Of a stretch of DNA of 64,000 nt, positions 1-64,000 are shown piece after piece. This stretch comes from Balneolaceae bacterium (GTDB lineage: Bacteria; Bacteroidota; Rhodothermia; Balneolales; Balneolaceae), in NCBI GenBank assembly GCA_020832415.1, contig JAFIES010000127.1, positions 21,289-85,288 of the forward strand. The letters are read 5' to 3'. Position 1 is the first letter of the stretch, and every line of letters begins with the position of its first letter. The translations under genes and the position numbers were made by a program. The notes beneath the pieces are model-generated. The model was not told the origin of the DNA, did no database searches, and was given only the letters and a program-made list of their open reading frames with translations.

Positions 1-122
1 CCAAACCAGACCAGCAATAGCAGTATCATAATGACCTCCAGTCCAAACAGGGGTACAGAAAGCCCTGCAATTGTGGGCTTTCTGATGAAGGATTGATAGA
101 CTTTGTTTTTGCGGTTGTTCAT
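1..122 (-). CDS. trbD: VirB3/TrbD-like T4SS protein (partial, runs off left edge)
   Basis: Own translation of the minus strand: MNNRKNKVYQSFIRKPTIAGLSVPLFGLEVIMILLLLVWF; short N-terminus then hydrophobic segment typical of VirB3/TrbD; ATGA-type overlap with the upstream TrbC-like ORF. Confidence 0.6.
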   Translation of the reverse strand, partial: MNNRKNKVYQSFIRKPTIAGLSVPLFGLEVIMILLLLVWF

Positions 123-445
123 ACTACCGCTCCCTGAAAGATGGCGCCCACAATCGATACAGCAGCAAGCACAATGGAACCGCCCACTACCACCTTGCCG
201 ATCCTGTGCCACCCCGACGCGTCGTTTGCACGACTGACAGCAATGGCCGCTGCACCTACAATGATCCCGAGTGTAATCAATGCAATCGCTATTCCGCCCT
301 GAAGAAATTCTATGATATCCCAGACAATTTCGACGATCATCAGTTCACCGCCAATGGTGTCGGTTCCCGTCCCTGCCGCATACAACCATACCGGCATTGT
401 GATAAGTATGAGTAGTCCCAGTATTCCTTTGATAAATTTTTTCAT
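119..445 (-). CDS. trbC: TrbC/VirB2-like conjugative pilin
   Basis: 108 aa with signal peptide plus two hydrophobic helices; located between VirB11-like and VirB3-like ORFs as in RP4 trbB-C-D. Confidence 0.75.
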   Translation of the reverse strand: MKKFIKGILGLLILITMPVWLYAAGTGTDTIGGELMIVEIVWDIIEFLQGGIAIALITLGIIVGAAAIAVSRANDASGWHRIGKVVVGGSIVLAAVSIVGAIFQGAVV

Positions 446-1419
446 AGTTGTGCTATTAGGTTTTGTGTTGTAGTTGTATGATAGATCGGTTCAATGAGCG
501 GCCTTTCGCTTTGTGGATCAAAACAGACCCTCGAAATTTCCCTCACTTTTCGCCCATCTTCATCTTTGCTCAGAAATATGATCAGATCGATCATACTGCT
601 TGCAACTCGTCGCTCCAGGATGTTATTCCAGTCGAGTCCGGCCATCCCATAAAAATTTAGAAATCCATCTTCGCTGTTTCCCGCATGGAAGGTGCACATA
701 CCTCCCCCATGACCGGTTGACCAGGCGCGCAAAACCTCCCGGGCCGCATCATCGCGAACCTCCCCAATGATCAGCCTGTCTGGGTTCATCCGTAGTGATT
801 TTTTGACGCTGTCGGCCATACTCCAGATGACTTTATTTTCTTTTTTTATTGTAAACAGGTAGTCATGGTTTTGGTGCGGGCACTGTACTTCATGTTCATC
901 CTCGATGATGATCAACCGCTCCTTCGGCCTTCGTTTTTCCAGCTCTACCAAAAGGGAGTTTAAAAAACTCGTTTTTCCTGAAGAGGTGCTTCCGCAAATC
1001 AGCAGGTTCTCTTTTTGCAAGAGCGACCCGAGGAGAATCTGTCGGCTTCTTTCATCGGTATAATCATCCATCGGAAAGGTTTTTCCGGGCTTTCGGATTA
1101 CCAGGTTGAGAGAACGGCTCATGGGTGATATAGTCGCTTCCAGACGACACCGGTGCAATTCCTCTGGCAGGATCGCTGACAGAGTTGGCGACTGTTCATT
1201 GATCGTTGCCCCAATACTGGCTGCTACATGGTTTACAAAGGATCGAAGTGCATTACGGTTTGCTCGAATTGCAGTTTGGCTGCGTCCTGAAACCCCGTCG
1301 ATATAGACGTAATGCGATTCTGAGTTTACCTCAATGTCGGTAATATCCCCGCGCTCCAAGAGCTCCGACACCTCCCCCAGATAGTACTTCATTGACTCTA
1401 CTGATGTTTTTATCTCCAT
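442..1419 (-). CDS. trbB: TrbB/VirB11-family conjugal transfer ATPase
   Basis: Walker A GSTSSGKTSFLN, IIIEDEHEVQ, PDRLIIGEVRDDAAREVLRAWSTGHGGGMCTFHA motifs. Confidence 0.92.
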   Translation of the reverse strand: MEIKTSVESMKYYLGEVSELLERGDITDIEVNSESHYVYIDGVSGRSQTAIRANRNALRSFVNHVAASIGATINEQSPTLSAILPEELHRCRLEATISPMSRSLNLVIRKPGKTFPMDDYTDERSRQILLGSLLQKENLLICGSTSSGKTSFLNSLLVELEKRRPKERLIIIEDEHEVQCPHQNHDYLFTIKKENKVIWSMADSVKKSLRMNPDRLIIGEVRDDAAREVLRAWSTGHGGGMCTFHAGNSEDGFLNFYGMAGLDWNNILERRVASSMIDLIIFLSKDEDGRKVREISRVCFDPQSERPLIEPIYHTTTTQNLIAQL

Positions 1420-1889
1420 GTGAAAAGCGGTTTAAGTTTTCTCGTTACCTCCTCTTTTCTGATCAGCCCGTAGTAGCGTGAATCGAAGGAGTTCTCCGTC
1501 TCTCCTAAAACAAATAATTGACCTTTGGGAACAACGCCCTGGTACGTGAATGGTGTCAAAGACCTGCCAGCTGTATCCTTAGTGAGTACGGGTTCACCCA
1601 CCACACGGCCATTTATGCATACGATATGACCCAACTTGATGGTATCGCCTGGCAAAGCCACGATTCTCTTTCCAAGCAATGCTCCGGATCGTTTGTATCC
1701 CCTATGTACTCCTAGTTTATCGGCTTTTTCACTGTAAAACAGGACAAGATCCCCTCTCTCAAAATTTTCAATGATTGACTGTAGGTAGACACCCTTCGGT
1801 ATCGACTCTGATAGATTGAATGCCAGTGTTCCTCTCATCAAGAACAGTAATAGAATGATAACAAAAGTAATACAGTGACTAACTCTCAT
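1410..1889 (-). CDS. traF: TraF-like conjugative transfer signal peptidase (S26 family)
   Basis: SIPKGVY (Ser), LGKRIVALPGDTI (Lys), FDSRYYGLI motifs; overlaps start of trbB-like ORF. Confidence 0.85.
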   Translation of the reverse strand: MRVSHCITFVIILLLFLMRGTLAFNLSESIPKGVYLQSIIENFERGDLVLFYSEKADKLGVHRGYKRSGALLGKRIVALPGDTIKLGHIVCINGRVVGEPVLTKDTAGRSLTPFTYQGVVPKGQLFVLGETENSFDSRYYGLIRKEEVTRKLKPLFTWR

Positions 1890-2358
1890 TGCTCTCAGGT
1901 GTTTGTTTTTATTTATTAAAAAAAATTATCTTAAATAATGCAAATTTGTATTATAAATTTGCAAGATTTTAATGAGGTTCGTAAAGATTTGATGGCATTC
2001 TTCATGGTTTTGACACATGGATTTTCTTCTATTTAAACATCCTATGAGTAGCTATTGGCAATTGCCATCAACATTTCATCGTGTACTGAGCAGGCAACTG
2101 CCCTCCACCTTCTCGGTCGTATCGGTAGAGCATGAACAACGCCTGCTCAACCGATGGCTTGTTGATTCCACCATCCCACCCCAATACCCCGTCAAACAGA
2201 GAAGCCGAAAAGACACGCCTTCCCTGTTTGCCGGGGGGAACAAACTTCCATGAGTGAAGCAGTGAAATCAGAACGGCCCGTATGGGCACTTTCCGTTTTC
2301 TGTCTAAAACCACTGTTGATTTCATTTCAGGCTTCTTTCAACCTAGTTCCCTCCACGC

Positions 2359-2398
2359 TTTCCACAAGGGTAGTACGAAGTCTCCACCCTTGTGGAAA
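2359..2398. repeat. 13-bp perfect inverted repeat TTTCCACAAGGGT-N14-ACCCTTGTGGAAA
   Basis: Direct reading of sequence; arms 2359-2371 and 2386-2398. Confidence 0.9.
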
Positions 2399-2506
2399 AC
2401 CTTCCGGGCTCTTTGGTCCAGTAAGCCTTTCATGATTTTTTCTGCTGAAAGGCTATCGGCGGAAATACCGCTTGATTAGAACTATTAATCCAATGATGAG
2501 GCATTT

Positions 2507-3403
2507 ATGAAAGCATCAGTTTATGACATCGTGACACGGAAAATTATTGACGGTCTGAAAATGGGCAACATCCCATGGAAAAAAAATTGGACGTCAATCG
2601 GAGGACTTCCAAAAAATTTTGCATCGGGAAGGCACTATCGGGGAGTTAATCAGCTACTGCTTGCACTCAATGAGTATGAAAGCCCCTACTACTTGACGTT
2701 TAACCAGGTGCAGAGTATGGGAGGAACCATCAAGAAGGGCTCCTCCTCGGAGCAGGTGGTCTTCTGGAAGGTCTACAAAAAACCGGTCAAAACAAGCAGC
2801 AAGACGCATGAAGACAAAGCTCATGAAATTCTTCAAAAACGGTTTGTACTTCGATACTATAATGTGTTTAACAGCGCTGTTATCGAGGGAATCGATTTTC
2901 CCCAACCCCAACAGTATGACCATGAGCCGATTAATGCGGCTGTAGATGTTTGGAATCATTTCAGGAACCGCCCGGAACTCAATACTGGGGGGAATTATGC
3001 ATCCTACTCTCCCAAACATGACCGGATTACCCTCCCCCCTGTAGAGCGATTTGTGACTGCAGAGGAGTATCATAAAACCCTCTTTCATGAGGCGATTCAC
3101 TCCACAGGACACAGAAGCCGGCTAAACAGAGAGTTGCACGCTGCCACCGATACAGAGGGTTACTCTTTTGAGGAGCTGATCGCCGAAATAGGAGCCGCTT
3201 TTCTGTGTGCACATGCGGGAATTCATCACGATGAAACCAACACACAGGCCTATATCAATGGTTGGATCTCTTTTCTGGAGAACCAGAACGTGAGAACCAT
3301 TATCAGAGCGGCAAGTAAGGCTAAAAAAGCTGCACAGTATATCCTCGGCGAGTCCTTACCACACGATCAGGATGCTGAAACAGCCAATGAAAACAGTAAT
3401 TAA
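2507..3403 (+). CDS. ardC: ArdC-like antirestriction protein (ssDNA-binding N-terminal domain + zincin-like metallopeptidase)
   Basis: N-terminal YDIVTRKIIDGLKMGNIPWKKNW..., FNQVQSMGGTIKKGSSSEQVVFWK; HEAIHSTGH zinc motif. Confidence 0.88.
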   Translation: MKASVYDIVTRKIIDGLKMGNIPWKKNWTSIGGLPKNFASGRHYRGVNQLLLALNEYESPYYLTFNQVQSMGGTIKKGSSSEQVVFWKVYKKPVKTSSKTHEDKAHEILQKRFVLRYYNVFNSAVIEGIDFPQPQQYDHEPINAAVDVWNHFRNRPELNTGGNYASYSPKHDRITLPPVERFVTAEEYHKTLFHEAIHSTGHRSRLNRELHAATDTEGYSFEELIAEIGAAFLCAHAGIHHDETNTQAYINGWISFLENQNVRTIIRAASKAKKAAQYILGESLPHDQDAETANENSN

Positions 3404-3491
3404 TCGAAACACCCCCGCCGGGGTGTCTGCCGGAACTGGCCTACCGGCATTGACAAGATAGGCCGTAACCTTAAAATAAATCCTATATATC

Positions 3492-3830
3492 ATGAACACA
3501 GTAAACACAGTCCACCTTATCGGACACCTTGGGGCAGCCCCCGAACTCAAAAAAACAGAAAACGGAACCTCCGTATCCACGTTCTCCCTGGCTACTTCAG
3601 ACCGGTGGAAGGATACAAACGGAGAAGTTCAGGAAAAAACCCAGTGGCACCGGATCACTGCCTGGGGTAAGCTGGCTGAAATCTGCAGTGAATTTCTGAA
3701 TAAGGGTTCATTTGTCTATATCACCGGCTCCATTAACTACTCTTCTTTTGAAGGTGAAAATGGTGAAACCCAATATCGTACCGACATCCGGGCAGAAACA
3801 ATGAAGATGCTGGATAAAAAACCATCCTAA
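3492..3830 (+). CDS. ssb: single-stranded DNA-binding protein
   Basis: MNTVNTVHLIGHLGAAPELKKTENGTSVSTFSLATSDRWKD...TQWHRITAWGKLAEI OB-fold signature. Confidence 0.93.
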   Translation: MNTVNTVHLIGHLGAAPELKKTENGTSVSTFSLATSDRWKDTNGEVQEKTQWHRITAWGKLAEICSEFLNKGSFVYITGSINYSSFEGENGETQYRTDIRAETMKMLDKKPS

Positions 3831-3837
3831 ACAGCGC

Positions 3838-3872
3838 GGATCATGGGCTATTTCGCCCATGATCCTTTTTTC
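3838..3872 (+). terminator. rho-independent terminator after ssb
   Basis: GGATCATGGGC-tatttc-GCCCATGATCC followed by TTTTTT. Confidence 0.85.
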
Positions 3873-4014
3873 TCCCGCCTCCCACCCTAATCCAATGCTT
3901 CCGTCATTTCATTCCAAAGCTGTTTATATAGTCTATATATATTATATTCTTTATATATTTAATATATTTTCTATATTATATATAATAATAATCTGGTGAA
4001 ACCAATGAAGCTAT

Positions 4015-4236
4015 ATGCATGTTCTTCTACTTTTCATACTTCTTTTAATACTCTTAGTGGTTCTGATTCGACGCCCATCGACCTCAAATCAACCCACAAG
4101 AGAGAGCTTAAGCCAGGAACTAGAGCGACTTGAAAGTCTGAAGCTTCGTGGCATCCTGAGCCAGGAGGAGTTTGAGCAGTGCAAAAATCGTGCATTATAT
4201 TCCATTAACGATTCATCCATATCCAGGAAGCAGTGA
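4015..4236 (+). CDS. small membrane-anchored SHOCT-like domain protein
   Basis: N-terminal TM; LSQELERLESLKLRGILSQEEFEQCKNRAL resembles SHOCT. Confidence 0.5.
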   Translation: MHVLLLFILLLILLVVLIRRPSTSNQPTRESLSQELERLESLKLRGILSQEEFEQCKNRALYSINDSSISRKQ

Positions 4237-4352
4237 CCATCAACTACAGTTTTTGGAGAGGGTACGATCTGATGGGCTATAATCCAGGAATTATATATCT
4301 TCTATAATTAATATACTTAATATAAACTATATAACTTTAACTAAGGAAGCCG

Positions 4353-5006
4353 ATGATCGTCCTAATTGGTGGTGAAAAAGGGGGAACTGGGAAAACGACC
4401 CTTGCAACAAACCTCTCCGCCCTTCGGGCCAAACTCTCCGGACACAATAATGTGTTGCTAATTGATACCGATCCCCAGGGATCAAGTGCAGACTGGACCT
4501 ATTATCGACGCGAGGCCGGTTTAAATGGGGTGGAATGTATTCAGCTGTTCGGAAAGCATATTGTTTCCGAGATCGACACCAAAGCAGAACGCTATGATGA
4601 TATTATCATCGATGCCGGTGGGCGAGACAGTCAGGAAATACGATATGCGATGACGATTGCTGATGTCATGATCGTACCGGTGGGTGCCAGTCAGTATGAC
4701 GTGAACACCATCGCCAATATTGACGATCTGCTCAACCAGGTCCAGCCCATGAATCCCGACCTGGTTTGTTACGCAGTAGTAAACAACTTTCCCAACCATG
4801 CACGACTTACCGAAGGAGCCGACGCAATTGAATTCCTGAAACAGTTTGAAAATGTCAAACCTCTCGATTTTATCATCCACGAGCGGATCTCCATTAACCG
4901 AACCAGCAAAGGATATGGAATCAATGAATCCGAAGATCTATTCGGACAAGCAGATCCACGTGCCGAAGATGAAATTTTAAAGCTATACAAGGCCATTTAT
5001 GAGTAA
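4353..5006 (+). CDS. parA: ParA-family partition ATPase
   Basis: KGGTGKTTLATNLS deviant Walker A, LLIDTDPQGSSADW, IIIDAGGRDS. Confidence 0.9.
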   Translation: MIVLIGGEKGGTGKTTLATNLSALRAKLSGHNNVLLIDTDPQGSSADWTYYRREAGLNGVECIQLFGKHIVSEIDTKAERYDDIIIDAGGRDSQEIRYAMTIADVMIVPVGASQYDVNTIANIDDLLNQVQPMNPDLVCYAVVNNFPNHARLTEGADAIEFLKQFENVKPLDFIIHERISINRTSKGYGINESEDLFGQADPRAEDEILKLYKAIYE

Positions 5007-5304
5007 AAATAAATTTAAGCCAATACCTAAGCGGTCACGAGATTCCGAAGCTATTGAAGCTTTTGCAGGCGGGGCAGACGTAAAAGCCAATGAAGAATCA
5101 GAAAAACGCCCTGTAGAATCCAAAACCAAAAAGGAGGGATTCTATACAACTCTGGACCCTGAGTACAAGGAGAGGATACAAGCGTTGGCCTATTTTTTGA
5201 GACTATCTCAGCGAGAAGTGATCGAAAAGGCACTTGACCAGAAATACCCTTTAAGCAGCAGTGAAGTGAAGGATGCTAAAAAGCAGTATAGGAAGAGTAA
5301 ATAG
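4999..5304 (+). CDS. ribbon-helix-helix-like partition partner of ParA
   Basis: Overlaps parA stop; basic disordered N-terminus then GFYTTLDPEYKERIQALAYFLRLSQREVIEKAL (RHH-like). Confidence 0.6.
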   Translation: MSKNKFKPIPKRSRDSEAIEAFAGGADVKANEESEKRPVESKTKKEGFYTTLDPEYKERIQALAYFLRLSQREVIEKALDQKYPLSSSEVKDAKKQYRKSK

Positions 5305-5696
5305 TTATATAGACTATATAGTTTATATAATCTATATACAATGACCAAGACGATAAATCCTATCTAATTCTTGTGAACCGAGACAGATAAGGGATAGTCA
5401 TGATGGATATTCTAAATCAGAGAGGCTGCCCCCACCTCAACCCCTGCGAGATGGTCGTGGGTGTTAACTTAGATCTTGCATAGTTATTATTCTGAGTAAA
5501 AACATACCATTCCGTCGTTAAAACGGAAGCCTACTGGATTTAGAATAACAGGAATGTTCATAAACAATCATTCTGTATGGTTTTATTTTTTTGTTGATTG
5601 GTGCTAAATTAAGCCAAAGTTGTATGTTGCACATTCACTTATGGGTAACAGTGTGACCATACATTTTGAACTATTGATCAGAATAGGAGGTAACAA

Positions 5697-5996
5697 ATGA
5701 ATCAAGAAGAACCGTTTATTCAAGATGTGAAAAAAATATTTGGTATCCAGTCTCTGAGCGAAGAACAGAAAGCCTTTTTAGAAGAGATTTTTCAAGAGAT
5801 AAATGTATTCCTTGAAAATACTGTTTATGGGACTACCTACTATGATGTATTGTTTTCCGAAGTTGAAACCAATCAGATTTTTCAGATGGGAGGTGAGGAT
5901 TACTGTAAAATTTCAGATTCGGAATATCTTCACTTGCATACCCGAATAACGTCTACAATGATTGGAGACCCCGTGGTAATTATATGGATGACATGA
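5697..5996 (+). CDS. hypothetical protein
   Basis: 99-aa ORF with a good Shine-Dalgarno (aggaggtaac) just upstream; no family recognised. Confidence 0.5.
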   Translation: MNQEEPFIQDVKKIFGIQSLSEEQKAFLEEIFQEINVFLENTVYGTTYYDVLFSEVETNQIFQMGGEDYCKISDSEYLHLHTRITSTMIGDPVVIIWMT

Positions 5997-6247
5997 CAGT
6001 ACTTTTCGGCGGTCCTTCCTTGTCTGCCGAAGGGTCAAAAACTTCCATGAGCGGAGCGGAAAAAAGATTAAAGGGCGTAAGCCCAACGATATCAACTGTC
6101 TTGATAAAATAGAAAATAATCTATATATAAGATAATAAATCATAGTAGAGAAACGGAGCAAGCAGTGTGTTATGTATTACATTTGCTTCGCAGCATTGCA
6201 TATCTAACACCATTTAGCTTGTTCATTCGCGCCTTCGCGCTCAAGAA

Positions 6248-6619
6248 ATGTTAAAAAACGTACCCATGTCCAAACAACCCAATCGAGGTAAACGTGATCG
6301 AAGTGTACAGTTTTGGTGCGACTCCTCTGAGTTTAATTTCATAAAAAAACAGGCAGAATTGGCAGGCATCTCACGAGGAAATTATTGCCGGCAGGTTGTC
6401 CTGGGCCATCGCCCCCAAACCACTCAACTCACCAATGGAAATATCACCCGTATGGAAGTCAAGAAACTGCATAAGCAGCTTCGCGCTATTGGCACCAACC
6501 TCAATCAACTCGCCAAACAGGCGAACACAACACAGACCGCTCCCCACCTGGAAAAAATTGAATCGGGAATTGAAGAGTTTAGCCGATTAAACCAGGTAAT
6601 ACTTGAGGTGCTCCGATGA
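6248..6619 (+). CDS. mobC: MobC-like plasmid mobilization relaxosome protein (start may be the ATG at 6266)
   Basis: RGKRDRSVQFWCDSSEFNFIKKQAELAGISRGNYCRQVVLGH...LHKQLRAIGTNLNQLAKQANT; directly upstream of relaxase. Confidence 0.8.
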   Translation: MLKNVPMSKQPNRGKRDRSVQFWCDSSEFNFIKKQAELAGISRGNYCRQVVLGHRPQTTQLTNGNITRMEVKKLHKQLRAIGTNLNQLAKQANTTQTAPHLEKIESGIEEFSRLNQVILEVLR

Positions 6620-8238
6620 TTGCAAAAACGGGAACAGGGAAGGGGTTTAGCGGACTCATGGAATATCTTATTGACCGGAAGAAATTTGAGTGGATGGAAA
6701 CCAGAAACGTGACATCTATACAACCGGATACTATTGCGCGGGAGATGCAGATATATTCCATGGAGAGTCGGGCCAAAAAACCGGTTTATCACGTGACCAT
6801 TAGTTGGGATCCGGCCGATGAGCCCACCAAAAAAGAGATGGTAGAAGTAGGTGAAGGTTTTCTGAAACACATGGGGTTGGACTCACACCAGGCGGTGATG
6901 GTTTCTCACTCAGATGGAAACCATCCTCATATGCATCTGATAATTAATCGCGTTCATCCTGAATCGGGCAAGGCATGGGAAAGTTTTGACTATCAAGGAC
7001 TGGGAAGAGACAGGAAAATAGTCAAGCGCGAGTATGAAAAGATTGAAGAGTTTCTCCGTAATACCGAAAAGGAGAAGGGGTGGAGATTTGTACCGGGTAA
7101 GCATACCGAACATGGAAAGGAATTTGATTTTGAAAGCCCGGCCCCGGATGTCTGGGAAATCCGCCGAGAGCGTCAGTTAAAAGAGAAAACTTCATCCCTT
7201 GGCTTTGATCCTGAGTGGATCGACCCCAGAAGCCCAAAGCAGAAAGCGATTGAAATAAAAGAAGCACTATTAGGAGCGCGATCATTTGAAGAACTTGACG
7301 GACAACTGGCCAGAGTTGGATTATGGCTGGAGAAAAAAGGACAGGGCGCAGTTATCACCGATGGCTATCTGTCTGTCAAACTGAGTACTATATCCCGAGA
7401 ACTATCAACTGGCAACCTGGAAAATAAATTTAATCGGAAGCTATCCGATTATATCACCTACAGAGAACAAGGGGTTGACCTTGAGAGGGGAAGTCAAGAG
7501 GTTTCCCGCGCGTTGAAACTCACCTTTGAGATTGAGCTTGATCGATCAGAAATCATTACAAAAAATCAGCTGCGGGTGATTAACAATGAATTGTCTACCC
7601 TGCATACATCCCCACAAGTTGATAATATTGTTAAAGATATTCAGAAAGCATTCAAAAATGGATTTGAAGAAGGAGAGCATTGTTATACCGTGTTCATGAG
7701 ATACTCAAAAAGAGTTGGTTTAGAACGTGCATATCAACATATTGCAACATCTCCTCAAAGTTTTGGGGAAATTAAGGACAACACACACTTTCATATGCTC
7801 GTAAATAACCTTCGATCGTTTCGGGAAGTAAACGATCTGGCCAATCACCACATTGGTGAATTGTTAGCCAGTGATCGGAAACAACGGCTTATAAGGAAAA
7901 AAACCCACTACCAAAATGCGTACGCGAATATAGTTAATCAAAGCGCGACGTTAAATAAACAAACTGACCGGCTTACGGGTCTCCTTCTTTCTGAATCTGA
8001 AGCCGGGCGAGATGTTCTGCATGCAAAAAACAAAACAGCACAAGGGGTAAAAGCTGTCCGAAATGTGATTGGTTTTCATAAGGCGTTTCGTGAACATGCA
8101 ACAACTGGTGGTACAACACTCTCCAAACAGATCGCCCAAACGATTGGAGGGCCGAAAACGAGGATCGCAATGAAGGTGCTGGAGTCATCATCTATGATGA
8201 TGCTTCAGGCAACCAAGAATATTGAAAGATCTCGATAA
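6616..8238 (+). CDS. mobA: MobA/VirD2-type (MOBP-like) relaxase
   Basis: N-terminal relaxase with HSDGNHPHMHLIINRVHP histidine triad; overlaps mobC stop. Confidence 0.9.
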   Translation: MIAKTGTGKGFSGLMEYLIDRKKFEWMETRNVTSIQPDTIAREMQIYSMESRAKKPVYHVTISWDPADEPTKKEMVEVGEGFLKHMGLDSHQAVMVSHSDGNHPHMHLIINRVHPESGKAWESFDYQGLGRDRKIVKREYEKIEEFLRNTEKEKGWRFVPGKHTEHGKEFDFESPAPDVWEIRRERQLKEKTSSLGFDPEWIDPRSPKQKAIEIKEALLGARSFEELDGQLARVGLWLEKKGQGAVITDGYLSVKLSTISRELSTGNLENKFNRKLSDYITYREQGVDLERGSQEVSRALKLTFEIELDRSEIITKNQLRVINNELSTLHTSPQVDNIVKDIQKAFKNGFEEGEHCYTVFMRYSKRVGLERAYQHIATSPQSFGEIKDNTHFHMLVNNLRSFREVNDLANHHIGELLASDRKQRLIRKKTHYQNAYANIVNQSATLNKQTDRLTGLLLSESEAGRDVLHAKNKTAQGVKAVRNVIGFHKAFREHATTGGTTLSKQIAQTIGGPKTRIAMKVLESSSMMMLQATKNIERSR

Positions 8239-8243
8239 CAACC

Positions 8244-8486
8244 ATGAGTAAAAAAACTACGTTCTTTGTTTCCAAAAACAAGATAAATGTTTCCGGTAGA
8301 ATAGATCCGATACTATTCAAATACATTGATGCAATCTGCAGTGTAGAAGGGTTAAAAAAGGTTGATGTATTTGAAGAGGCTCTTTGGGATTACGTGGAAA
8401 AAAAGGGTTTTCCGCGTGACAAGGAATCCGATAAACGTATTGAAATCACACGTCTCATTCCGGGGAAATATGCTGGTGCACTATAA
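8244..8486 (+). CDS. small hypothetical protein, possibly RHH-like DNA-binding
   Basis: 80-aa ORF 6 bp downstream of relaxase; VSGRIDPILFKYIDAICSVEGLKKVDVFEEALWDYVEKKG pattern. Confidence 0.5.
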   Translation: MSKKTTFFVSKNKINVSGRIDPILFKYIDAICSVEGLKKVDVFEEALWDYVEKKGFPRDKESDKRIEITRLIPGKYAGAL

Positions 8487-8611
8487 GTGTAAATGATTGG
8501 AGTTTATAATATAATTTGATCATATTATAGAGTGATCCTTAACGAAGCACTGCGGAAGCGCACCTTCACCCTGGGTCACCAGGCGGGGAAGATGTATTGT
8601 CTTTACCACCG

Positions 8612-8636
8612 AAAGGCCGGAAATCCACCGGCCTTT
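8612..8636. terminator. strong hairpin / putative terminator at right end of the mobile element
   Basis: AAAGGCCGG-aaatcca-CCGGCCTTT, 9-bp perfect stem. Confidence 0.6.
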
Positions 8637-8795
8637 ACTATTTAAAATAAGTAACGGCTTATCTTTTCTGTGTGATAAATCACTCCGCAAAAAACTATTA
8701 CTGTGTACAAGTGAATACAACACACCCAATCTGGAACAAACTCGAGAAGAATAACAAGAAAATTGTTTGTACCAATATTTGTACCAAAAATAAAA

Positions 8796-8826
8796 AAGCC
8801 TTGTAAATCAAAGACTTACAAGGCTT
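8796..8826 (-). terminator. terminator downstream of tRNA-Leu
   Basis: AAGCCTTGTAA-N9-TTACAAGGCTT 11-bp perfect stem; T-run on minus strand after stem. Confidence 0.8.
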
Positions 8827-8830
8827 CTTG

Positions 8831-8914
8831 TGCCCTGGACTGGAGTCGAACCAGCACGACCATTAGGTCACACGCCCCTCAAGCGTGCGCGTCTACCAAT
8901 TCCGCCACCGGGGC
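8831..8914 (-). tRNA. tRNA-Leu (anticodon GAG)
   Basis: Minus strand GCCCCGGTGGCGGAATTGGTAGACGCGCACGCTTGAGGGGCGTG...GCTGGTTCGACTCCAGTCCAGGGCA; D-loop, TTGAGGG anticodon loop and T-arm fit; no encoded CCA. Confidence 0.93.
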
Positions 8915-9099
8915 AGGTTTCAATAAATCAATCATTACCTATTGAGCCTGTAAAGATATGGGTTTTCTGTTTTAAATGGAAAACCCGATTTCTTAAATTT
9001 TTTCCTTTTTTCACTATCCCGTGAATTGGATTTTCGTAGTTTCTGTTTAGCAGACAGAGAACAATTAAACCATTATCTGAAATTCAACAGAAGCCAGAC

Positions 9100-10863
9100 A
9101 TGACCAACCAGGATGTAGCCGAAAAACTTCGTGAAGTGTATAGCCTGATGCAGCTGGCAGGTGAAAACCGATTCCGCGCCATTGCGTTCGACCGCGCCGC
9201 ACAAACCATCGAAGGGCTCAACGAGGAGATCACCAAACATATTGAAGAGGGAACGCTTATGGATATTAAGGGAATCGGAAAGTCGATTGCGGAAGATATC
9301 AAAGCGTTCCGGGAAACAGGAACCATGCCGGTGCTGGAATCTCTTAAAGAGCGTGTACCGAAGGGATTGATTGAGTGGCTGAACATTTCAGGCCTCGGGC
9401 CAAAAAATATTGCCAAAATCCATAAAGAACTGGGTATCACCGAAATTACTGAATTGAAGGAAGCGTGCCAGAGCGGTGCTGTAGCCGAACTTCCGGGACT
9501 TGGGCAAAAATCAGCGGATAAAATCATCAAATCTATTGAATACCTTGAGAAATTTGGTGAACGTGCACGGCTGGACCAGGCTCTGGAAATCGCCGAGCCC
9601 ATTTTTGATTTTGTGCAAAACCTTGACGGCGTTCTGCAATGCGACATTGCCGGTTCACTTCGGCGTTCACGCGAAACCATCGGGGATGTCGACATCATCG
9701 TGGCAGCCAAAAAAGACAATGCTGATGCCATTTTTGATGCTTTTACCGGTCATGAACTTGTGGTTGAAATTCTGGGTCGGGGCGATACCAAAAGCTCCGT
9801 TCGAACAGAAAACGGCCGACAGGTTGACCTTCGCATTGTGAGTGAGAAAGAGTATCCCGCCGCGTTGATGTATTTCACCGGCAGCAAAGAGCACAATATT
9901 GTGATGCGTCAACGTGCCCGTGAACGTGGCATGGCGCTCAACGAATATGGGCTTTTCAAACTGAGTGATGAAAAAGAGACCGATTTTGACCGGCCGGTGG
10001 AGGCATCGTCCGAAATGGAGATCTACAAAAAACTGGATCTGAACTTCGTTCCGCCTGAGCACCGTGAAGACCGGGGCGAATTTGAGTTTTATGCCGAACA
10101 AGAGAAGATGGAACTGGTGAGTGATGAGGACATTCGCGGAGTGATCCACGCACACAGCACATACAGTGATGGAAAATACTCCATCAAACAGATGACTGAA
10201 GCATGCATGGAACGTGGTTTTGAATACCTCGGCATTACAGATCACTCAAAAACAGCAGCCTATGCTGGTGGGCTCACCATCGATGATGTAAAGCGGCAGT
10301 GGGATGAGATTGATGAGCTGAATGATGTGTTCGCTTCAGATGGAAAAAACTTCAAGATTTTCAAAGGGATCGAATCCGACATTTTAAACGATGGCTCACT
10401 CGATTACCCCGATGAGATTCTCGAAGGGTTTGATTTTGTAATTGCCAGCGTTCACAGCGGTCTCGAAATGCCACAAGAAAAGATGATGGATCGGTTTAAA
10501 AAAGCGATTGAAAATCCCTATACCACCATGTTGGGCCACCCCACCGGGCGGTTGCTTCTGAAGCGTGATGGCAGCAAGATCGATCTGAATCAAATGATTG
10601 AATGGGCAGTTGAGCGCGGAGTTGCCATCGAAATAAATGCCAGCCCCTGGCGGCTCGACCTCGACTGGCGGTACGGAAATAAGGCAAAAGAGACCGGCCT
10701 GCTCACTTCCATCAACCCCGATGCCCACAGCACCGATGGCATCGACGACATTCGCTATGGCGTAATGATTGCCCGCAAGGCAAAATTTGAGCCGGCGAGG
10801 GTGCTGAACACAAAAAGTGCTGAGGAGTTTTTAAACTGGTGTAAGGGTAGTCGTGAGATTTGA
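9100..10863 (+). CDS. polX: DNA polymerase/3'-5' exonuclease PolX (HhH + NTase + PHP domains)
   Basis: HhH repeats, GSLRRSRETIGDVDIIV, C-terminal PHP motifs IHAHSTYSDG, GITDHS, INPDAH. Confidence 0.95.
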   Translation: MTNQDVAEKLREVYSLMQLAGENRFRAIAFDRAAQTIEGLNEEITKHIEEGTLMDIKGIGKSIAEDIKAFRETGTMPVLESLKERVPKGLIEWLNISGLGPKNIAKIHKELGITEITELKEACQSGAVAELPGLGQKSADKIIKSIEYLEKFGERARLDQALEIAEPIFDFVQNLDGVLQCDIAGSLRRSRETIGDVDIIVAAKKDNADAIFDAFTGHELVVEILGRGDTKSSVRTENGRQVDLRIVSEKEYPAALMYFTGSKEHNIVMRQRARERGMALNEYGLFKLSDEKETDFDRPVEASSEMEIYKKLDLNFVPPEHREDRGEFEFYAEQEKMELVSDEDIRGVIHAHSTYSDGKYSIKQMTEACMERGFEYLGITDHSKTAAYAGGLTIDDVKRQWDEIDELNDVFASDGKNFKIFKGIESDILNDGSLDYPDEILEGFDFVIASVHSGLEMPQEKMMDRFKKAIENPYTTMLGHPTGRLLLKRDGSKIDLNQMIEWAVERGVAIEINASPWRLDLDWRYGNKAKETGLLTSINPDAHSTDGIDDIRYGVMIARKAKFEPARVLNTKSAEEFLNWCKGSREI

Positions 10864-10905
10864 GTCTTGAGAATTTCGATCTAAAACCAGTTTTTTAAAA
10901 CATAA

Positions 10906-11062
10906 CCTTAGCGCTCCTTTGCGTCCATTGCGGTTATTAACTTCGGTATCTCATTCAATCTGGAAGTATCGAAGTTGATTGATGAATTTAGATCAATCTC
11001 CTCTAATTATTCCGCGAACATAGCAAAGTTCAGATGGTTAAACCGCCAAGAAACGCAAAGGG
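10906..11062. repeat. spaced inverted repeat (TTTGCGTCCATTGCGGTTATTAAC ... GGTTAAACCGCCAAGAAACGCAAA)
   Basis: Imperfect complementary arms ~95 bp apart in intergenic DNA. Confidence 0.6.
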
Positions 11063-11089
11063 AAATTGCACAGAAACTGACTGTGAGAA

Positions 11090-12016
11090 TTAATATCCCT
11101 TCTTTCTGTCAACTTCGTAGAGAAGAGGCATCCCGGAAAGTAATCTTTTGTAATTCTCTACAAGCAACTCGGCAATTTCATCAGGATCTGTGAGTGAAGC
11201 TATGTGCGGGGTGATGGTAATCTTTTCACGTCCCCAAAATGGATGCGAACCCGGCAACGGTTCTTCACTGAAAACATCCAGAGAGGCATGGCTTATGATC
11301 CCCGTATCCAATGCATAAATTAAATCCTCATCCACCAGGTGAGCTCCCCTTGCCGCATTTATCACATAAGCCGGTTGCTTCAGCTTTTTAAACAGAGCAA
11401 GATCCAGTATGCCATCGGTTTTTTCTGTGAGTGGCAACAGACAAACCACAATATTTGTAGCTGCAAGGAAATCATCCAACTCCTCACCTGAGAACGTATT
11501 CACTCCATCCTTCTCTTTTTTTGTTGCAGCCCAGCCATTCACACTGAAACCATTCTCAATCAGCCGGCCGGCCACGCTGCTGCCAAGCGCTCCAAGCCCC
11601 AAAACACCTACCGTTATATCCCGTTTTTGCAATGGCTGATGCGTTTTCCACTCCCCTCTTTTCTGCTGCTGATAGTAGATTTCCGTATTTCTGATAATAT
11701 TCAGAACAGAAGTGAGCACATAATCACACATCTGACCGGACAGGGACGGCCCAACAAGCCTTGTAAACGTTATGCCTGATGGAATTGAATCGTCACTCAT
11801 CAGATGATCCACGCCTGCACCCATAGATGAGATTACCCTTAGGTTCGGGAATTTATCGAACAGATGTTTGGGATGGTTCCAGGCCACAGCAAACTGAATG
11901 CGCTCAGGTTTCTCTACCGTAGGCCACACTTCGATATCGATGTTTGGATCGATTTTGTGGATGGCCTCTACAAACGGTTTTGTATTCCTGTTTGGACTGA
12001 CGAGTAATAGGGACAT
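11090..12016 (-). CDS. D-isomer 2-hydroxyacid dehydrogenase (glyoxylate/hydroxypyruvate reductase A-like)
   Basis: VGVLGLGALGSSVAGRL NAD-binding motif, NAARGAHLVDEDLIYALDTG, DVFSEEPLP. Confidence 0.88.
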   Translation of the reverse strand: MSLLLVSPNRNTKPFVEAIHKIDPNIDIEVWPTVEKPERIQFAVAWNHPKHLFDKFPNLRVISSMGAGVDHLMSDDSIPSGITFTRLVGPSLSGQMCDYVLTSVLNIIRNTEIYYQQQKRGEWKTHQPLQKRDITVGVLGLGALGSSVAGRLIENGFSVNGWAATKKEKDGVNTFSGEELDDFLAATNIVVCLLPLTEKTDGILDLALFKKLKQPAYVINAARGAHLVDEDLIYALDTGIISHASLDVFSEEPLPGSHPFWGREKITITPHIASLTDPDEIAELLVENYKRLLSGMPLLYEVDRKKGY

Positions 12017-12141
12017 GACTGCTTGGTTTTTATTTTCTTAAATATATCAAACTCAAAGGTGACGATTGAAAATCTTTATCCGCCATTTTTCACGGGGGAT
12101 TTGTAGTTTCTACCGTCATACTTAACCAAAGCTATCCGGAT

Positions 12142-14913
12142 ATGATTATTTACAGCCACTTGAAAAAATTCTCATTCATTCTTTTCTCTCTCATTTTCAT
12201 CGCAGGATTTCAAATGATCCATGCACAGGAAACCTTCACGTTCGAAGATGTGATGAAGTTTGAAGACATCAAAACACCAGCGATTTCAGCAAATGGTGAA
12301 TGGGTAGTATTTGGTGTTTGGCCCGAGCTTGGTGATGGTGAAGTACGCATAAAATCGGTAAATGGTTCGCTACAATTCACCATTGAGCGAGGCGAAAGTC
12401 CTCAGATTTCATCCGATGGAAAGTGGGCCGGTGCTATCGTAAAGCCCCCATTTATTGAGGCAGAAAATGCCGGAAGAGACGCTCCGAAAAACGAGCTAAA
12501 ACTATTAAACACCTCAACCGGAGAAACACGGGAGTTTGAAAATGTGCGACAATTCTCATTTTCGAATGACGGACGCTGGGCAATCATCCATCACCATCAA
12601 ACCGAAGATGTTGAGGATGGCGACTTCAAAAATCCACATATCGGCACGCCTGTTCGGCTGGTTCAGCTTGAAACCGATACCGATCTGTTTCTGCCCTTTG
12701 TGAATGCATCCGCTATGGATAGCACTTCAGCCTATTTCGCCTACGCAACCGTGGATACTGCCTCAACCGAAAATGGCTTTTTTGCGATAGATTTAGGATC
12801 TGAAAGCCCCAATCCGCAAAAAATTCTGGGCAATGAGAACGCCTACTTTACAAATTTGACGTGGGATCACAGCCGATCGCGTATCGCATTTACGGAAGCC
12901 CTGCTCGACACCGCCCAAAACTATTTCCCATCCGATGCATCCATCAAAACATGGGCTGCTTTTGAAGGCGAACCGGAAACCCTGCTCACGCCCGATGATG
13001 CCGAGACCGGATACCGATTGAGATCAACGAACAGTCTCACCTGGACGTACGACGGCACCCGGCTATTCTACGGAGTGAAACAAGCCTCCATGGTTGAGCT
13101 TGATGAAACAGAAGCTCGTGAAGATTCCGTTACAACAGAGAATTTGTACAATGTTGACCGAATTCTGGCCGGTGTTGAAGGAAAAGTTTGGCACTGGGAT
13201 GATCCCATGGTAAAAACACATGAAAAGCAGACCTGGAACAGCCGCAAGAATCATCTCTATATGGCGGTTTACCATCTTGATGAGAAACGTTCAGTGCAAC
13301 TTGCCACCACAGAGATGCCTAATGTATCGATAGATCATCACTCCGGAAAGCTGCTCGGTTCATCCGATCTCCCCTATTTAAAACTGATAACCTGGGATGG
13401 CCGCTATTCAGATTTTTATCTGGTGGATCAAAGCAGCGGTGAAGCTGAACAGTTTATCGAAAAACAGCGATTTGGTGCAACGGTTTCACCAAATGGCAAG
13501 TTTGCAGCCTGGTTTAGCGGAACCGACTGGATGCTTAAATCCACAGAAACCGGAGAGGTTCGAAATCTCACTGAGACGATTGGTGTTCCCTTTGCGGATG
13601 AAGATAATGATCGCCCCATGCCCTCAGGATCGTACGGCATTGCCGGCTGGACAGATGGCGACACATCCGTTCTGATCTATGACAAATACGATATCTGGCA
13701 GTTTGATACATCAACCGGAGATTATCTATCCATAACCGATGGCACCGGCCGTGATGAGATGCGCATTTTCAGAATCAGAGATTTAAACCCCGACAACAAT
13801 ACATTTGAAAGCAACGAACGCCTGCTGCTCACGATGTACCACGATTGGGACAAAAACTATGGATTTTATGAAGCCCGGGTTGGCCGGAGCGGTGTTAGCC
13901 GCACTCTGGAAGATGATAAACGATTCAACATTGTTGCCCTGGCATCTGATGATGATGCCATACTTTTTACGCAGGAAACCTATACCGAGTATCCAAATCT
14001 TTGGGTGGCATCTGATCGGCGCTTCAGAAATCCGGTACAGATATCGAACCTGCACGAAGATCTGACAGAGCGATTTGCCTGGGGGCATGCCGAACTGGTT
14101 GAGTGGCTCAATATGGATGGGCGAACCGTACAGGGGATTTTATACTATCCGGGTGATTATGAGCCCGGCAAACGTTATCCCGTTTTTATCTACTATTATG
14201 AGCGATTTTCGCAGCGATTGTATGAGTTTAATACCCCTGTAACCAACCACCGCCCCAATATTGCCCAATATACAAGCGATGGATATGCTGTTTTTCTGCC
14301 GGATATCTGGTTTGATGTACCCATACCGGGTTACTCTGCCACCAAAAACCTGGTTCCCGGGGTTCAAAAACTGGTTGAGATGGGCATCGCAGATCCCGAC
14401 GCCATTGGGCTGCACGGACACTCCTGGAGCGGTTATTTAACAGCACAGGTGGTAACCCAAACCGATATTTTTGCCGCAGCTATTGCCGGTGCACCTGTTG
14501 GAAATATGACGAGTGCCTACAGCGGAATTCGCTGGGGAACCGGTCTCGCCAGGCAGTTTCAGTATGAGCAGGCACAGAGCCGGCTTGGAGTAAGCATGTG
14601 GGAAAACCTTTCACCGTACATCGAAAATTCGCCCGTATTTTATGCCGATCGAATCAATACTCCCCTGATGATTCAGCATGGTGATGCGGATGAGGCTGTT
14701 CCGTGGTACCAGTCAATTGAACTCTATCTTGCACTCAGGCGACTGGGTAAAGAGTCGGTATTTCTGCACTACTACGATGAACCGCATCACCTGCGCAATC
14801 TTGCAAATCGTCTCGATTACGCCATCAAAATGAAGGAGTATATGGATCACTACCTGAAAGGTACACCGGCCCCGGCGTGGATATCAGACGGAGTTCCTTA
14901 TTTGGGTGAATAA
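12142..14913 (+). CDS. S9 family prolyl oligopeptidase-like peptidase
   Basis: Beta-propeller N-terminus and C-terminal GLHGHSWSGYLTAQ, HGDADEAVPW, HHLRN catalytic triad region; signal peptide. Confidence 0.9.
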   Translation: MIIYSHLKKFSFILFSLIFIAGFQMIHAQETFTFEDVMKFEDIKTPAISANGEWVVFGVWPELGDGEVRIKSVNGSLQFTIERGESPQISSDGKWAGAIVKPPFIEAENAGRDAPKNELKLLNTSTGETREFENVRQFSFSNDGRWAIIHHHQTEDVEDGDFKNPHIGTPVRLVQLETDTDLFLPFVNASAMDSTSAYFAYATVDTASTENGFFAIDLGSESPNPQKILGNENAYFTNLTWDHSRSRIAFTEALLDTAQNYFPSDASIKTWAAFEGEPETLLTPDDAETGYRLRSTNSLTWTYDGTRLFYGVKQASMVELDETEAREDSVTTENLYNVDRILAGVEGKVWHWDDPMVKTHEKQTWNSRKNHLYMAVYHLDEKRSVQLATTEMPNVSIDHHSGKLLGSSDLPYLKLITWDGRYSDFYLVDQSSGEAEQFIEKQRFGATVSPNGKFAAWFSGTDWMLKSTETGEVRNLTETIGVPFADEDNDRPMPSGSYGIAGWTDGDTSVLIYDKYDIWQFDTSTGDYLSITDGTGRDEMRIFRIRDLNPDNNTFESNERLLLTMYHDWDKNYGFYEARVGRSGVSRTLEDDKRFNIVALASDDDAILFTQETYTEYPNLWVASDRRFRNPVQISNLHEDLTERFAWGHAELVEWLNMDGRTVQGILYYPGDYEPGKRYPVFIYYYERFSQRLYEFNTPVTNHRPNIAQYTSDGYAVFLPDIWFDVPIPGYSATKNLVPGVQKLVEMGIADPDAIGLHGHSWSGYLTAQVVTQTDIFAAAIAGAPVGNMTSAYSGIRWGTGLARQFQYEQAQSRLGVSMWENLSPYIENSPVFYADRINTPLMIQHGDADEAVPWYQSIELYLALRRLGKESVFLHYYDEPHHLRNLANRLDYAIKMKEYMDHYLKGTPAPAWISDGVPYLGE

Positions 14914-14945
14914 TCAGCAGAGTAATGATTAATGACCCGAAAAAG

Positions 14946-15815
14946 TTACCGTTTTATACTCATGATGAATTCGCGACTTTGAGGTACACGGGTCACCACA
15001 TCGTCTGTTTCATCTTCGATGTACATATATTCGATGGCAGAATGTTGAGCTGCACGTAAAAAAGCTTCAAAATCGATCTGTCCGGTACCAAGAGGTACAT
15101 CATATTCACGTGGAGCACTGCCCGAAAAATTGTGCTCTGCTCCGTGAGCAAGATCTTTAAGATGAACCAATCGGAAACGATTGGGGTATTTCTCGAGCAG
15201 CTCTGTTGGATTATGCCCGGGATGGGCTACCCAAAATGTGTCCATTTCATAATGAACATAATCCGGATTGGTATTATTCATCATATAATCAAACAGGGTA
15301 CCATCCTCATATGGCCGAAATTCGTACCCGTGATTGTGATAGGCAAAGAAAAGTCCATACTCCTTTAATTGTTTGCCGGCCTCATTAAAATCCCTCACAG
15401 CACGACGAGTATCTTCAATATCAAATGGAGCTTCATGAGGTATCCATGCTACACGCACATATTTTGCACCGAGTGTGCGAGCTGCTCTTGCTACCTGTTC
15501 TGTATCATTCATAAGTGCATCGTATCCAACTCCATAGGATGTGCAGATGAGTTGCCTTTCATCGAGCATAAGCTTCATCTCTTCGGGGCTGTACCCGAAC
15601 AAGTTAGAAAATTCAATATTTCTGAACCCCATATCTTTGATCATATCCAGCGTTCCCGGCACATCCTCCTCAAATTGATGCCTGAATGTATAGGAAACTA
15701 CTCCGGGATCGGGCAGGAGCGATTCTCCCTCTTCCACCTGGGCTGAAGTATGAATCGGGAGCAGACTAATGAAAAAAAGAAGAACTGCCAGGGAATAGAT
15801 TATTCTCACGATCAT
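14946..15815 (-). CDS. sugar phosphate isomerase/epimerase (TIM barrel)
   Basis: YHNHGYEF, EMDTFWVAHPGHNP, HLKDL; signal peptide. Confidence 0.85.
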   Translation of the reverse strand: MIVRIIYSLAVLLFFISLLPIHTSAQVEEGESLLPDPGVVSYTFRHQFEEDVPGTLDMIKDMGFRNIEFSNLFGYSPEEMKLMLDERQLICTSYGVGYDALMNDTEQVARAARTLGAKYVRVAWIPHEAPFDIEDTRRAVRDFNEAGKQLKEYGLFFAYHNHGYEFRPYEDGTLFDYMMNNTNPDYVHYEMDTFWVAHPGHNPTELLEKYPNRFRLVHLKDLAHGAEHNFSGSAPREYDVPLGTGQIDFEAFLRAAQHSAIEYMYIEDETDDVVTRVPQSREFIMSIKR

Positions 15816-15979
15816 ATGTCAGGGTTTTTAAGATTTAAAATCAGGTTATTCACTAAAAAAAGTACATAATTATCACTGAAGAGTTTTAAGAATTTAAGTG
15901 AATCAAAATTTTCGAGTGCATTGAAAAGAAGGATTGTTATTTTGATGGAAGTTAACCCATCAGATAAACCCTGATTATT

Positions 15980-16426
15980 ATGATTTGGAACGTATACCTC
16001 TCCGGCGAAATCCATTCAGACTGGAGAAATGAAATCAAAGAGAAAATTGAAAATGAGAATCTGCCGATAGAGCTTTCGGCTCCCGTAACCGATCACGCCG
16101 CCAGTGATGATGCAGGTGCTGGCATCCCGGGAGATGAGAAAGATGATTTCTGGAAAGATCATAAAGGGGCTAAAGTGAACGCGATCCGAACCCGAACTCT
16201 CATCGAGCAGGCCGATATTGTTGTAGTAAAATTTGGCGAAAAATACCGCCAATGGAATGCGGCATTTGATGCTGGTTATGCCGCAGCACTCGGCAAAAAA
16301 CTGATTGTTATGCATCCCGAAGAGTTCACACACGCACTAAAAGAAGTGGACGCAGCTGCACTTGCCGTAACACGAACTTCAGATCAGGTAGTGCAGATTT
16401 TAAAATATGTAACCGTGAAAGAGTAG
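15980..16426 (+). CDS. YtoQ family protein
   Basis: MIWNVYLSGEIHSDWR..., NAIRTRTLIEQADIVVVKFGEKYRQWNAAFDAGYAAALGK. Confidence 0.85.
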   Translation: MIWNVYLSGEIHSDWRNEIKEKIENENLPIELSAPVTDHAASDDAGAGIPGDEKDDFWKDHKGAKVNAIRTRTLIEQADIVVVKFGEKYRQWNAAFDAGYAAALGKKLIVMHPEEFTHALKEVDAAALAVTRTSDQVVQILKYVTVKE

Positions 16427-16435
16427 TGGAATAAT

Positions 16436-17332
16436 CTACCAGTACATCAGTTTCATGCAGAACACACTGCCGCCGCTCTTCATAAACTCATAGGTACTGA
16501 ATTCGTGCACGGAGAAACCGGCATCACGCAGTTTTTTATTCACATCGGTACTGCCCTGCTGAATAAATACATTTTTACCATCAGGGCAGGTGGCATTTAC
16601 AGCAAAGAGTTTTTCAGCTTCGTATTTGCTGGCCAAAATCACTTTTTCGAATAGCTTGTTTATCATTTCGATTCCTGCCTCAGTAAAGGCATCTTCGTAG
16701 ATCAGCACACTTTTTTCGTTGAGCATACACATGCATGTATCCAGATGATAAAATTTTTCATCAACCAGCTCAAGTGCAATCACAGGCGTATTGAGCGCTT
16801 TCGAAACCTGATCGTATGCATCGAGTGATGTTCGGAACCCATAACCACCCCATAGAAGTCTCCGTTTGAAGTGCCAAAGCGCATCACCCATCCCCTCTAA
16901 ATTCCCGATTTTGGATTCATCGAGCTGAATTATTTCATACCCTTTCTTTCTGTACCATGCCTCAATAACCTCTACCTCTCCCCTTCGCTGCGGTGCGCGC
17001 ATACTGCTCATAATCACTTTTTTATTGCCGTTTTCATCAATAAACGGCAGGCTTTGGTTAGCACAAAACACCAGATCGGGTAAGCCCTTCACACCATCTA
17101 ATATTTCCACGTCAAAACCAAGCTCTTCATACCCATCAACAAGATGTTCCCACTCATTGGCAGCCTGCATTTTATCCACACCGCCAACATTATCCTTCAT
17201 GTGCGGATTTATCACATACTCCACATCAAACCAGGTAGGCTTCACTTTCAGCACTTTTGATGGCGCCGGCATGGCGGGGAGATCAGATATTTTGAAATCA
17301 ATTTGCTCTGCAGATGTCAGTACTTTATTCAT
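16436..17332 (-). CDS. dimethylarginine dimethylaminohydrolase / amidinotransferase-family protein
   Basis: DLVFCANQS, GNLEGMGDALW, YHLDTCMC, SGGSVFCMKL motifs. Confidence 0.85.
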   Translation of the reverse strand: MNKVLTSAEQIDFKISDLPAMPAPSKVLKVKPTWFDVEYVINPHMKDNVGGVDKMQAANEWEHLVDGYEELGFDVEILDGVKGLPDLVFCANQSLPFIDENGNKKVIMSSMRAPQRRGEVEVIEAWYRKKGYEIIQLDESKIGNLEGMGDALWHFKRRLLWGGYGFRTSLDAYDQVSKALNTPVIALELVDEKFYHLDTCMCMLNEKSVLIYEDAFTEAGIEMINKLFEKVILASKYEAEKLFAVNATCPDGKNVFIQQGSTDVNKKLRDAGFSVHEFSTYEFMKSGGSVFCMKLMYW

Positions 17333-17487
17333 GATTGGTAGATTTTTAGAAGTGTTCCACTCGGTTCTCAGGCCTTATGGTTTCACAGATCGGAATTTGA
17401 GATAGAAAATTAAAATAGCAATGTTGTAACAAATATATACGTTCAATTTTTACTTGGTAGCCAACAAGGAAACTCTTAGGTTTTGTT

Positions 17488-18408
17488 ATGATTTTAGACC
17501 CGAATCTGCTTACACAGCTTGCCCCACTCGATTTGAAAGCCCGTACCATTGTGGAGGGATTTATCTCCGGCCTTCACCGAAGTCCGTTTCATGGATTCAG
17601 TGTTGAGTTTGCCGAGCACCGGCCATACAATCAGGGCGATGATTTTAAACACATCGACTGGAAAGTGTATGGGAAAACCGAGCGTTTTTATGTGAAACAG
17701 TTTGAAGCAGAAACAAACCTCCGTGCTCATATTGTGCTGGATGTAAGCAGTTCGATGTATTTCAAACATTTTGCTGAGTGGAGCAAACTGAAGTATGCCA
17801 TTCACTACGCAGCCTCCCTTATCTACATGATGCACCGACAGCGAGATGCCTGCGGACTTGTTCTGTTTGATGAAGAGATCCGCACGGTTTACCCGCCAAA
17901 ATCATCGTACAGCCATGTGAGAATGCTGTACCGCGAACTGGAAGAACAGCTCGAAGATGAAACCAAAAAAGCGACATTGAAGCGCGGTTCTGCTTCGGCC
18001 AATGCACTGCATAAACTGGCTGAAAGTCTCAAACGACGCAGCCTTATCGTGATCATTACCGATCTTTTTGAAAATGTAGACAACCATGATGCATTGATCT
18101 CATCACTCAGGCATCTTCGCCATCAAAAACACGAGGTACTGCTGTTCAACATCCTGGAGCATAAAAGTGAACGGGAGCTCGATTTCCCCGATGGAAAATT
18201 TCTTTTTGAAGATATGGAAACCGGCTCCGAACTTGAAGTGATACCCGCACAGGTAAAAGATGACTACAAGAAAAAAGTGAGCGAATTAACCCACAAATTT
18301 AAAATCGCCTGCAGCGAATCCGGCATTGATTTTGAAGAAATCGACACACAAAGCCCGTTTGATCTCGCACTCCTTGCTTATCTGAACAAACGAAAACGAT
18401 TAGTTTGA
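17488..18408 (+). CDS. DUF58 domain-containing protein
   Basis: GLHRSPFHGFSVEFAEHRPYNQGDDFKHIDWKVYGKTERFYVKQFEAETNL; vWA-like region. Confidence 0.92.
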   Translation: MILDPNLLTQLAPLDLKARTIVEGFISGLHRSPFHGFSVEFAEHRPYNQGDDFKHIDWKVYGKTERFYVKQFEAETNLRAHIVLDVSSSMYFKHFAEWSKLKYAIHYAASLIYMMHRQRDACGLVLFDEEIRTVYPPKSSYSHVRMLYRELEEQLEDETKKATLKRGSASANALHKLAESLKRRSLIVIITDLFENVDNHDALISSLRHLRHQKHEVLLFNILEHKSERELDFPDGKFLFEDMETGSELEVIPAQVKDDYKKKVSELTHKFKIACSESGIDFEEIDTQSPFDLALLAYLNKRKRLV

Positions 18409-18441
18409 ATTTTTGCTAATCAATCAAAAATCAAAGTCTCA

Positions 18442-19239
18442 TCAGGTAACTTTGGTGCGTTTCAAAATTTTATTGAGTAATCTGGGTGACAATCTCTTCA
18501 CGTAAACCGAAAGAATTTCGTAACCGCCTATATACACCTCTTCTTTCAGCTTGGCGAGTTTCGGCATCAGTTTTCGGGCAAACTCTTCAGCGCTCATAGC
18601 TGTTTTTTGCGCATCATCCATTTTGTTGTAGGTATCGCCATCTGCTGTAAGGGCGTTCACTGTTACATTGGTCTTTACAAAACCGGGGCAAACCAGGGTA
18701 ACATGCACATCGTGTTCATACATCTCCTGGCGAAGGCAATCGAACCAGCCGTGCAGGGAATGTTTCGATGCAGCATAAGCCGAACGGTGTTTGGTTCCAA
18801 GTTTCCCCATTACACTTGAAATCACCACAATATGGCCGAATTTCTGCTCAATCATACCCGGCAGCACTGCTTTGGTAAGGGCTACCGTACCGAAAAAGTT
18901 TACCTCCATCACTTGTCGAATGGTCTCCATGGAAGATTCAACAGCATAGGCACGCTGGCTTATACCACCGTTATTAATAAGCATATCGACACTGCCAAAC
19001 AGGTTTCGGGCCTCTTCAGCTTTTTCCTCAATAGAATTCGCATCGGCAAGATCAAGAGGCAGAATTTTTACTCTCTCTTCAGCATCAATACAAGCTTCTT
19101 TTACCCGTTCGAGCTCATTTTCACGGCGGGATGAGAGAATGATTAACGCCCCTCTTTTGTTGAACTCATAAGCAAGAGCTTCGCCAATACCAGACGAAGC
19201 ACCTGTAATCCAGACTACTTTTTTTTGGATATTCATCAA
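18442..19239 (-). CDS. SDR family oxidoreductase (DHRS7-like)
   Basis: TGASSGIG, NNGG, SSVMGKLG...YAASK. Confidence 0.9.
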   Translation of the reverse strand: MMNIQKKVVWITGASSGIGEALAYEFNKRGALIILSSRRENELERVKEACIDAEERVKILPLDLADANSIEEKAEEARNLFGSVDMLINNGGISQRAYAVESSMETIRQVMEVNFFGTVALTKAVLPGMIEQKFGHIVVISSVMGKLGTKHRSAYAASKHSLHGWFDCLRQEMYEHDVHVTLVCPGFVKTNVTVNALTADGDTYNKMDDAQKTAMSAEEFARKLMPKLAKLKEEVYIGGYEILSVYVKRLSPRLLNKILKRTKVT

Positions 19240-19386
19240 AGAAAATTTTACCTGTTTCCGTTACGAAATCGTTTTACATTCAGAATGATGCTATAATCTA
19301 CAGATGGTAAAAAATTTGGGCATCAATTCATTATTTTAGATGAAATTTATTGAATCCAACTGTTTAAAACAGAAAGTCTCCTTTTT

Positions 19387-20088
19387 ATGATTCTCAAACA
19401 TACCGTACTGCTGGTTGAAGACGAAGTTGAACCCGCAGAGATGCTCGCCAATTTTCTTGAAATGAATGGATTTAATGTGCTGCTTGTGCACGACGGGAAA
19501 AAGGCGCTGGAGGTGATCGAAAGTCGTGCCGGTGATATACACCTGGCCGTGCTCGATATCATGGTGCCACATGTGGATGGCAAGGAGATTTGCAGAGTTA
19601 TCCGTAAACACCCCGTTCTGAAGGATATTCCCGTGATATTTCTCACAGCCAAAGATAAAGAGATGGATGAAATTGAAGGGCTTGAGCTTGGTGCGGATGA
19701 TTACATATCCAAACCTGCCAGCCTGAAGCTTGTAAAGGCTCATATTGAATCACTGCTACGCAGACAACAGCCGCAAAACAGCAAATGGATTCAGCATAAT
19801 GATCTCCTTCTCGATATCAATGGAAAAGATCTCTACTTCAAAGAGACGAGAATCGATCTTACATCCACCGAGTACGCACTGATAGAGCTGTTTTTCCAGA
19901 ACCCAAAACGTGTTTACAGCCGCCAGGAAATTTTGGAACACATTGGCGGGGATGATAAGTTTGTGTTTGATCGTACTGTGGATGTTCACATCAAAAATTT
20001 ACGGCTGAAACTGGGCGAAGCATCTGATATGATTAAAACCTACCGCGGAATTGGATACGGTATGAACCGTGACCTCCTGCCGGCATGA
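19387..20088 (+). CDS. OmpR-family response regulator
   Basis: REC domain LAVLDIMVPHVDG, FLTAKDKE, winged-helix C-terminus. Confidence 0.93.
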   Translation: MILKHTVLLVEDEVEPAEMLANFLEMNGFNVLLVHDGKKALEVIESRAGDIHLAVLDIMVPHVDGKEICRVIRKHPVLKDIPVIFLTAKDKEMDEIEGLELGADDYISKPASLKLVKAHIESLLRRQQPQNSKWIQHNDLLLDINGKDLYFKETRIDLTSTEYALIELFFQNPKRVYSRQEILEHIGGDDKFVFDRTVDVHIKNLRLKLGEASDMIKTYRGIGYGMNRDLLPA

Positions 20089-21479
20089 GTATACGTGCAA
20101 AACTGGCCTGGACATTCATTCTATTGTTGATTTTCGGAATCACAGCTATCAGCAGTTACTCCATTTTATTTATCCGGAATTACCTGCTCAGCGAGGGTGA
20201 ACAGCAAATCATCAACGATACAGAGTGGCTCGCCATTACCATTCAAAATCTTCGGGTTGATGAGGATTTTGAAACCAATCTCAACGAAGCTGCACGAACT
20301 TCCGGTTACCGGCTTGCTATTTACGATGAAAACGGAATTCTTTTTGCCGATGTGCCGTACTACCGGGAGCTGCAGGCCGATGAAACGATCGATACGAACA
20401 TTGCATCACTTATTCGAAATACGGAAGGATCGCTTTTATTAAGCGATGCTTCCAGCGAACGGCTCACCAGTTATGTAGGTTTGGAAACCATTCATAACCC
20501 TGCTAAATATCTGCAGGTTAGCATATCGAAAGGGCAAATTTACGAACCCATTAAAACCATTCGGTGGATTATTTACACGGGAATGTTAATCTCAATCGGG
20601 CTTGTTTTAATTGTGAGCATTACATTTTCACGATATATCTCCAAACCAATACTTCAGCTCGAAGCAGCAGCAAGAGATATTGCCGGTGGTAATACAAGCA
20701 AAAGTCTGAATCTGGATCGTAAGGATGAGTTTGGCACCCTCGCAGAATCTCTGAACCGCATGGCTGAAAAACTACGCTCAGACAACCTGGAGTTAAAAAA
20801 GCTCTATCAAAAACAGGCACAGTTCTTTGCTGATATTACCCACGAAATACGTAACCCGCTGCATACCATTGCCGGCTCTATTGAAATGCTCCAGTTAGGC
20901 CAGCTCGATGAGAAGCAGCAAAAAAAATATCTGCTTACTGCAGAACGCCAGACACATCGTATAAACCGCCTTTTTAAAGATTTGGTTACTCTTCAGCGAT
21001 ACGACTCGGATGGACAGTTTATTCAGAAAAAACGGTTTAATATCAACCAGGCTATTCAGATGATTGCTGAATTGTATGATTCAGAGGCTTCGGAAAAAGG
21101 ACTCAAACTGCAGGCATCCAACCGATCGTTTACCGTGGAAGCAGACCCCGATAAAATTGAGCAGGTTCTGGAAAATCTCATTTCAAATGCAATAAAGTTC
21201 ACCAACAGTGGTACCATCAGTATGAATGCCCGCGAAGATAATGGGCAGGTTATCGTAGAGGTTCTGGATACAGGTATCGGGATATCTGAGGAACATCTTG
21301 AGCGTCTTTTTGACCGTTTTTACCGAACAGATAAAGCCCGTTCGCGAGATAAAGGCGGTACCGGCCTGGGTCTCTCGGTGGTTAAAAGTATCCTGGATGC
21401 CCACAACTCCGACATTCATGTTGAGAGTACACCCGGCGAAGGTTCAAGGTTCTGGTTTACACTACCCAATTTCAGCTGA
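20085..21479 (+). CDS. HAMP-domain sensor histidine kinase
   Basis: HEIRNPLHTIAGS H-box, N/G boxes, overlaps response regulator stop. Confidence 0.93.
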   Translation: MSIRAKLAWTFILLLIFGITAISSYSILFIRNYLLSEGEQQIINDTEWLAITIQNLRVDEDFETNLNEAARTSGYRLAIYDENGILFADVPYYRELQADETIDTNIASLIRNTEGSLLLSDASSERLTSYVGLETIHNPAKYLQVSISKGQIYEPIKTIRWIIYTGMLISIGLVLIVSITFSRYISKPILQLEAAARDIAGGNTSKSLNLDRKDEFGTLAESLNRMAEKLRSDNLELKKLYQKQAQFFADITHEIRNPLHTIAGSIEMLQLGQLDEKQQKKYLLTAERQTHRINRLFKDLVTLQRYDSDGQFIQKKRFNINQAIQMIAELYDSEASEKGLKLQASNRSFTVEADPDKIEQVLENLISNAIKFTNSGTISMNAREDNGQVIVEVLDTGIGISEEHLERLFDRFYRTDKARSRDKGGTGLGLSVVKSILDAHNSDIHVESTPGEGSRFWFTLPNFS

Positions 21480-21603
21480 GTTGGACGGAACTTTTTGATA
21501 CTATTGGCGACCCGAAAGTATAATTGATACTTAATCAGGTATGGGATATTCCACTTATGCCCATCTACAGTACCCCGATTAAAATACCCCTCGGTTTAAT
21601 AAT

Positions 21604-21618
21604 TTAGACAAAATCTAA
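21604..21618. promoter_or_regulatory. candidate operator dyad TTAGA-N5-TCTAA upstream of heme operon
   Basis: TTAGAcaaaaTCTAA ~85 bp upstream of hemH. Confidence 0.3.
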
Positions 21619-21702
21619 GTTGTTTCACTTCACGTTTCCTTCATATAAAAATGGTTGTTTACAGTGCTCTAAAACCCATTTCGTGTGGCTAAATAATTTT
21701 TT

Positions 21703-22821
21703 ATGAAAATAGGTGTAGTTTTAATGAATCTTGGTGGGCCAACCCACGAAGATAACGTGAGAATTTTTTTGAAAAACCTCTTCAGTGATGAGGATATCAT
21801 CAAACTCGGAGGCGGTTCTTTTCAGAAGCTTTTTGCCAATGTTATTTCAAAATTCAGGGCACCAAATGTAGCTGAAGATTACAAAGAGATTAACGGCTGC
21901 CCTAAGGGCTGTACCGGCAATAAACATTGCTTCAACCGCCAAAATAAAGTGATTTCAACCTGTTGTTCGCCCATTAACGGATTGACCGAAGCGCAGCGTC
22001 GCGGCCTTGAAAAATATTTTAAAGAGATTCTCCCGGAGCACGAAGTAAGTGTTTATACCTGCATGCGTTACTGGCTGCCATTTGCTGACCAGGTAATGGA
22101 TGATATGGTTGAAGATGGCATTACCCACGCTGTCTTGATGCCACTTTACCCGCAATTTTCATGGACAACAACCGGCAGCAGTTTCCGTGACTGGGAAACA
22201 GTTTTGAAAACCAAATTCCCCGAAGGCAAGAAGCCGTGGAAGGAGTTCCATGTGAAGAATTACTATCTTAATGAGAGCTACTTAAAATCGATCAATTCGC
22301 GTATTGATGAAGCCCTTGAGGAGATGGATGAGGATACCCGACGCAAAACACACTTTATTTTCAGTGCGCACGGCACACCTCTGCTCGAAGTTCGAAGCGG
22401 CGACCCCTACACCGTTGAAATCAAAGAGACGATGGAAGCTGTAATGGCCCGCAGAGAAGAAAAGAACCCTTACTGGCTCAGCTTTCAATCCAGGGTGGGC
22501 CCGCAAAAATGGACACAGCCCAATACCGAAGAGTTGGTAGAACGGCATCTGGAGTATGGAATAAAGAACTTTTTGATGGTACCGATTGCATTCGTAACCG
22601 ATCATATTGAAACCCTGTATGAACTGGGTGTGGAATTGGTTGAGGATATGGAAGAAGAGGGATTTGAATTTGAGAATTACAAGGTGATGAATGGCCTGAA
22701 CGATCATCCGGACTATATCAAAGCTCTTGCAGAGGAGACACTTAACTGCCTGAGACATGAAATACCGGACGGTGCCGTTCAATGGGAACAGAAAAAATCA
22801 AAAAAAGCAGTGACTGCATAG
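21703..22821 (+). CDS. hemH: ferrochelatase
   Basis: MKIGVVLMNLGGP, YPQFSWTTTGSS, FSAHGTP, PIAFVTDHIETLYELG; contains Cys-rich insertion. Confidence 0.93.
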   Translation: MKIGVVLMNLGGPTHEDNVRIFLKNLFSDEDIIKLGGGSFQKLFANVISKFRAPNVAEDYKEINGCPKGCTGNKHCFNRQNKVISTCCSPINGLTEAQRRGLEKYFKEILPEHEVSVYTCMRYWLPFADQVMDDMVEDGITHAVLMPLYPQFSWTTTGSSFRDWETVLKTKFPEGKKPWKEFHVKNYYLNESYLKSINSRIDEALEEMDEDTRRKTHFIFSAHGTPLLEVRSGDPYTVEIKETMEAVMARREEKNPYWLSFQSRVGPQKWTQPNTEELVERHLEYGIKNFLMVPIAFVTDHIETLYELGVELVEDMEEEGFEFENYKVMNGLNDHPDYIKALAEETLNCLRHEIPDGAVQWEQKKSKKAVTA

Positions 22822-22824
22822 AGG

Positions 22825-24084
22825 ATGGTTCATCCAACAATTCAGGATTTTACAATAATAGGCATTAACCACTGGGATGCCCCGGTTGAAATACGTGAAC
22901 GATTCAGCCTCGATACCCCCAGGAAAATAAAAATGCTCGATGGCGCCCGCAGGGAAGGGATCGACAGTATGTTCATCGTTTCTACCTGTAACCGTACAGA
23001 AGTATTTGCTCACAAAGCAACTGCCAGTGAATTGATACGTCTGCTCACCACCTACAGCAATGGCAGCCTCGACGATTTTCACGAATACGGTTTCGAGCTG
23101 GAAGGCCAGAGGGCAGTGAGCCATCTTTTTAAAGTAGCAACCGGCCTGGACTCACAAATTCTGGGAGATCTTCAGATTGTTAAACAGGTAAAAGAAGGGT
23201 ACGAGCTGTCCACAGAAAAGAGAATGGTTTCCGGAGAGCTGCACCGGCTTATTCAGCATGTATTCAGAGCTCACAAACGCTCACGAAATGAAACATCGCT
23301 TGGACAGGGAGCTGCTACTGTGGCATATGCTGCCGTAAAATTTGCCCTCAGTACATTTGAGAATCTCATCAACAAGAATATTCTGCTTGTAGGAACCGGA
23401 AAAATCGGTAAGGTCACCTGTAAAAACCTTGTGAACCTGGGTGCAAGCAAGCTCACATTAATTAACCGGACTCGCGATCGGGCTGAATTTGTAGCCGATA
23501 AATTCAACCTTGAAGTTGCCGATATGGAAAATCTGCCTGAGCAGATAGCTGATGCAGACCTGGTAATCGTGGCAACAGGAGCAAACGAACCGGTAATTCG
23601 ACCGGAACATATGCAGGTTTCCATGGAGCGGCCAAAATTTAAAGTTATGCTCGATCTCTCTGTACCGAGAAACATCGATCCGAAAGTGGCCGCACTCGAT
23701 TTTGTAGACGTAGCCAACATGGACATGCTGGGTGATGTGACCGATGAAGCCTACAAAAAGAGAGAAGAAGAAGTGCCGCTCGTGAAAAAGATTATTGACG
23801 ACGAGTACAACAACTACATGTTATGGCTGAATGAACAGCGCGTTGTACCCACAATCAAAGCCCTCACTCAACGCTTTGAATCGATTCGGGAAGATGAGCT
23901 CAATTTCTTCAAAAACAAGATAGAAACAAACGATTTCGATAAAATTGACAACATGACCCGCCGGATTGTCAATAAAATTGCCGCTTACAGTATTGAACAT
24001 TTGCGCGACCACCACGAATCAGATGAAGTTGCTGATTTGGTAGCAAAGATGTTTAAACTTGAAGCCACCAACGGGCATGATTGA
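22825..24084 (+). CDS. hemA: glutamyl-tRNA reductase
   Basis: STCNRTEVFA, LDSQILGDLQIVKQVK, VGTGKIGK. Confidence 0.95.
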   Translation: MVHPTIQDFTIIGINHWDAPVEIRERFSLDTPRKIKMLDGARREGIDSMFIVSTCNRTEVFAHKATASELIRLLTTYSNGSLDDFHEYGFELEGQRAVSHLFKVATGLDSQILGDLQIVKQVKEGYELSTEKRMVSGELHRLIQHVFRAHKRSRNETSLGQGAATVAYAAVKFALSTFENLINKNILLVGTGKIGKVTCKNLVNLGASKLTLINRTRDRAEFVADKFNLEVADMENLPEQIADADLVIVATGANEPVIRPEHMQVSMERPKFKVMLDLSVPRNIDPKVAALDFVDVANMDMLGDVTDEAYKKREEEVPLVKKIIDDEYNNYMLWLNEQRVVPTIKALTQRFESIREDELNFFKNKIETNDFDKIDNMTRRIVNKIAAYSIEHLRDHHESDEVADLVAKMFKLEATNGHD

Positions 24085-24991
24085 TTCAATTAAAATCGGG
24101 ACGCGCGACAGCCAGCTCGCAACCTGGCAGGCAAAAACCGTTGCAGCAAAACTCCGGGGTCTTGGCCACGAAACTGACATTGTTTTCATAAAATCAGAAG
24201 GAGATCTCGATCTCACCACCCCCCTGCCCGAAATGGGAGGCAAAGGAGTTTTCACCAAAGCGCTTGATGATGCTCTTTTAGACGGCAGGATTGATATAGC
24301 CGTTCACTCATACAAAGATCTTCCCACAGAAAATCCGCTTCCTCTTGTAGTATCAGCTGTGCTGGAACGAGAAGATCCGCGTGATTCTCTCGTGGCTCCC
24401 GGCGGCACAGATTTTTTGAATGAAGAGACCATCTCAGCCGTGATTGCAACCAGCAGCAATCGGCGAAAAGCACAATGGCTGCACCGATATCCGAATCATC
24501 AGATTACCAACATTCGCGGAAATGTAAATACCCGTCTGCGAAAAGTTGATGAGAATAAGTGGAACGGAGCCATTTTTGCTGCTGCAGGGCTCAAAAGGAT
24601 CAACCTTGATCATCATATCGCGCAATATCTCGACTGGATGGTACCCGCTCCTGCACAAGGTGCAATGGCTGTTATGGTGCGAGAGCAGGATGCAGAGATG
24701 ATCTCCATCACAAAAAAACTAAACCACTCTGAAACAGAACTTTGTACTTCTATTGAACGAGAGTTATTGAATGAAATGGAGGCCGGTTGCAGCGCACCGG
24801 TTGGGGCATATGCTCATATTGATGGAAATGATGTTTCCCTCTATGCTGTTGCATTGAAGACAGATGGTTCTCTTCAATACGATATTGAGATCACAAAACC
24901 GATAAATGAAGCTCCAGGAATGGGCAGAGTTGCAGCCCGAAAACTTTTGGATCAGGGAGCCGACAAACTCGTAGAAGAGTTAAGAAAATAG
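24077..24991 (+). CDS. hemC: hydroxymethylbilane synthase (porphobilinogen deaminase)
   Basis: IGTRDSQLATWQA, AVHSYKDLPT, EAGCSAPVGAYA; start overlapping hemA stop chosen. Confidence 0.95.
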   Translation: MIDSIKIGTRDSQLATWQAKTVAAKLRGLGHETDIVFIKSEGDLDLTTPLPEMGGKGVFTKALDDALLDGRIDIAVHSYKDLPTENPLPLVVSAVLEREDPRDSLVAPGGTDFLNEETISAVIATSSNRRKAQWLHRYPNHQITNIRGNVNTRLRKVDENKWNGAIFAAAGLKRINLDHHIAQYLDWMVPAPAQGAMAVMVREQDAEMISITKKLNHSETELCTSIERELLNEMEAGCSAPVGAYAHIDGNDVSLYAVALKTDGSLQYDIEITKPINEAPGMGRVAARKLLDQGADKLVEELRK

Positions 24992-25019
24992 CGCTGAACG
25001 AATCCCAAATTCAGTTAAT

Positions 25020-25757
25020 ATGGAAACACAATCAGCAAAAATTCTTGTAACCCGCGAACTTTCTGACGAACAGATAAAACAGGCAGAAGAGCTCGGGCTT
25101 CAGCTTACGATAGAACCAGCCATCGATATTGAGTTTCGGGATGACTGGTTCGCACTTGAAACAATTCTGAAGGCTATCGAAAAGCCTGTTTTTGCCTTTA
25201 CCAGTCAAAACGGAGCAGAAGCTTTTAACAGGTTTAAAGCGTCCGGCACAGCATTTCCCGATGATATGCGTGTCTATGCCGTGGGAAAAAAAACAGCCGA
25301 GTCTCTAATAAGTTTCGGATTGAACCCGATTGTTGCTGAACAGCAGGATGGTGTGGGACTGGCAAAAAAAATTACGGATGATTTTCTTTCTGAGCCTGAT
25401 CTGAAAAATGCAACCGTTTTGCACTTTTGCGGAGACAAGCGCAGAGATGAGTTCCGGCAATTTTTGGAACAATCAGAAATAAAAGTGCGGGATATGGTGG
25501 TGTATAAAACCATTCTTAAACCGATGAATCTGCCCGATTTCCAACCTGATGCCATTCTATTTTACAGCCCGAGTGCGGTGCAGGCATATAGAGAAAGTGG
25601 AGGTTTTGTTACAAAAAATCCATCCGAACTATTTGCTATTGGCAGCACCACTGCCGAAGAGTTAAGTATTGAATCCGGAAAACATGTGCACATTTCTCCC
25701 GAACCCGATACAGAAACTTTTCTGAAATTTGTGAAAGGTATTTTGGATGAAGCATGA
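25020..25757 (+). CDS. hemD: uroporphyrinogen-III synthase
   Basis: Position in heme operon; FTSQNGAEAF, FYSPSAVQAY, AIGSTTAEEL motifs. Confidence 0.88.
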   Translation: METQSAKILVTRELSDEQIKQAEELGLQLTIEPAIDIEFRDDWFALETILKAIEKPVFAFTSQNGAEAFNRFKASGTAFPDDMRVYAVGKKTAESLISFGLNPIVAEQQDGVGLAKKITDDFLSEPDLKNATVLHFCGDKRRDEFRQFLEQSEIKVRDMVVYKTILKPMNLPDFQPDAILFYSPSAVQAYRESGGFVTKNPSELFAIGSTTAEELSIESGKHVHISPEPDTETFLKFVKGILDEA

Positions 25758-26275
25758 ACAAAATAACAAACCATCTAAATACTAAAAGGCTCTTTGAGAA
25801 GTGTCCCCGTTCGAAGGGGGAAAGTGAGCGGAGCGAACCGGGGGATGACAGAAATTTTTATTACAACAAATACCTCAAAGAATTAGCCCGACAACTTCGA
25901 AAAGTATCAACAAAATCTGAAATTCGACTTTGGACTGAACTCCTTAGGAGTAAAAAAACAGGTTATACATTTCTCAGACAGCGCCCTGTACTCAACTACA
26001 TTGCTGATTTTATGTGTAAAGAACTCCAGTTAATCATTGAACTGGATGGATATTCCCACAATTTTGAACAGCAATGGAAAAAAGATTTGAAGCGGCAAAA
26101 AGAACTTGAATATAATGGCTTTAAGATCCTTAGATTTTCTGATGATGAAGTGATGAATGATTTACGAAATGTTGAAAGTGAAATCATGTTCTGGATAAAG
26201 AAGCTGGAGACTAAATACACCGACAACTCCGGATCTCCTTCAAAGGGGAATGATCAAAGATCCGAAAGAGCTTAA
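25754..26275 (+). CDS. DUF559 / Vsr-like endonuclease domain protein embedded in palindromic repeats
   Basis: YLKELARQLRKVSTKSEIRLWTELLRSKKTGYTFLRQRPVLNYIADFMCKELQLIIELDGYSHN...LEYNGFKILRFSDDEVMNDL; ATGA overlap with hemD. Confidence 0.88.
   Translation: MNKITNHLNTKRLFEKCPRSKGESERSEPGDDRNFYYNKYLKELARQLRKVSTKSEIRLWTELLRSKKTGYTFLRQRPVLNYIADFMCKELQLIIELDGYSHNFEQQWKKDLKRQKELEYNGFKILRFSDDEVMNDLRNVESEIMFWIKKLETKYTDNSGSPSKGNDQRSERA
25803..25849 (+). repeat. palindromic repeat, left copy (GTCCCCGTTCGAAGGGGGAAAGTGAGCGGAGCGAACCGGGGGATGAC)
   Basis: Near-perfect palindrome TCCCCgTTCGAAgGGGGA plus GGGGGATGAC tail. Confidence 0.85.
26230..26264 (+). repeat. palindromic repeat, short degenerate internal copy
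   Basis: CGGATCT-CCTTCAAAGGGGAATGATCAA-AGATCCG; related core to flanking copies. Confidence 0.65.
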
Positions 26276-26335
26276 CGAGTGACTGAACAAGGCTTTGTTT
26301 TGTATATTGATATTTACAGGATTCAAAGTCCTTAA

Positions 26336-26381
26336 CATCATCCCCCTGAGCCTTCGGCTTTTTCCCCCTTCAAAGGGGGAC
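26336..26381 (-). repeat. palindromic repeat, right copy in inverted orientation
   Basis: CATCATCCCCCTGAGCCTTCGGCTTTTTCCCCCTTCAAAGGGGGAC; reverse complement aligns to left copy. Confidence 0.85.
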
Positions 26382-26419
26382 TATTTATTGTAAAATCTCT
26401 ATAAACCTACTAAATCAAC

Positions 26420-27463
26420 ATGGCCCATAATTTTCCTGAACTGAAAAATGATCTCTTCTTGCGTGCATTAAATGGTGATTCTGTGGAACGTCCGCCCGTT
26501 TGGATGATGCGACAGGCCGGACGCTACCTCCCGCAATATATGGTTCTTCGCAAGAAGTACACTTTTTTTGAGCGTGTGGAAACACCCGAACTGGCCTGTG
26601 AAATTACCATCCAGCCGATTGATGAACTGGAACCGGATGCTGCCATCATTTTTTCAGATATTCTCACAGTTCCGCAGGCACTTGGAATAGATGTTCAGAT
26701 GATTCCCGGCAAGGGCCCGGTTATGGGTAATCCCATTAAAACTGAAGAAGACGCCTTTGCTATTCTTGCTGAAGATGTGGCTGAAAAGCTGAAACATGTG
26801 ATGGATGCCATCACACTTACCCGGAAAGAGCTGAACGGCCGTGTTCCCCTCATCGGTTTTGCAGGTGCACCCTGGACACTCTTCTGCTATATGGTTCAGG
26901 GAGAAGGTTCCAAGAATTTTGATAAGGCAAAATCATTTCTTTATCAGCACCCCGATGCCTCTCGCCATGTTATGCGTGAACTTACGAGGGCTACCATTGA
27001 TTACTTGAATGCACAGGTGGATGCCGGTGCCCAGGCGGTTCAAATATTTGATTCATGGTCAGGATTACTGAGCCCCGACGACTTTAATGAATGGGCGTTG
27101 CCAAATCTGATGGAGATCACAGCGGCTGTAAAAGGTGTACCAAAAATTCTCTTTGCAAAAGGATCCTGGTATGCGCTTGAGCGACTGGCCTATAAAAGCG
27201 GTGCATCAGCACTCGGATTAGACTGGACCATATCGCCGGAGTACGCACGAGAAAAAACAGGAAATCAAATCACGCTGCAGGGTAATTTCGATCCCACACA
27301 TCTGCTGGCTCCGATTCCTGAAATTGTTAAGAAAACCAAACTGATGATCGACAGATTTGGCACTCAGAGATACATTGCCAATCTCGGCCACGGCATCCTG
27401 CCACATGTACCCGTTGATCACGCCCGCGCTTTTGTGGATACGGTGAAGGAATACAGGGCGTGA
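26420..27463 (+). CDS. hemE: uroporphyrinogen decarboxylase
   Basis: RPPVWMMRQAGRYLPQY, GFAGAPWTLFCYMVQG, NLGHGILPHVP. Confidence 0.96.
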   Translation: MAHNFPELKNDLFLRALNGDSVERPPVWMMRQAGRYLPQYMVLRKKYTFFERVETPELACEITIQPIDELEPDAAIIFSDILTVPQALGIDVQMIPGKGPVMGNPIKTEEDAFAILAEDVAEKLKHVMDAITLTRKELNGRVPLIGFAGAPWTLFCYMVQGEGSKNFDKAKSFLYQHPDASRHVMRELTRATIDYLNAQVDAGAQAVQIFDSWSGLLSPDDFNEWALPNLMEITAAVKGVPKILFAKGSWYALERLAYKSGASALGLDWTISPEYAREKTGNQITLQGNFDPTHLLAPIPEIVKKTKLMIDRFGTQRYIANLGHGILPHVPVDHARAFVDTVKEYRA

Positions 27464-27487
27464 AACGGCAAACGTGAGACGTGAAAC
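27461..27487 (+). repeat. GTGARAM heptad-type repeat copy, starts at the hemE stop codon
   Basis: TGAAACGGCAAACGTGAGACGTGAAAC; 22/24 match to inverted copy near 33300. Confidence 0.7.
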
Positions 27488-27541
27488 CGATTGTAGTAAA
27501 CTATACTGTTAAGGCCATGCTTTTGCTTAATAATATAACCT

Positions 27542-28459
27542 ATGTCTGAAATCAAACATCAATTCACTCAGTACATTCGCACTCTTCAAAATGAGATCTG
27601 CTCAGCACTTGAAAAGATCGACGGAATAGCAAAATTCCGGGAAGATGCGTGGCAGCGTGATGGCGGAGGCGGAGGGTTTACCAGGGTCATCGAAAAGGGG
27701 AATCTGTTCGAAAAAGGTGGCGTGAATATATCCACTGTACATGGTGAATTGCCCGATCCGATAAAGAAACATTTTAACGTCGATCAGGGCTGGTTTTGGG
27801 CCGGGGGATTATCCCTTGTCATACATCCTGAAAGCCCTATGGTGCCTACTGTACATGCCAACTTTCGCTATTTCGAGCTTTACGAAGATGAGCAGATGGA
27901 TTCCCGCGTTGATGCCTGGTTTGGTGGCGGTGCAGATCTAACACCTTACTATCTGTGGGATGAGGACGCCATACTTTTTCACTCGGCACTTAAAACCGCC
28001 TGTGATAAACACGGCGATGATTTATATCCACAGTTTAAAAAACAGTGTGATGACTATTTTTTCAACAGCCACCGTGGTGAAGCTCGCGGAATCGGGGGGC
28101 TCTTTTTCGATTATCTCCGGCCGGATGAAGAGCGATCACTTGAACAGTGGCACGCTTTCACAAAAGATGCCGGAAATGCATTCTTTGAAGCGTATCTGCC
28201 CATTGTAAAACGGCGAATGGATGAACCGTACAATGAAAAGCAGAAATACTGGCAGGAAATCCGCCGCGGGCGATATGTTGAATTTAACCTAATCCATGAT
28301 CGCGGCACTCTTTTTGGACTAAAAACGAATGGCCGAATTGAGTCCATTCTCATGAGCCTTCCTCCAACCGTTCGGTGGGATTATGATTTTCATCCGGAAC
28401 CGGGTTCAAGGGAAGAAAAGCTGCTTGGTCTATTGAAAAGTCCGAGAGAGTGGGTTTGA
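27542..28459 (+). CDS. hemF: oxygen-dependent coproporphyrinogen III oxidase
   Basis: WQRDGGGGGFTRVIEKGNLFEKGGVN, VHANFRYFE, WFGGGADLTPYY, FNLIHDRGTLFGL. Confidence 0.97.
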   Translation: MSEIKHQFTQYIRTLQNEICSALEKIDGIAKFREDAWQRDGGGGGFTRVIEKGNLFEKGGVNISTVHGELPDPIKKHFNVDQGWFWAGGLSLVIHPESPMVPTVHANFRYFELYEDEQMDSRVDAWFGGGADLTPYYLWDEDAILFHSALKTACDKHGDDLYPQFKKQCDDYFFNSHRGEARGIGGLFFDYLRPDEERSLEQWHAFTKDAGNAFFEAYLPIVKRRMDEPYNEKQKYWQEIRRGRYVEFNLIHDRGTLFGLKTNGRIESILMSLPPTVRWDYDFHPEPGSREEKLLGLLKSPREWV

Positions 28460-28517
28460 TCAACCGAAGTTCCAGAAAAAATTTGTATATGTATAAGCGG
28501 ATTGAATTAATCCAAGG

Positions 28518-28597
28518 CTGGTTCAAGCGTCCGCTTGGACCCATTTCCACTTTTACAATTTAAGGCCTTTAAAGGCACAAGCGGACGCTTGCGCCAG
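28518..28597. repeat. inverted pair of palindromes (CAAGCGTCCGCTTG ... CAAGCGGACGCTTG)
   Basis: CTGGTTCAAGCGTCCGCTTGGACC versus reverse complement of GGCACAAGCGGACGCTTGCGCCAG, between convergent genes. Confidence 0.8.
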
Positions 28598-28603
28598 TGC
28601 CAG

Positions 28604-29533
28604 CTACTTTTCCTTAAGTTCATCAATCGAAAGCCCCTGCATTACAGCATTGAAGTTCGAAAGGTCTTTCGGCAGAATAATTCGGTTTTCTTCTTTGCCT
28701 AAGCCGCTCAGTACAGTGAGATATTTCTCTTTCAGCTGAAGCTGCATCGCTTCCGTTCCGTTTGGCTGCGACAGGGCATCTGCAATCTGCTCGATCGAAA
28801 TTGCTGTAGCTTCAGCAATAGCTTCAATTTCGTTCGCCCAGCCTTCCGCCTCATTGATTCTTCGCTGCATCTCTGCTTCAGAAATATTTACAATTTCGGC
28901 ACGGCGACCCTGCGCATCATTCACGTTGGAATCTCTAACACCTTCCGATCGTGCAATAACCGCTCGTCGTTCCCGCTCGGCTGTCATCTGCCGCTCCATA
29001 GCATTTTGGACCGTTCTCGGAGTGTTGATATTTTTGATTTCGTATCGGTGAACTTTTATTCCCCAAAGACGCTCTACTTCACTGAGCACTGAAACCACTT
29101 CCTGGCTCATTTTTGCTCGCTCTTCAAACGTTTCATCCAGATCCATCTGTCCAATAACTGACCGCGTGGTTGTTTGAGCCAGCTGCACCGAAGCATACCG
29201 GTAATCGGTTACGCCATAGCTTGCATTCACAGGGTCCATCACACTCAGGTAGAGAACACCATCCACCTCTACCTTTACATTATCTTTTGTAAAACACTCC
29301 TGAGGTTCCACTTCGATGGTCTCTTCCCGCAGATCCTGCTTGTAAACTACCTTATCCACAAAAGGAATAAGTGCGTGGAAACCCGGTCCAAGTGTTTTAT
29401 GATAGTTTCCCAGTCGCTCTACAATGTGTGCGTACTGATTGGGCACCAATCGAATAGCTTGCAAAAATTTAAACACCATATAGATCGCAAACAGTGCAAG
29501 TAAAATCTGGCTGACTGTATTTAAAAATTCCAT
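28604..29533 (-). CDS. SPFH/Band-7 domain protein
   Basis: VPNQYAHIVERLGNYHKTLGPGFHALIPFVDKVVYKQDLREETIEV. Confidence 0.93.
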   Translation of the reverse strand: MEFLNTVSQILLALFAIYMVFKFLQAIRLVPNQYAHIVERLGNYHKTLGPGFHALIPFVDKVVYKQDLREETIEVEPQECFTKDNVKVEVDGVLYLSVMDPVNASYGVTDYRYASVQLAQTTTRSVIGQMDLDETFEERAKMSQEVVSVLSEVERLWGIKVHRYEIKNINTPRTVQNAMERQMTAERERRAVIARSEGVRDSNVNDAQGRRAEIVNISEAEMQRRINEAEGWANEIEAIAEATAISIEQIADALSQPNGTEAMQLQLKEKYLTVLSGLGKEENRIILPKDLSNFNAVMQGLSIDELKEK

Positions 29534-30483
29534 TAGTTCGCCCCCTTAGATGTTGAAGTTTTTACGGTTTGTCTGCCTGTGGTGTGATCACTTACGGTTG
29601 CAACACCCTCAAAAAAGGTTTTGAGATTGGCAGTTTCAACAGGTAATACCGAAACATTGGTATTTTGGATAATTTTGCCAAACTGGTTGATGTACTGCTC
29701 TACAAGTTTTGTCTGAACAGCGAGAGATCCGCCCGGCTTTTCAATTGCCTGTGCAACTCTGCGAATTCCATTTGCAGTTGCTGTGGCCACCAATTCAATC
29801 TCTTTTGCGCGGCCTTTCGCTTCATTGATTCTGCGCTGCCGTTGTGCTTCTGATACCAGAACCTGGCTCTGCTGCTCACCTTTTGATTCATTGATACGCG
29901 CTTCCCGCTGACCTTCCGAACTGGTGATGTCGGCACGTTTCTGGCGCTCAGCCTCCATCTGCTTCTCCATGGTATCCACAATTTCGTTTGAGGGACGAAT
30001 ATTGCGAATCTCATACCTCAGCACTTTCACCCCCCATGGGTCGGCAGCTTTGTCGATCTCCTGCACAATATTTTCATTCATCTTTTCGCGCTCAGAAAAT
30101 GTGTCATCAAGCGAAATCTTACCAATTTCACTCCGCATTGTGGTTTGGGCAAGATTAATCGCAGCGGCTTTGTAGTTCGAAATACCGTAACTCGCCTTAT
30201 GCGAATCCATCACCTTCAGGTAGGCAATTCCATCCACTGTTACTTCAATATTATCTTTTGTAATACAGGTTTGGCTGGGAACATCAATTACCTGTTCCCG
30301 CATCTCCTGGTGATAGGCTGCCCGGTCAACAAATGGAATGAGAAAATGAAATCCCGGTTTCAGTGTTTTTTTGTACTTACCCAAGCGTTCCTGTATAACT
30401 TCTTCCCTCATTTCTACAATGATGAAAAGCCGGGTTAGGATGAAGTAGAGAAATACGATAAAAAGTAGTAGTCCTGTCCACAT
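29533..30483 (-). CDS. SPFH/Band-7 domain protein (paralog)
   Basis: VQERLGKYKKTLKPGFHFLIPFVDRAAYHQEMREQVIDVPSQTCITKDN. Confidence 0.93.
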   Translation of the reverse strand: MWTGLLLFIVFLYFILTRLFIIVEMREEVIQERLGKYKKTLKPGFHFLIPFVDRAAYHQEMREQVIDVPSQTCITKDNIEVTVDGIAYLKVMDSHKASYGISNYKAAAINLAQTTMRSEIGKISLDDTFSEREKMNENIVQEIDKAADPWGVKVLRYEIRNIRPSNEIVDTMEKQMEAERQKRADITSSEGQREARINESKGEQQSQVLVSEAQRQRRINEAKGRAKEIELVATATANGIRRVAQAIEKPGGSLAVQTKLVEQYINQFGKIIQNTNVSVLPVETANLKTFFEGVATVSDHTTGRQTVKTSTSKGAN

Positions 30484-30485
30484 GG

Positions 30486-30986
30486 TCAGTTTTTATCCTT
30501 TTGTTTAGTTGATTGATCCATGGGTTCGTAGGCATCAATTGCCTCTACCACCCATGTAGTGTTTTCCCGATATCGGATGGCTACCTGACGGCCTGCAATA
30601 ACGCGGCCTTTCATAGAGCGGGCATTCCAGGTAGCACCATCAAACCGAATGCGTCCGCTGTTATCATCTTCGTTCAGATCGCTCACAACCGTGGCAACCT
30701 GATCCATTGCTTCATAATCTTCATCTGCAATTTTGGTAAAGGTATCAGATTTGAAATATTTTTTGATGAATGGCCGTATGGCGATGGTTAGCCCAATGGA
30801 TGTAAGCAGCCATGCTGTGATAGCCCATACAGGATCACCCAGCAGGCCGAGGAAACGCAAAATACCGATACTTACACCGCTAATGCCCAGGAAGAAAGCA
30901 ACTCCACCGGGCAAAGCAAATTCAAGCAGCATGAGTATCAGGCCACCTGCTAAAAATATCCACGTTAGTGTTTCTCCATCCATCAC
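30486..30986 (-). CDS. NfeD family protein
   Basis: TM N-terminus and C-terminal OB-like GRIRFDGATWNARS; operon with SPFH genes. Confidence 0.88.
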   Translation of the reverse strand: MMDGETLTWIFLAGGLILMLLEFALPGGVAFFLGISGVSIGILRFLGLLGDPVWAITAWLLTSIGLTIAIRPFIKKYFKSDTFTKIADEDYEAMDQVATVVSDLNEDDNSGRIRFDGATWNARSMKGRVIAGRQVAIRYRENTTWVVEAIDAYEPMDQSTKQKDKN

Positions 30987-31092
30987 ATTGCAATCTGCTG
31001 TTTATTGTTGGGATAGATAGCAAATTACAGAGTAAAAATCTCTCTTAATTTTTGATTTTATCTGATTTTTTTGGATTACTCATAGCATACAT

Positions 31093-31215
31093 CGTCATTT
31101 CGAGCAGAGCGGAACGAATGTGGAGCGGCGTCGAGAAGTCTTGATGAGTAGGCTTAAGCTAAGAGTTCTCGACAAGCTCGAACTGACGGGGTGGGAAAGG
31201 CTCGAACTGACGGGG
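31093..31215. repeat. REP-like inverted repeat with 16-bp direct duplication (GCTCGAACTGACGGGG x2)
   Basis: CGTCATTTCGAGC...GTCGAGAAGTCT...AGAGTTCTCGACAAGCTCGAACTGACGGGG; second exact GCTCGAACTGACGGGG at 31200-31215. Confidence 0.8.
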
Positions 31216-31239
31216 TTGAGTAGAATCCGAATTCCTGCT

Positions 31240-33165
31240 TCAACCAATCCGTTTGAGCAGCCTGCCTAAAAATTTCTCACCATACATCTTGTTGATATGA
31301 TCCATATCCGCAATTACCACAAGCTCTCTCTTACTTCTTGAAAATGCTACGTTCAGAAGGCGGGGCACACTCAGGCCGTTTTTATCTTCATCAAGCGGGC
31401 GAACGGAATAGTGCCGTATTCTGCCATGCTGCTGTTCACCGCTCATAACCGTATCAAAAATGATATAATCTTTTTCGCGCCCTTGGAACGTGTGAATCGT
31501 ACCCACTTCCACATTTCGGATGCCTGCTTCATAAAGCCGGTTTCTTAAATCGTAAACCACACTTCTGAAGGGCACGATCACACCGACCTGTTCCATCAAA
31601 ATACCGCGACCGGCCATATTCTTAAGCAGCCGCTCTATCACCTCCTGGTGCACACTGTTTACTGGCTTGAACCCTCTCTCTCCCTCTTTTTGGAGCAGAT
31701 ATGGTCCATATTTGGATGTATTGACCAGGTGAAATGCTCTATCGTTCAATGTTAAGGAACCCGTATCTTCAGTGGCTTTACCGGTCTTCAGGCGGCCTTC
31801 ATAAAAAACCGTGCTGATAACATCTGCGAGGGATGATTCCAGCCGGTACTGCGTATCAAAAAAGGAGGTAAATCCGGGGTTTTCATCGTGCCAGGAGAAA
31901 AGGTCCTCACCCGTCTCTGCACCGGATACTGTGGTAAAAATATCTTTTTCCAGGAATTCACGAGCATCATGATCACTCGTTAGTGCGATTGGCGGCAGCT
32001 GCATGGGATCGCCCACTACAACCATATGCCACTTTGCATGAGCGGCCAAAACCATCAGATAAGGAAGATTTGCCATGGAGCTTTCATCCACAACTACAGC
32101 GTCGAAATCGAGATCATGAAACAGATCGGATGTACACACTTTGGCAAGTGTAGTGGCCACAAGCTGTTTTTTCCAGAGCTCTTTTCTCTCATTAACATGG
32201 CTCAGCTCCTCCAGGCGATCTTCCAGGATTTCCAATCCGCCCGCATCCTTAATTTTCTGATCGATCAGCTTCAGCTCCAGTTCCTGATTGTTTGTTGGCT
32301 GTTTTCCATTCTTCAATCGTTTTTCAACAGCTCTCAGTGCTTTTTCGCGCCGGCTCAGCAGATCAACCCATTCGCCTGCCTCCTCTTTCTGTTTGGTTAT
32401 GGCTGATTCAATCTGGGCATCAAACAGGTGGTTTTCCAGCAGATCACTCTTCAGGGCGGCATCACCAAACCGGCTGATTTTATCCGGGCTGATGTTCACT
32501 CCTATCACGTTCATTGCATGCAGAGAGCTGAGCAGCCCAACATCAACCGCGCGATTGGTGTTTGATGCAAACAGCACCTTTTTCCCATTATTCAGGTAGT
32601 TGGCTATGATGTACCCCAATGTATCGGTTTTCCCCGTACCGGGCGGACCCCACACAAAGAGTGTCCGGCGAACCATCGCTTTTTCAATAGCATCACGCTG
32701 AGCTTCATTGCGCGAACCATCTTCTTTGATGCTCTCATCAAACGGTATTGCCGCATCTGATGGCTTAAAAAGACGCTCCAGTCTCTGCTCAACTCCATCA
32801 TCCAGATCCTGAAGTTTCATGATTTCTGAAAGTGTGCGCTTCAGCACGAAATCATTTTCCCACTCCAGATGTATCGCTGAAATAGTGGATTCCAAATCTT
32901 CCGGGAATCGTAACACTACTTCATTCTCTTCGAAAGAGACGGGGTGAATAGTGTATGATTTCTCCCCGAACGTAGCTTTTATCTCCTCCGCAAAACGTAT
33001 AGAGGGCTGATGACAATCAAATTTGTAGTCATAAGAATCTGCCGGAGCCGTTTTCGTTTTTATACCATTAAAGAGTATTTCTGTGGATGGTTTTTCCCGA
33101 ACCGTTTCTATTTCCGATTCGAGCGCAACGGCTGCCTGATGAAGTAGTTTTTTTATGGATTTCAT
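31240..33165 (-). CDS. UPF1/IGHMBP2-like superfamily 1 DNA/RNA helicase
   Basis: VWGPPGTGKTDTLGYII, DEAS-like VVVDESSMANLPY, GDPMQLPPI, GTIHTFQGREKDYIIFD, NVAFSRSKRELVVI. Confidence 0.9.
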   Translation of the reverse strand: MKSIKKLLHQAAVALESEIETVREKPSTEILFNGIKTKTAPADSYDYKFDCHQPSIRFAEEIKATFGEKSYTIHPVSFEENEVVLRFPEDLESTISAIHLEWENDFVLKRTLSEIMKLQDLDDGVEQRLERLFKPSDAAIPFDESIKEDGSRNEAQRDAIEKAMVRRTLFVWGPPGTGKTDTLGYIIANYLNNGKKVLFASNTNRAVDVGLLSSLHAMNVIGVNISPDKISRFGDAALKSDLLENHLFDAQIESAITKQKEEAGEWVDLLSRREKALRAVEKRLKNGKQPTNNQELELKLIDQKIKDAGGLEILEDRLEELSHVNERKELWKKQLVATTLAKVCTSDLFHDLDFDAVVVDESSMANLPYLMVLAAHAKWHMVVVGDPMQLPPIALTSDHDAREFLEKDIFTTVSGAETGEDLFSWHDENPGFTSFFDTQYRLESSLADVISTVFYEGRLKTGKATEDTGSLTLNDRAFHLVNTSKYGPYLLQKEGERGFKPVNSVHQEVIERLLKNMAGRGILMEQVGVIVPFRSVVYDLRNRLYEAGIRNVEVGTIHTFQGREKDYIIFDTVMSGEQQHGRIRHYSVRPLDEDKNGLSVPRLLNVAFSRSKRELVVIADMDHINKMYGEKFLGRLLKRIG

Positions 33166-33178
33166 ATCGGCTTAAGGT

Positions 33179-33206
33179 AAAAGTGAAAAGTGAAAAGTGA
33201 AAAGTG
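33179..33206. repeat. 4 exact tandem copies of AAAAGTG
   Basis: aaaagtgaaaagtgaaaagtgaaaagtg directly upstream of helicase gene. Confidence 0.95.
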
Positions 33207-33288
33207 AATTTACTTTATCGAACTACGATTTATGTTCACTCATATGAATCTGATGTATAAGGCACAAACAGGGTGTTTTAGCCAGTTT

Positions 33289-33330
33289 GTTTCATGTCTC
33301 ACTTTTGCCGTTTGCCTTTTCACTTCTGCC
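33289..33330 (-). repeat. degenerate GTGARAM heptad repeats (reverse strand)
   Basis: Reverse complement GGCAGAAGTGAAAAGGCAAACGGCAAAAGTGAGACATGAAAC. Confidence 0.7.
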
Positions 33331-34259
33331 TACTGATCCCACAGCTCCGAGCGAATCATATCAGCACTTTTCTCTGAAATAATGTACTCCAGCTTGATGC
33401 GGTTTTTTTCGGGTATTTTTGCTTCAACAAGGCGGGCACTTGCAGGGGTGTACACAATGAGATCGGTATTTCGTACAAAGAGCGGAAGTGATTTTCCATA
33501 TGTAGCGCCGGCAACGAACGCTCCTTCAAATTTCATCAGGGTTTTTAGCTCATTGATGATTTTAGGAATCGAATCTTCTTCTGCGGTTACAAGACCAATA
33601 GCTTCAATACCTGCACGATCCATAATGGAGAGAAGTACATCCGCGTCGTAATGAAAAACCACCGGCATGATACGGATGGAATCGCTCAAATTTCGGAATT
33701 CATTAACCAGGTGAATGGGAACAAAAAGAGCTTCAAAGTTTACTGCGGTATCATAATCTCCCGATTTGAGAGTTGAGCTTTTTACTCCAATCTGATTTTT
33801 TATTGAATCGGATAAAATTTTTGCCAGCTCAACGGTCTCACCAATAGTGGCAATACTTTGAATACGATCTGGCCACTCCATAAAGTTGATCTGTTCTTCA
33901 AATATCGCCTCAATTTCAGCTTCATCAAGTCCAAAGCCTATCAACTCTTCAAGAAGCAGTTGCATTCTTTCTGCTCCCAATTCTAAACGCTCTGTTTTAT
34001 CAAGAGCAGAGCTTTGGCGTTTCACAATAAATCCGCGGCCCTGTTCACTCTCTATCATGCCCTCGCCAACCAGCTGATGATACGCTTTTCTTACGGTGTG
34101 AAAGCTCGCGCCAAGCTGTTTTCCAAGAACTCTTGTGGATGGCAATTGCTCACCAACCTGAAACTGTTTCGTGGAGATCATCAGGCGGATACGATCGGCA
34201 ATATGTTTTGCTGAATGCTGCATAGAGATGAAGGTAGTCAGCCGGTTCAGAAAACCCAA
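33330..34259 (-). CDS. GntR-family transcriptional regulator
   Basis: IADRIRLMISTKQFQVGEQLPSTRVLGKQLGASFHTVRKAYHQLVGEGMIESEQGRGFIV wHTH. Confidence 0.88.
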   Translation of the reverse strand: MGFLNRLTTFISMQHSAKHIADRIRLMISTKQFQVGEQLPSTRVLGKQLGASFHTVRKAYHQLVGEGMIESEQGRGFIVKRQSSALDKTERLELGAERMQLLLEELIGFGLDEAEIEAIFEEQINFMEWPDRIQSIATIGETVELAKILSDSIKNQIGVKSSTLKSGDYDTAVNFEALFVPIHLVNEFRNLSDSIRIMPVVFHYDADVLLSIMDRAGIEAIGLVTAEEDSIPKIINELKTLMKFEGAFVAGATYGKSLPLFVRNTDLIVYTPASARLVEAKIPEKNRIKLEYIISEKSADMIRSELWDQ

Positions 34260-34411
34260 ACATGGAAATGTATATCATAAAAATATGATGACTGATAGCG
34301 AACCTGTAGTAGCTTTTATTATTTCCTAAAGCTTTCCCATCAACCCCTCGACTGATTTGCCGGGATTTATGCGGTTCCGCGCCTCGGGATTTCTTTTTTG
34401 TTCTGATTGTA

Positions 34412-34748
34412 CCTCGGGTTGCGCTCCATCATCCATGCGTTGCATGTGTGATTCTCGCTTCACCCGAGGCTACAATATCGGTCACCCCTAAAGGGGTTTG
34501 AGCTTTTTGGCTTTTCAGGAAAAGAGATCGAAATGGAAATTACTACTATGGCCCCACAGAAAGAAGGCCCAAGCGAGATACTTCGGCAAGCACAGTAGTG
34601 GCTCCTTGCGCCATTTGAAAATCATAAGATTCTTGTATTGCAGTAATCCCCTAAATCTTCGCTCAACTCATAATCGACTCCGAAAGGAGTCAAATGTTTG
34701 TAGCCGGGGCAAGATTGGATTATAAACGCACAGTATATTATCCCAATC
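34412..34748. repeat. cluster of palindromes in a long non-coding interval
   Basis: CCTCGGGT/ACCCGAGG (34412/34462), ACCCC-taaa-GGGGT (34484), GACTCC-gaaa-GGAGTC (34676), GATTGG/CCAATC (34713/34743). Confidence 0.7.
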
Positions 34749-34951
34749 GCAGCCCTGGATAAACGAAACATCTAAGAAATATCCCGAGGTAAGCATGCAG
34801 GAAAAGCAACCGGTAAAATCGAAGGGAGTGGGCACAAGATCAGAAACGGGTACATCAAGCTTAGATTTGGTTGGATAACGAAGCCACAAACATGAATCCT
34901 GAAACAGCAAACAGAGCTAATTAAGAACACCCAAACAGGCAAAATTTTATC

Positions 34952-35000
34952 AAAAAAAAACCTGCGAGCTTTTGGATTGCTCCAAATTGCCCGCAGGTTT
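34952..35000 (-). terminator. rho-independent terminator of the downstream minus-strand isomerase gene
   Basis: AACCTGCGAGC...TTGGA-ttgc-TCCAA...GCCCGCAGGTT with long T tract on minus strand. Confidence 0.88.
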
Positions 35001-35037
35001 ATAAGATGTAGATAATACTCCTTTATAGTTATAGTAA

Positions 35038-35913
35038 TTAGCCTCTTCTGATCACTTCGAGGCTTCTCATATACTCCGCATTGTCGCGAACAGCATCTAA
35101 AGGATTGGTTCCTGTATATGCTTCCTGCTCAACCAACAGATATTGCATTCCGTTTTCTTTTGCTTCTGCAAGAACTGTTGGGAAATCAATTGTTCCGGTT
35201 CCAAGAGTTACAGATTCTGTTTCACCATCTACAGTGGCCAGATCTTTAATGTGGCACGAAGTGAATCTGTTGGGGTATCTTCTAACCCAATCAATCGGAT
35301 CGTGCTGTCCCGCAACTACCCAGTAGATATCCATCTGGTATTCTACAAGATTGGAATCCGTTTCATCCATCAGAACTTCCTGTGGAATTTCTCCTTCCAG
35401 CTCTTCGAATGTGTACGCATGGTTGTGATAGGCAAATTTAACACCTGCATTGTTGGCGATCTCGCCAAAGCGGTTAAAGTTCTCTGCCATCTCTTTGTAC
35501 GCATCGATCGACTCTTGCGGGCCAATCCACGGGCAAACGATGTACGGTACGCCAATCTCAGCAAGCTGCTCTACTTTTCGCTCATAATCCTGAAATACAT
35601 TGGCATGAGTAGAGACCATGGTTAATCCGAGATCATCCAGAAAACTCTTGAATGCGGTATTTCCCATTCCCCAGAAAATCCCGAGCTGTCCTTCATAGCT
35701 TTCAATTTGCTTGTATCCAAAATCGGCAACCTGGCTGATTACGCCTTCAGGATCATCACCGATTACATGGCGGAGTGTATAGAGCTGTACTCCAAATGGG
35801 TTGTATTCTTCACCTGCAGGAGCGCATGATTTTAAAAATGGTATGCTTCCCAAAGCAAGGCCTGAAGCCAGTGCTCCTGATGTTTTTAAAAAAGAACGAC
35901 GAGAGTGTTTCAT
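35038..35913 (-). CDS. sugar phosphate isomerase/epimerase with Tat-type signal
   Basis: MKHSRRSFLKTSGALASGLALG; YHNHAYTFEEL, HIKDLATVDG. Confidence 0.88.
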   Translation of the reverse strand: MKHSRRSFLKTSGALASGLALGSIPFLKSCAPAGEEYNPFGVQLYTLRHVIGDDPEGVISQVADFGYKQIESYEGQLGIFWGMGNTAFKSFLDDLGLTMVSTHANVFQDYERKVEQLAEIGVPYIVCPWIGPQESIDAYKEMAENFNRFGEIANNAGVKFAYHNHAYTFEELEGEIPQEVLMDETDSNLVEYQMDIYWVVAGQHDPIDWVRRYPNRFTSCHIKDLATVDGETESVTLGTGTIDFPTVLAEAKENGMQYLLVEQEAYTGTNPLDAVRDNAEYMRSLEVIRRG

Positions 35914-36101
35914 AATGATGGTGTTTTGATTAACTGTTTAGCATTAAAATGTAGAATTATCCCCTTAAAATGCTCTTTTACATACTAAGCATCAAATTAG
36001 TTTACCTAACTAATTCTATTACTGCAATAATAGATTTCAAAGTTTTACGTAAACATGCCGCACTAAGCGTATTTATAGATTTTTGCAAAGAGTGATTTCG
36101 G

Positions 36102-38771
36102 TTAGTTTTTCACCAACCGTTTCAGTTCACTCATTAAAAGCAGGGCTTCAATAGGGGTCATTCGTTCAGGATCGCACGCTTCCAGTTTATTCAGTACGGT
36201 TTCAACATTTGGATCCATATGGGTATCAAAAAGGGTCATTTGCGGAAGTTGTTCCTGGCTTTCGATCTGTTGTACCGCTTTTCGCGCTGCATCTTTTTTG
36301 GAAGCGGTCTGTTGAATGGTTCCATTCCCGTCATGACTCACATCCAGCGTATGACTCTCCAGATTTGCCAGAATCTCTTTCGCACGATTGATTACAACCC
36401 GGGGCAAACCCGCCATATTGGCTACCTGTATACCATAACTATGATCGGCACCACCGCGAACCATTTTTCGTAAAAAGATCACTTTGCCGTTGTGCTCTTT
36501 CACCTGCACATTAAAGTTCTTGATGCGATCGTACCGGCTTTCCAATTCATTCAGCTCGTGATAATGTGTGGCAAACAGCGTTTTGGCTGCCACTTCCGGC
36601 TGGTTATGCAGATATTCAGAAAGTGCCCATGCAATGCTCAGGCCGTCGAACGTGCTTGTTCCCCGCCCAACTTCATCGAGCAGAATGAGCGATTTTGGAG
36701 TGGCGTTATTCAGGATGTTTGCGGCTTCGTTCATCTCAACCAGGAACGTACTTTCTCCGGCAGCCAGATTATCGGATGCCCCCACACGCGTAAAAATTTT
36801 ATCTACCATTCCGATGGTTGCTTTTTCAGCCGGAACAAACGACCCCAGCTGAGCCATCAGCACAAGCAGGCCGGTTTGCCTCAGAATGATACTCTTTCCG
36901 GCCATGTTCGGCCCGGTGATGATCAATATCTGATGTTCGCTGTTGTCCAGATAGATATCATTCGGGATGAAGGGCTCTCCGGCTGCCAACGTTTTTTCTA
37001 CCACCGGATGACGCCCTTTTTTCACATCAATGATATCACCGGTGTTGATTTCAGGGCGAACATAATTATTGCGGAATGCAACCTCAGCAAAACTCTGGAT
37101 GCAATCGAGCTCTGCAAGTGCCTGGGCAATTTGTTGTACATCATCAGCAAATTCAGCAATATAGAGGCGAAGTTCTTCGAACAGTTCTCCTTCCAGCATT
37201 TTGCTTTTATCCTCTGCTGAAAGAACTTTCTCCTCTACCTCTTTCAGTTCTGGCGTAATGTATCTCTCGGAGTTCACGAGTGTTTGTTTTCTGATGAAAT
37301 GCTCGGGCACTTTGTTTTTATGGGTGTTTGTCACTTCGATGTAGTACCCAAATACTTTGTTGTACCCGATTTTTAGCGATGGTATGCCCGACTCTTTCGC
37401 AAGCTGATCTTTTATTCGGGCGATGTACTTCTTACCGTCCCGCGCTATTTCCCGAAGTTCATCGAGATCGCTGTTAAATCCATCTGCAATCATACCACCA
37501 TCGCGAATGGAGGCCGGTGGTTCTTCTACGAGAGCTGCAGATATCCGCTCCTGAACATCGAGTAAGAGCTTCAGTTTATCATTCAGCCTTGATATCAGAG
37601 AACTGTCGGCATTGTTAATCTGAATTTTTACCCGCGGTATTTGTGCCAGTGAAAGCTGCAGCTGTTTAAGATCGCGGGCATTTGTTCGCCCAACACTGAT
37701 CCGGCTGATCAATCGTTCGATATCGCCAATTTGATCCATTTCATCGCGAAGTTCATTTCGTCTGTCGTGATGTTGAAACAGCCAGTTTACCGCATCGAGC
37801 CGCTCTTCAATCTGTTTTACTTTTTTCAGCGGCCTCATGATCCATTTTCTCAGCAACCGCCCGCCCATAGCCGTAACCGTATCGTCCATAATAGATACGA
37901 GTGTTCCCTCCGTACCGCCTTCCTGCATGGATGCCGTTAGCTCAAGATTGCGTTTTGTGGAACCATCCAGTGCCATGTAATCAGCACTTTCATACGCATA
38001 GAGCCTGCGCAGGTGAGCCAGGGATGATTTCTGCGTCTCCTGCATATAATGGAGAAGCGTGCCGGCAGCAGTGTGTGCTATTTCGAGCTCTTCAACGCCA
38101 AACCCTTTCAGCGAATGGGTTTTAAAATGGTCGGTTAGCAATTTATATCCGTAATCTCCTTCATAAACCCAGTCATCTATAAATGTGATGTTGTAAGCTG
38201 AGAGATAATCAGGCAGATTGTTTTTAAACTTTTTTTGCAGAAGAATCTCCGATGGCTGCAGCGCCTGAAGAAGCGAATCGGTTTCTGTTTTGGAAATCTG
38301 GCTGAGGGCAAACTCCCCTGTTGAGATGTCGGAAAATGCAAAACCGGCTGTTCCACCTGCCCAAAATATCGAGGCGATGTAATTGTTCCGCTTATGCTCC
38401 AACAGCTTTTCAGACATGGTAACACCGGGTGTGGTAATCTCTGTTACCTCCCTGTTTACAATCTTCTTGCCCGCTTTTTTTGCTTCTTCCGGATTTTCCG
38501 TCTGCTCGCAAATAGCAACTCTGAACCCTCGTTTTACCAATTTTGGCAGGTAAGTATCGAGTGAGTGATATGGAAATCCGGCCAGTGGCGTTTGGTCGCC
38601 ACCATTGTTTCTTTTGGTTAGGGTAATTCCAAGCTCACTGCTAATCAGAATTGCATCATCGGAGAAAGTTTCATAGAAATCTCCAACCCGAAACAATAAA
38701 ATTGTGCCGGGGTGTTTCTCTTTAATATCAAAATATTGCCGCATCAGCGGTGTCTGCTTTTTTTTACTCAT
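36102..38771 (-). CDS. mutS: DNA mismatch repair protein MutS
   Basis: MRQYFDIKEKHPGTILLFRVGDFYETF; ITGPNMAGKSIILRQ; LDEVGRGTSTFDGLSIAWA. Confidence 0.98.
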   Translation of the reverse strand: MSKKKQTPLMRQYFDIKEKHPGTILLFRVGDFYETFSDDAILISSELGITLTKRNNGGDQTPLAGFPYHSLDTYLPKLVKRGFRVAICEQTENPEEAKKAGKKIVNREVTEITTPGVTMSEKLLEHKRNNYIASIFWAGGTAGFAFSDISTGEFALSQISKTETDSLLQALQPSEILLQKKFKNNLPDYLSAYNITFIDDWVYEGDYGYKLLTDHFKTHSLKGFGVEELEIAHTAAGTLLHYMQETQKSSLAHLRRLYAYESADYMALDGSTKRNLELTASMQEGGTEGTLVSIMDDTVTAMGGRLLRKWIMRPLKKVKQIEERLDAVNWLFQHHDRRNELRDEMDQIGDIERLISRISVGRTNARDLKQLQLSLAQIPRVKIQINNADSSLISRLNDKLKLLLDVQERISAALVEEPPASIRDGGMIADGFNSDLDELREIARDGKKYIARIKDQLAKESGIPSLKIGYNKVFGYYIEVTNTHKNKVPEHFIRKQTLVNSERYITPELKEVEEKVLSAEDKSKMLEGELFEELRLYIAEFADDVQQIAQALAELDCIQSFAEVAFRNNYVRPEINTGDIIDVKKGRHPVVEKTLAAGEPFIPNDIYLDNSEHQILIITGPNMAGKSIILRQTGLLVLMAQLGSFVPAEKATIGMVDKIFTRVGASDNLAAGESTFLVEMNEAANILNNATPKSLILLDEVGRGTSTFDGLSIAWALSEYLHNQPEVAAKTLFATHYHELNELESRYDRIKNFNVQVKEHNGKVIFLRKMVRGGADHSYGIQVANMAGLPRVVINRAKEILANLESHTLDVSHDGNGTIQQTASKKDAARKAVQQIESQEQLPQMTLFDTHMDPNVETVLNKLEACDPERMTPIEALLLMSELKRLVKN

Positions 38772-38813
38772 AGCGGACAGTCATCATCAAATTAAAATTC
38801 ATTGCTTTTAAGC

Positions 38814-39551
38814 TCACTCATCATCAGAATGGAAAACATACAAATAGGGCGCCCTGTGTGAGCCTCCGGTCTTCTTTTTCCCGATTCTCTTCAACAAACC
38901 GGAGTTCAGCATTTTTCTGTGGAAACCGGTGCGGTTCAATTCCTCACCGAGAATGGTTTCGTGCAATTTTTGAATATCACCCATTGTAAACTGGTCCTGC
39001 AGTAAATTTGCACCAATAAATTTTCGATCAACGTTATAGCGTAACGTTTCCAGGGCTTTTTCGACGATTGACTGATGATCTTGCATCAGTTCGGGCACTT
39101 CATCAATATCGTACCAGGAACAGCTATCTGAGAAAAAATCGGGTTTAGGTTCGGCGCGCGTGTAATTTATAAGCGCGTAGTATCCAATGGAGATAAATCG
39201 CTGGAGCATCCAGTGGCTTTCATCAAATTCAATATCATTGGCCTGCATCACCTGTTTCATTGCATTGGGGTTGGCGCGATACTTATTGCCAAATGTGTAG
39301 AACTGATTTAAAAAAATATCCTTCAAGCCGGTTCTTTCAAAAAGAACCCTGTGTGCAGCCTCATCAGTATCTTCATTTTTTTTGATAAAACCACCGGGAA
39401 GGGAGTATAAATTGGTCTTCTTGAATTTTGAGACAAGAATTTTGAGCTCCCTTTCATGATACCCGAAAATAACGCAATCAACCGATAATCCCGGCATAAA
39501 CCGGGAACCATCCATTGCATCAGCTGCCGATATTTCTTCACTTTTAAGCAT
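38814..39551 (-). CDS. NUDIX domain protein with C-terminal winged helix (NrtR-like)
   Basis: SVDCVIFGYHERELKILVSKFKKTNLYSLPGGFIKKNEDTDEAAHRVLFERTGL; C-terminal MGDIQKLHETILGEELNRTGFHRKML. Confidence 0.88.
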   Translation of the reverse strand: MLKSEEISAADAMDGSRFMPGLSVDCVIFGYHERELKILVSKFKKTNLYSLPGGFIKKNEDTDEAAHRVLFERTGLKDIFLNQFYTFGNKYRANPNAMKQVMQANDIEFDESHWMLQRFISIGYYALINYTRAEPKPDFFSDSCSWYDIDEVPELMQDHQSIVEKALETLRYNVDRKFIGANLLQDQFTMGDIQKLHETILGEELNRTGFHRKMLNSGLLKRIGKKKTGGSHRAPYLYVFHSDDE

Positions 39552-39697
39552 GGTTGCAATATAAATATTTGATAAGAGCTTTCCCTACCGCCAATTGTCT
39601 AAATCGGGAAAATATTCTTTAAACCGATCGAATTTGATCTGACTTAGCCATCACCTCTTTTGGGATTATTGGCAGATCAGGCTATTTTCAAAAGAGC

Positions 39698-40621
39698 ATG
39701 GCAGAGAATGAAATAAATAGTCACACACTTTTTGGGCGTAAAGTACTCGCATTGCTTCGTGAAAAAGATCTCTTTTTTAATGCGTCAGCCATTACGTTTA
39801 ACCTGTTCATTTGCGCCATTCCCTTTACGCTGATCTTAATTTCCATACTCGGTTACATATTATCAACCGAAGCTGCATTCAATGAGCTGATACGATACGG
39901 CAGAGAACTCTTCCCCGCTTTCACTTTTGAATCTCAAAGCGGTGATATTTTTGAGGGCGCTGTTACAATCGAAGCACTTATAGAGCCACTGGTAGGCGTG
40001 AGACAGGTTTTTGGAATTGCCGGTCTGATTATTCTCATGGTGTTTTCTCAGGGACTTTTCCACACATTGAAACATGTTCTTTTTAAAGTATTCGATATTC
40101 AGGATCGCAAAAGCCCAACGATGGAGCTTGTATATAACTTTTTTGCCTTTGGTATTGTAGGAGGAGTCTTCATCTTTTTTACGATGTCAATTTCATTCAT
40201 ATCCTTCTTCTCATTTGATCAGTACAGCATTCCCTATACAGATATTGTTATTGAGCTTTCCTGGTTATCTGATTGGCTTACGGGATTTATTCCAACGCTC
40301 TTCACATTTATCCTGTTTTTTGCGATCTACCGATACATCAGTGAAAAACGGCTAAATAACCGTGTGGCTCTCATTGCTGCAGGATCCTATACCATTCTAT
40401 TTGAACTTGCAAAATATGGAGTTAGCATCTATCTGGAATATGCATTTACAGCTTATCAGTTTTTCTATCAGGGATATGCAGCTCTCATAATTTTGAGCAT
40501 CTGGGCGTTTTATTCAGCATTTTTGTTTGTTTTCACATCTGTGCTGGCAAGAGCTTACCAGGATGTATTTCTGGAGCAGACACCCGCTATAGAAAAAAAT
40601 CCTTATACCGCCATCTCCTGA
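39698..40621 (+). CDS. YihY/BrkB family inner-membrane protein
   Basis: Multi-TM, NASAITFNLFICAIPFTLILISILGY, YAALIILSIWAFYSAFLFVFTSVLARAY. Confidence 0.88.
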   Translation: MAENEINSHTLFGRKVLALLREKDLFFNASAITFNLFICAIPFTLILISILGYILSTEAAFNELIRYGRELFPAFTFESQSGDIFEGAVTIEALIEPLVGVRQVFGIAGLIILMVFSQGLFHTLKHVLFKVFDIQDRKSPTMELVYNFFAFGIVGGVFIFFTMSISFISFFSFDQYSIPYTDIVIELSWLSDWLTGFIPTLFTFILFFAIYRYISEKRLNNRVALIAAGSYTILFELAKYGVSIYLEYAFTAYQFFYQGYAALIILSIWAFYSAFLFVFTSVLARAYQDVFLEQTPAIEKNPYTAIS

Positions 40622-40625
40622 TGTA

Positions 40626-41225
40626 ATGATACCTGACACCGATAAACTTTTGACCGTTTCATTTTACAGCAACCCCGATGTGGTTGATGCGAGCAGGCAA
40701 CTTCTCGGAAAAGTACTCTGCAGTAGTGTAAATGGTAGTTATACCTCCGGAATTATCATTGAAACTGAAGCTTATTGCGGCAGAGATGACAGGGCGTGCC
40801 ATGCCAATAACGGCTTGCGAACCGACAGAACAGAAGTGATGTATGGAGATCCCGGCCATGCATATATCTATCTCTGTTATGGAATCCATCATCTGTTTAA
40901 TGTGGTAACCAATAGAAACGGTCTTGCTGATGCTGTTTTGATTCGGTCTGTTCAACCCCTTGATGGTATCGACATCATTAAAGAAAGAAGAGGGAATAAA
41001 AGGATTTCAAATTTGGCAGATGGCCCCGGAAAACTAACACAAGCACTTGGTATAACCACATCACTGAATAAAACAGATCTCTCAAAACCGCCCGTTTGGA
41101 TAGAAGATCGTGAAATTTCGGTCAAGTCAGCCTATATAAACGCATCACCGAGAATTGGTGTGGATTACGCAGGCGAAGACGCCAAAAAACCCTGGAGATT
41201 TACAATCAATCCCTCCCTTTTGTGA
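40626..41225 (+). CDS. DNA-3-methyladenine glycosylase (AAG/MPG family)
   Basis: IIETEAYCGRDDRACHANNGLRTDRTEVMYGDPGHAYIYLCYGIHHLFNVVT; DGPGKLTQALGI. Confidence 0.94.
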   Translation: MIPDTDKLLTVSFYSNPDVVDASRQLLGKVLCSSVNGSYTSGIIIETEAYCGRDDRACHANNGLRTDRTEVMYGDPGHAYIYLCYGIHHLFNVVTNRNGLADAVLIRSVQPLDGIDIIKERRGNKRISNLADGPGKLTQALGITTSLNKTDLSKPPVWIEDREISVKSAYINASPRIGVDYAGEDAKKPWRFTINPSLL

Positions 41226-41368
41226 GTAAATAATCCTTCGTACTCTCCCCCCGCCTTCGATATTTAGCAGCACAGAATCTTTATCAAAAACGTAAACTTT
41301 TGTGAACGAAGATAAGATTGCACCTGTTAGATTCATCAATGTTAAACTAATTCAAATTCTAAAACATC

Positions 41369-41983
41369 ATGAAAAAACTCATACAAGTAACAATCGCTAC
41401 AACATTAAGCATTTTATTATCACTAAATATTGCATTCGCAACTGACAATGATGAAGCTGCAACTACATGGGAAATCGACAGATCTCACAGTGCCATCAAT
41501 TTTACAATCAATCATTTTTTCACACCGGTTGATGGATCATTCGATGACTACAGTGCAGAAGTACATTTTGACCCTGAGAACCTCGAAGCCAGCCGAATAG
41601 ATGTAACCATTCCCGTTGAAAGTGTGAATACTCGTAACGAAAGACGTGACAATCACCTTAAATCTGAAGATTTTTTCAACACTTCACAATGGTCAGATAT
41701 TCGCTTTGTGAGCCATTCAATCGAAAGCCGTGGTGACAATCAATTTGTTGCTGTAGGCGAGCTTACAATCCGTGACGTTACCAGAGAATTCGAGCTTCCA
41801 TTTGAACTTCTTGGTGTTATGGAGCATCCAATGCGTGATAATACACTGGTAGCCGGAATAGTTGCCAATGCAGAACTGATGCGATCTGACTTTGGTGTTG
41901 GCGTTGGCGACTGGGCTGCTACTGCAGTAGTTGGAGACCGTGTGAATATTCGTCTCAACCTTGAACTTCTCGCATCTAACTAA
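41369..41983 (+). CDS. YceI family protein
   Basis: TTWEIDRSHSAINFTINHFFTPVDGSF..., HLKSEDFFNTSQWSDIRF; signal peptide. Confidence 0.93.
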   Translation: MKKLIQVTIATTLSILLSLNIAFATDNDEAATTWEIDRSHSAINFTINHFFTPVDGSFDDYSAEVHFDPENLEASRIDVTIPVESVNTRNERRDNHLKSEDFFNTSQWSDIRFVSHSIESRGDNQFVAVGELTIRDVTREFELPFELLGVMEHPMRDNTLVAGIVANAELMRSDFGVGVGDWAATAVVGDRVNIRLNLELLASN

Positions 41984-42002
41984 ATCAATTCTCTCATCAT
42001 TT

Positions 42003-42037
42003 AAAAGCCATAATCTTTGACGGAGTATGGCTTTTTC
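42003..42037 (+). terminator. terminator after yceI-like gene
   Basis: AAAAGCCAT...ATGGCTTTTT. Confidence 0.75.
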
Positions 42038-42112
42038 TTTTTATAAAATCCGGCTCACACTTTTGCTCATCAAGCCTTATATTTACAATCCAAACTTAAA
42101 GACATACGCTTC

Positions 42113-42676
42113 ATGAAGAAAAATACTGTACTGATTATTACCGGATTTATTGTTTTTGCAGCACTTTCGCGCTTGTTGCCACACGCTTACAATTTCACTC
42201 CGTTGGGTGCAATTGCTCTATTTGGCGCTGCATATTTTACAGATAAAAAGTGGGCTCTTCTGGTTCCGGTAATCGCACTTTTTGTGAGCGACCTGCTGTT
42301 GAATAACATTATGTACAGTGCCTACTATGATGGTTTTACATGGCTTACAAGTGGCTTTATTTATCTTTACGGAAGCATTGCGCTGATCGTTGTACTTGGA
42401 TACTATCTGCTCAAAAAAGTTACCATCGGCCGCGTTTTGGGCGGAGCAATCGGGGCATCAGTAATATTCTACCTTGTAAGCAATTTCGGTGTATGGATTC
42501 ACAGCCCCATGTACCCGCTTACACTCGAAGGGTTAGCCATGTGCTACACAGCAGCCATTCCATTTTTCCACAACACACTTGCCGGTAATGTGCTCTACTC
42601 AGCTGTACTATTTGGCGGCTATGAGTGGCTAAAGTATCAGTATCCGCAGCTGCAGCCTGTTCATGTAAACTCCTGA
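42113..42676 (+). CDS. DUF6580-like putative integral-membrane transport protein
   Basis: Multi-TM, LSRLLPHAYNFTPLGAIALFGAAYF. Confidence 0.75.
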   Translation: MKKNTVLIITGFIVFAALSRLLPHAYNFTPLGAIALFGAAYFTDKKWALLVPVIALFVSDLLLNNIMYSAYYDGFTWLTSGFIYLYGSIALIVVLGYYLLKKVTIGRVLGGAIGASVIFYLVSNFGVWIHSPMYPLTLEGLAMCYTAAIPFFHNTLAGNVLYSAVLFGGYEWLKYQYPQLQPVHVNS

Positions 42677-42697
42677 TTTCACTAAGAGCCTGAATTC

Positions 42698-43420
42698 GTG
42701 AAAAAACGAATGATTATAATTGGTGCCACATCCGGCATCGGGGCATCTCTGGCACAACAAGCCATTCGTAAGGGATATATTGTAGCTGGTACCGGGCGCA
42801 GGAAAGAGCGCCTCATTTCAATGAAAGAAGAACTTGGCGAGAACTTCTGCTTTCGGCAAATGGATGTAACAGATTTTCAAGACTCAACAGAAAAGTTACA
42901 TTCTTTGATCGATGAGATGGGTGGAATGGATATCATCGTGTTGAATGCAGGTATTGCCAATGCGCCTGCCTCTTCCATTGTTTCGATGGAACAAGCAATT
43001 GTTGATGTTAACGTAAAGGGATTTGTTCAGCTTTTTGGCGAAGCTTTTCAATACTTCAGAAAAACCGGGAAGGGCCACATTGTAGGCATATCATCTATTG
43101 CGGGATTGTTTGGATCAGCAAGGAATGCCCCTTATGCTGCATCAAAGGCATATATTTCAACGTTTATGCAGGCCTACAGAAATCGTTGCTATACATCGAA
43201 TATTGACATTACCATAACAGACTGCAAACCAGGGTTTGTTGAGAGCGAAATGACGGAAGGGAAAAAAGGGATGTTCTGGGTAGCCGATACAGAAAAAGCG
43301 GTTAAACAGATGTTGATCGACATTGAAAAGAGAAAGGCCTACTCCTATGTTACCCGTCGATGGAGGCTCATCGCCTGGCTGATAAAACTTACACCAAACT
43401 GGCTTTTGGAACGGGTGTAA
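42698..43420 (+). CDS. SDR family oxidoreductase
   Basis: IIGATSGIGASLA, VLNAGIAN, SSIAGLFGSARNAPYAASK. Confidence 0.9.
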   Translation: MKKRMIIIGATSGIGASLAQQAIRKGYIVAGTGRRKERLISMKEELGENFCFRQMDVTDFQDSTEKLHSLIDEMGGMDIIVLNAGIANAPASSIVSMEQAIVDVNVKGFVQLFGEAFQYFRKTGKGHIVGISSIAGLFGSARNAPYAASKAYISTFMQAYRNRCYTSNIDITITDCKPGFVESEMTEGKKGMFWVADTEKAVKQMLIDIEKRKAYSYVTRRWRLIAWLIKLTPNWLLERV

Positions 43421-43575
43421 ACTTCACAAAAACAGATAGAGTAACAAGAGGATAAACGGGAGAGTGAATATCCAGTTGCCTTTGTAATATGATTGATAAT
43501 TGCTGTCCATTTGATCCTTTTTTCAGTAATACCAAATAAGACCTGTTTTTGTTCCAAATCACACTCAGAAAACAT

Positions 43576-45117
43576 CTAACCAAGCCATCCTTCACGATCA
43601 AGACTGCGATATTGAATCGCTTCTGCTATATGATTTGACAGTATAGACTCGCACGAATCCAGGTCAGCGATGGTTCTGGATACTTTCAGAATCCTGTCGA
43701 ATGCCCGAGCTGACAAGCCAAGCGAGTTCATAGCTTTTTTCAGCATAGTCTCACCGGCTTCATCAATCTTACATATTTTTCGTGCAAGCTTTGTGTTCAT
43801 TTGAGCATTGCAATAAACACCACTTATCCCCATAAACCGACGATCCTGTATTTCACGCGCTTCAATTACCCGTTTTCTGATGTCAGCCGAGCTCTCTCCT
43901 TTACTTTTTGCTGAAAGCTCATCAAAGCCAACTTTGTCTACATCAATATGAAGGTCGATCCGGTCGAGAAGTGGTCCGCTGATTTTACTGAGATATCGCT
44001 GCATCTGGATATTTGTGGATCCGTGCTCATCAGATGGATCGTACCAATCGCCGGTGGGTGATGGATTCATCGACGCTACCAGCATAATTCTGCTGGGATA
44101 ATTTACACTCATTCGCGCCCTGGAAATACTTACCGAGACATCTTCAAGAGGCTGGCGCATCACTTCAAGAGCGCTGCGTTTAAACTCAGGCAGTTCATCC
44201 AAAAACAGTACTCCGTTGTGAGCCATGGATATTTCACCGGGCATAGGGATACTCCCGCCGCCAACAAGTGCTACATCAGATACGGTGTGATGCGGGCTTC
44301 GGAATGGGCGGTTGGTAACCAGTGATCTCCCCGGTTCTACAAGCCCGGCCACAGAGTGAATTTTAGTGGTTTCAAGAGCTTCATCGAGTGTAAGCGGAGG
44401 CAAAATTGTAGGAATTCTGCGCGCCATCATGGTTTTACCCGAGCCTGGTGGCCCGACCATAATTACATTATGTCCACCCGCTGCAGCTACTTCAAGGGCA
44501 CGTTTTACATTTTCCTGGCCACGGACATCTTCAAAATCGAGAATTTCGGCCTCTCCGTTGTGGTGAAACAGAGATTTTAGATCGATACGTATGGGATCGA
44601 GAATGCTTTCATCGTGCAGCCACTCCATCACCTGTTGCAGATCTTCAAATGCAATCACCCGGATACCATCCACTACGGCTGCTTCAGCGCCATTTTTTTC
44701 AGGAACCAATACATATTCCAATCCTCGATTCCGGGCCTCTACGGTCATCGGGAGTACACCTTTTACCGGGCGCAATTTCCCATCCAGTGCGAGCTCGCCA
44801 AGAATAAGTGATTTTCCGAGTTTATCGGTTTCAATCTGTCCGGAAACTGCAAGTAAACTGACAGCGATCGGCAAATCAAAGGCACTTCCCTCTTTTGGCA
44901 GATCGGCAGGTGCAAGGTTCACGGTAATTTTTCCCCGCGGAAAGTGAGCACCCGCATTTTTAAGTGCCGCATCTATTCGGTCTTTTGATTCGCTCACGGC
45001 ACGATCGGGCAGGCCCACCAAAAAATATTTTGGCACACCGCCGCTCATATTTACTTCAACTTCTATTAATCTTGCATCAACACCAATGGTAGATGCACAA
45101 AATACTCTCGAAAGCAT
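43576..45117 (-). CDS. YifB family Mg chelatase-like AAA ATPase (ComM)
   Basis: GLPDRAVSESKDRI, MVGPPGSGKTMMARRIPTILPP, LFLDELPEFKRSALEVMRQPLED. Confidence 0.95.
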   Translation of the reverse strand: MLSRVFCASTIGVDARLIEVEVNMSGGVPKYFLVGLPDRAVSESKDRIDAALKNAGAHFPRGKITVNLAPADLPKEGSAFDLPIAVSLLAVSGQIETDKLGKSLILGELALDGKLRPVKGVLPMTVEARNRGLEYVLVPEKNGAEAAVVDGIRVIAFEDLQQVMEWLHDESILDPIRIDLKSLFHHNGEAEILDFEDVRGQENVKRALEVAAAGGHNVIMVGPPGSGKTMMARRIPTILPPLTLDEALETTKIHSVAGLVEPGRSLVTNRPFRSPHHTVSDVALVGGGSIPMPGEISMAHNGVLFLDELPEFKRSALEVMRQPLEDVSVSISRARMSVNYPSRIMLVASMNPSPTGDWYDPSDEHGSTNIQMQRYLSKISGPLLDRIDLHIDVDKVGFDELSAKSKGESSADIRKRVIEAREIQDRRFMGISGVYCNAQMNTKLARKICKIDEAGETMLKKAMNSLGLSARAFDRILKVSRTIADLDSCESILSNHIAEAIQYRSLDREGWLG

Positions 45118-45210
45118 AATTCTATCCGTATCTTTTAATAAGGTCTTCTCGTAGTATGAACCGGAATAAGGCTATTCCTTACAGAAATTTTTCAAAAAAA
45201 GTTAAAAATC

Positions 45211-45603
45211 ATGGAAACTTCAGATAAAACCATTCTTCAGGAGATCAGCGGAACCCTTGAAGAGATCATTGCCCAGGTAAAAAAATTGATTAAAGAAGGG
45301 AATGCGCGCCGTGTTTATATCAAAAACAAGAGCGGAAAAACGTTGTTTGAAAGCCAGCTTACAATAGGCGCAGCGGGTGCTGCTTTTTTTGTGATTTATG
45401 CACCAATACTTACAGCACTCACCACAATTATACTCATGGCAAATGATGTAACCGTACTTGTGGAGCGAGAAATGACCCCGGAAGAGAAAGAGGATGAATA
45501 TGAAGTGGAAGCAGAAATCATCGAGATTAAGGATGAGGACGATGAAGAGAGTGAAGTGAAAAAAGAGACGGATAAAACCGTTGGTAAAAAAGGAGAGCAG
45601 TAA
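45211..45603 (+). CDS. DUF4342-like small protein
   Basis: KKLIKEGNARRVYIKNKSGKTLFESQLTIGAAGAAFFVIYAPILTALTTI. Confidence 0.8.
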   Translation: METSDKTILQEISGTLEEIIAQVKKLIKEGNARRVYIKNKSGKTLFESQLTIGAAGAAFFVIYAPILTALTTIILMANDVTVLVEREMTPEEKEDEYEVEAEIIEIKDEDDEESEVKKETDKTVGKKGEQ

Positions 45604-45665
45604 TTTAATTATCGGACAGATACCCTTCTCAGAATATCTGTCCGAATTTGAAAACGTCTATATTT

Positions 45666-46643
45666 CTACTTCCAGTGAGCCTGGGCAATAGCTTCTTCAC
45701 TTTCATGATCAGCTAAAAACCGTTCAGCATCCAGTGCAGCGCGGCAACCGGTACCTGCAGCAGTAACTGCCTGTCTGTAAACCGCATCCATCGCGTCGCC
45801 ACAGGCAAATACTCCGGGCAGATCTGTTTTGGTAGACTGGCCTTTGGTCTGTATATAACCCACATCATCCATGGTGAGCACACCTTTGAATAGATCGGTG
45901 TTTGGCTTGTGGCCAATGGCAATAAACACTCCAGTTACATCTTCGAGAACCGAAACTTCTTCAGTTTTTTTGTTTTTCACCTTCACACCCTGAACAACGT
46001 TATCTCCGAGAACTTCCTGAAGTTCAGAATCCCACATGAACTCAATCTTTTCATTTTCAAATGCCCGGTTTTGCATCGCTTTGGAAGCCCTGAGTTCATC
46101 GCGGCGGTGTATCACGGTAACTTTACTTGCAAATTTGGTTAGGAAAAGCGCCTCTTCCATGGCCGTATCGCCACCACCAACAATAACAACATGCTCATTC
46201 CGGAAAAATGCTCCATCACATGTAGCACATGCACTTACTCCTTTTCCTCGCAAGCGCTGTTCACTTGGAAGGTCCAACCAAATTGCAGATGCACCTGTGG
46301 AGATTATAATAGTCTTCGCAAAGATAGTTGTTTCTTCATCAACGGTTAATTTATAGGGGCGTTTTTCAAAATCGATATCTGTTACATATCCATACCGGCA
46401 ATCGGCTCCAAATCTTTCGGCCTGCTTTCTGAAATCTTCCATCATTTTGGGCCCCATTACGCCGTCGGGGTACCCCGGAAAATTCTCTACATCCGTTGTT
46501 TGCATTAACTGCCCGCCCGGTTCGGGGCCTTCAAATACTATCGGATTCAGATCTGCCCTGGCAGCGTACAGTGCTGCTGTTAAACCGGCAGGACCACTTC
46601 CAATAATTACTACATCAAATGTTTTTTCTGCTATATCGTCCAT
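45666..46643 (-). CDS. trxB: thioredoxin-disulfide reductase
   Basis: [65 protein letters not shown]. Confidence 0.97.
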
Positions 46644-46815
46644 GTTATCTTAAAATTTCTTTTATGTTTATTTACTCTGAATGTAAGGAATATTAGAGCA
46701 CTTTTTGGTCAATAATCTCTATCAATTCCATAACTGAAGTATTAATTCTTTGATACTTTAAAATTAAAAACGCTTCCAACTTGTATGAGAAGTTGCAAAA
46801 ACCACAAAATTCGCT

Positions 46816-47979
46816 ATGTTTACGCAAAGCATGAGAATGGAGGATACATTGAAAGTTGGAGTTTGCAAAGAATTAGCCAAAGGTGAAGCGCGCGTAGCCC
46901 TTACCCCGGAAGGAGTTGAAAAATTAATTTCGCTTGGTTTAAGTGTAAAAATTGAAACCGGTGCGGGATTACTTTCCAGTTATTCCGATGATGATTACTC
47001 AGCGGCCGGAGCAGTTATCGATAAAAAGAGACAATCTGTTCTGGCCGATTGCGATTTGTTACTGGCCGTTCAGGCACCGGATGCTGACACCATCAAACAG
47101 CTTAAATCAGGCACTCTTCTTGTATCATTTATCTGGCCGCTGCAGAACAGGGAGTATGTTGATTTACTGATGAAGCAGCAGGTATCAGCATTAGCGATGG
47201 ACACCATTCCGCGTATAAGCCGGGCACAGTCGATGGATGCACTCTCTTCAATGAGTAACATTGCAGGGTACAAAGCTGCTCTCCTCGGAGCCGGTAATCT
47301 GGATAAATATCTGCCTATGATGATGACCGCTGCAGGCACCATTCCTCCGGCAAAAGTACTTGTACTCGGAGCGGGTGTGGCCGGTCTGCAGGCAATTGCC
47401 ACTGCAAAACGGCTTGGCGCTGTTGTGGAAGCGTTTGATGTGCGCCCGGTAGTAAAAGAGCAGGTGGAAAGCCTTGGTGCCAAATTCGTAGAAGTGCCCA
47501 TCGAAGAGGATAACACCGAATCAAAAGGTGGTTATGCGAAGGAATTATCTGACCGAAATAAGGAAAAACAGCGTGAAGTAATCCACGAGCATGTTAAAAA
47601 ATCGGACATTGTGATAACCACTGCACTTATTCCCGGCAGGCCAGCACCCCTGTTGATCACAAAAGCGATGGTGGAAGATATGAAAGCCGGTTCAGTAATT
47701 GTGGATATTGCGGCCGAACAGGGTGGTAATTGTGAGGTAACCAAGCCCGGTGAAACGTATCATCACCATGGTGTTGTTGTGATGGGGCCACTGAATATTC
47801 CTTCTACACTTGCTTTCCACGCAAGCAAGCTGTACTCAAAAAATATTCTTTCCCTGCTATCACTATTGGTTAAAGACGGGATGGCAAATCTCGATTTTGA
47901 CGATGAAATTATTGCAAATGCTACCGTAACACATCACGGTGAATTGATATCACCCTTTGTGAAAGAGAATTTGAAATAA
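46816..47979 (+). CDS. pntAA: NAD(P) transhydrogenase subunit alpha part 1
   Basis: KELAKGEARVALTPEGV, LGAGVAGLQAIATAKRLGA. Confidence 0.95.
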   Translation: MFTQSMRMEDTLKVGVCKELAKGEARVALTPEGVEKLISLGLSVKIETGAGLLSSYSDDDYSAAGAVIDKKRQSVLADCDLLLAVQAPDADTIKQLKSGTLLVSFIWPLQNREYVDLLMKQQVSALAMDTIPRISRAQSMDALSSMSNIAGYKAALLGAGNLDKYLPMMMTAAGTIPPAKVLVLGAGVAGLQAIATAKRLGAVVEAFDVRPVVKEQVESLGAKFVEVPIEEDNTESKGGYAKELSDRNKEKQREVIHEHVKKSDIVITTALIPGRPAPLLITKAMVEDMKAGSVIVDIAAEQGGNCEVTKPGETYHHHGVVVMGPLNIPSTLAFHASKLYSKNILSLLSLLVKDGMANLDFDDEIIANATVTHHGELISPFVKENLK

Positions 47980-48059
47980 AGTTTCACTTAAAATATGGCT
48001 TGGATTAATCAGGCCAATGTAATCCAAATTTATCAGACTCTAACTCACTACCTGCAACC

Positions 48060-48350
48060 ATGGAAGATCTCATTTTCAATCTTTTCATATTTGTTCTTGC
48101 CTCGTTTGTTGGCTTCGAACTGATATCAAAAGTACCACCAACACTCCACACACCCCTGATGTCGGGTGCAAACGCTATTTCCGGTATCACACTGATCGGT
48201 GCTCTGATTATTGCAGGCGGTCCGGAAAGTGTCTATGCCCAGTGGATTGGCTTTGCAGCCATTATTTTTGCTACGATTAATGTGGTTGGCGGATTTATGG
48301 TTACCGACCGAATGCTGGAGATGTTCAAAAAAAAGGAGGATGATAAATGA
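48060..48350 (+). CDS. pntAB: NAD(P) transhydrogenase subunit alpha part 2
   Basis: HTPLMSGANAISGI, GGFMVTDRMLEMF. Confidence 0.95.
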   Translation: MEDLIFNLFIFVLASFVGFELISKVPPTLHTPLMSGANAISGITLIGALIIAGGPESVYAQWIGFAAIIFATINVVGGFMVTDRMLEMFKKKEDDK

Positions 48351-49765
48351 GCCAGTTCCTCCCTGAATTTTTACAGGCTTATATACCAAGTACCATACAG
48401 CTGATTTATCTGGTAGCTACCGGCTTTTTTATAGTAGGTATCAAGCGCCTTGGGTCACCAGCAACTGCTCGTTCCGGCAACCAGCTGGCTTCTTTTGGTA
48501 TGCTGATGGGCGTAGTAGTTACACTTTTCGACAGAGAAATTATAAGTTTTGAATTTATAATTGCCGGTGTTGTAATCGGTGCTTTGATTGGGGCTTTTGC
48601 TGCAAAAAAAGTGCAGATGACTGCCATGCCCGAAATGGTTGCCATTTTCAACGGTTTTGGTGGCGGTGCCTCAGCGCTTGTGGCATGGGGTGAATTTACC
48701 CGCCTTGACCCTGCCCTTTTTGAAACACAGGCCCTGGTAACCACCGGGCTCAGTATTCTCATCGGTTCCATCACATTCACCGGCAGTTTTATCGCTTTTG
48801 GCAAGCTGAAAGGATTTATCCATGGCGGGCGGATTGCTCTTCCGGGCCAAAACATTATAAACCTTGTGCTAACTTTTATCGCGCTGGGACTTGTGGGATG
48901 GTTTACAATCGACCCTGAATATCAGCTTGTTTTCTGGGCTCTATTTGGGCTGGCTCTGCTGATTGGTGTGTTTACCGTACTGCCAATTGGCGGTGCCGAT
49001 ATGCCTGTCGTAATCTCCCTGCTCAACTCCTACTCAGGTATTGCCGCATCCATGGCCGGTTTCGTACTTGGTAACAATCTGCTCATTATCAGTGGTGCAT
49101 TGGTTGGAGCAGCCGGTTTGATACTCACCAATATCATGTGTAAAGCGATGAACAGAACGTTAGGCAATGTTCTTTTTGGTGCTTTTGGAGGTTCGGATGA
49201 TCCTGCTCAAACCGGTGTTTCAGGTGATAAAAGCATACAACAAACATTTGCTGACGATGCAGCCATTCAATGCGCCTACGCCAAAAAGGTTGTTGTGGCT
49301 CCCGGTTATGGCCTTGCCGTTGCGCAGGCTCAGCACGTGCTAAAAGAAGTAGCCAATCTATTGGAAGAGCGCGGAGTAACCGTAAAGTATGGTATTCATC
49401 CGGTTGCAGGACGAATGCCCGGCCACATGAATGTACTCCTTGCAGAAGCAGATGTACCGTATGATCACCTCTATGATATGGACCAGATCAATCCTGAGTT
49501 TGCCTCAACCGATGTAGTATTGATTATCGGGGCGAATGATGTGGTGAATCCGGCTGCAAAAACAACTCCGGGAAGCCCGATCTATGGCATGCCTATCTTA
49601 AATGTTGATGATGCTAAGCGTACCATTGTTTTCAAACGAAGTATGAGCACAGGTTATGCCGGAATTGAAAACGATCTGTTTTACAGTGATAAAAACCAGA
49701 TGTTTTTTGGTGATGCGAAAAAATCACTTCAGGAACTGGCAACTGCAATTAAAGAGCTGGACTGA
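48347..49765 (+). CDS. pntB: NAD(P) transhydrogenase subunit beta
   Basis: IPGYGLAVAQAQ-like VAPGYGLAVAQAQH, HPVAGRMPGHMNVLLAEA, VVNPAAKTTPGSPIYGMPIL. Confidence 0.96.
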   Translation: MSQFLPEFLQAYIPSTIQLIYLVATGFFIVGIKRLGSPATARSGNQLASFGMLMGVVVTLFDREIISFEFIIAGVVIGALIGAFAAKKVQMTAMPEMVAIFNGFGGGASALVAWGEFTRLDPALFETQALVTTGLSILIGSITFTGSFIAFGKLKGFIHGGRIALPGQNIINLVLTFIALGLVGWFTIDPEYQLVFWALFGLALLIGVFTVLPIGGADMPVVISLLNSYSGIAASMAGFVLGNNLLIISGALVGAAGLILTNIMCKAMNRTLGNVLFGAFGGSDDPAQTGVSGDKSIQQTFADDAAIQCAYAKKVVVAPGYGLAVAQAQHVLKEVANLLEERGVTVKYGIHPVAGRMPGHMNVLLAEADVPYDHLYDMDQINPEFASTDVVLIIGANDVVNPAAKTTPGSPIYGMPILNVDDAKRTIVFKRSMSTGYAGIENDLFYSDKNQMFFGDAKKSLQELATAIKELD

Positions 49766-49797
49766 TACAATCATGTCTGTTCTTCAGCACCATTAAA

Positions 49798-50937
49798 ATG
49801 GCTGCCATAAACTGGAAAAAAATTATTCTGTTACTCATCGCTATGCTTGTAGGAGCAGGTAGTGTACTGCTCTATTTATTTGTGCGTGATAGTTTTGATC
49901 TAACTCTTCCATCATGGCCAGTTTCAATTTTATCTGTTATTGCAGCTCTTTTTATTTCCGTATTCATCCATGAGCTTGGTCACTTCATTGCCGGCCTTGT
50001 TCAAAAGTTTCAGTTTCATATGTTTGCTGTAGGCCCCTTCAAATTGGAGAAAACAGATAAAGGCCTCAGAACCGGTTTAAACCTGAACATGAATGTTGCC
50101 GGTGGCCTTACTCTGATGACACCAAACTCTGAGACTTATGATAAAGAAAAGTTTGCCTGGTTCATTGCAGCCGGCCCCATAGCTTCCATTCTATTATTTA
50201 TAATACTTGCAACTATAGCTTTCTCAGTGCATGCACTGTTTGGTACAGATGGAAATACAAATACCATCATATATTTTTCTTGGCTCACCGCGGTTATTAG
50301 CCTTGCAATAGGTATTACTTCGTTATTCCCTGAAGAACAGGGAGGCCTTGAGACTGATGGCATGCAATTAAGAGACCTGCTTCGCGGCGGGAAAAGGGCA
50401 GTAATTAAACAATATGTAATGCAGTTGTACATATCAGCATTTAACGGCACTCGCCCAAGGGATTATAACACCGATATCCTTGCAAAGCTGAACGATGCCA
50501 CCCCGAAATTCAAAGACAATAATTCCATCTTAGCCAGGCTATTTACTTATATCCATTTGTTAGATAAAAATGAAATTAAGAAGGCGGGTGACATAATCAA
50601 TGAGTTAACTGTTAATGCTGAATATTCGACAAATGACTTACTGAATCCAAGCATCTTTCTTGAAAAGTCATTCTTTGAAGCATATTACAATGGAGACACT
50701 GAAAAAGCTGAACTCTATTTTGAAAAAGGCAGAAAAGGATATAGTGAAAAAAGCACTTTAAAACGTACAGAAACTATTCTTCTTTTAAAAAAAGGAGAGA
50801 AGGATGCAGCAGAAAAATCAGCTAAGAAAGCCATTAAAGCTATAAATAACAGTTATGATAAAGGTGGCTCCATTTGGGAAAAAGAAATTCTTGAACAAGC
50901 ACTGAAAGAGAGTGGGATTATATTGAGCGGCAGTTAA
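49798..50937 (+). CDS. M50-family site-2-protease-like membrane protein
   Basis: FIHELGHFIAGL zinc motif within TM helices. Confidence 0.75.
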   Translation: MAAINWKKIILLLIAMLVGAGSVLLYLFVRDSFDLTLPSWPVSILSVIAALFISVFIHELGHFIAGLVQKFQFHMFAVGPFKLEKTDKGLRTGLNLNMNVAGGLTLMTPNSETYDKEKFAWFIAAGPIASILLFIILATIAFSVHALFGTDGNTNTIIYFSWLTAVISLAIGITSLFPEEQGGLETDGMQLRDLLRGGKRAVIKQYVMQLYISAFNGTRPRDYNTDILAKLNDATPKFKDNNSILARLFTYIHLLDKNEIKKAGDIINELTVNAEYSTNDLLNPSIFLEKSFFEAYYNGDTEKAELYFEKGRKGYSEKSTLKRTETILLLKKGEKDAAEKSAKKAIKAINNSYDKGGSIWEKEILEQALKESGIILSGS

Positions 50938-50995
50938 TATGAATTCAGGTAAAAAATTTACGAATACTGCCTGCCACCTAAAATCATAAACTTAA

Positions 50996-51021
50996 AAAGC
51001 CCCGTATTACTACGAGGCTTT
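50996..51021. terminator. bidirectional terminator between convergent genes
   Basis: AAAGCCcCGTattactACGaGGCTTT. Confidence 0.75.
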
Positions 51022-51057
51022 GTATTTGGGCCCACTTTTAAGAAATTGGTTAAAATC

Positions 51058-52281
51058 TCAATCCACCGGAATAATTCTGCTGATGGTTCCGTTCGATTCG
51101 TTGCTGAAGTAGATATAACCATCAGGAGCTTCTCTTACATCCCTGATGCGTCCAATTCCTTCAAGAATTCGCTCTTCGCGAACATATTCATCACCATCCA
51201 GAACAATTCTTGAAATCAGCTGGAAGGCAAGTGCACCATTTAACACATCTCCTCTCCAGGCAGGGTATTTATCACTTGTAACAAAAGCCATGCCTGATGG
51301 AGCAATGGATGGAGTCCAGTGCATAACCGGCTGTTCCATTCCTTCTTTTTCAGTATCCTCGGTTATTATACTTCCGTTGTAGTTTATACCATATGTAATT
51401 TCAGGCCAGCCATAGTTTGCACCCGGTTTATCGTGCACGTTCAGTTCATCGCCACCCCGCGGTCCGTGCAGATTACTCCACACAATACCTGTTTCGGGAT
51501 GAACAGCCATTCCCTGAATATTCCTTAAGCCGTAAGCATAGATTTCATCGAGTCCGTCGCGGCCTACAAATGGATTGTCTGCCGGCACGGATCCATCATC
51601 ATACAACCTGAAAAGATTTCCATGAGAGTTGCTGATATCCTGAGCAGTATCCATATCACCCCGGTCTCCAATAGAAAAGTACATGTAGCCGTCGTGATCA
51701 AAAACAATGCGGCTGCCAAAATGGTGACGGGCAGTAGTGAATGGCTGCCCCACATAAACATCTTCCACATCAGTAAGTGAGTGTGAGTCCGGAGCAAACC
51801 TGGCCCTCATAATTGCCGTATTTCCTCCACCGGAACCCGGTTTTGAATAGCTGATGTAAATCCACCCATTTTCATCGTAATCCGGATGAAGCACAATATC
51901 GAGCAGTCCGCCCTGACCGCGAGCATAAACTTCCGGAACACCTCCAACAGGTTCATCCACAAGCTCACCTTCTTTTACAAGGCGAAGGTTACCATCACGT
52001 TCAGTAATCAGCATGCTTCCATCCGGTAAAAATGCCATGCCCCAGGCAACGTCGAGTCCGCTGAGTACCGTCTGAACCTGAAAGTTCATATCCTCAGATT
52101 CATGAACTTCTCCAACTCCATCAGGCAGCGGAAAGTAAAGATCGGAGCTATACTCAATATCATCACGCTCATTGTTATTTACTTCCGGGCTTATTTCAAC
52201 ATTTTCGGAGCATGCAAGTATCGGAAACATCAGTAAAATTGGCAGAAATAATTTCATAGTCTTTGGTATCAAACGATTCAT
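51058..52281 (-). CDS. PQQ-dependent sugar dehydrogenase-like lipoprotein
   Basis: GLDVAWGMAFLPDGSMLITERDGNLRLV, GQGGLLDIVLHPDY, GLRNIQGMAVHP. Confidence 0.9.
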   Translation of the reverse strand: MNRLIPKTMKLFLPILLMFPILACSENVEISPEVNNNERDDIEYSSDLYFPLPDGVGEVHESEDMNFQVQTVLSGLDVAWGMAFLPDGSMLITERDGNLRLVKEGELVDEPVGGVPEVYARGQGGLLDIVLHPDYDENGWIYISYSKPGSGGGNTAIMRARFAPDSHSLTDVEDVYVGQPFTTARHHFGSRIVFDHDGYMYFSIGDRGDMDTAQDISNSHGNLFRLYDDGSVPADNPFVGRDGLDEIYAYGLRNIQGMAVHPETGIVWSNLHGPRGGDELNVHDKPGANYGWPEITYGINYNGSIITEDTEKEGMEQPVMHWTPSIAPSGMAFVTSDKYPAWRGDVLNGALAFQLISRIVLDGDEYVREERILEGIGRIRDVREAPDGYIYFSNESNGTISRIIPVD

Positions 52282-52451
52282 TGCAATGATTTTAGATTAG
52301 TTTGTGAACTAACAATAAAGACCAAATTATCGCATTACTCAACAAATTGATTGCTGTAAAGTTGTTTTTTCATTTTTTTAACAAACATCCGTTAAATTCT
52401 CTATTCTTAAACCACAAATAATATTGGCATTACAAAGTAATAGCGTGCATC

Positions 52452-54458
52452 ATGGCTAAATCTAATTCAGTCCTTCTTTTTTCTGTTCTATTCTTCATTT
52501 TGCTTTTTACACAAGCTTGTAACCAAAACTCAGAACCGCTTGATGTTCAAACAATTCAAACCGACCTGCTGATTGCCGGTGGCGGTGCGAGCGGATCTGC
52601 GGCTGCTATACAAGCCGCACGAGATGGTGTTAATGTTGTTGTGGTGGAACCATCTCCATGGCTGGGCGGTATGTTAACTGCTGCAGGAGTAAGTGCAACA
52701 GATGGAAATCACAATCTTCCATCGGGTATCTGGGGTGAATTTCGTGAAAAACTACGAGAACATTATGGTGGTGCAGAGGCTTTAGCTACAGGGTGGATCA
52801 GCCATACTCTCTTTGAACCACACGTTGGAAACAGAATCTTGAATGAGATGATGGATGGGCTTCCAAACATTCAGAGAATTCATGGCTACTATATTGATGA
52901 AGCAATCATGATTGGAAACAGGGTGGCAGGGGCTACTTTTTTCGATATGGATGGAAACCGTTTACGGGTTGAGGCTGCTATCAGTATTGATGCTACAGAA
53001 TATGGTGATTTAATGGCCCGTTCAGGCGCCGATTATTTTATTGGACTTGATCCAATAAGCAGAACCGGTGAAGAGATTGCACCAACGCATGGAAACAACA
53101 TGATACAGGACCTCACCTACACAGCTACTCTGAAAGATTACGGGCCCGATGCCGACATGACTATACCAAGGCCGGCAAATTACCAACCCTCCATCTTCAT
53201 GAATGCCTGCAAAGAGTTAAGTGATAATCCTGAAACATTTGATGGGGTAGATTGTATTCAAATGATGGATTATGCCCGCCTGCCAAATGACAAATTCCTG
53301 ATTAACTGGCCAAATTATGGCAACGATTACTACCTGAACGTCCTGGAAATGGATCATCATGAACGTTTAACACTATACGAAGAGGCAAAAAACCGAACCA
53401 GACAATTCATCTATTTCATACAGACTGAAGGCGGGTTCAAAAATCTTGGCTTTGCAGATGATGAATATAGTACAGATGATCTATTTCCATATATACCCTA
53501 TCACAGAGAATCCAGGCGGCTTGATGGACTTACAATGTTAACGATGAATGAGTTGACAGATCCTTACGGCGTTGAAAATGATCTCTATAAAACCGCGATT
53601 GGTGTAGGCGATTACCCGCTTGACCATCACCGTGATCTCAACCCATCGCCACCTGCAAATCTGCTAGAGGAAGGTGACCGTGAGCCCTACCAGTTTGAAA
53701 CACGGTATGAAGCATTTCCAGGAATACCTTCATTCTCCGTACCATTCGGTGCTTTAATACCAAAAACAATTGATGGCCTGCTTGTAGCAGAAAAAAGTAT
53801 CTCCGTGAGCAGCATTGCAAACGGGTCGAGCCGATTGCAGCCGGTAGTGATGACAATTGGCCAGGCGGCAGGAGTGGCAGCTGCCATTGCTGTTCAGGAG
53901 AATCTCCAGCCACGGGATTTACCATTACGCCAGGTTCAGCAGGTGCTTCTGGATACCAATAGCTGGGCACTCCCATTTATCGATACAACTCCGGATGACT
54001 GGCATTTTCAGCCGCTTCAAAGAGCAGGACTAAGCGGTATACTTAAGGGTGAAGGTGTGCCCTATGCATGGGCAAATCAAACCTGGATCTATCCCGACAG
54101 CACGATGAGTACCAACGAGATTTCAGAGGCCCTCTCGCGGGCAACAGATGCTCCAATGCAATTTGATCCCGAAGATAATACCAGGGCAGATGTTGTATTT
54201 TCAATCTGGCAACAGATTGGCTCTCCCTCTCCAGGCAACGGTGGCACAGGTTTCTCTGATATCTCTGCAGATCATACAGCAGCGAATGCTATTCAGTATG
54301 GCATAGAAAATGGGTGGTTTCAGGATTGGATAACGGGAGATCTGTTTGAACCGGATTCGCCAATAAAAAGGAAGGAGTTTGCAAAAATTGTAGATTCTGC
54401 ACTTGATACTTTTAACAATCTGCCAATTGCCATCGTACCGGACAGATACAACAGATAA
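52452..54458 (+). CDS. FAD-dependent oxidoreductase lipoprotein with C-terminal SLH-like repeats
   Basis: LLIAGGGASGSAAAIQAARDGVNVVVVEPSPWLGGMLTAAGV; C-terminal FSDISADHTAANAIQYGIENGWFQDW...FEPDSPIKRKEFAKIV. Confidence 0.85.
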   Translation: MAKSNSVLLFSVLFFILLFTQACNQNSEPLDVQTIQTDLLIAGGGASGSAAAIQAARDGVNVVVVEPSPWLGGMLTAAGVSATDGNHNLPSGIWGEFREKLREHYGGAEALATGWISHTLFEPHVGNRILNEMMDGLPNIQRIHGYYIDEAIMIGNRVAGATFFDMDGNRLRVEAAISIDATEYGDLMARSGADYFIGLDPISRTGEEIAPTHGNNMIQDLTYTATLKDYGPDADMTIPRPANYQPSIFMNACKELSDNPETFDGVDCIQMMDYARLPNDKFLINWPNYGNDYYLNVLEMDHHERLTLYEEAKNRTRQFIYFIQTEGGFKNLGFADDEYSTDDLFPYIPYHRESRRLDGLTMLTMNELTDPYGVENDLYKTAIGVGDYPLDHHRDLNPSPPANLLEEGDREPYQFETRYEAFPGIPSFSVPFGALIPKTIDGLLVAEKSISVSSIANGSSRLQPVVMTIGQAAGVAAAIAVQENLQPRDLPLRQVQQVLLDTNSWALPFIDTTPDDWHFQPLQRAGLSGILKGEGVPYAWANQTWIYPDSTMSTNEISEALSRATDAPMQFDPEDNTRADVVFSIWQQIGSPSPGNGGTGFSDISADHTAANAIQYGIENGWFQDWITGDLFEPDSPIKRKEFAKIVDSALDTFNNLPIAIVPDRYNR

Positions 54459-54491
54459 ACATAAAAATCTGGATTAATTGTAACTGATGAA

Positions 54492-57400
54492 TTAGGTTAA
54501 GTGCTCTTTTGTTTCTTTCTTGCCTAACTGATCATTACCATTAACGGGTGCCTTTTTTAATGCAAGCGGTAGTGTAAAGGTAAATATACTACCTGCTCCG
54601 GGTGTGCTTTCAACCCAGATTTTTCCATCCTGAAGAAGTACAAACTCTTTACACAAAGCAAGGCCCATTCCAAAGCCTTTTTCTCCCTGGGTACCCAATT
54701 TGGATCTCCTCTGCAGGCCATCAAAAATATGGTTTAAACTCTCTTCTCCTATTCCTACACCATTATCTGCAACTGTTATGGTGGCATATTTTTCTCCTTT
54801 TGACAGGCTTATCGTAACCGCTGTACCACTTCCGGAAAATTTTATCGCATTCGAAAGCAAATTTCGAACGATTGTTTTTGTCATATTTTTATCGGCTTTA
54901 ACAAAAACGGGCTTATCAGCTTTTAAAATTATATTCACATTCTTGAAGTTTGCCTGAGCGCCCGCCATCTCAACACTCTCGTTTAACAATCCTCTAAGCT
55001 CGATGTTTTCAATGCATATATTAAGCCCGCCATCTTTAGAGCCTGACCATTGCAGTAAGTTTTCAAGCAGATTCAGGGATTTCCGGCCCGAATCTAATAT
55101 CATATTCGTTAATTCAGAATACTCTTCATTGTTGTTTTGCTCGAACTCGAGTTTAAGCAGATCGATATATCCTAAAATGGTATTAAATGGGTTTCTGAGA
55201 TCATGAGCCAGAATTGAGTGAAGTTTGTTCTTTTCTTCAAGCAGATTTTTGAGCTCTTCATTCGAAATTTTGAGCTCCTTCGTTCTCTCCTCCACTTCTT
55301 TTTGAAGCTCCAGATTGTACTTATGGATATTGCGAACCCTGTAACGATAGCCGGCAACCAGAAGGGTTATAATTACAATCAATGAGAGGAGAAAAAACCA
55401 GGCTGTTTGCCAAAACGGTGGTGTTACTGTAATTGCGAGTAATGCCCCCTCCTCATTCCAAAAACCATCGTTATTGGCTGCTCGTACCCTGAATGTGTAG
55501 CTGCCGGCAGGTAATGATGTATAGATTGCTTCCCGAAGATCTGATGTCTGCTGCCAGGTAGCATCAAATCCTTCCAGCATAAACTCAAACTTAACATTAT
55601 CAGAATTTTTAAAGCTTAGCGCGGTAAACCTGAAAATTATTCGCTGTGCATCATGAGGAATTTTTGAAATTTCATTAATTGGGTATGTTATTCCATTCTT
55701 CTCAATTTCCTCTATGTACACTTTTGGGAGTTGCCTGTTTAATTCTAAACGCTCGGTAGATAGCATCGCCAAACCTTGCATGGTTGGGATGTAAAGCTCA
55801 CCTTGATCATTCAAAAAACTGGATGGCATGAACCCTCCTGTTGTTTCACGAATGGGCAAGCCCTCCATCACACCTATTCGTGATACACGTAATGCCAAAA
55901 TTTCACCGGCCAAAAACAGATCAATCTGATTTTTTTCAATAAAAAACACACCCATATTACCGGCCAGCCAAAGATTTCCATAATCATCAAATTGAAGTTG
56001 AGAAATGGTATTATCGAAAAGGCCATTCTCGATTGTAATTTTTTTCGACTCCCCTCCCTGATTCAGCACAAAAATGCCTCCTCCATAACTGCCAAACCAA
56101 AACCGGCCCTCTGAATCTTTATTAATGGTTCTGAAATTTCGGGTCTCCAGCTGGTTGAACTCTTCGGGTTTAATGATGACACCATTTTCAAAGTATCCGA
56201 TACCCCGATCTGTAGCAAATAATAGAGTTCCATTATCGTCTTCGTAAATCATTCTTGTGGTACTCACATTACCGCCATCTTGGTTTTTTATAAGTGCGGT
56301 CTCTTCTCCATCAAATCGATATAAACCTCTACCAAAAGATCCAAACCAAATGTGGCCGTTTGTGTCTTCAAAAACAGAAAGTACTGCATTCACATCTTCC
56401 ATAATTTCGGGTTCAAATCTTTGGAAAATATTATCGTCCGGAGGCAGATAAAACACACCGCCTCCCCATGTACCGGCCCAAATTGTTCCATCGGTTTGTT
56501 CCAAGAGCGACCAAACACACACATTTAAGATTCCCTCTTCAATTCCAAATCTCCTGATAGAATTATCACCGAATGCATAAAGCCCATCGCAGTTGGTTCC
56601 TACCCAAAGAGTTTCATTACTGTCTTGCAAGATTGCTGTAGTGGGAGTTTGAGAAAGCACATCAAGCCTGTCTCCCTGATAAACAGGTGTATCCACAAAT
56701 TGTATTAACCCATTTGCTGAGGTTGAAATCCAGATTGAACCTTCATGATCGAAGAGTACATCATTTGTCCTGATGTTTGTGTACTGAACACCGCGAATCT
56801 GTTCTGCATAAAGATCTTCAATCCTGTATAACCCATCTGCACCGTAAATATAGTAGTAGCCATTTCTATATCGTATACCGTGCAGTATGGATTGATTAAT
56901 TTCTTCTCCAATCAAAACTACTTCGTGGCCATCCTCTTCTATTTTCAGTATACCGTGCTCATGCACCAATAAGAAATGGTCATCATACCAAAACAGATCC
57001 CAAAAACGCTCAACATGGTCAAAATCGCGAGTTGTAAAAGACCATTTAGACTTCAATTCAGACTCTGATAGTTCAAGCAAAATCTCTTCCAATTCTCCAT
57101 CCAGTTTTAACCGGTGCATTGAGTATTCATACAGAACATAGATATGGTTGCCGTGTTGGTATATTTTTTGAACACCTTGATTGGGCAATCCCTCTATTTT
57201 CCTGAATTTTTCGTTTTCCAGAATAAAAACACCAAAATTGGTACCTACCCAGATTTTTCCGGTATCATCAAAAAATATTTTTGTTATGTATGTATTTAGC
57301 TCGGTTAAATCCTCATCTATCTTGTATACATGTGAAGAGTCCTGATCTATCATCACCAGGCTGCTGTATTCAAGCCCTGCCCATATTTTTCCATCGGGAC

Positions 57401-57788
57401 TTTCAACTAATTCAATAAACCGATTGGTTTCGAGACCAGGAATATTCCCGGTGTTATAGACAGAAATTCTTTTTCCATCAAATCGAATAAGGCCATTAAA
57501 TGTTGCAGCCCATATATATCCTCTTGAATCCTGAATTACCTGATTGACTCCGTTAGCCGGGAGCCCGTTCTCGGTATTATAATTTCGTGAAATCGTGTAA
57601 TTATCCTGAGCAGAAGTGATTAACGCTTCGTTTGTCTGGGCATAAATAACCGGTGGCGATGAAAAGATTGTAAGGCAAGCCAGCAGAAGTATAAACCAAC
57701 TTGAGCCGGCTGACTTTTGCGCCGTAAAAAAACTGATTTCTTTCATCTGTAATGTGTACCCGAAAATTGCACATTTAATTATGAACAA
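54492..57788 (-). CDS. two-component-regulator propeller / Y_Y_Y sensor histidine kinase
   Basis: WVGTN/WIST propeller repeats, Y_Y_Y region LPAGSYTFRVRAANNDGFWNEEG, HDLRNPFNTILGYIDLL, HATPase. Confidence 0.92.
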   Translation of the reverse strand: MFIIKCAIFGYTLQMKEISFFTAQKSAGSSWFILLLACLTIFSSPPVIYAQTNEALITSAQDNYTISRNYNTENGLPANGVNQVIQDSRGYIWAATFNGLIRFDGKRISVYNTGNIPGLETNRFIELVESPDGKIWAGLEYSSLVMIDQDSSHVYKIDEDLTELNTYITKIFFDDTGKIWVGTNFGVFILENEKFRKIEGLPNQGVQKIYQHGNHIYVLYEYSMHRLKLDGELEEILLELSESELKSKWSFTTRDFDHVERFWDLFWYDDHFLLVHEHGILKIEEDGHEVVLIGEEINQSILHGIRYRNGYYYIYGADGLYRIEDLYAEQIRGVQYTNIRTNDVLFDHEGSIWISTSANGLIQFVDTPVYQGDRLDVLSQTPTTAILQDSNETLWVGTNCDGLYAFGDNSIRRFGIEEGILNVCVWSLLEQTDGTIWAGTWGGGVFYLPPDDNIFQRFEPEIMEDVNAVLSVFEDTNGHIWFGSFGRGLYRFDGEETALIKNQDGGNVSTTRMIYEDDNGTLLFATDRGIGYFENGVIIKPEEFNQLETRNFRTINKDSEGRFWFGSYGGGIFVLNQGGESKKITIENGLFDNTISQLQFDDYGNLWLAGNMGVFFIEKNQIDLFLAGEILALRVSRIGVMEGLPIRETTGGFMPSSFLNDQGELYIPTMQGLAMLSTERLELNRQLPKVYIEEIEKNGITYPINEISKIPHDAQRIIFRFTALSFKNSDNVKFEFMLEGFDATWQQTSDLREAIYTSLPAGSYTFRVRAANNDGFWNEEGALLAITVTPPFWQTAWFFLLSLIVIITLLVAGYRYRVRNIHKYNLELQKEVEERTKELKISNEELKNLLEEKNKLHSILAHDLRNPFNTILGYIDLLKLEFEQNNNEEYSELTNMILDSGRKSLNLLENLLQWSGSKDGGLNICIENIELRGLLNESVEMAGAQANFKNVNIILKADKPVFVKADKNMTKTIVRNLLSNAIKFSGSGTAVTISLSKGEKYATITVADNGVGIGEESLNHIFDGLQRRSKLGTQGEKGFGMGLALCKEFVLLQDGKIWVESTPGAGSIFTFTLPLALKKAPVNGNDQLGKKETKEHLT

Positions 57789-57888
57789 CCCCTATACCAC
57801 ACATTATACTAATTTTACAATTCAAGCAATAACTATATCGCATTAAACTATATGCGATAGCCAATTGTAAACGCGCTTTTTCACTATA

Positions 57889-58737
57889 TCAATTACGAAA
57901 TACACCACTCATATCGAACGGTATGGTATCTGTAAAGCTGAAACCTTCAATCTCAGCTCCTACATCGGCAGAACCCGATAATTGATATTCAAAATTTGTG
58001 GATCCCCTCATCATCTCAACAAGTACGTTACCCATCTGTGATGCATTGAGGCTGATAGGAATTATGATTTGCGAACTGTCCTTCTCAGACAATCGAAGCG
58101 GCTCACTCAGGGAGGTATCGAGCCAGTTTCGACCATTCACTTCAAGCTGGTAGTTTGCGCGATTCAGTGCAATCGGAAAGGAGTTTGTGTTGGTGATATT
58201 CAGTTTTACTTCCATTTCTGCACCCGACATAGAGAGATTTTTAACGTCAAACCCGCCAAATTCAAAACGTGGCACTTTCGGGATCGGCAAGTTTCCGGAG
58301 GCGTTTACCGGTAGCCTCTGCATGCCCAGCCCGGGAACATCAAACTGTACTTCTGTATTGATGGCATAAGCGAAAGAATCGTCTCTGAAAAGCGTACTGA
58401 ATGTATTGAACATTTCAGAAAACCGAAGAGTAACCGGCACACTGAGTGTACTAACCGATTCACGGCTTATTCTCAGATTTTCTTCCTGAGTGCCTGACAA
58501 AAATGAATTTTCATTTACAAAGAATTCGTAGCTGTATCGGTTTGCCGTAAGACCAACCGGGTTTGGGTTGTCAACATCAAAATTAAACTGAAGGGTAGCA
58601 CTGTTAAAGTCGATGCTTTGTATCGACATACTGCTGTATTGAATAGTTGGGCGCTGATTTTCAGCGAAGTCGCGTAGTGCAGCGCAACCGGCCATCAAAA
58701 GAGCGATTAAAGAAATCAAAATTCCTTTTTTTACCAT
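57889..58737 (-). CDS. LEA type 2 (WHy) domain lipoprotein
   Basis: SIDFNSATLQFNFDVDNPNPVGLTANRYSYEFFVN; tandem LEA_2-like repeats; lipobox MAGCAAL. Confidence 0.85.
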   Translation of the reverse strand: MVKKGILISLIALLMAGCAALRDFAENQRPTIQYSSMSIQSIDFNSATLQFNFDVDNPNPVGLTANRYSYEFFVNENSFLSGTQEENLRISRESVSTLSVPVTLRFSEMFNTFSTLFRDDSFAYAINTEVQFDVPGLGMQRLPVNASGNLPIPKVPRFEFGGFDVKNLSMSGAEMEVKLNITNTNSFPIALNRANYQLEVNGRNWLDTSLSEPLRLSEKDSSQIIIPISLNASQMGNVLVEMMRGSTNFEYQLSGSADVGAEIEGFSFTDTIPFDMSGVFRN

Positions 58738-58836
58738 GGATATACTCGTTATAGAATTGGTTGTAGTTTGTACATACGATTGTAATCGTTAAAGATAAGA
58801 AATGATCCTTGAATCCTTATTTTTTATCGCTCTAAT

Positions 58837-59511
58837 TTACCGGGCGGTTAGATCAGCCAGCTGAGCTCTGAATTTTGGAGCCCCGCCGTTTGCCGGGTGC
58901 CGAACTCCAGTGTGTTTTACACCAAGCTCACTAAGGCTTTGTTCACACTTTCTGCCAACTGCCAATACTTCTGCTTCAGGATATAGAGCCAGAAACTGTT
59001 TGAGATGCTTCAGGCCTGCCTGCATCTCACCGGCCAGAGGGGTCCTGTTGCTTAACATCCCTTTTTGGGGATTGTAAGGGTGCCAGGGTACTGAATTCCA
59101 AAGCACAACTTCATGCGGATCAATACCCAAATTGATGAGCGTACCCCACATAATAGTTGCCGTGGGCTCACTCATTCCCAGTTTGTTTACATCTTCGCTG
59201 CTGGTTCGCTCTGGAATTTCTGATGTAAAAACGTGATCCGGCTTTATACCATATTTTTCAAATTGATGGCCAAGTAATATCCGTTCTGATGTCATCGCGA
59301 TGCCGGTAAAATGTCCGCCCTGGTACCCCAAAGCTTCTGCGATGAAAAGATATTTCGCCCGGTTTCGGCGCTCTTCAAGATAGGTTTCAAGTTGCTTTCT
59401 GCGAATTTCCGGTGCCTCGGGTGAGGCGTCATTCTTTTTATCCTGATGAAACCAGGGGTTAAAAAGCCCTTTAGGTGTACGTTTTAACGAGTTTACAAAT
59501 TCTTTAATCAC
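58837..59511 (-). CDS. uracil-DNA glycosylase superfamily protein
   Basis: LFIAEALGYQGGHFTGIAMTSER, LWNSVPWHPYNP, VRHPANGGAPKFRAQL. Confidence 0.75.
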   Translation of the reverse strand: MIKEFVNSLKRTPKGLFNPWFHQDKKNDASPEAPEIRRKQLETYLEERRNRAKYLFIAEALGYQGGHFTGIAMTSERILLGHQFEKYGIKPDHVFTSEIPERTSSEDVNKLGMSEPTATIMWGTLINLGIDPHEVVLWNSVPWHPYNPQKGMLSNRTPLAGEMQAGLKHLKQFLALYPEAEVLAVGRKCEQSLSELGVKHTGVRHPANGGAPKFRAQLADLTAR

Positions 59512-59574
59512 TGCTTTTTAGCTCTCAATTCTTTTTATTTCTGCGATTGCCTTTTTTACTGATGTACCAGAATT

Positions 59575-61752
59575 CTACGCCCCATTTTCAGCCAAATAAG
59601 CCAGCTGAAGAACTCTCAGCTCGTTATAATCTACCGTTTTGTTGAGGTCTTCATAGATAGGCTTGAGCAGTTCAGGGCCTACTTTTTTCATGGATGCATA
59701 CACTTCGTCAACTTTACGGGCTGATAGTTCGGATGCCGCCAGAATAGCAGCTGAATCCAGCGCATTTCCCTCATCAAGATACTTTTTCAGATTACTCAAA
59801 ATGGTAACCGGTTTCACACCAAATTGCTCAGCAAGGTGATCGATCGATTTGCCGGTCTCAAACTCCTCCCCGATCAACTCATATTTTTGTTTTGAAGCTG
59901 TTTTTTTCGCTTTCTGTTTTACAACTGTTGAGCGGCTTTGCACTTCATTTTCATGAACAAACTCTTTGATAATTTTCAAAAATGAATCGCCGTACTTTTT
60001 CAGTTTGGTATTTCCAACACCATAAATCCCCATCAGTCCGGTTTCATTTTCAGGGAAGTAGTATGCCATCTCCATCAGAGTTGTATCCGGAAAAATCACA
60101 TACGGTGGCAATCCTTGTTTATCGGCCATCTCCTTCCGTTTTACCCTCAGTTTTTCAAAGAGTATTTCATTGTATTTATTCTCAACATCGCTGCTTGTAC
60201 GGGTTCTTGCTTCGTCAGTGGCGGCTGTTTGGGTTCGGTCAAGAATTCCTAAAACAACATCATCTCCTTTTAAAATGGCGGCTGACTCATCCGTTAAAAG
60301 TAAGCTTCCATACTGAGGATCTTTCTTGACATACCCCTTCCTGATGAGCAATCGTGAAAGCTGAATCCACTGATTCTTCGTCCAGTCCTTACCAATTCCA
60401 TAGGTTGAAAGTTTGTCGTGGCCTTTTTCCAGTATTTTTTTAGCAGATGAGCCCCGCAGCACATCGGCAATATGGTGAGCGCCAAACATCTCTTCTGTTC
60501 GGGCAATGCAGCTCAAAAACATCTGAGCCTGTACAGTATAATCCTGAAGATCGCCGGTTTGGCGGAGACAGTTATCACACAATCCGCACTCCGTTTTCTC
60601 GTACGTCTCTCCAAAATACTCCATTAAAGGCTTGCGCCGGCATTCGTTGTATTCAAGATAATGGATAATCGCTTTGAGATGTTTTTCAGCCACCTCTTTT
60701 TCACTCCCCTCTTTTTGATTAATGAAGTACTGAATCTTCTGTTTATCTGAATAACTGTATAGAAGCAGGCAATCAGATTTCAGGCCATCACGTCCCGCCC
60801 GGCCAATTTGCTGATAATAGGATTCAATATTCTGAGGCATATCGTGATGAATCACAAAACGAACATCCGGCTTGTTGATACCCATGCCAAACGCCACAGT
60901 CGCCACAATAATCCGAATATCATCCCGAATAAACGCATCCTGATTGCGTGTGCGGTCTTGCTCCGAAAGCCCTGCATGATAGGGCCTTGCCGAGTGGCCA
61001 TAATGTTTCAGATCGGCATAGAGTTCATCCACCTGCCTGCGGGAAAAACAGTAAATAATTCCTGATTGAGATTTCCGTGTGTAGAGAAAATCCAGAATTT
61101 GTTCGAGCGGTTTCTCTTTATCAGCCACTTTCAGAAGCAGGTTTTTACGGTCGAAACTGGCCACAAACCGGGCTGAATCTTTCATCTCCAGAATTTGCTG
61201 GATATCATCCCGAACGCGCGGAGTTGCTGTTGCAGTTAGTGCAAGGCAAACGGCCTCAGGAAAGTTTTTCCTTACTTTAGCCAGCATTCTGTATTCCGGC
61301 CGGAAATCGTGCCCCCATTCAGAGATACAGTGAGCCTCATCTATCGTAAAACAATCAACTGTTAATGTAGATAGAAGGTTTTGCGTGGAATCCATCATCA
61401 GCGTTTCGGGTGCGAGATAGAGCAATTTTGCCCTGCCTGATCGCAGCCGGTTCACATTTTCACGGTACTGCTCCGGTGTAAGTGTGCTGTTCAGAAAAAG
61501 TGCGGGTACGCCAAACTGTTCAAGCTGTTCTACCTGATCTTTCATCAGCGAAATCAGCGGAGATACCACTATTGTGAGGCCATCAAAAATGAGTGCGGGT
61601 ATTTGATAAATCAGTGATTTACCCCCTCCGGTTGGCATAATCACCAGAGAATCTTTCTTGTTTAATACATTGCTGATTGCATCTTCCTGAAGGGGCCGAA
61701 ATGAATCGTAGCCGAAGGTTTCTTTCAGGATCTCTTTTGCTTTTTGAATCAT
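59575..61752 (-). CDS. recQ: ATP-dependent DNA helicase RecQ
   Basis: IMPTGGGKSLIYQIPAL, DEAHCISEWGHDFRPEY, CLALTATAT, QIGRAGRDG; RQC/HRDC regions. Confidence 0.97.
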   Translation of the reverse strand: MIQKAKEILKETFGYDSFRPLQEDAISNVLNKKDSLVIMPTGGGKSLIYQIPALIFDGLTIVVSPLISLMKDQVEQLEQFGVPALFLNSTLTPEQYRENVNRLRSGRAKLLYLAPETLMMDSTQNLLSTLTVDCFTIDEAHCISEWGHDFRPEYRMLAKVRKNFPEAVCLALTATATPRVRDDIQQILEMKDSARFVASFDRKNLLLKVADKEKPLEQILDFLYTRKSQSGIIYCFSRRQVDELYADLKHYGHSARPYHAGLSEQDRTRNQDAFIRDDIRIIVATVAFGMGINKPDVRFVIHHDMPQNIESYYQQIGRAGRDGLKSDCLLLYSYSDKQKIQYFINQKEGSEKEVAEKHLKAIIHYLEYNECRRKPLMEYFGETYEKTECGLCDNCLRQTGDLQDYTVQAQMFLSCIARTEEMFGAHHIADVLRGSSAKKILEKGHDKLSTYGIGKDWTKNQWIQLSRLLIRKGYVKKDPQYGSLLLTDESAAILKGDDVVLGILDRTQTAATDEARTRTSSDVENKYNEILFEKLRVKRKEMADKQGLPPYVIFPDTTLMEMAYYFPENETGLMGIYGVGNTKLKKYGDSFLKIIKEFVHENEVQSRSTVVKQKAKKTASKQKYELIGEEFETGKSIDHLAEQFGVKPVTILSNLKKYLDEGNALDSAAILAASELSARKVDEVYASMKKVGPELLKPIYEDLNKTVDYNELRVLQLAYLAENGA

Positions 61753-61859
61753 ACTTAGGTAACCGTTTTCTTTGAAATTTGATTCGATGATCTACTCTGT
61801 ATGAATCCGGATTTCAGAAAACCTTACAGAAAAAATCACAAAAAATTTATTCACAGGGT

Positions 61860-63281
61860 TTAATGCTGCCGTGGAATGAGGTAGAATTCCTCCATTCGCC
61901 CATCGATATACCATACAACTTCGCCATCGAAAATAGCATTTTCTTCGAGCATCACAAGAATAGACCGGTTCCATTCCGGCACAAACACCTCTGCATTCAG
62001 TTCGATGGAGTGGGCCGTATTTGGATAGAGTGGATAATCCCCATTGCCCGGTACTCCACCCTGCTGATCCCACAAGCCAATGGTTGGCCCTGCACCGTGC
62101 CCGTGATAACCCAGAGGATGGGTGTAAATTGTGGCTTTAATACCCTCTTCTTCAGCTTGGCGAAGGGCTGCTGCAAGAATTTCATTCCCTGTTCTTCCTG
62201 CGGAAAATTCGTTGGTTAAGATATCCTGCAGGCGATTTCCAATTTTAAGTGCATCTCTTAGCCCTTTTGGCGGCTCCGTTTCCCCGGGCCTTAAAACGTA
62301 CGCATTTCGCTGTGTATCTGTAGTGAGTCCTAAATATTCAATGCCCAGATCCATATGAATGATATCGCCCGGAAGAATCACACTGGTATCCGCTGAGCCT
62401 GAAAAATCACCTGTATGCTCGGGAGATTCACTCCGATGTACAGCCACTGATGGATGAAACCAGGTAGTAAGGTTCAAATCGCGAATTCTCTCTCTGAACC
62501 ACCACTGTACGTCTTCTGTTGTGGTTACTCCAGGCGTGATTACAGCTTCCGACAATCCTTCAGCAATAATGTTATGAGCAATCCGGTTGATCTGCCGGTA
62601 AACAACAATTTCTTCTTCTGTGCGGGTTTCAAGCCAGCCAACAGAGAGGTTTTCTGCTGATACAATGCGCTCCTCCAAATCTTCCGAAAGACTGTTCACC
62701 AGATTCACGTAATCCGTATGACTGATTCCATCGGCCAGGGCAAAGTGTTCGGAAACATTGATACCAATTTTTTGCGGATCTCTCTTTTCAATCAGCTCTC
62801 CCAGCCGTTTCCACTGGTCCGGTTCTTCATCAGGAAACCACTGTGTTTCAAAAAAACCGATGTTATATCTGGCTACTGCTAGCCGCTCAACCGGCTCACC
62901 ATTTCCCGGATCGAAAAACATCAGGATTGTAGTTCTCCGGGACGATTGCCACGTTGCCGGCAACATCGTGAGTAATACCGGATCTTCGTTGTATTCGCGG
63001 GCTATCAGTATCCACATATCAATTCCTTCACGGCGCATCAGCTCGGGCACCAAATCATCAAGCCGGTACTCTGTCCACCGGTCCATCACTTCCGCTCGCT
63101 CGCGCATGGAGAGAATATGCGGTGTGATATCGTTTCTGGTTTGAGCCTCAACTGCATCAGAAATAAAAAGCAGTAAACAGAGTGTAAAAACCAGACGCTT
63201 CAGGTTTGTGAAATCTTTAAATAATCCAATCGATCGGTTCAACAGTATCATAAAATCGCTTATCTTGGGAGTCTGAATCAT
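61860..63281 (-). CDS. M24 family metallopeptidase (Xaa-Pro peptidase-like)
   Basis: ILPGDIIHMDLGIEYLGLTTDTQRNAYV, THPLGYHGHGAGPTIGLWD, AHSIELN. Confidence 0.9.
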   Translation of the reverse strand: MIQTPKISDFMILLNRSIGLFKDFTNLKRLVFTLCLLLFISDAVEAQTRNDITPHILSMRERAEVMDRWTEYRLDDLVPELMRREGIDMWILIAREYNEDPVLLTMLPATWQSSRRTTILMFFDPGNGEPVERLAVARYNIGFFETQWFPDEEPDQWKRLGELIEKRDPQKIGINVSEHFALADGISHTDYVNLVNSLSEDLEERIVSAENLSVGWLETRTEEEIVVYRQINRIAHNIIAEGLSEAVITPGVTTTEDVQWWFRERIRDLNLTTWFHPSVAVHRSESPEHTGDFSGSADTSVILPGDIIHMDLGIEYLGLTTDTQRNAYVLRPGETEPPKGLRDALKIGNRLQDILTNEFSAGRTGNEILAAALRQAEEEGIKATIYTHPLGYHGHGAGPTIGLWDQQGGVPGNGDYPLYPNTAHSIELNAEVFVPEWNRSILVMLEENAIFDGEVVWYIDGRMEEFYLIPRQH

Positions 63282-63296
63282 TAAATAATTGTCTCC

Positions 63297-64000
63297 ATGA
63301 AAATAACCATTACAAAATCAGATCACAGCCGAATTAACGAAATAGATTTCGACAACCTCCAGTTTGGGCGAATCTTTTCAGACCACATGTTTGAAATGAA
63401 ATATGAGAATGGAAAATGGCTTCAGGGAGAGATTAAACCATACGGGCCAATAACATTTGAACCCTCTATGATGGCACTGCACTATGGGCAGGCTGTTTTT
63501 GAAGGAATGAAGGCCTATTACGCTGATGATAATACCATCAATCTGTTTCGGGTGAAAGATCATCACCAGCGCCTCAATAACTCTGCAAAGCGATTGTGCA
63601 TGCCCGAAATTGATGAAGAAGTTTTCATTTCGGCACTTGAAGAGCTGATGAAAGCTGACTACAAATGGGTGCCCAAAAAGCATGGCCAGGCGCTCTATTT
63701 GCGTCCTGTAATGTTTGCATCGGAAGAGTATCTTGCAGCAAAAGTAGCTGAAGAGTATCGGTTTTATATTATTGCGAGCCCTGTAGGTGCATACTACAGT
63801 GAAGGATTTAATCCCGTAAAATTGACCACCTCAGAACAATATGTACGTGCAGTAAAAGGCGGAACCGGTGAAGCAAAAGCAGCCGGAAATTACGGCGGAA
63901 GCTTCCTGCCTGCCCAAAACGCCCAGAAAAACGGCTACACTCAGGTGTTATGGCTGGATGCCATCGAACACAATTATATTGAAGAGGTAGGTACCATGAA
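63297..64000 (+). CDS. ilvE: branched-chain amino acid aminotransferase (partial, runs off right edge)
   Basis: MKITITKSDHSRINEIDFDNLQFGRIFSDHMFEMKYENGKW...LHYGQAVFEGMKAYYADDNTINLFR...GTGEAKAAGNYGGSF...VLWLDAIEHNYIEEVGTM. Confidence 0.92.
   Translation, partial: MKITITKSDHSRINEIDFDNLQFGRIFSDHMFEMKYENGKWLQGEIKPYGPITFEPSMMALHYGQAVFEGMKAYYADDNTINLFRVKDHHQRLNNSAKRLCMPEIDEEVFISALEELMKADYKWVPKKHGQALYLRPVMFASEEYLAAKVAEEYRFYIIASPVGAYYSEGFNPVKLTTSEQYVRAVKGGTGEAKAAGNYGGSFLPAQNAQKNGYTQVLWLDAIEHNYIEEVGTM

Follow-up and report, generated by a model that had tools for sequence, protein, structure and literature searches.

The hem operon of the 64-kb window, by which we mean the whole stretch of DNA analysed here, contains what we consider, with a probability of about 0.7, to be a minimal mobile element: a gene for an EDxHD-type nuclease bounded by two inverted triplex-type ends, of which gene-less end pairs and solitary ends would be non-autonomous or decayed forms. 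The unit is real, mobile and widespread. Its architecture recurs across phyla, its end types match, the same sites are occupied in some genomes and empty in others, it is inserted into genes, and its protein is under purifying selection; we infer that the DUF559 nuclease is the agent that moves it.

The unit in the hem operon

The gene order in the window is hemH-A-C-D, DUF559 ORF, hemE-F, where HemD and HemE are identified by domain match and hemH, hemA, hemC and hemF are named from their sequences. A preliminary description of this DNA had reported a DUF559 ORF between hemD and hemE, enclosed by inverted repeats in a unit of about 0.58 kb, and these features are all borne out (Table 1): the ORF matches PF04480 (E=1.1e-29) and has HEM4 and URO-D genes as its neighbours, both repeats are present, and the unit measures 579 bp from end to end. 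A shorter repeat copy, reported at the same time, is indeed related in sequence but is a degenerate fragment that we do not count as an end. The palindrome pattern matched three times in the window against 0.00 expected from 100 shuffles, and a general scan of both strands for a C-run followed by two G-runs found the two ends at DUF559 as the sole ones in the 64 kb.

Table 1. The unit and its flanking host genes, in positions of the 64-kb window
Feature	Position	Strand	Remarks
hemD (HEM4)	25020..25757	+	Host operon gene upstream of unit
DUF559 (PF04480) nuclease ORF, 173 aa	25754..26275	+	ATG overlaps hemD stop
Left end, T2	25803..25849	+	C-run/G-run palindrome, inner hairpin, second G-run, GATGA tag; sequence GTCCCCGTTCGAAGGGGGAAAGTGAGCGGAGCGAACCGGGGGATGAC
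DUF559 catalytic domain	25871..26191	+	Conserved D, E, D, H; predicted EDxHD/Vsr-like fold, pLDDT 87
Degenerate fragment like half an end, doubtful	26230-26264	+	CTCCTTCAAAGGGGAATGA
Right end, T2	26336..26381	-	Inverted copy of left end
hemE (URO-D)	26420..27463	+	Host operon gene downstream of unit

Translation of the N-terminal ~40 aa of the ORF runs through the left palindromic end, and no in-frame ATG, GTG or TTG was seen between this palindrome and the DUF559 domain of the window ORF. In the homologue of a second genome (G007) the nuclease frame opens at an ATG within the GGGGGATGA tag; compared with it, the window copy (25803-25880) has one base fewer past the tag, and its nuclease frame is open solely via the ATG that overlaps the hemD stop. 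Folding of the left end as single-stranded DNA gave a non-significant z of -0.96 in a secondary-structure calculation that does not model triplexes.

Anatomy of the ends

Each end consists of a C-run, a short palindromic stem, a G-run, a variable loop or small hairpin, a second G-run and a tag directed inwards. T1 ends have the tag TGTG and the stem CTCTTGAGAG; T2 ends, the type found in the window, have GATG and CCTTTGAAGG; T3 ends, TGGTT and CTCCTT..AAGGAG; and T4 ends, TGGA and CCGCTGGCGG; a fifth type carries the tag GAGG. The three-block order of C-run, G-run and G-run by which the TM/PIT motif is recognised is present in the unit ends. Parsed units (n=45) span 436-643 bp, with a median of 490, a size that leaves room for the DUF559 gene alone; the nuclease is the only product encoded, and no DDE, HUH, serine or tyrosine recombinase was found within the unit. 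All four DUF559 genes of the window genome (G000) are framed by an inverted end pair, with three end types among them. The same genome also holds gene-less end pairs, and end-like repeats such as CCCCCTTGAAAGGGGGGACGCAAGGGGGGTGT occur within ORFs, apparently read through, near the C-terminus of secreted-type proteins (L006, L011, L013).

Most repeat copies lie away from DUF559 and are gene-less pairs, like REP doublets, or solos, as might be expected if the palindromes were moved in trans by a RAYT/HUH or other transposase and DUF559 were cargo selected for other reasons, such as defence or repair. The Caulobacter DUF559 protein VsrA, which is tied to an SOS response in the absence of the methyltransferase ScmA (PMC12907096), fits such a role, and because of this link some DUF559 members appear to act like restriction or repair enzymes. 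We nevertheless hold cargo status to be very unlikely, given that the unit has no space for a second gene, that its end tags are unlike the GTAG and CGTC REP tags of PMC3733652, and that Holder et al. saw neither a transposase nor an integrase in the neighbourhood of triplex motifs (PMC4666352).

Flank pairing and the match between end type and nuclease clade

The upstream flank of DUF559 was compared with the reverse-complemented downstream flank, and a score of at least 28 was counted as pairing. Flanks paired at 70% of 80 loci of relatives, where 1083 control windows taken from these loci gave 1.75%. Among 78 loci of named genomes (Bacteroidota, Balneolota, Ignavibacteriota, Chlorobiota, Planctomycetota, Nitrospinota, Acidobacteria and others) the figure was 65%, and for their 1697 controls it was 1.06%; these percentages are not independent draws, because the loci are kin to one another. 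A detectable end pair is missing at ~30% of DUF559 loci. Chance repeats are ruled out by pairing so far above the controls and by the 0.00 shuffle expectation in the window.

Of 61 typable units, 58 have the same end type on the left and on the right, whereas shuffles gave a mean of 16.5 and a maximum of 28. Mapped on a 156-domain DUF559 tree with few columns and many weak forks, end type changes 14 times versus 61 in shuffled data, and none of 200 shuffles was as low, a comparison that tests clustering only. The idea put forward at the outset, that a Vsr-like nuclease co-propagates with these palindromes, is supported. Copy number also follows clade, with clade membership assigned by us: within genus, genomes with the matching DUF559 clade carry a median of 24 T3 ends versus 0 in those without it (p=4e-5), and a median of 10 T2 ends versus 0 (p=9e-5). 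When T3 copies are compared by presence of the T2 clade (p=0.02), or T2 copies by that of the T3 clade (p=0.009), the links are weaker than the own-type ones but not null, which shows that part of the genome-level link reflects shared phylogeny or load.

Across the 394 genomes of the phylum, 221 of which have DUF559, the gene is present in 34 of 35 genomes with T1 ends and in 187 of 359 without them (p=2.7e-8). Equal abundance of the repeats in genomes lacking DUF559, which the preliminary description had named as evidence against a co-mobile unit, is thus not what is seen. T1 ends are present in one genome (G299) in which we found no DUF559, and are absent from many DUF559-positive genomes.

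Presence, absence and decay at matching sites

DUF559 lies between hemD and hemE in 3 of the 29 hemE loci surveyed (G000, G007 and G012), and most of the other hem sites hold no repeat. Empty sites therefore exist among these loci, where strict vertical conservation would have spoken against mobility, and the impression that the unit had been inserted into the hem operon agrees both with this count and with the state of the closest relative, G002, whose HemE is 99.7% identical to that of the window. At its hem site a single palindrome, GTCCCCATTCAAAGGGGGAC, stands in place of the palindrome-unit-palindrome of G000, in flanks that otherwise match closely; the difference is either a gain in G000 or a loss in G002. 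A solo end is found at the hem site of G013, and gene-less units of two different types at those of G001 and G003. That DUF559 is an ordinary operon gene is ruled out, as most relatives are without it at the hem site.

Near this position the unit also takes other forms. In G021 (L031, G021:C306; outside the 29-locus survey), a DUF559 of the window's clade is fused in frame behind HemD in a 423-aa open frame, and in two Fodinibius species the unit is found one gene later, immediately after a HemE-like gene. In G007 (L055) a truncated second unit comes directly past the right end of the first, in the order left end, gene start, stop.

Comparable series occur elsewhere. At the hisS site, G000, G010 and G020 have a unit, G027 a gene-less pair and G004 a solo, and most other genomes have nothing; in G012 (L262) an unrelated hairpin-rich insert lies there between two half palindromes. 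Upstream of an acetyl-CoA acetyltransferase gene (beta-oxidation), units and gene-less pairs with three end types share a common right boundary, which could reflect replacement at an old insertion or a positional preference. No target-site duplication was recognised by eye at the hem, hisS and LeuRS sites, for which exact empty sites are few. Since clear target-site duplications are lacking and near-identical recent copies are few, activity is probably low or old.

Units inside genes

Insertion is not confined to intergenic DNA. In G042 a 510-bp in-frame unit splits LeuRS before the editing domain, with its tags directed outwards instead of inwards, and relatives have at this position a short ordinary loop, with neither unit nor palindrome. 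DUF559 is found in frame at the matching LeuRS loop in other genera, as well as in MetH ahead of its B12-binding domain, in HsdR and within a type ISP enzyme; LeuRS and MetH insertion loci in several genera include L307, L309, L313, L315, L320, L322, L325, L329 and L330. Within these genes, the end-like sequences are translated as linkers. Pfam identified no intein domain in six host ORFs, and the insertions are either intergenic or plain in-frame ones. Rickettsia palindromic elements are likewise palindromic repeats inserted in frame into ORFs; we know of no nuclease gene that travels with them.

The in-gene units are true insertions, and they rule out that the ends act in intergenic DNA alone. 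This disfavours the proposal that the ends serve in transcription termination or supercoiling and that their link with DUF559 is an incidental build-up in intergenic gaps. Although many solos do resemble terminators (AAAAGTCCCC...GGGGACTTTT) and are intergenic, we find the proposal hardly credible in view of the in-frame copies within long ORFs and of flank pairing at DUF559 far above control windows; in addition, an earlier study, as far as it is summarised in PMC4666352, found PIT motifs to be without terminator activity.

Occupation of one loop in several genera may be due either to inheritance or to repeated insertion. The use of the same LeuRS and MetH loops in several genera, the solo palindromes at sites that elsewhere hold units, and the identity of the nearest characterised homologue, the homing endonuclease I-Bth0305I, are also what one would see if DUF559 were a free-standing homing endonuclease gene that landed repeatedly in palindromes spread by another agent, the repeats serving as its safe site or target. 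Matched left and right types and the agreement of end type with clade would be unexpected of such a passenger, however, repeat copy number tracks the matching DUF559 clade, and the empty LeuRS sites have no palindrome; we regard repeated landing as unlikely. Both a homing gene in foreign repeats and the cargo of another transposase explain type matching less well than does a homing-like element.

The nuclease and a possible route of movement

The DUF559 domain is predicted, from profile and model comparisons, to have the fold of EDxHD homing endonucleases. A profile of 36 DUF559 domains matched the PDB entries 3hrl (N. gonorrhoeae NGO0050; E=2.2e-27) and 3r3p (I-Bth0305I; E=1.2e-5), and an AlphaFold model of the domain (pLDDT 87) matched the same two structures in Foldseek, 3r3p with E=5e-5 and a probability of 1.00. 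The match to Vsr in the model search was weaker (1vsr, E=0.027), so that the label Vsr-like given in the preliminary description holds as a distant relationship, while the domain stands nearer to EDxHD homing endonucleases than to Vsr itself. Four residues of the domain, D46, E57, D59 and H63, show no variation across the alignment. The closest DUF559 pairs have dN/dS values of 0.07-0.38, and the protein is therefore under purifying selection. A phage search for DUF559 returned six weak matches only, and the matches in PADLOC, of the homing-endonuclease and restriction kinds, were all weak. A review of EDxHD homing endonucleases is given in PMC3943268, and PMC9403480 places a DUF559 gene in this family in an intein context.

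We suggest that movement is homing-like. The nuclease would recognise ends of its own type, or an unoccupied target, and cut or nick there, and repair of the break or replication would copy the unit into the cut site. If the two near-identical palindromes then recombined or slipped on one another, a solo palindrome would be left, as in the closest relative G002, and loss of the gene would leave end pairs that might still be moved in trans. A REP-like single-strand route is also conceivable, since the ends can fold.

Relation to known elements

The repeats themselves are known. Holder et al. (2015) described intrastrand triplex motifs (TM_ECO/PIT), 23 of them in K-12 and others in more than 260 genomes, which occur in inverted A+B pairs and for which no associated mobility gene was found (PMC4666352). 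The present ends share with them the logic of C-run, G-run, short loop and G-run, a variable second loop, and dispersal, often as inverted pairs. They differ in that TM_ECO/PIT motifs were described as repeats without an enzyme, DUF559 being unmentioned (PMC4666352), and in that the E. coli copies are always intergenic, whereas ends of the present kind also lie within ORFs. The earlier view that such a system is undescribed thus stands in that no paper among those searched joins DUF559 to the repeats, but not for the repeats taken by themselves.

REPtrons (RAYT/REP) are analogous in organisation, as had been proposed: a small nuclease gene is flanked by palindromic repeats, and gene-less doublets and solos are dispersed. 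The enzyme class is indeed different, an EDxHD nuclease instead of a Y1/HUH transposase, and the tags TGTG, GATG, TGGTT, TGGA and GAGG, like the rest of the end sequence, are unlike those of REPs, among which GTAG repeats are linked to RAYTs and CGTC repeats have no transposase (PMC3733652). EDxHD homing endonucleases such as I-Bth0305I (3r3p) have a homologous catalytic domain and fold and likewise occupy a single site within a conserved gene across several genera. In contrast to them, DUF559 units have palindromic ends, occupy many unrelated sites, encode a short protein of ~110-170 aa and, with Pfam showing no intein domain in six host ORFs, appear to reside in neither an intron nor an intein. 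From Vsr, whose fold is distantly related, the window DUF559 differs in its flanking mobile ends and in having no cytosine methyltransferase beside it, its neighbours at this locus being hemD and hemE.

Our literature search, which left bioRxiv outside its scope, found no paper linking DUF559 to palindromes or repeats, and the description of a nuclease-encoding, palindrome-ended mobile element appears to be new. Its parts belong to known families; the novelty lies in the element as a kind, because it has neither the defining enzyme of RAYT/REP systems or insertion sequences nor residence in an intron or intein. DUF559 is by name a domain of unknown function, and triplex/PIT repeats have been known for years without a spreading agent; joining the two gives both a testable function. 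The unit may explain how orphan triplex repeats spread through bacteria and, if our reading is true, adds a mobile element whose enzyme is very small and which inserts in frame into leuS, metH and other genes without splicing.

Wider distribution

On balance we lean towards a pan-bacterial class in which an EDxHD nuclease of ~110 aa is the sole enzyme and triplex palindromes are its ends and their non-autonomous offspring; the triplex/PIT repeats of E. coli, Neisseria, cyanobacteria and Bacteroidota would then be footprints of DUF559, some of them in frame in essential proteins. Plasmids of Pseudanabaena, Picosynechococcus and Deinococcus, as well as N. gonorrhoeae, have DUF559 loci with flanking inverted GC-rich repeats of similar style. 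The DUF559 gene of E. coli is ycjD; TM_ECO-like copies are found downstream of it, and the repeat there corresponds in sequence to the motif of Holder et al. (2015). Among the E. coli strains compared, ycjD is widespread between sapF and fabI and no clean empty site was found; where the match breaks, an RND efflux operon adjoins fabI. CFSAN061768 (L219), for instance, has a TetR-regulated RND efflux operon upstream of fabI in place of ycjD. Laboratory entry points are E. coli ycjD and N. gonorrhoeae NGO0050, whose structure is already solved.

Two plasmid loci deserve mention. Past the DUF559 gene on a plasmid of Sinorhizobium sp. K101 (L217) are repeats that we take to resemble the Rhizobium RIME element, which may belong in one class with these elements. 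On a plasmid of Synechocystis sp. B12 (L299), a DUF559 ORF lies between similar ends just upstream of the BREX PglX gene, which this unit may interrupt.
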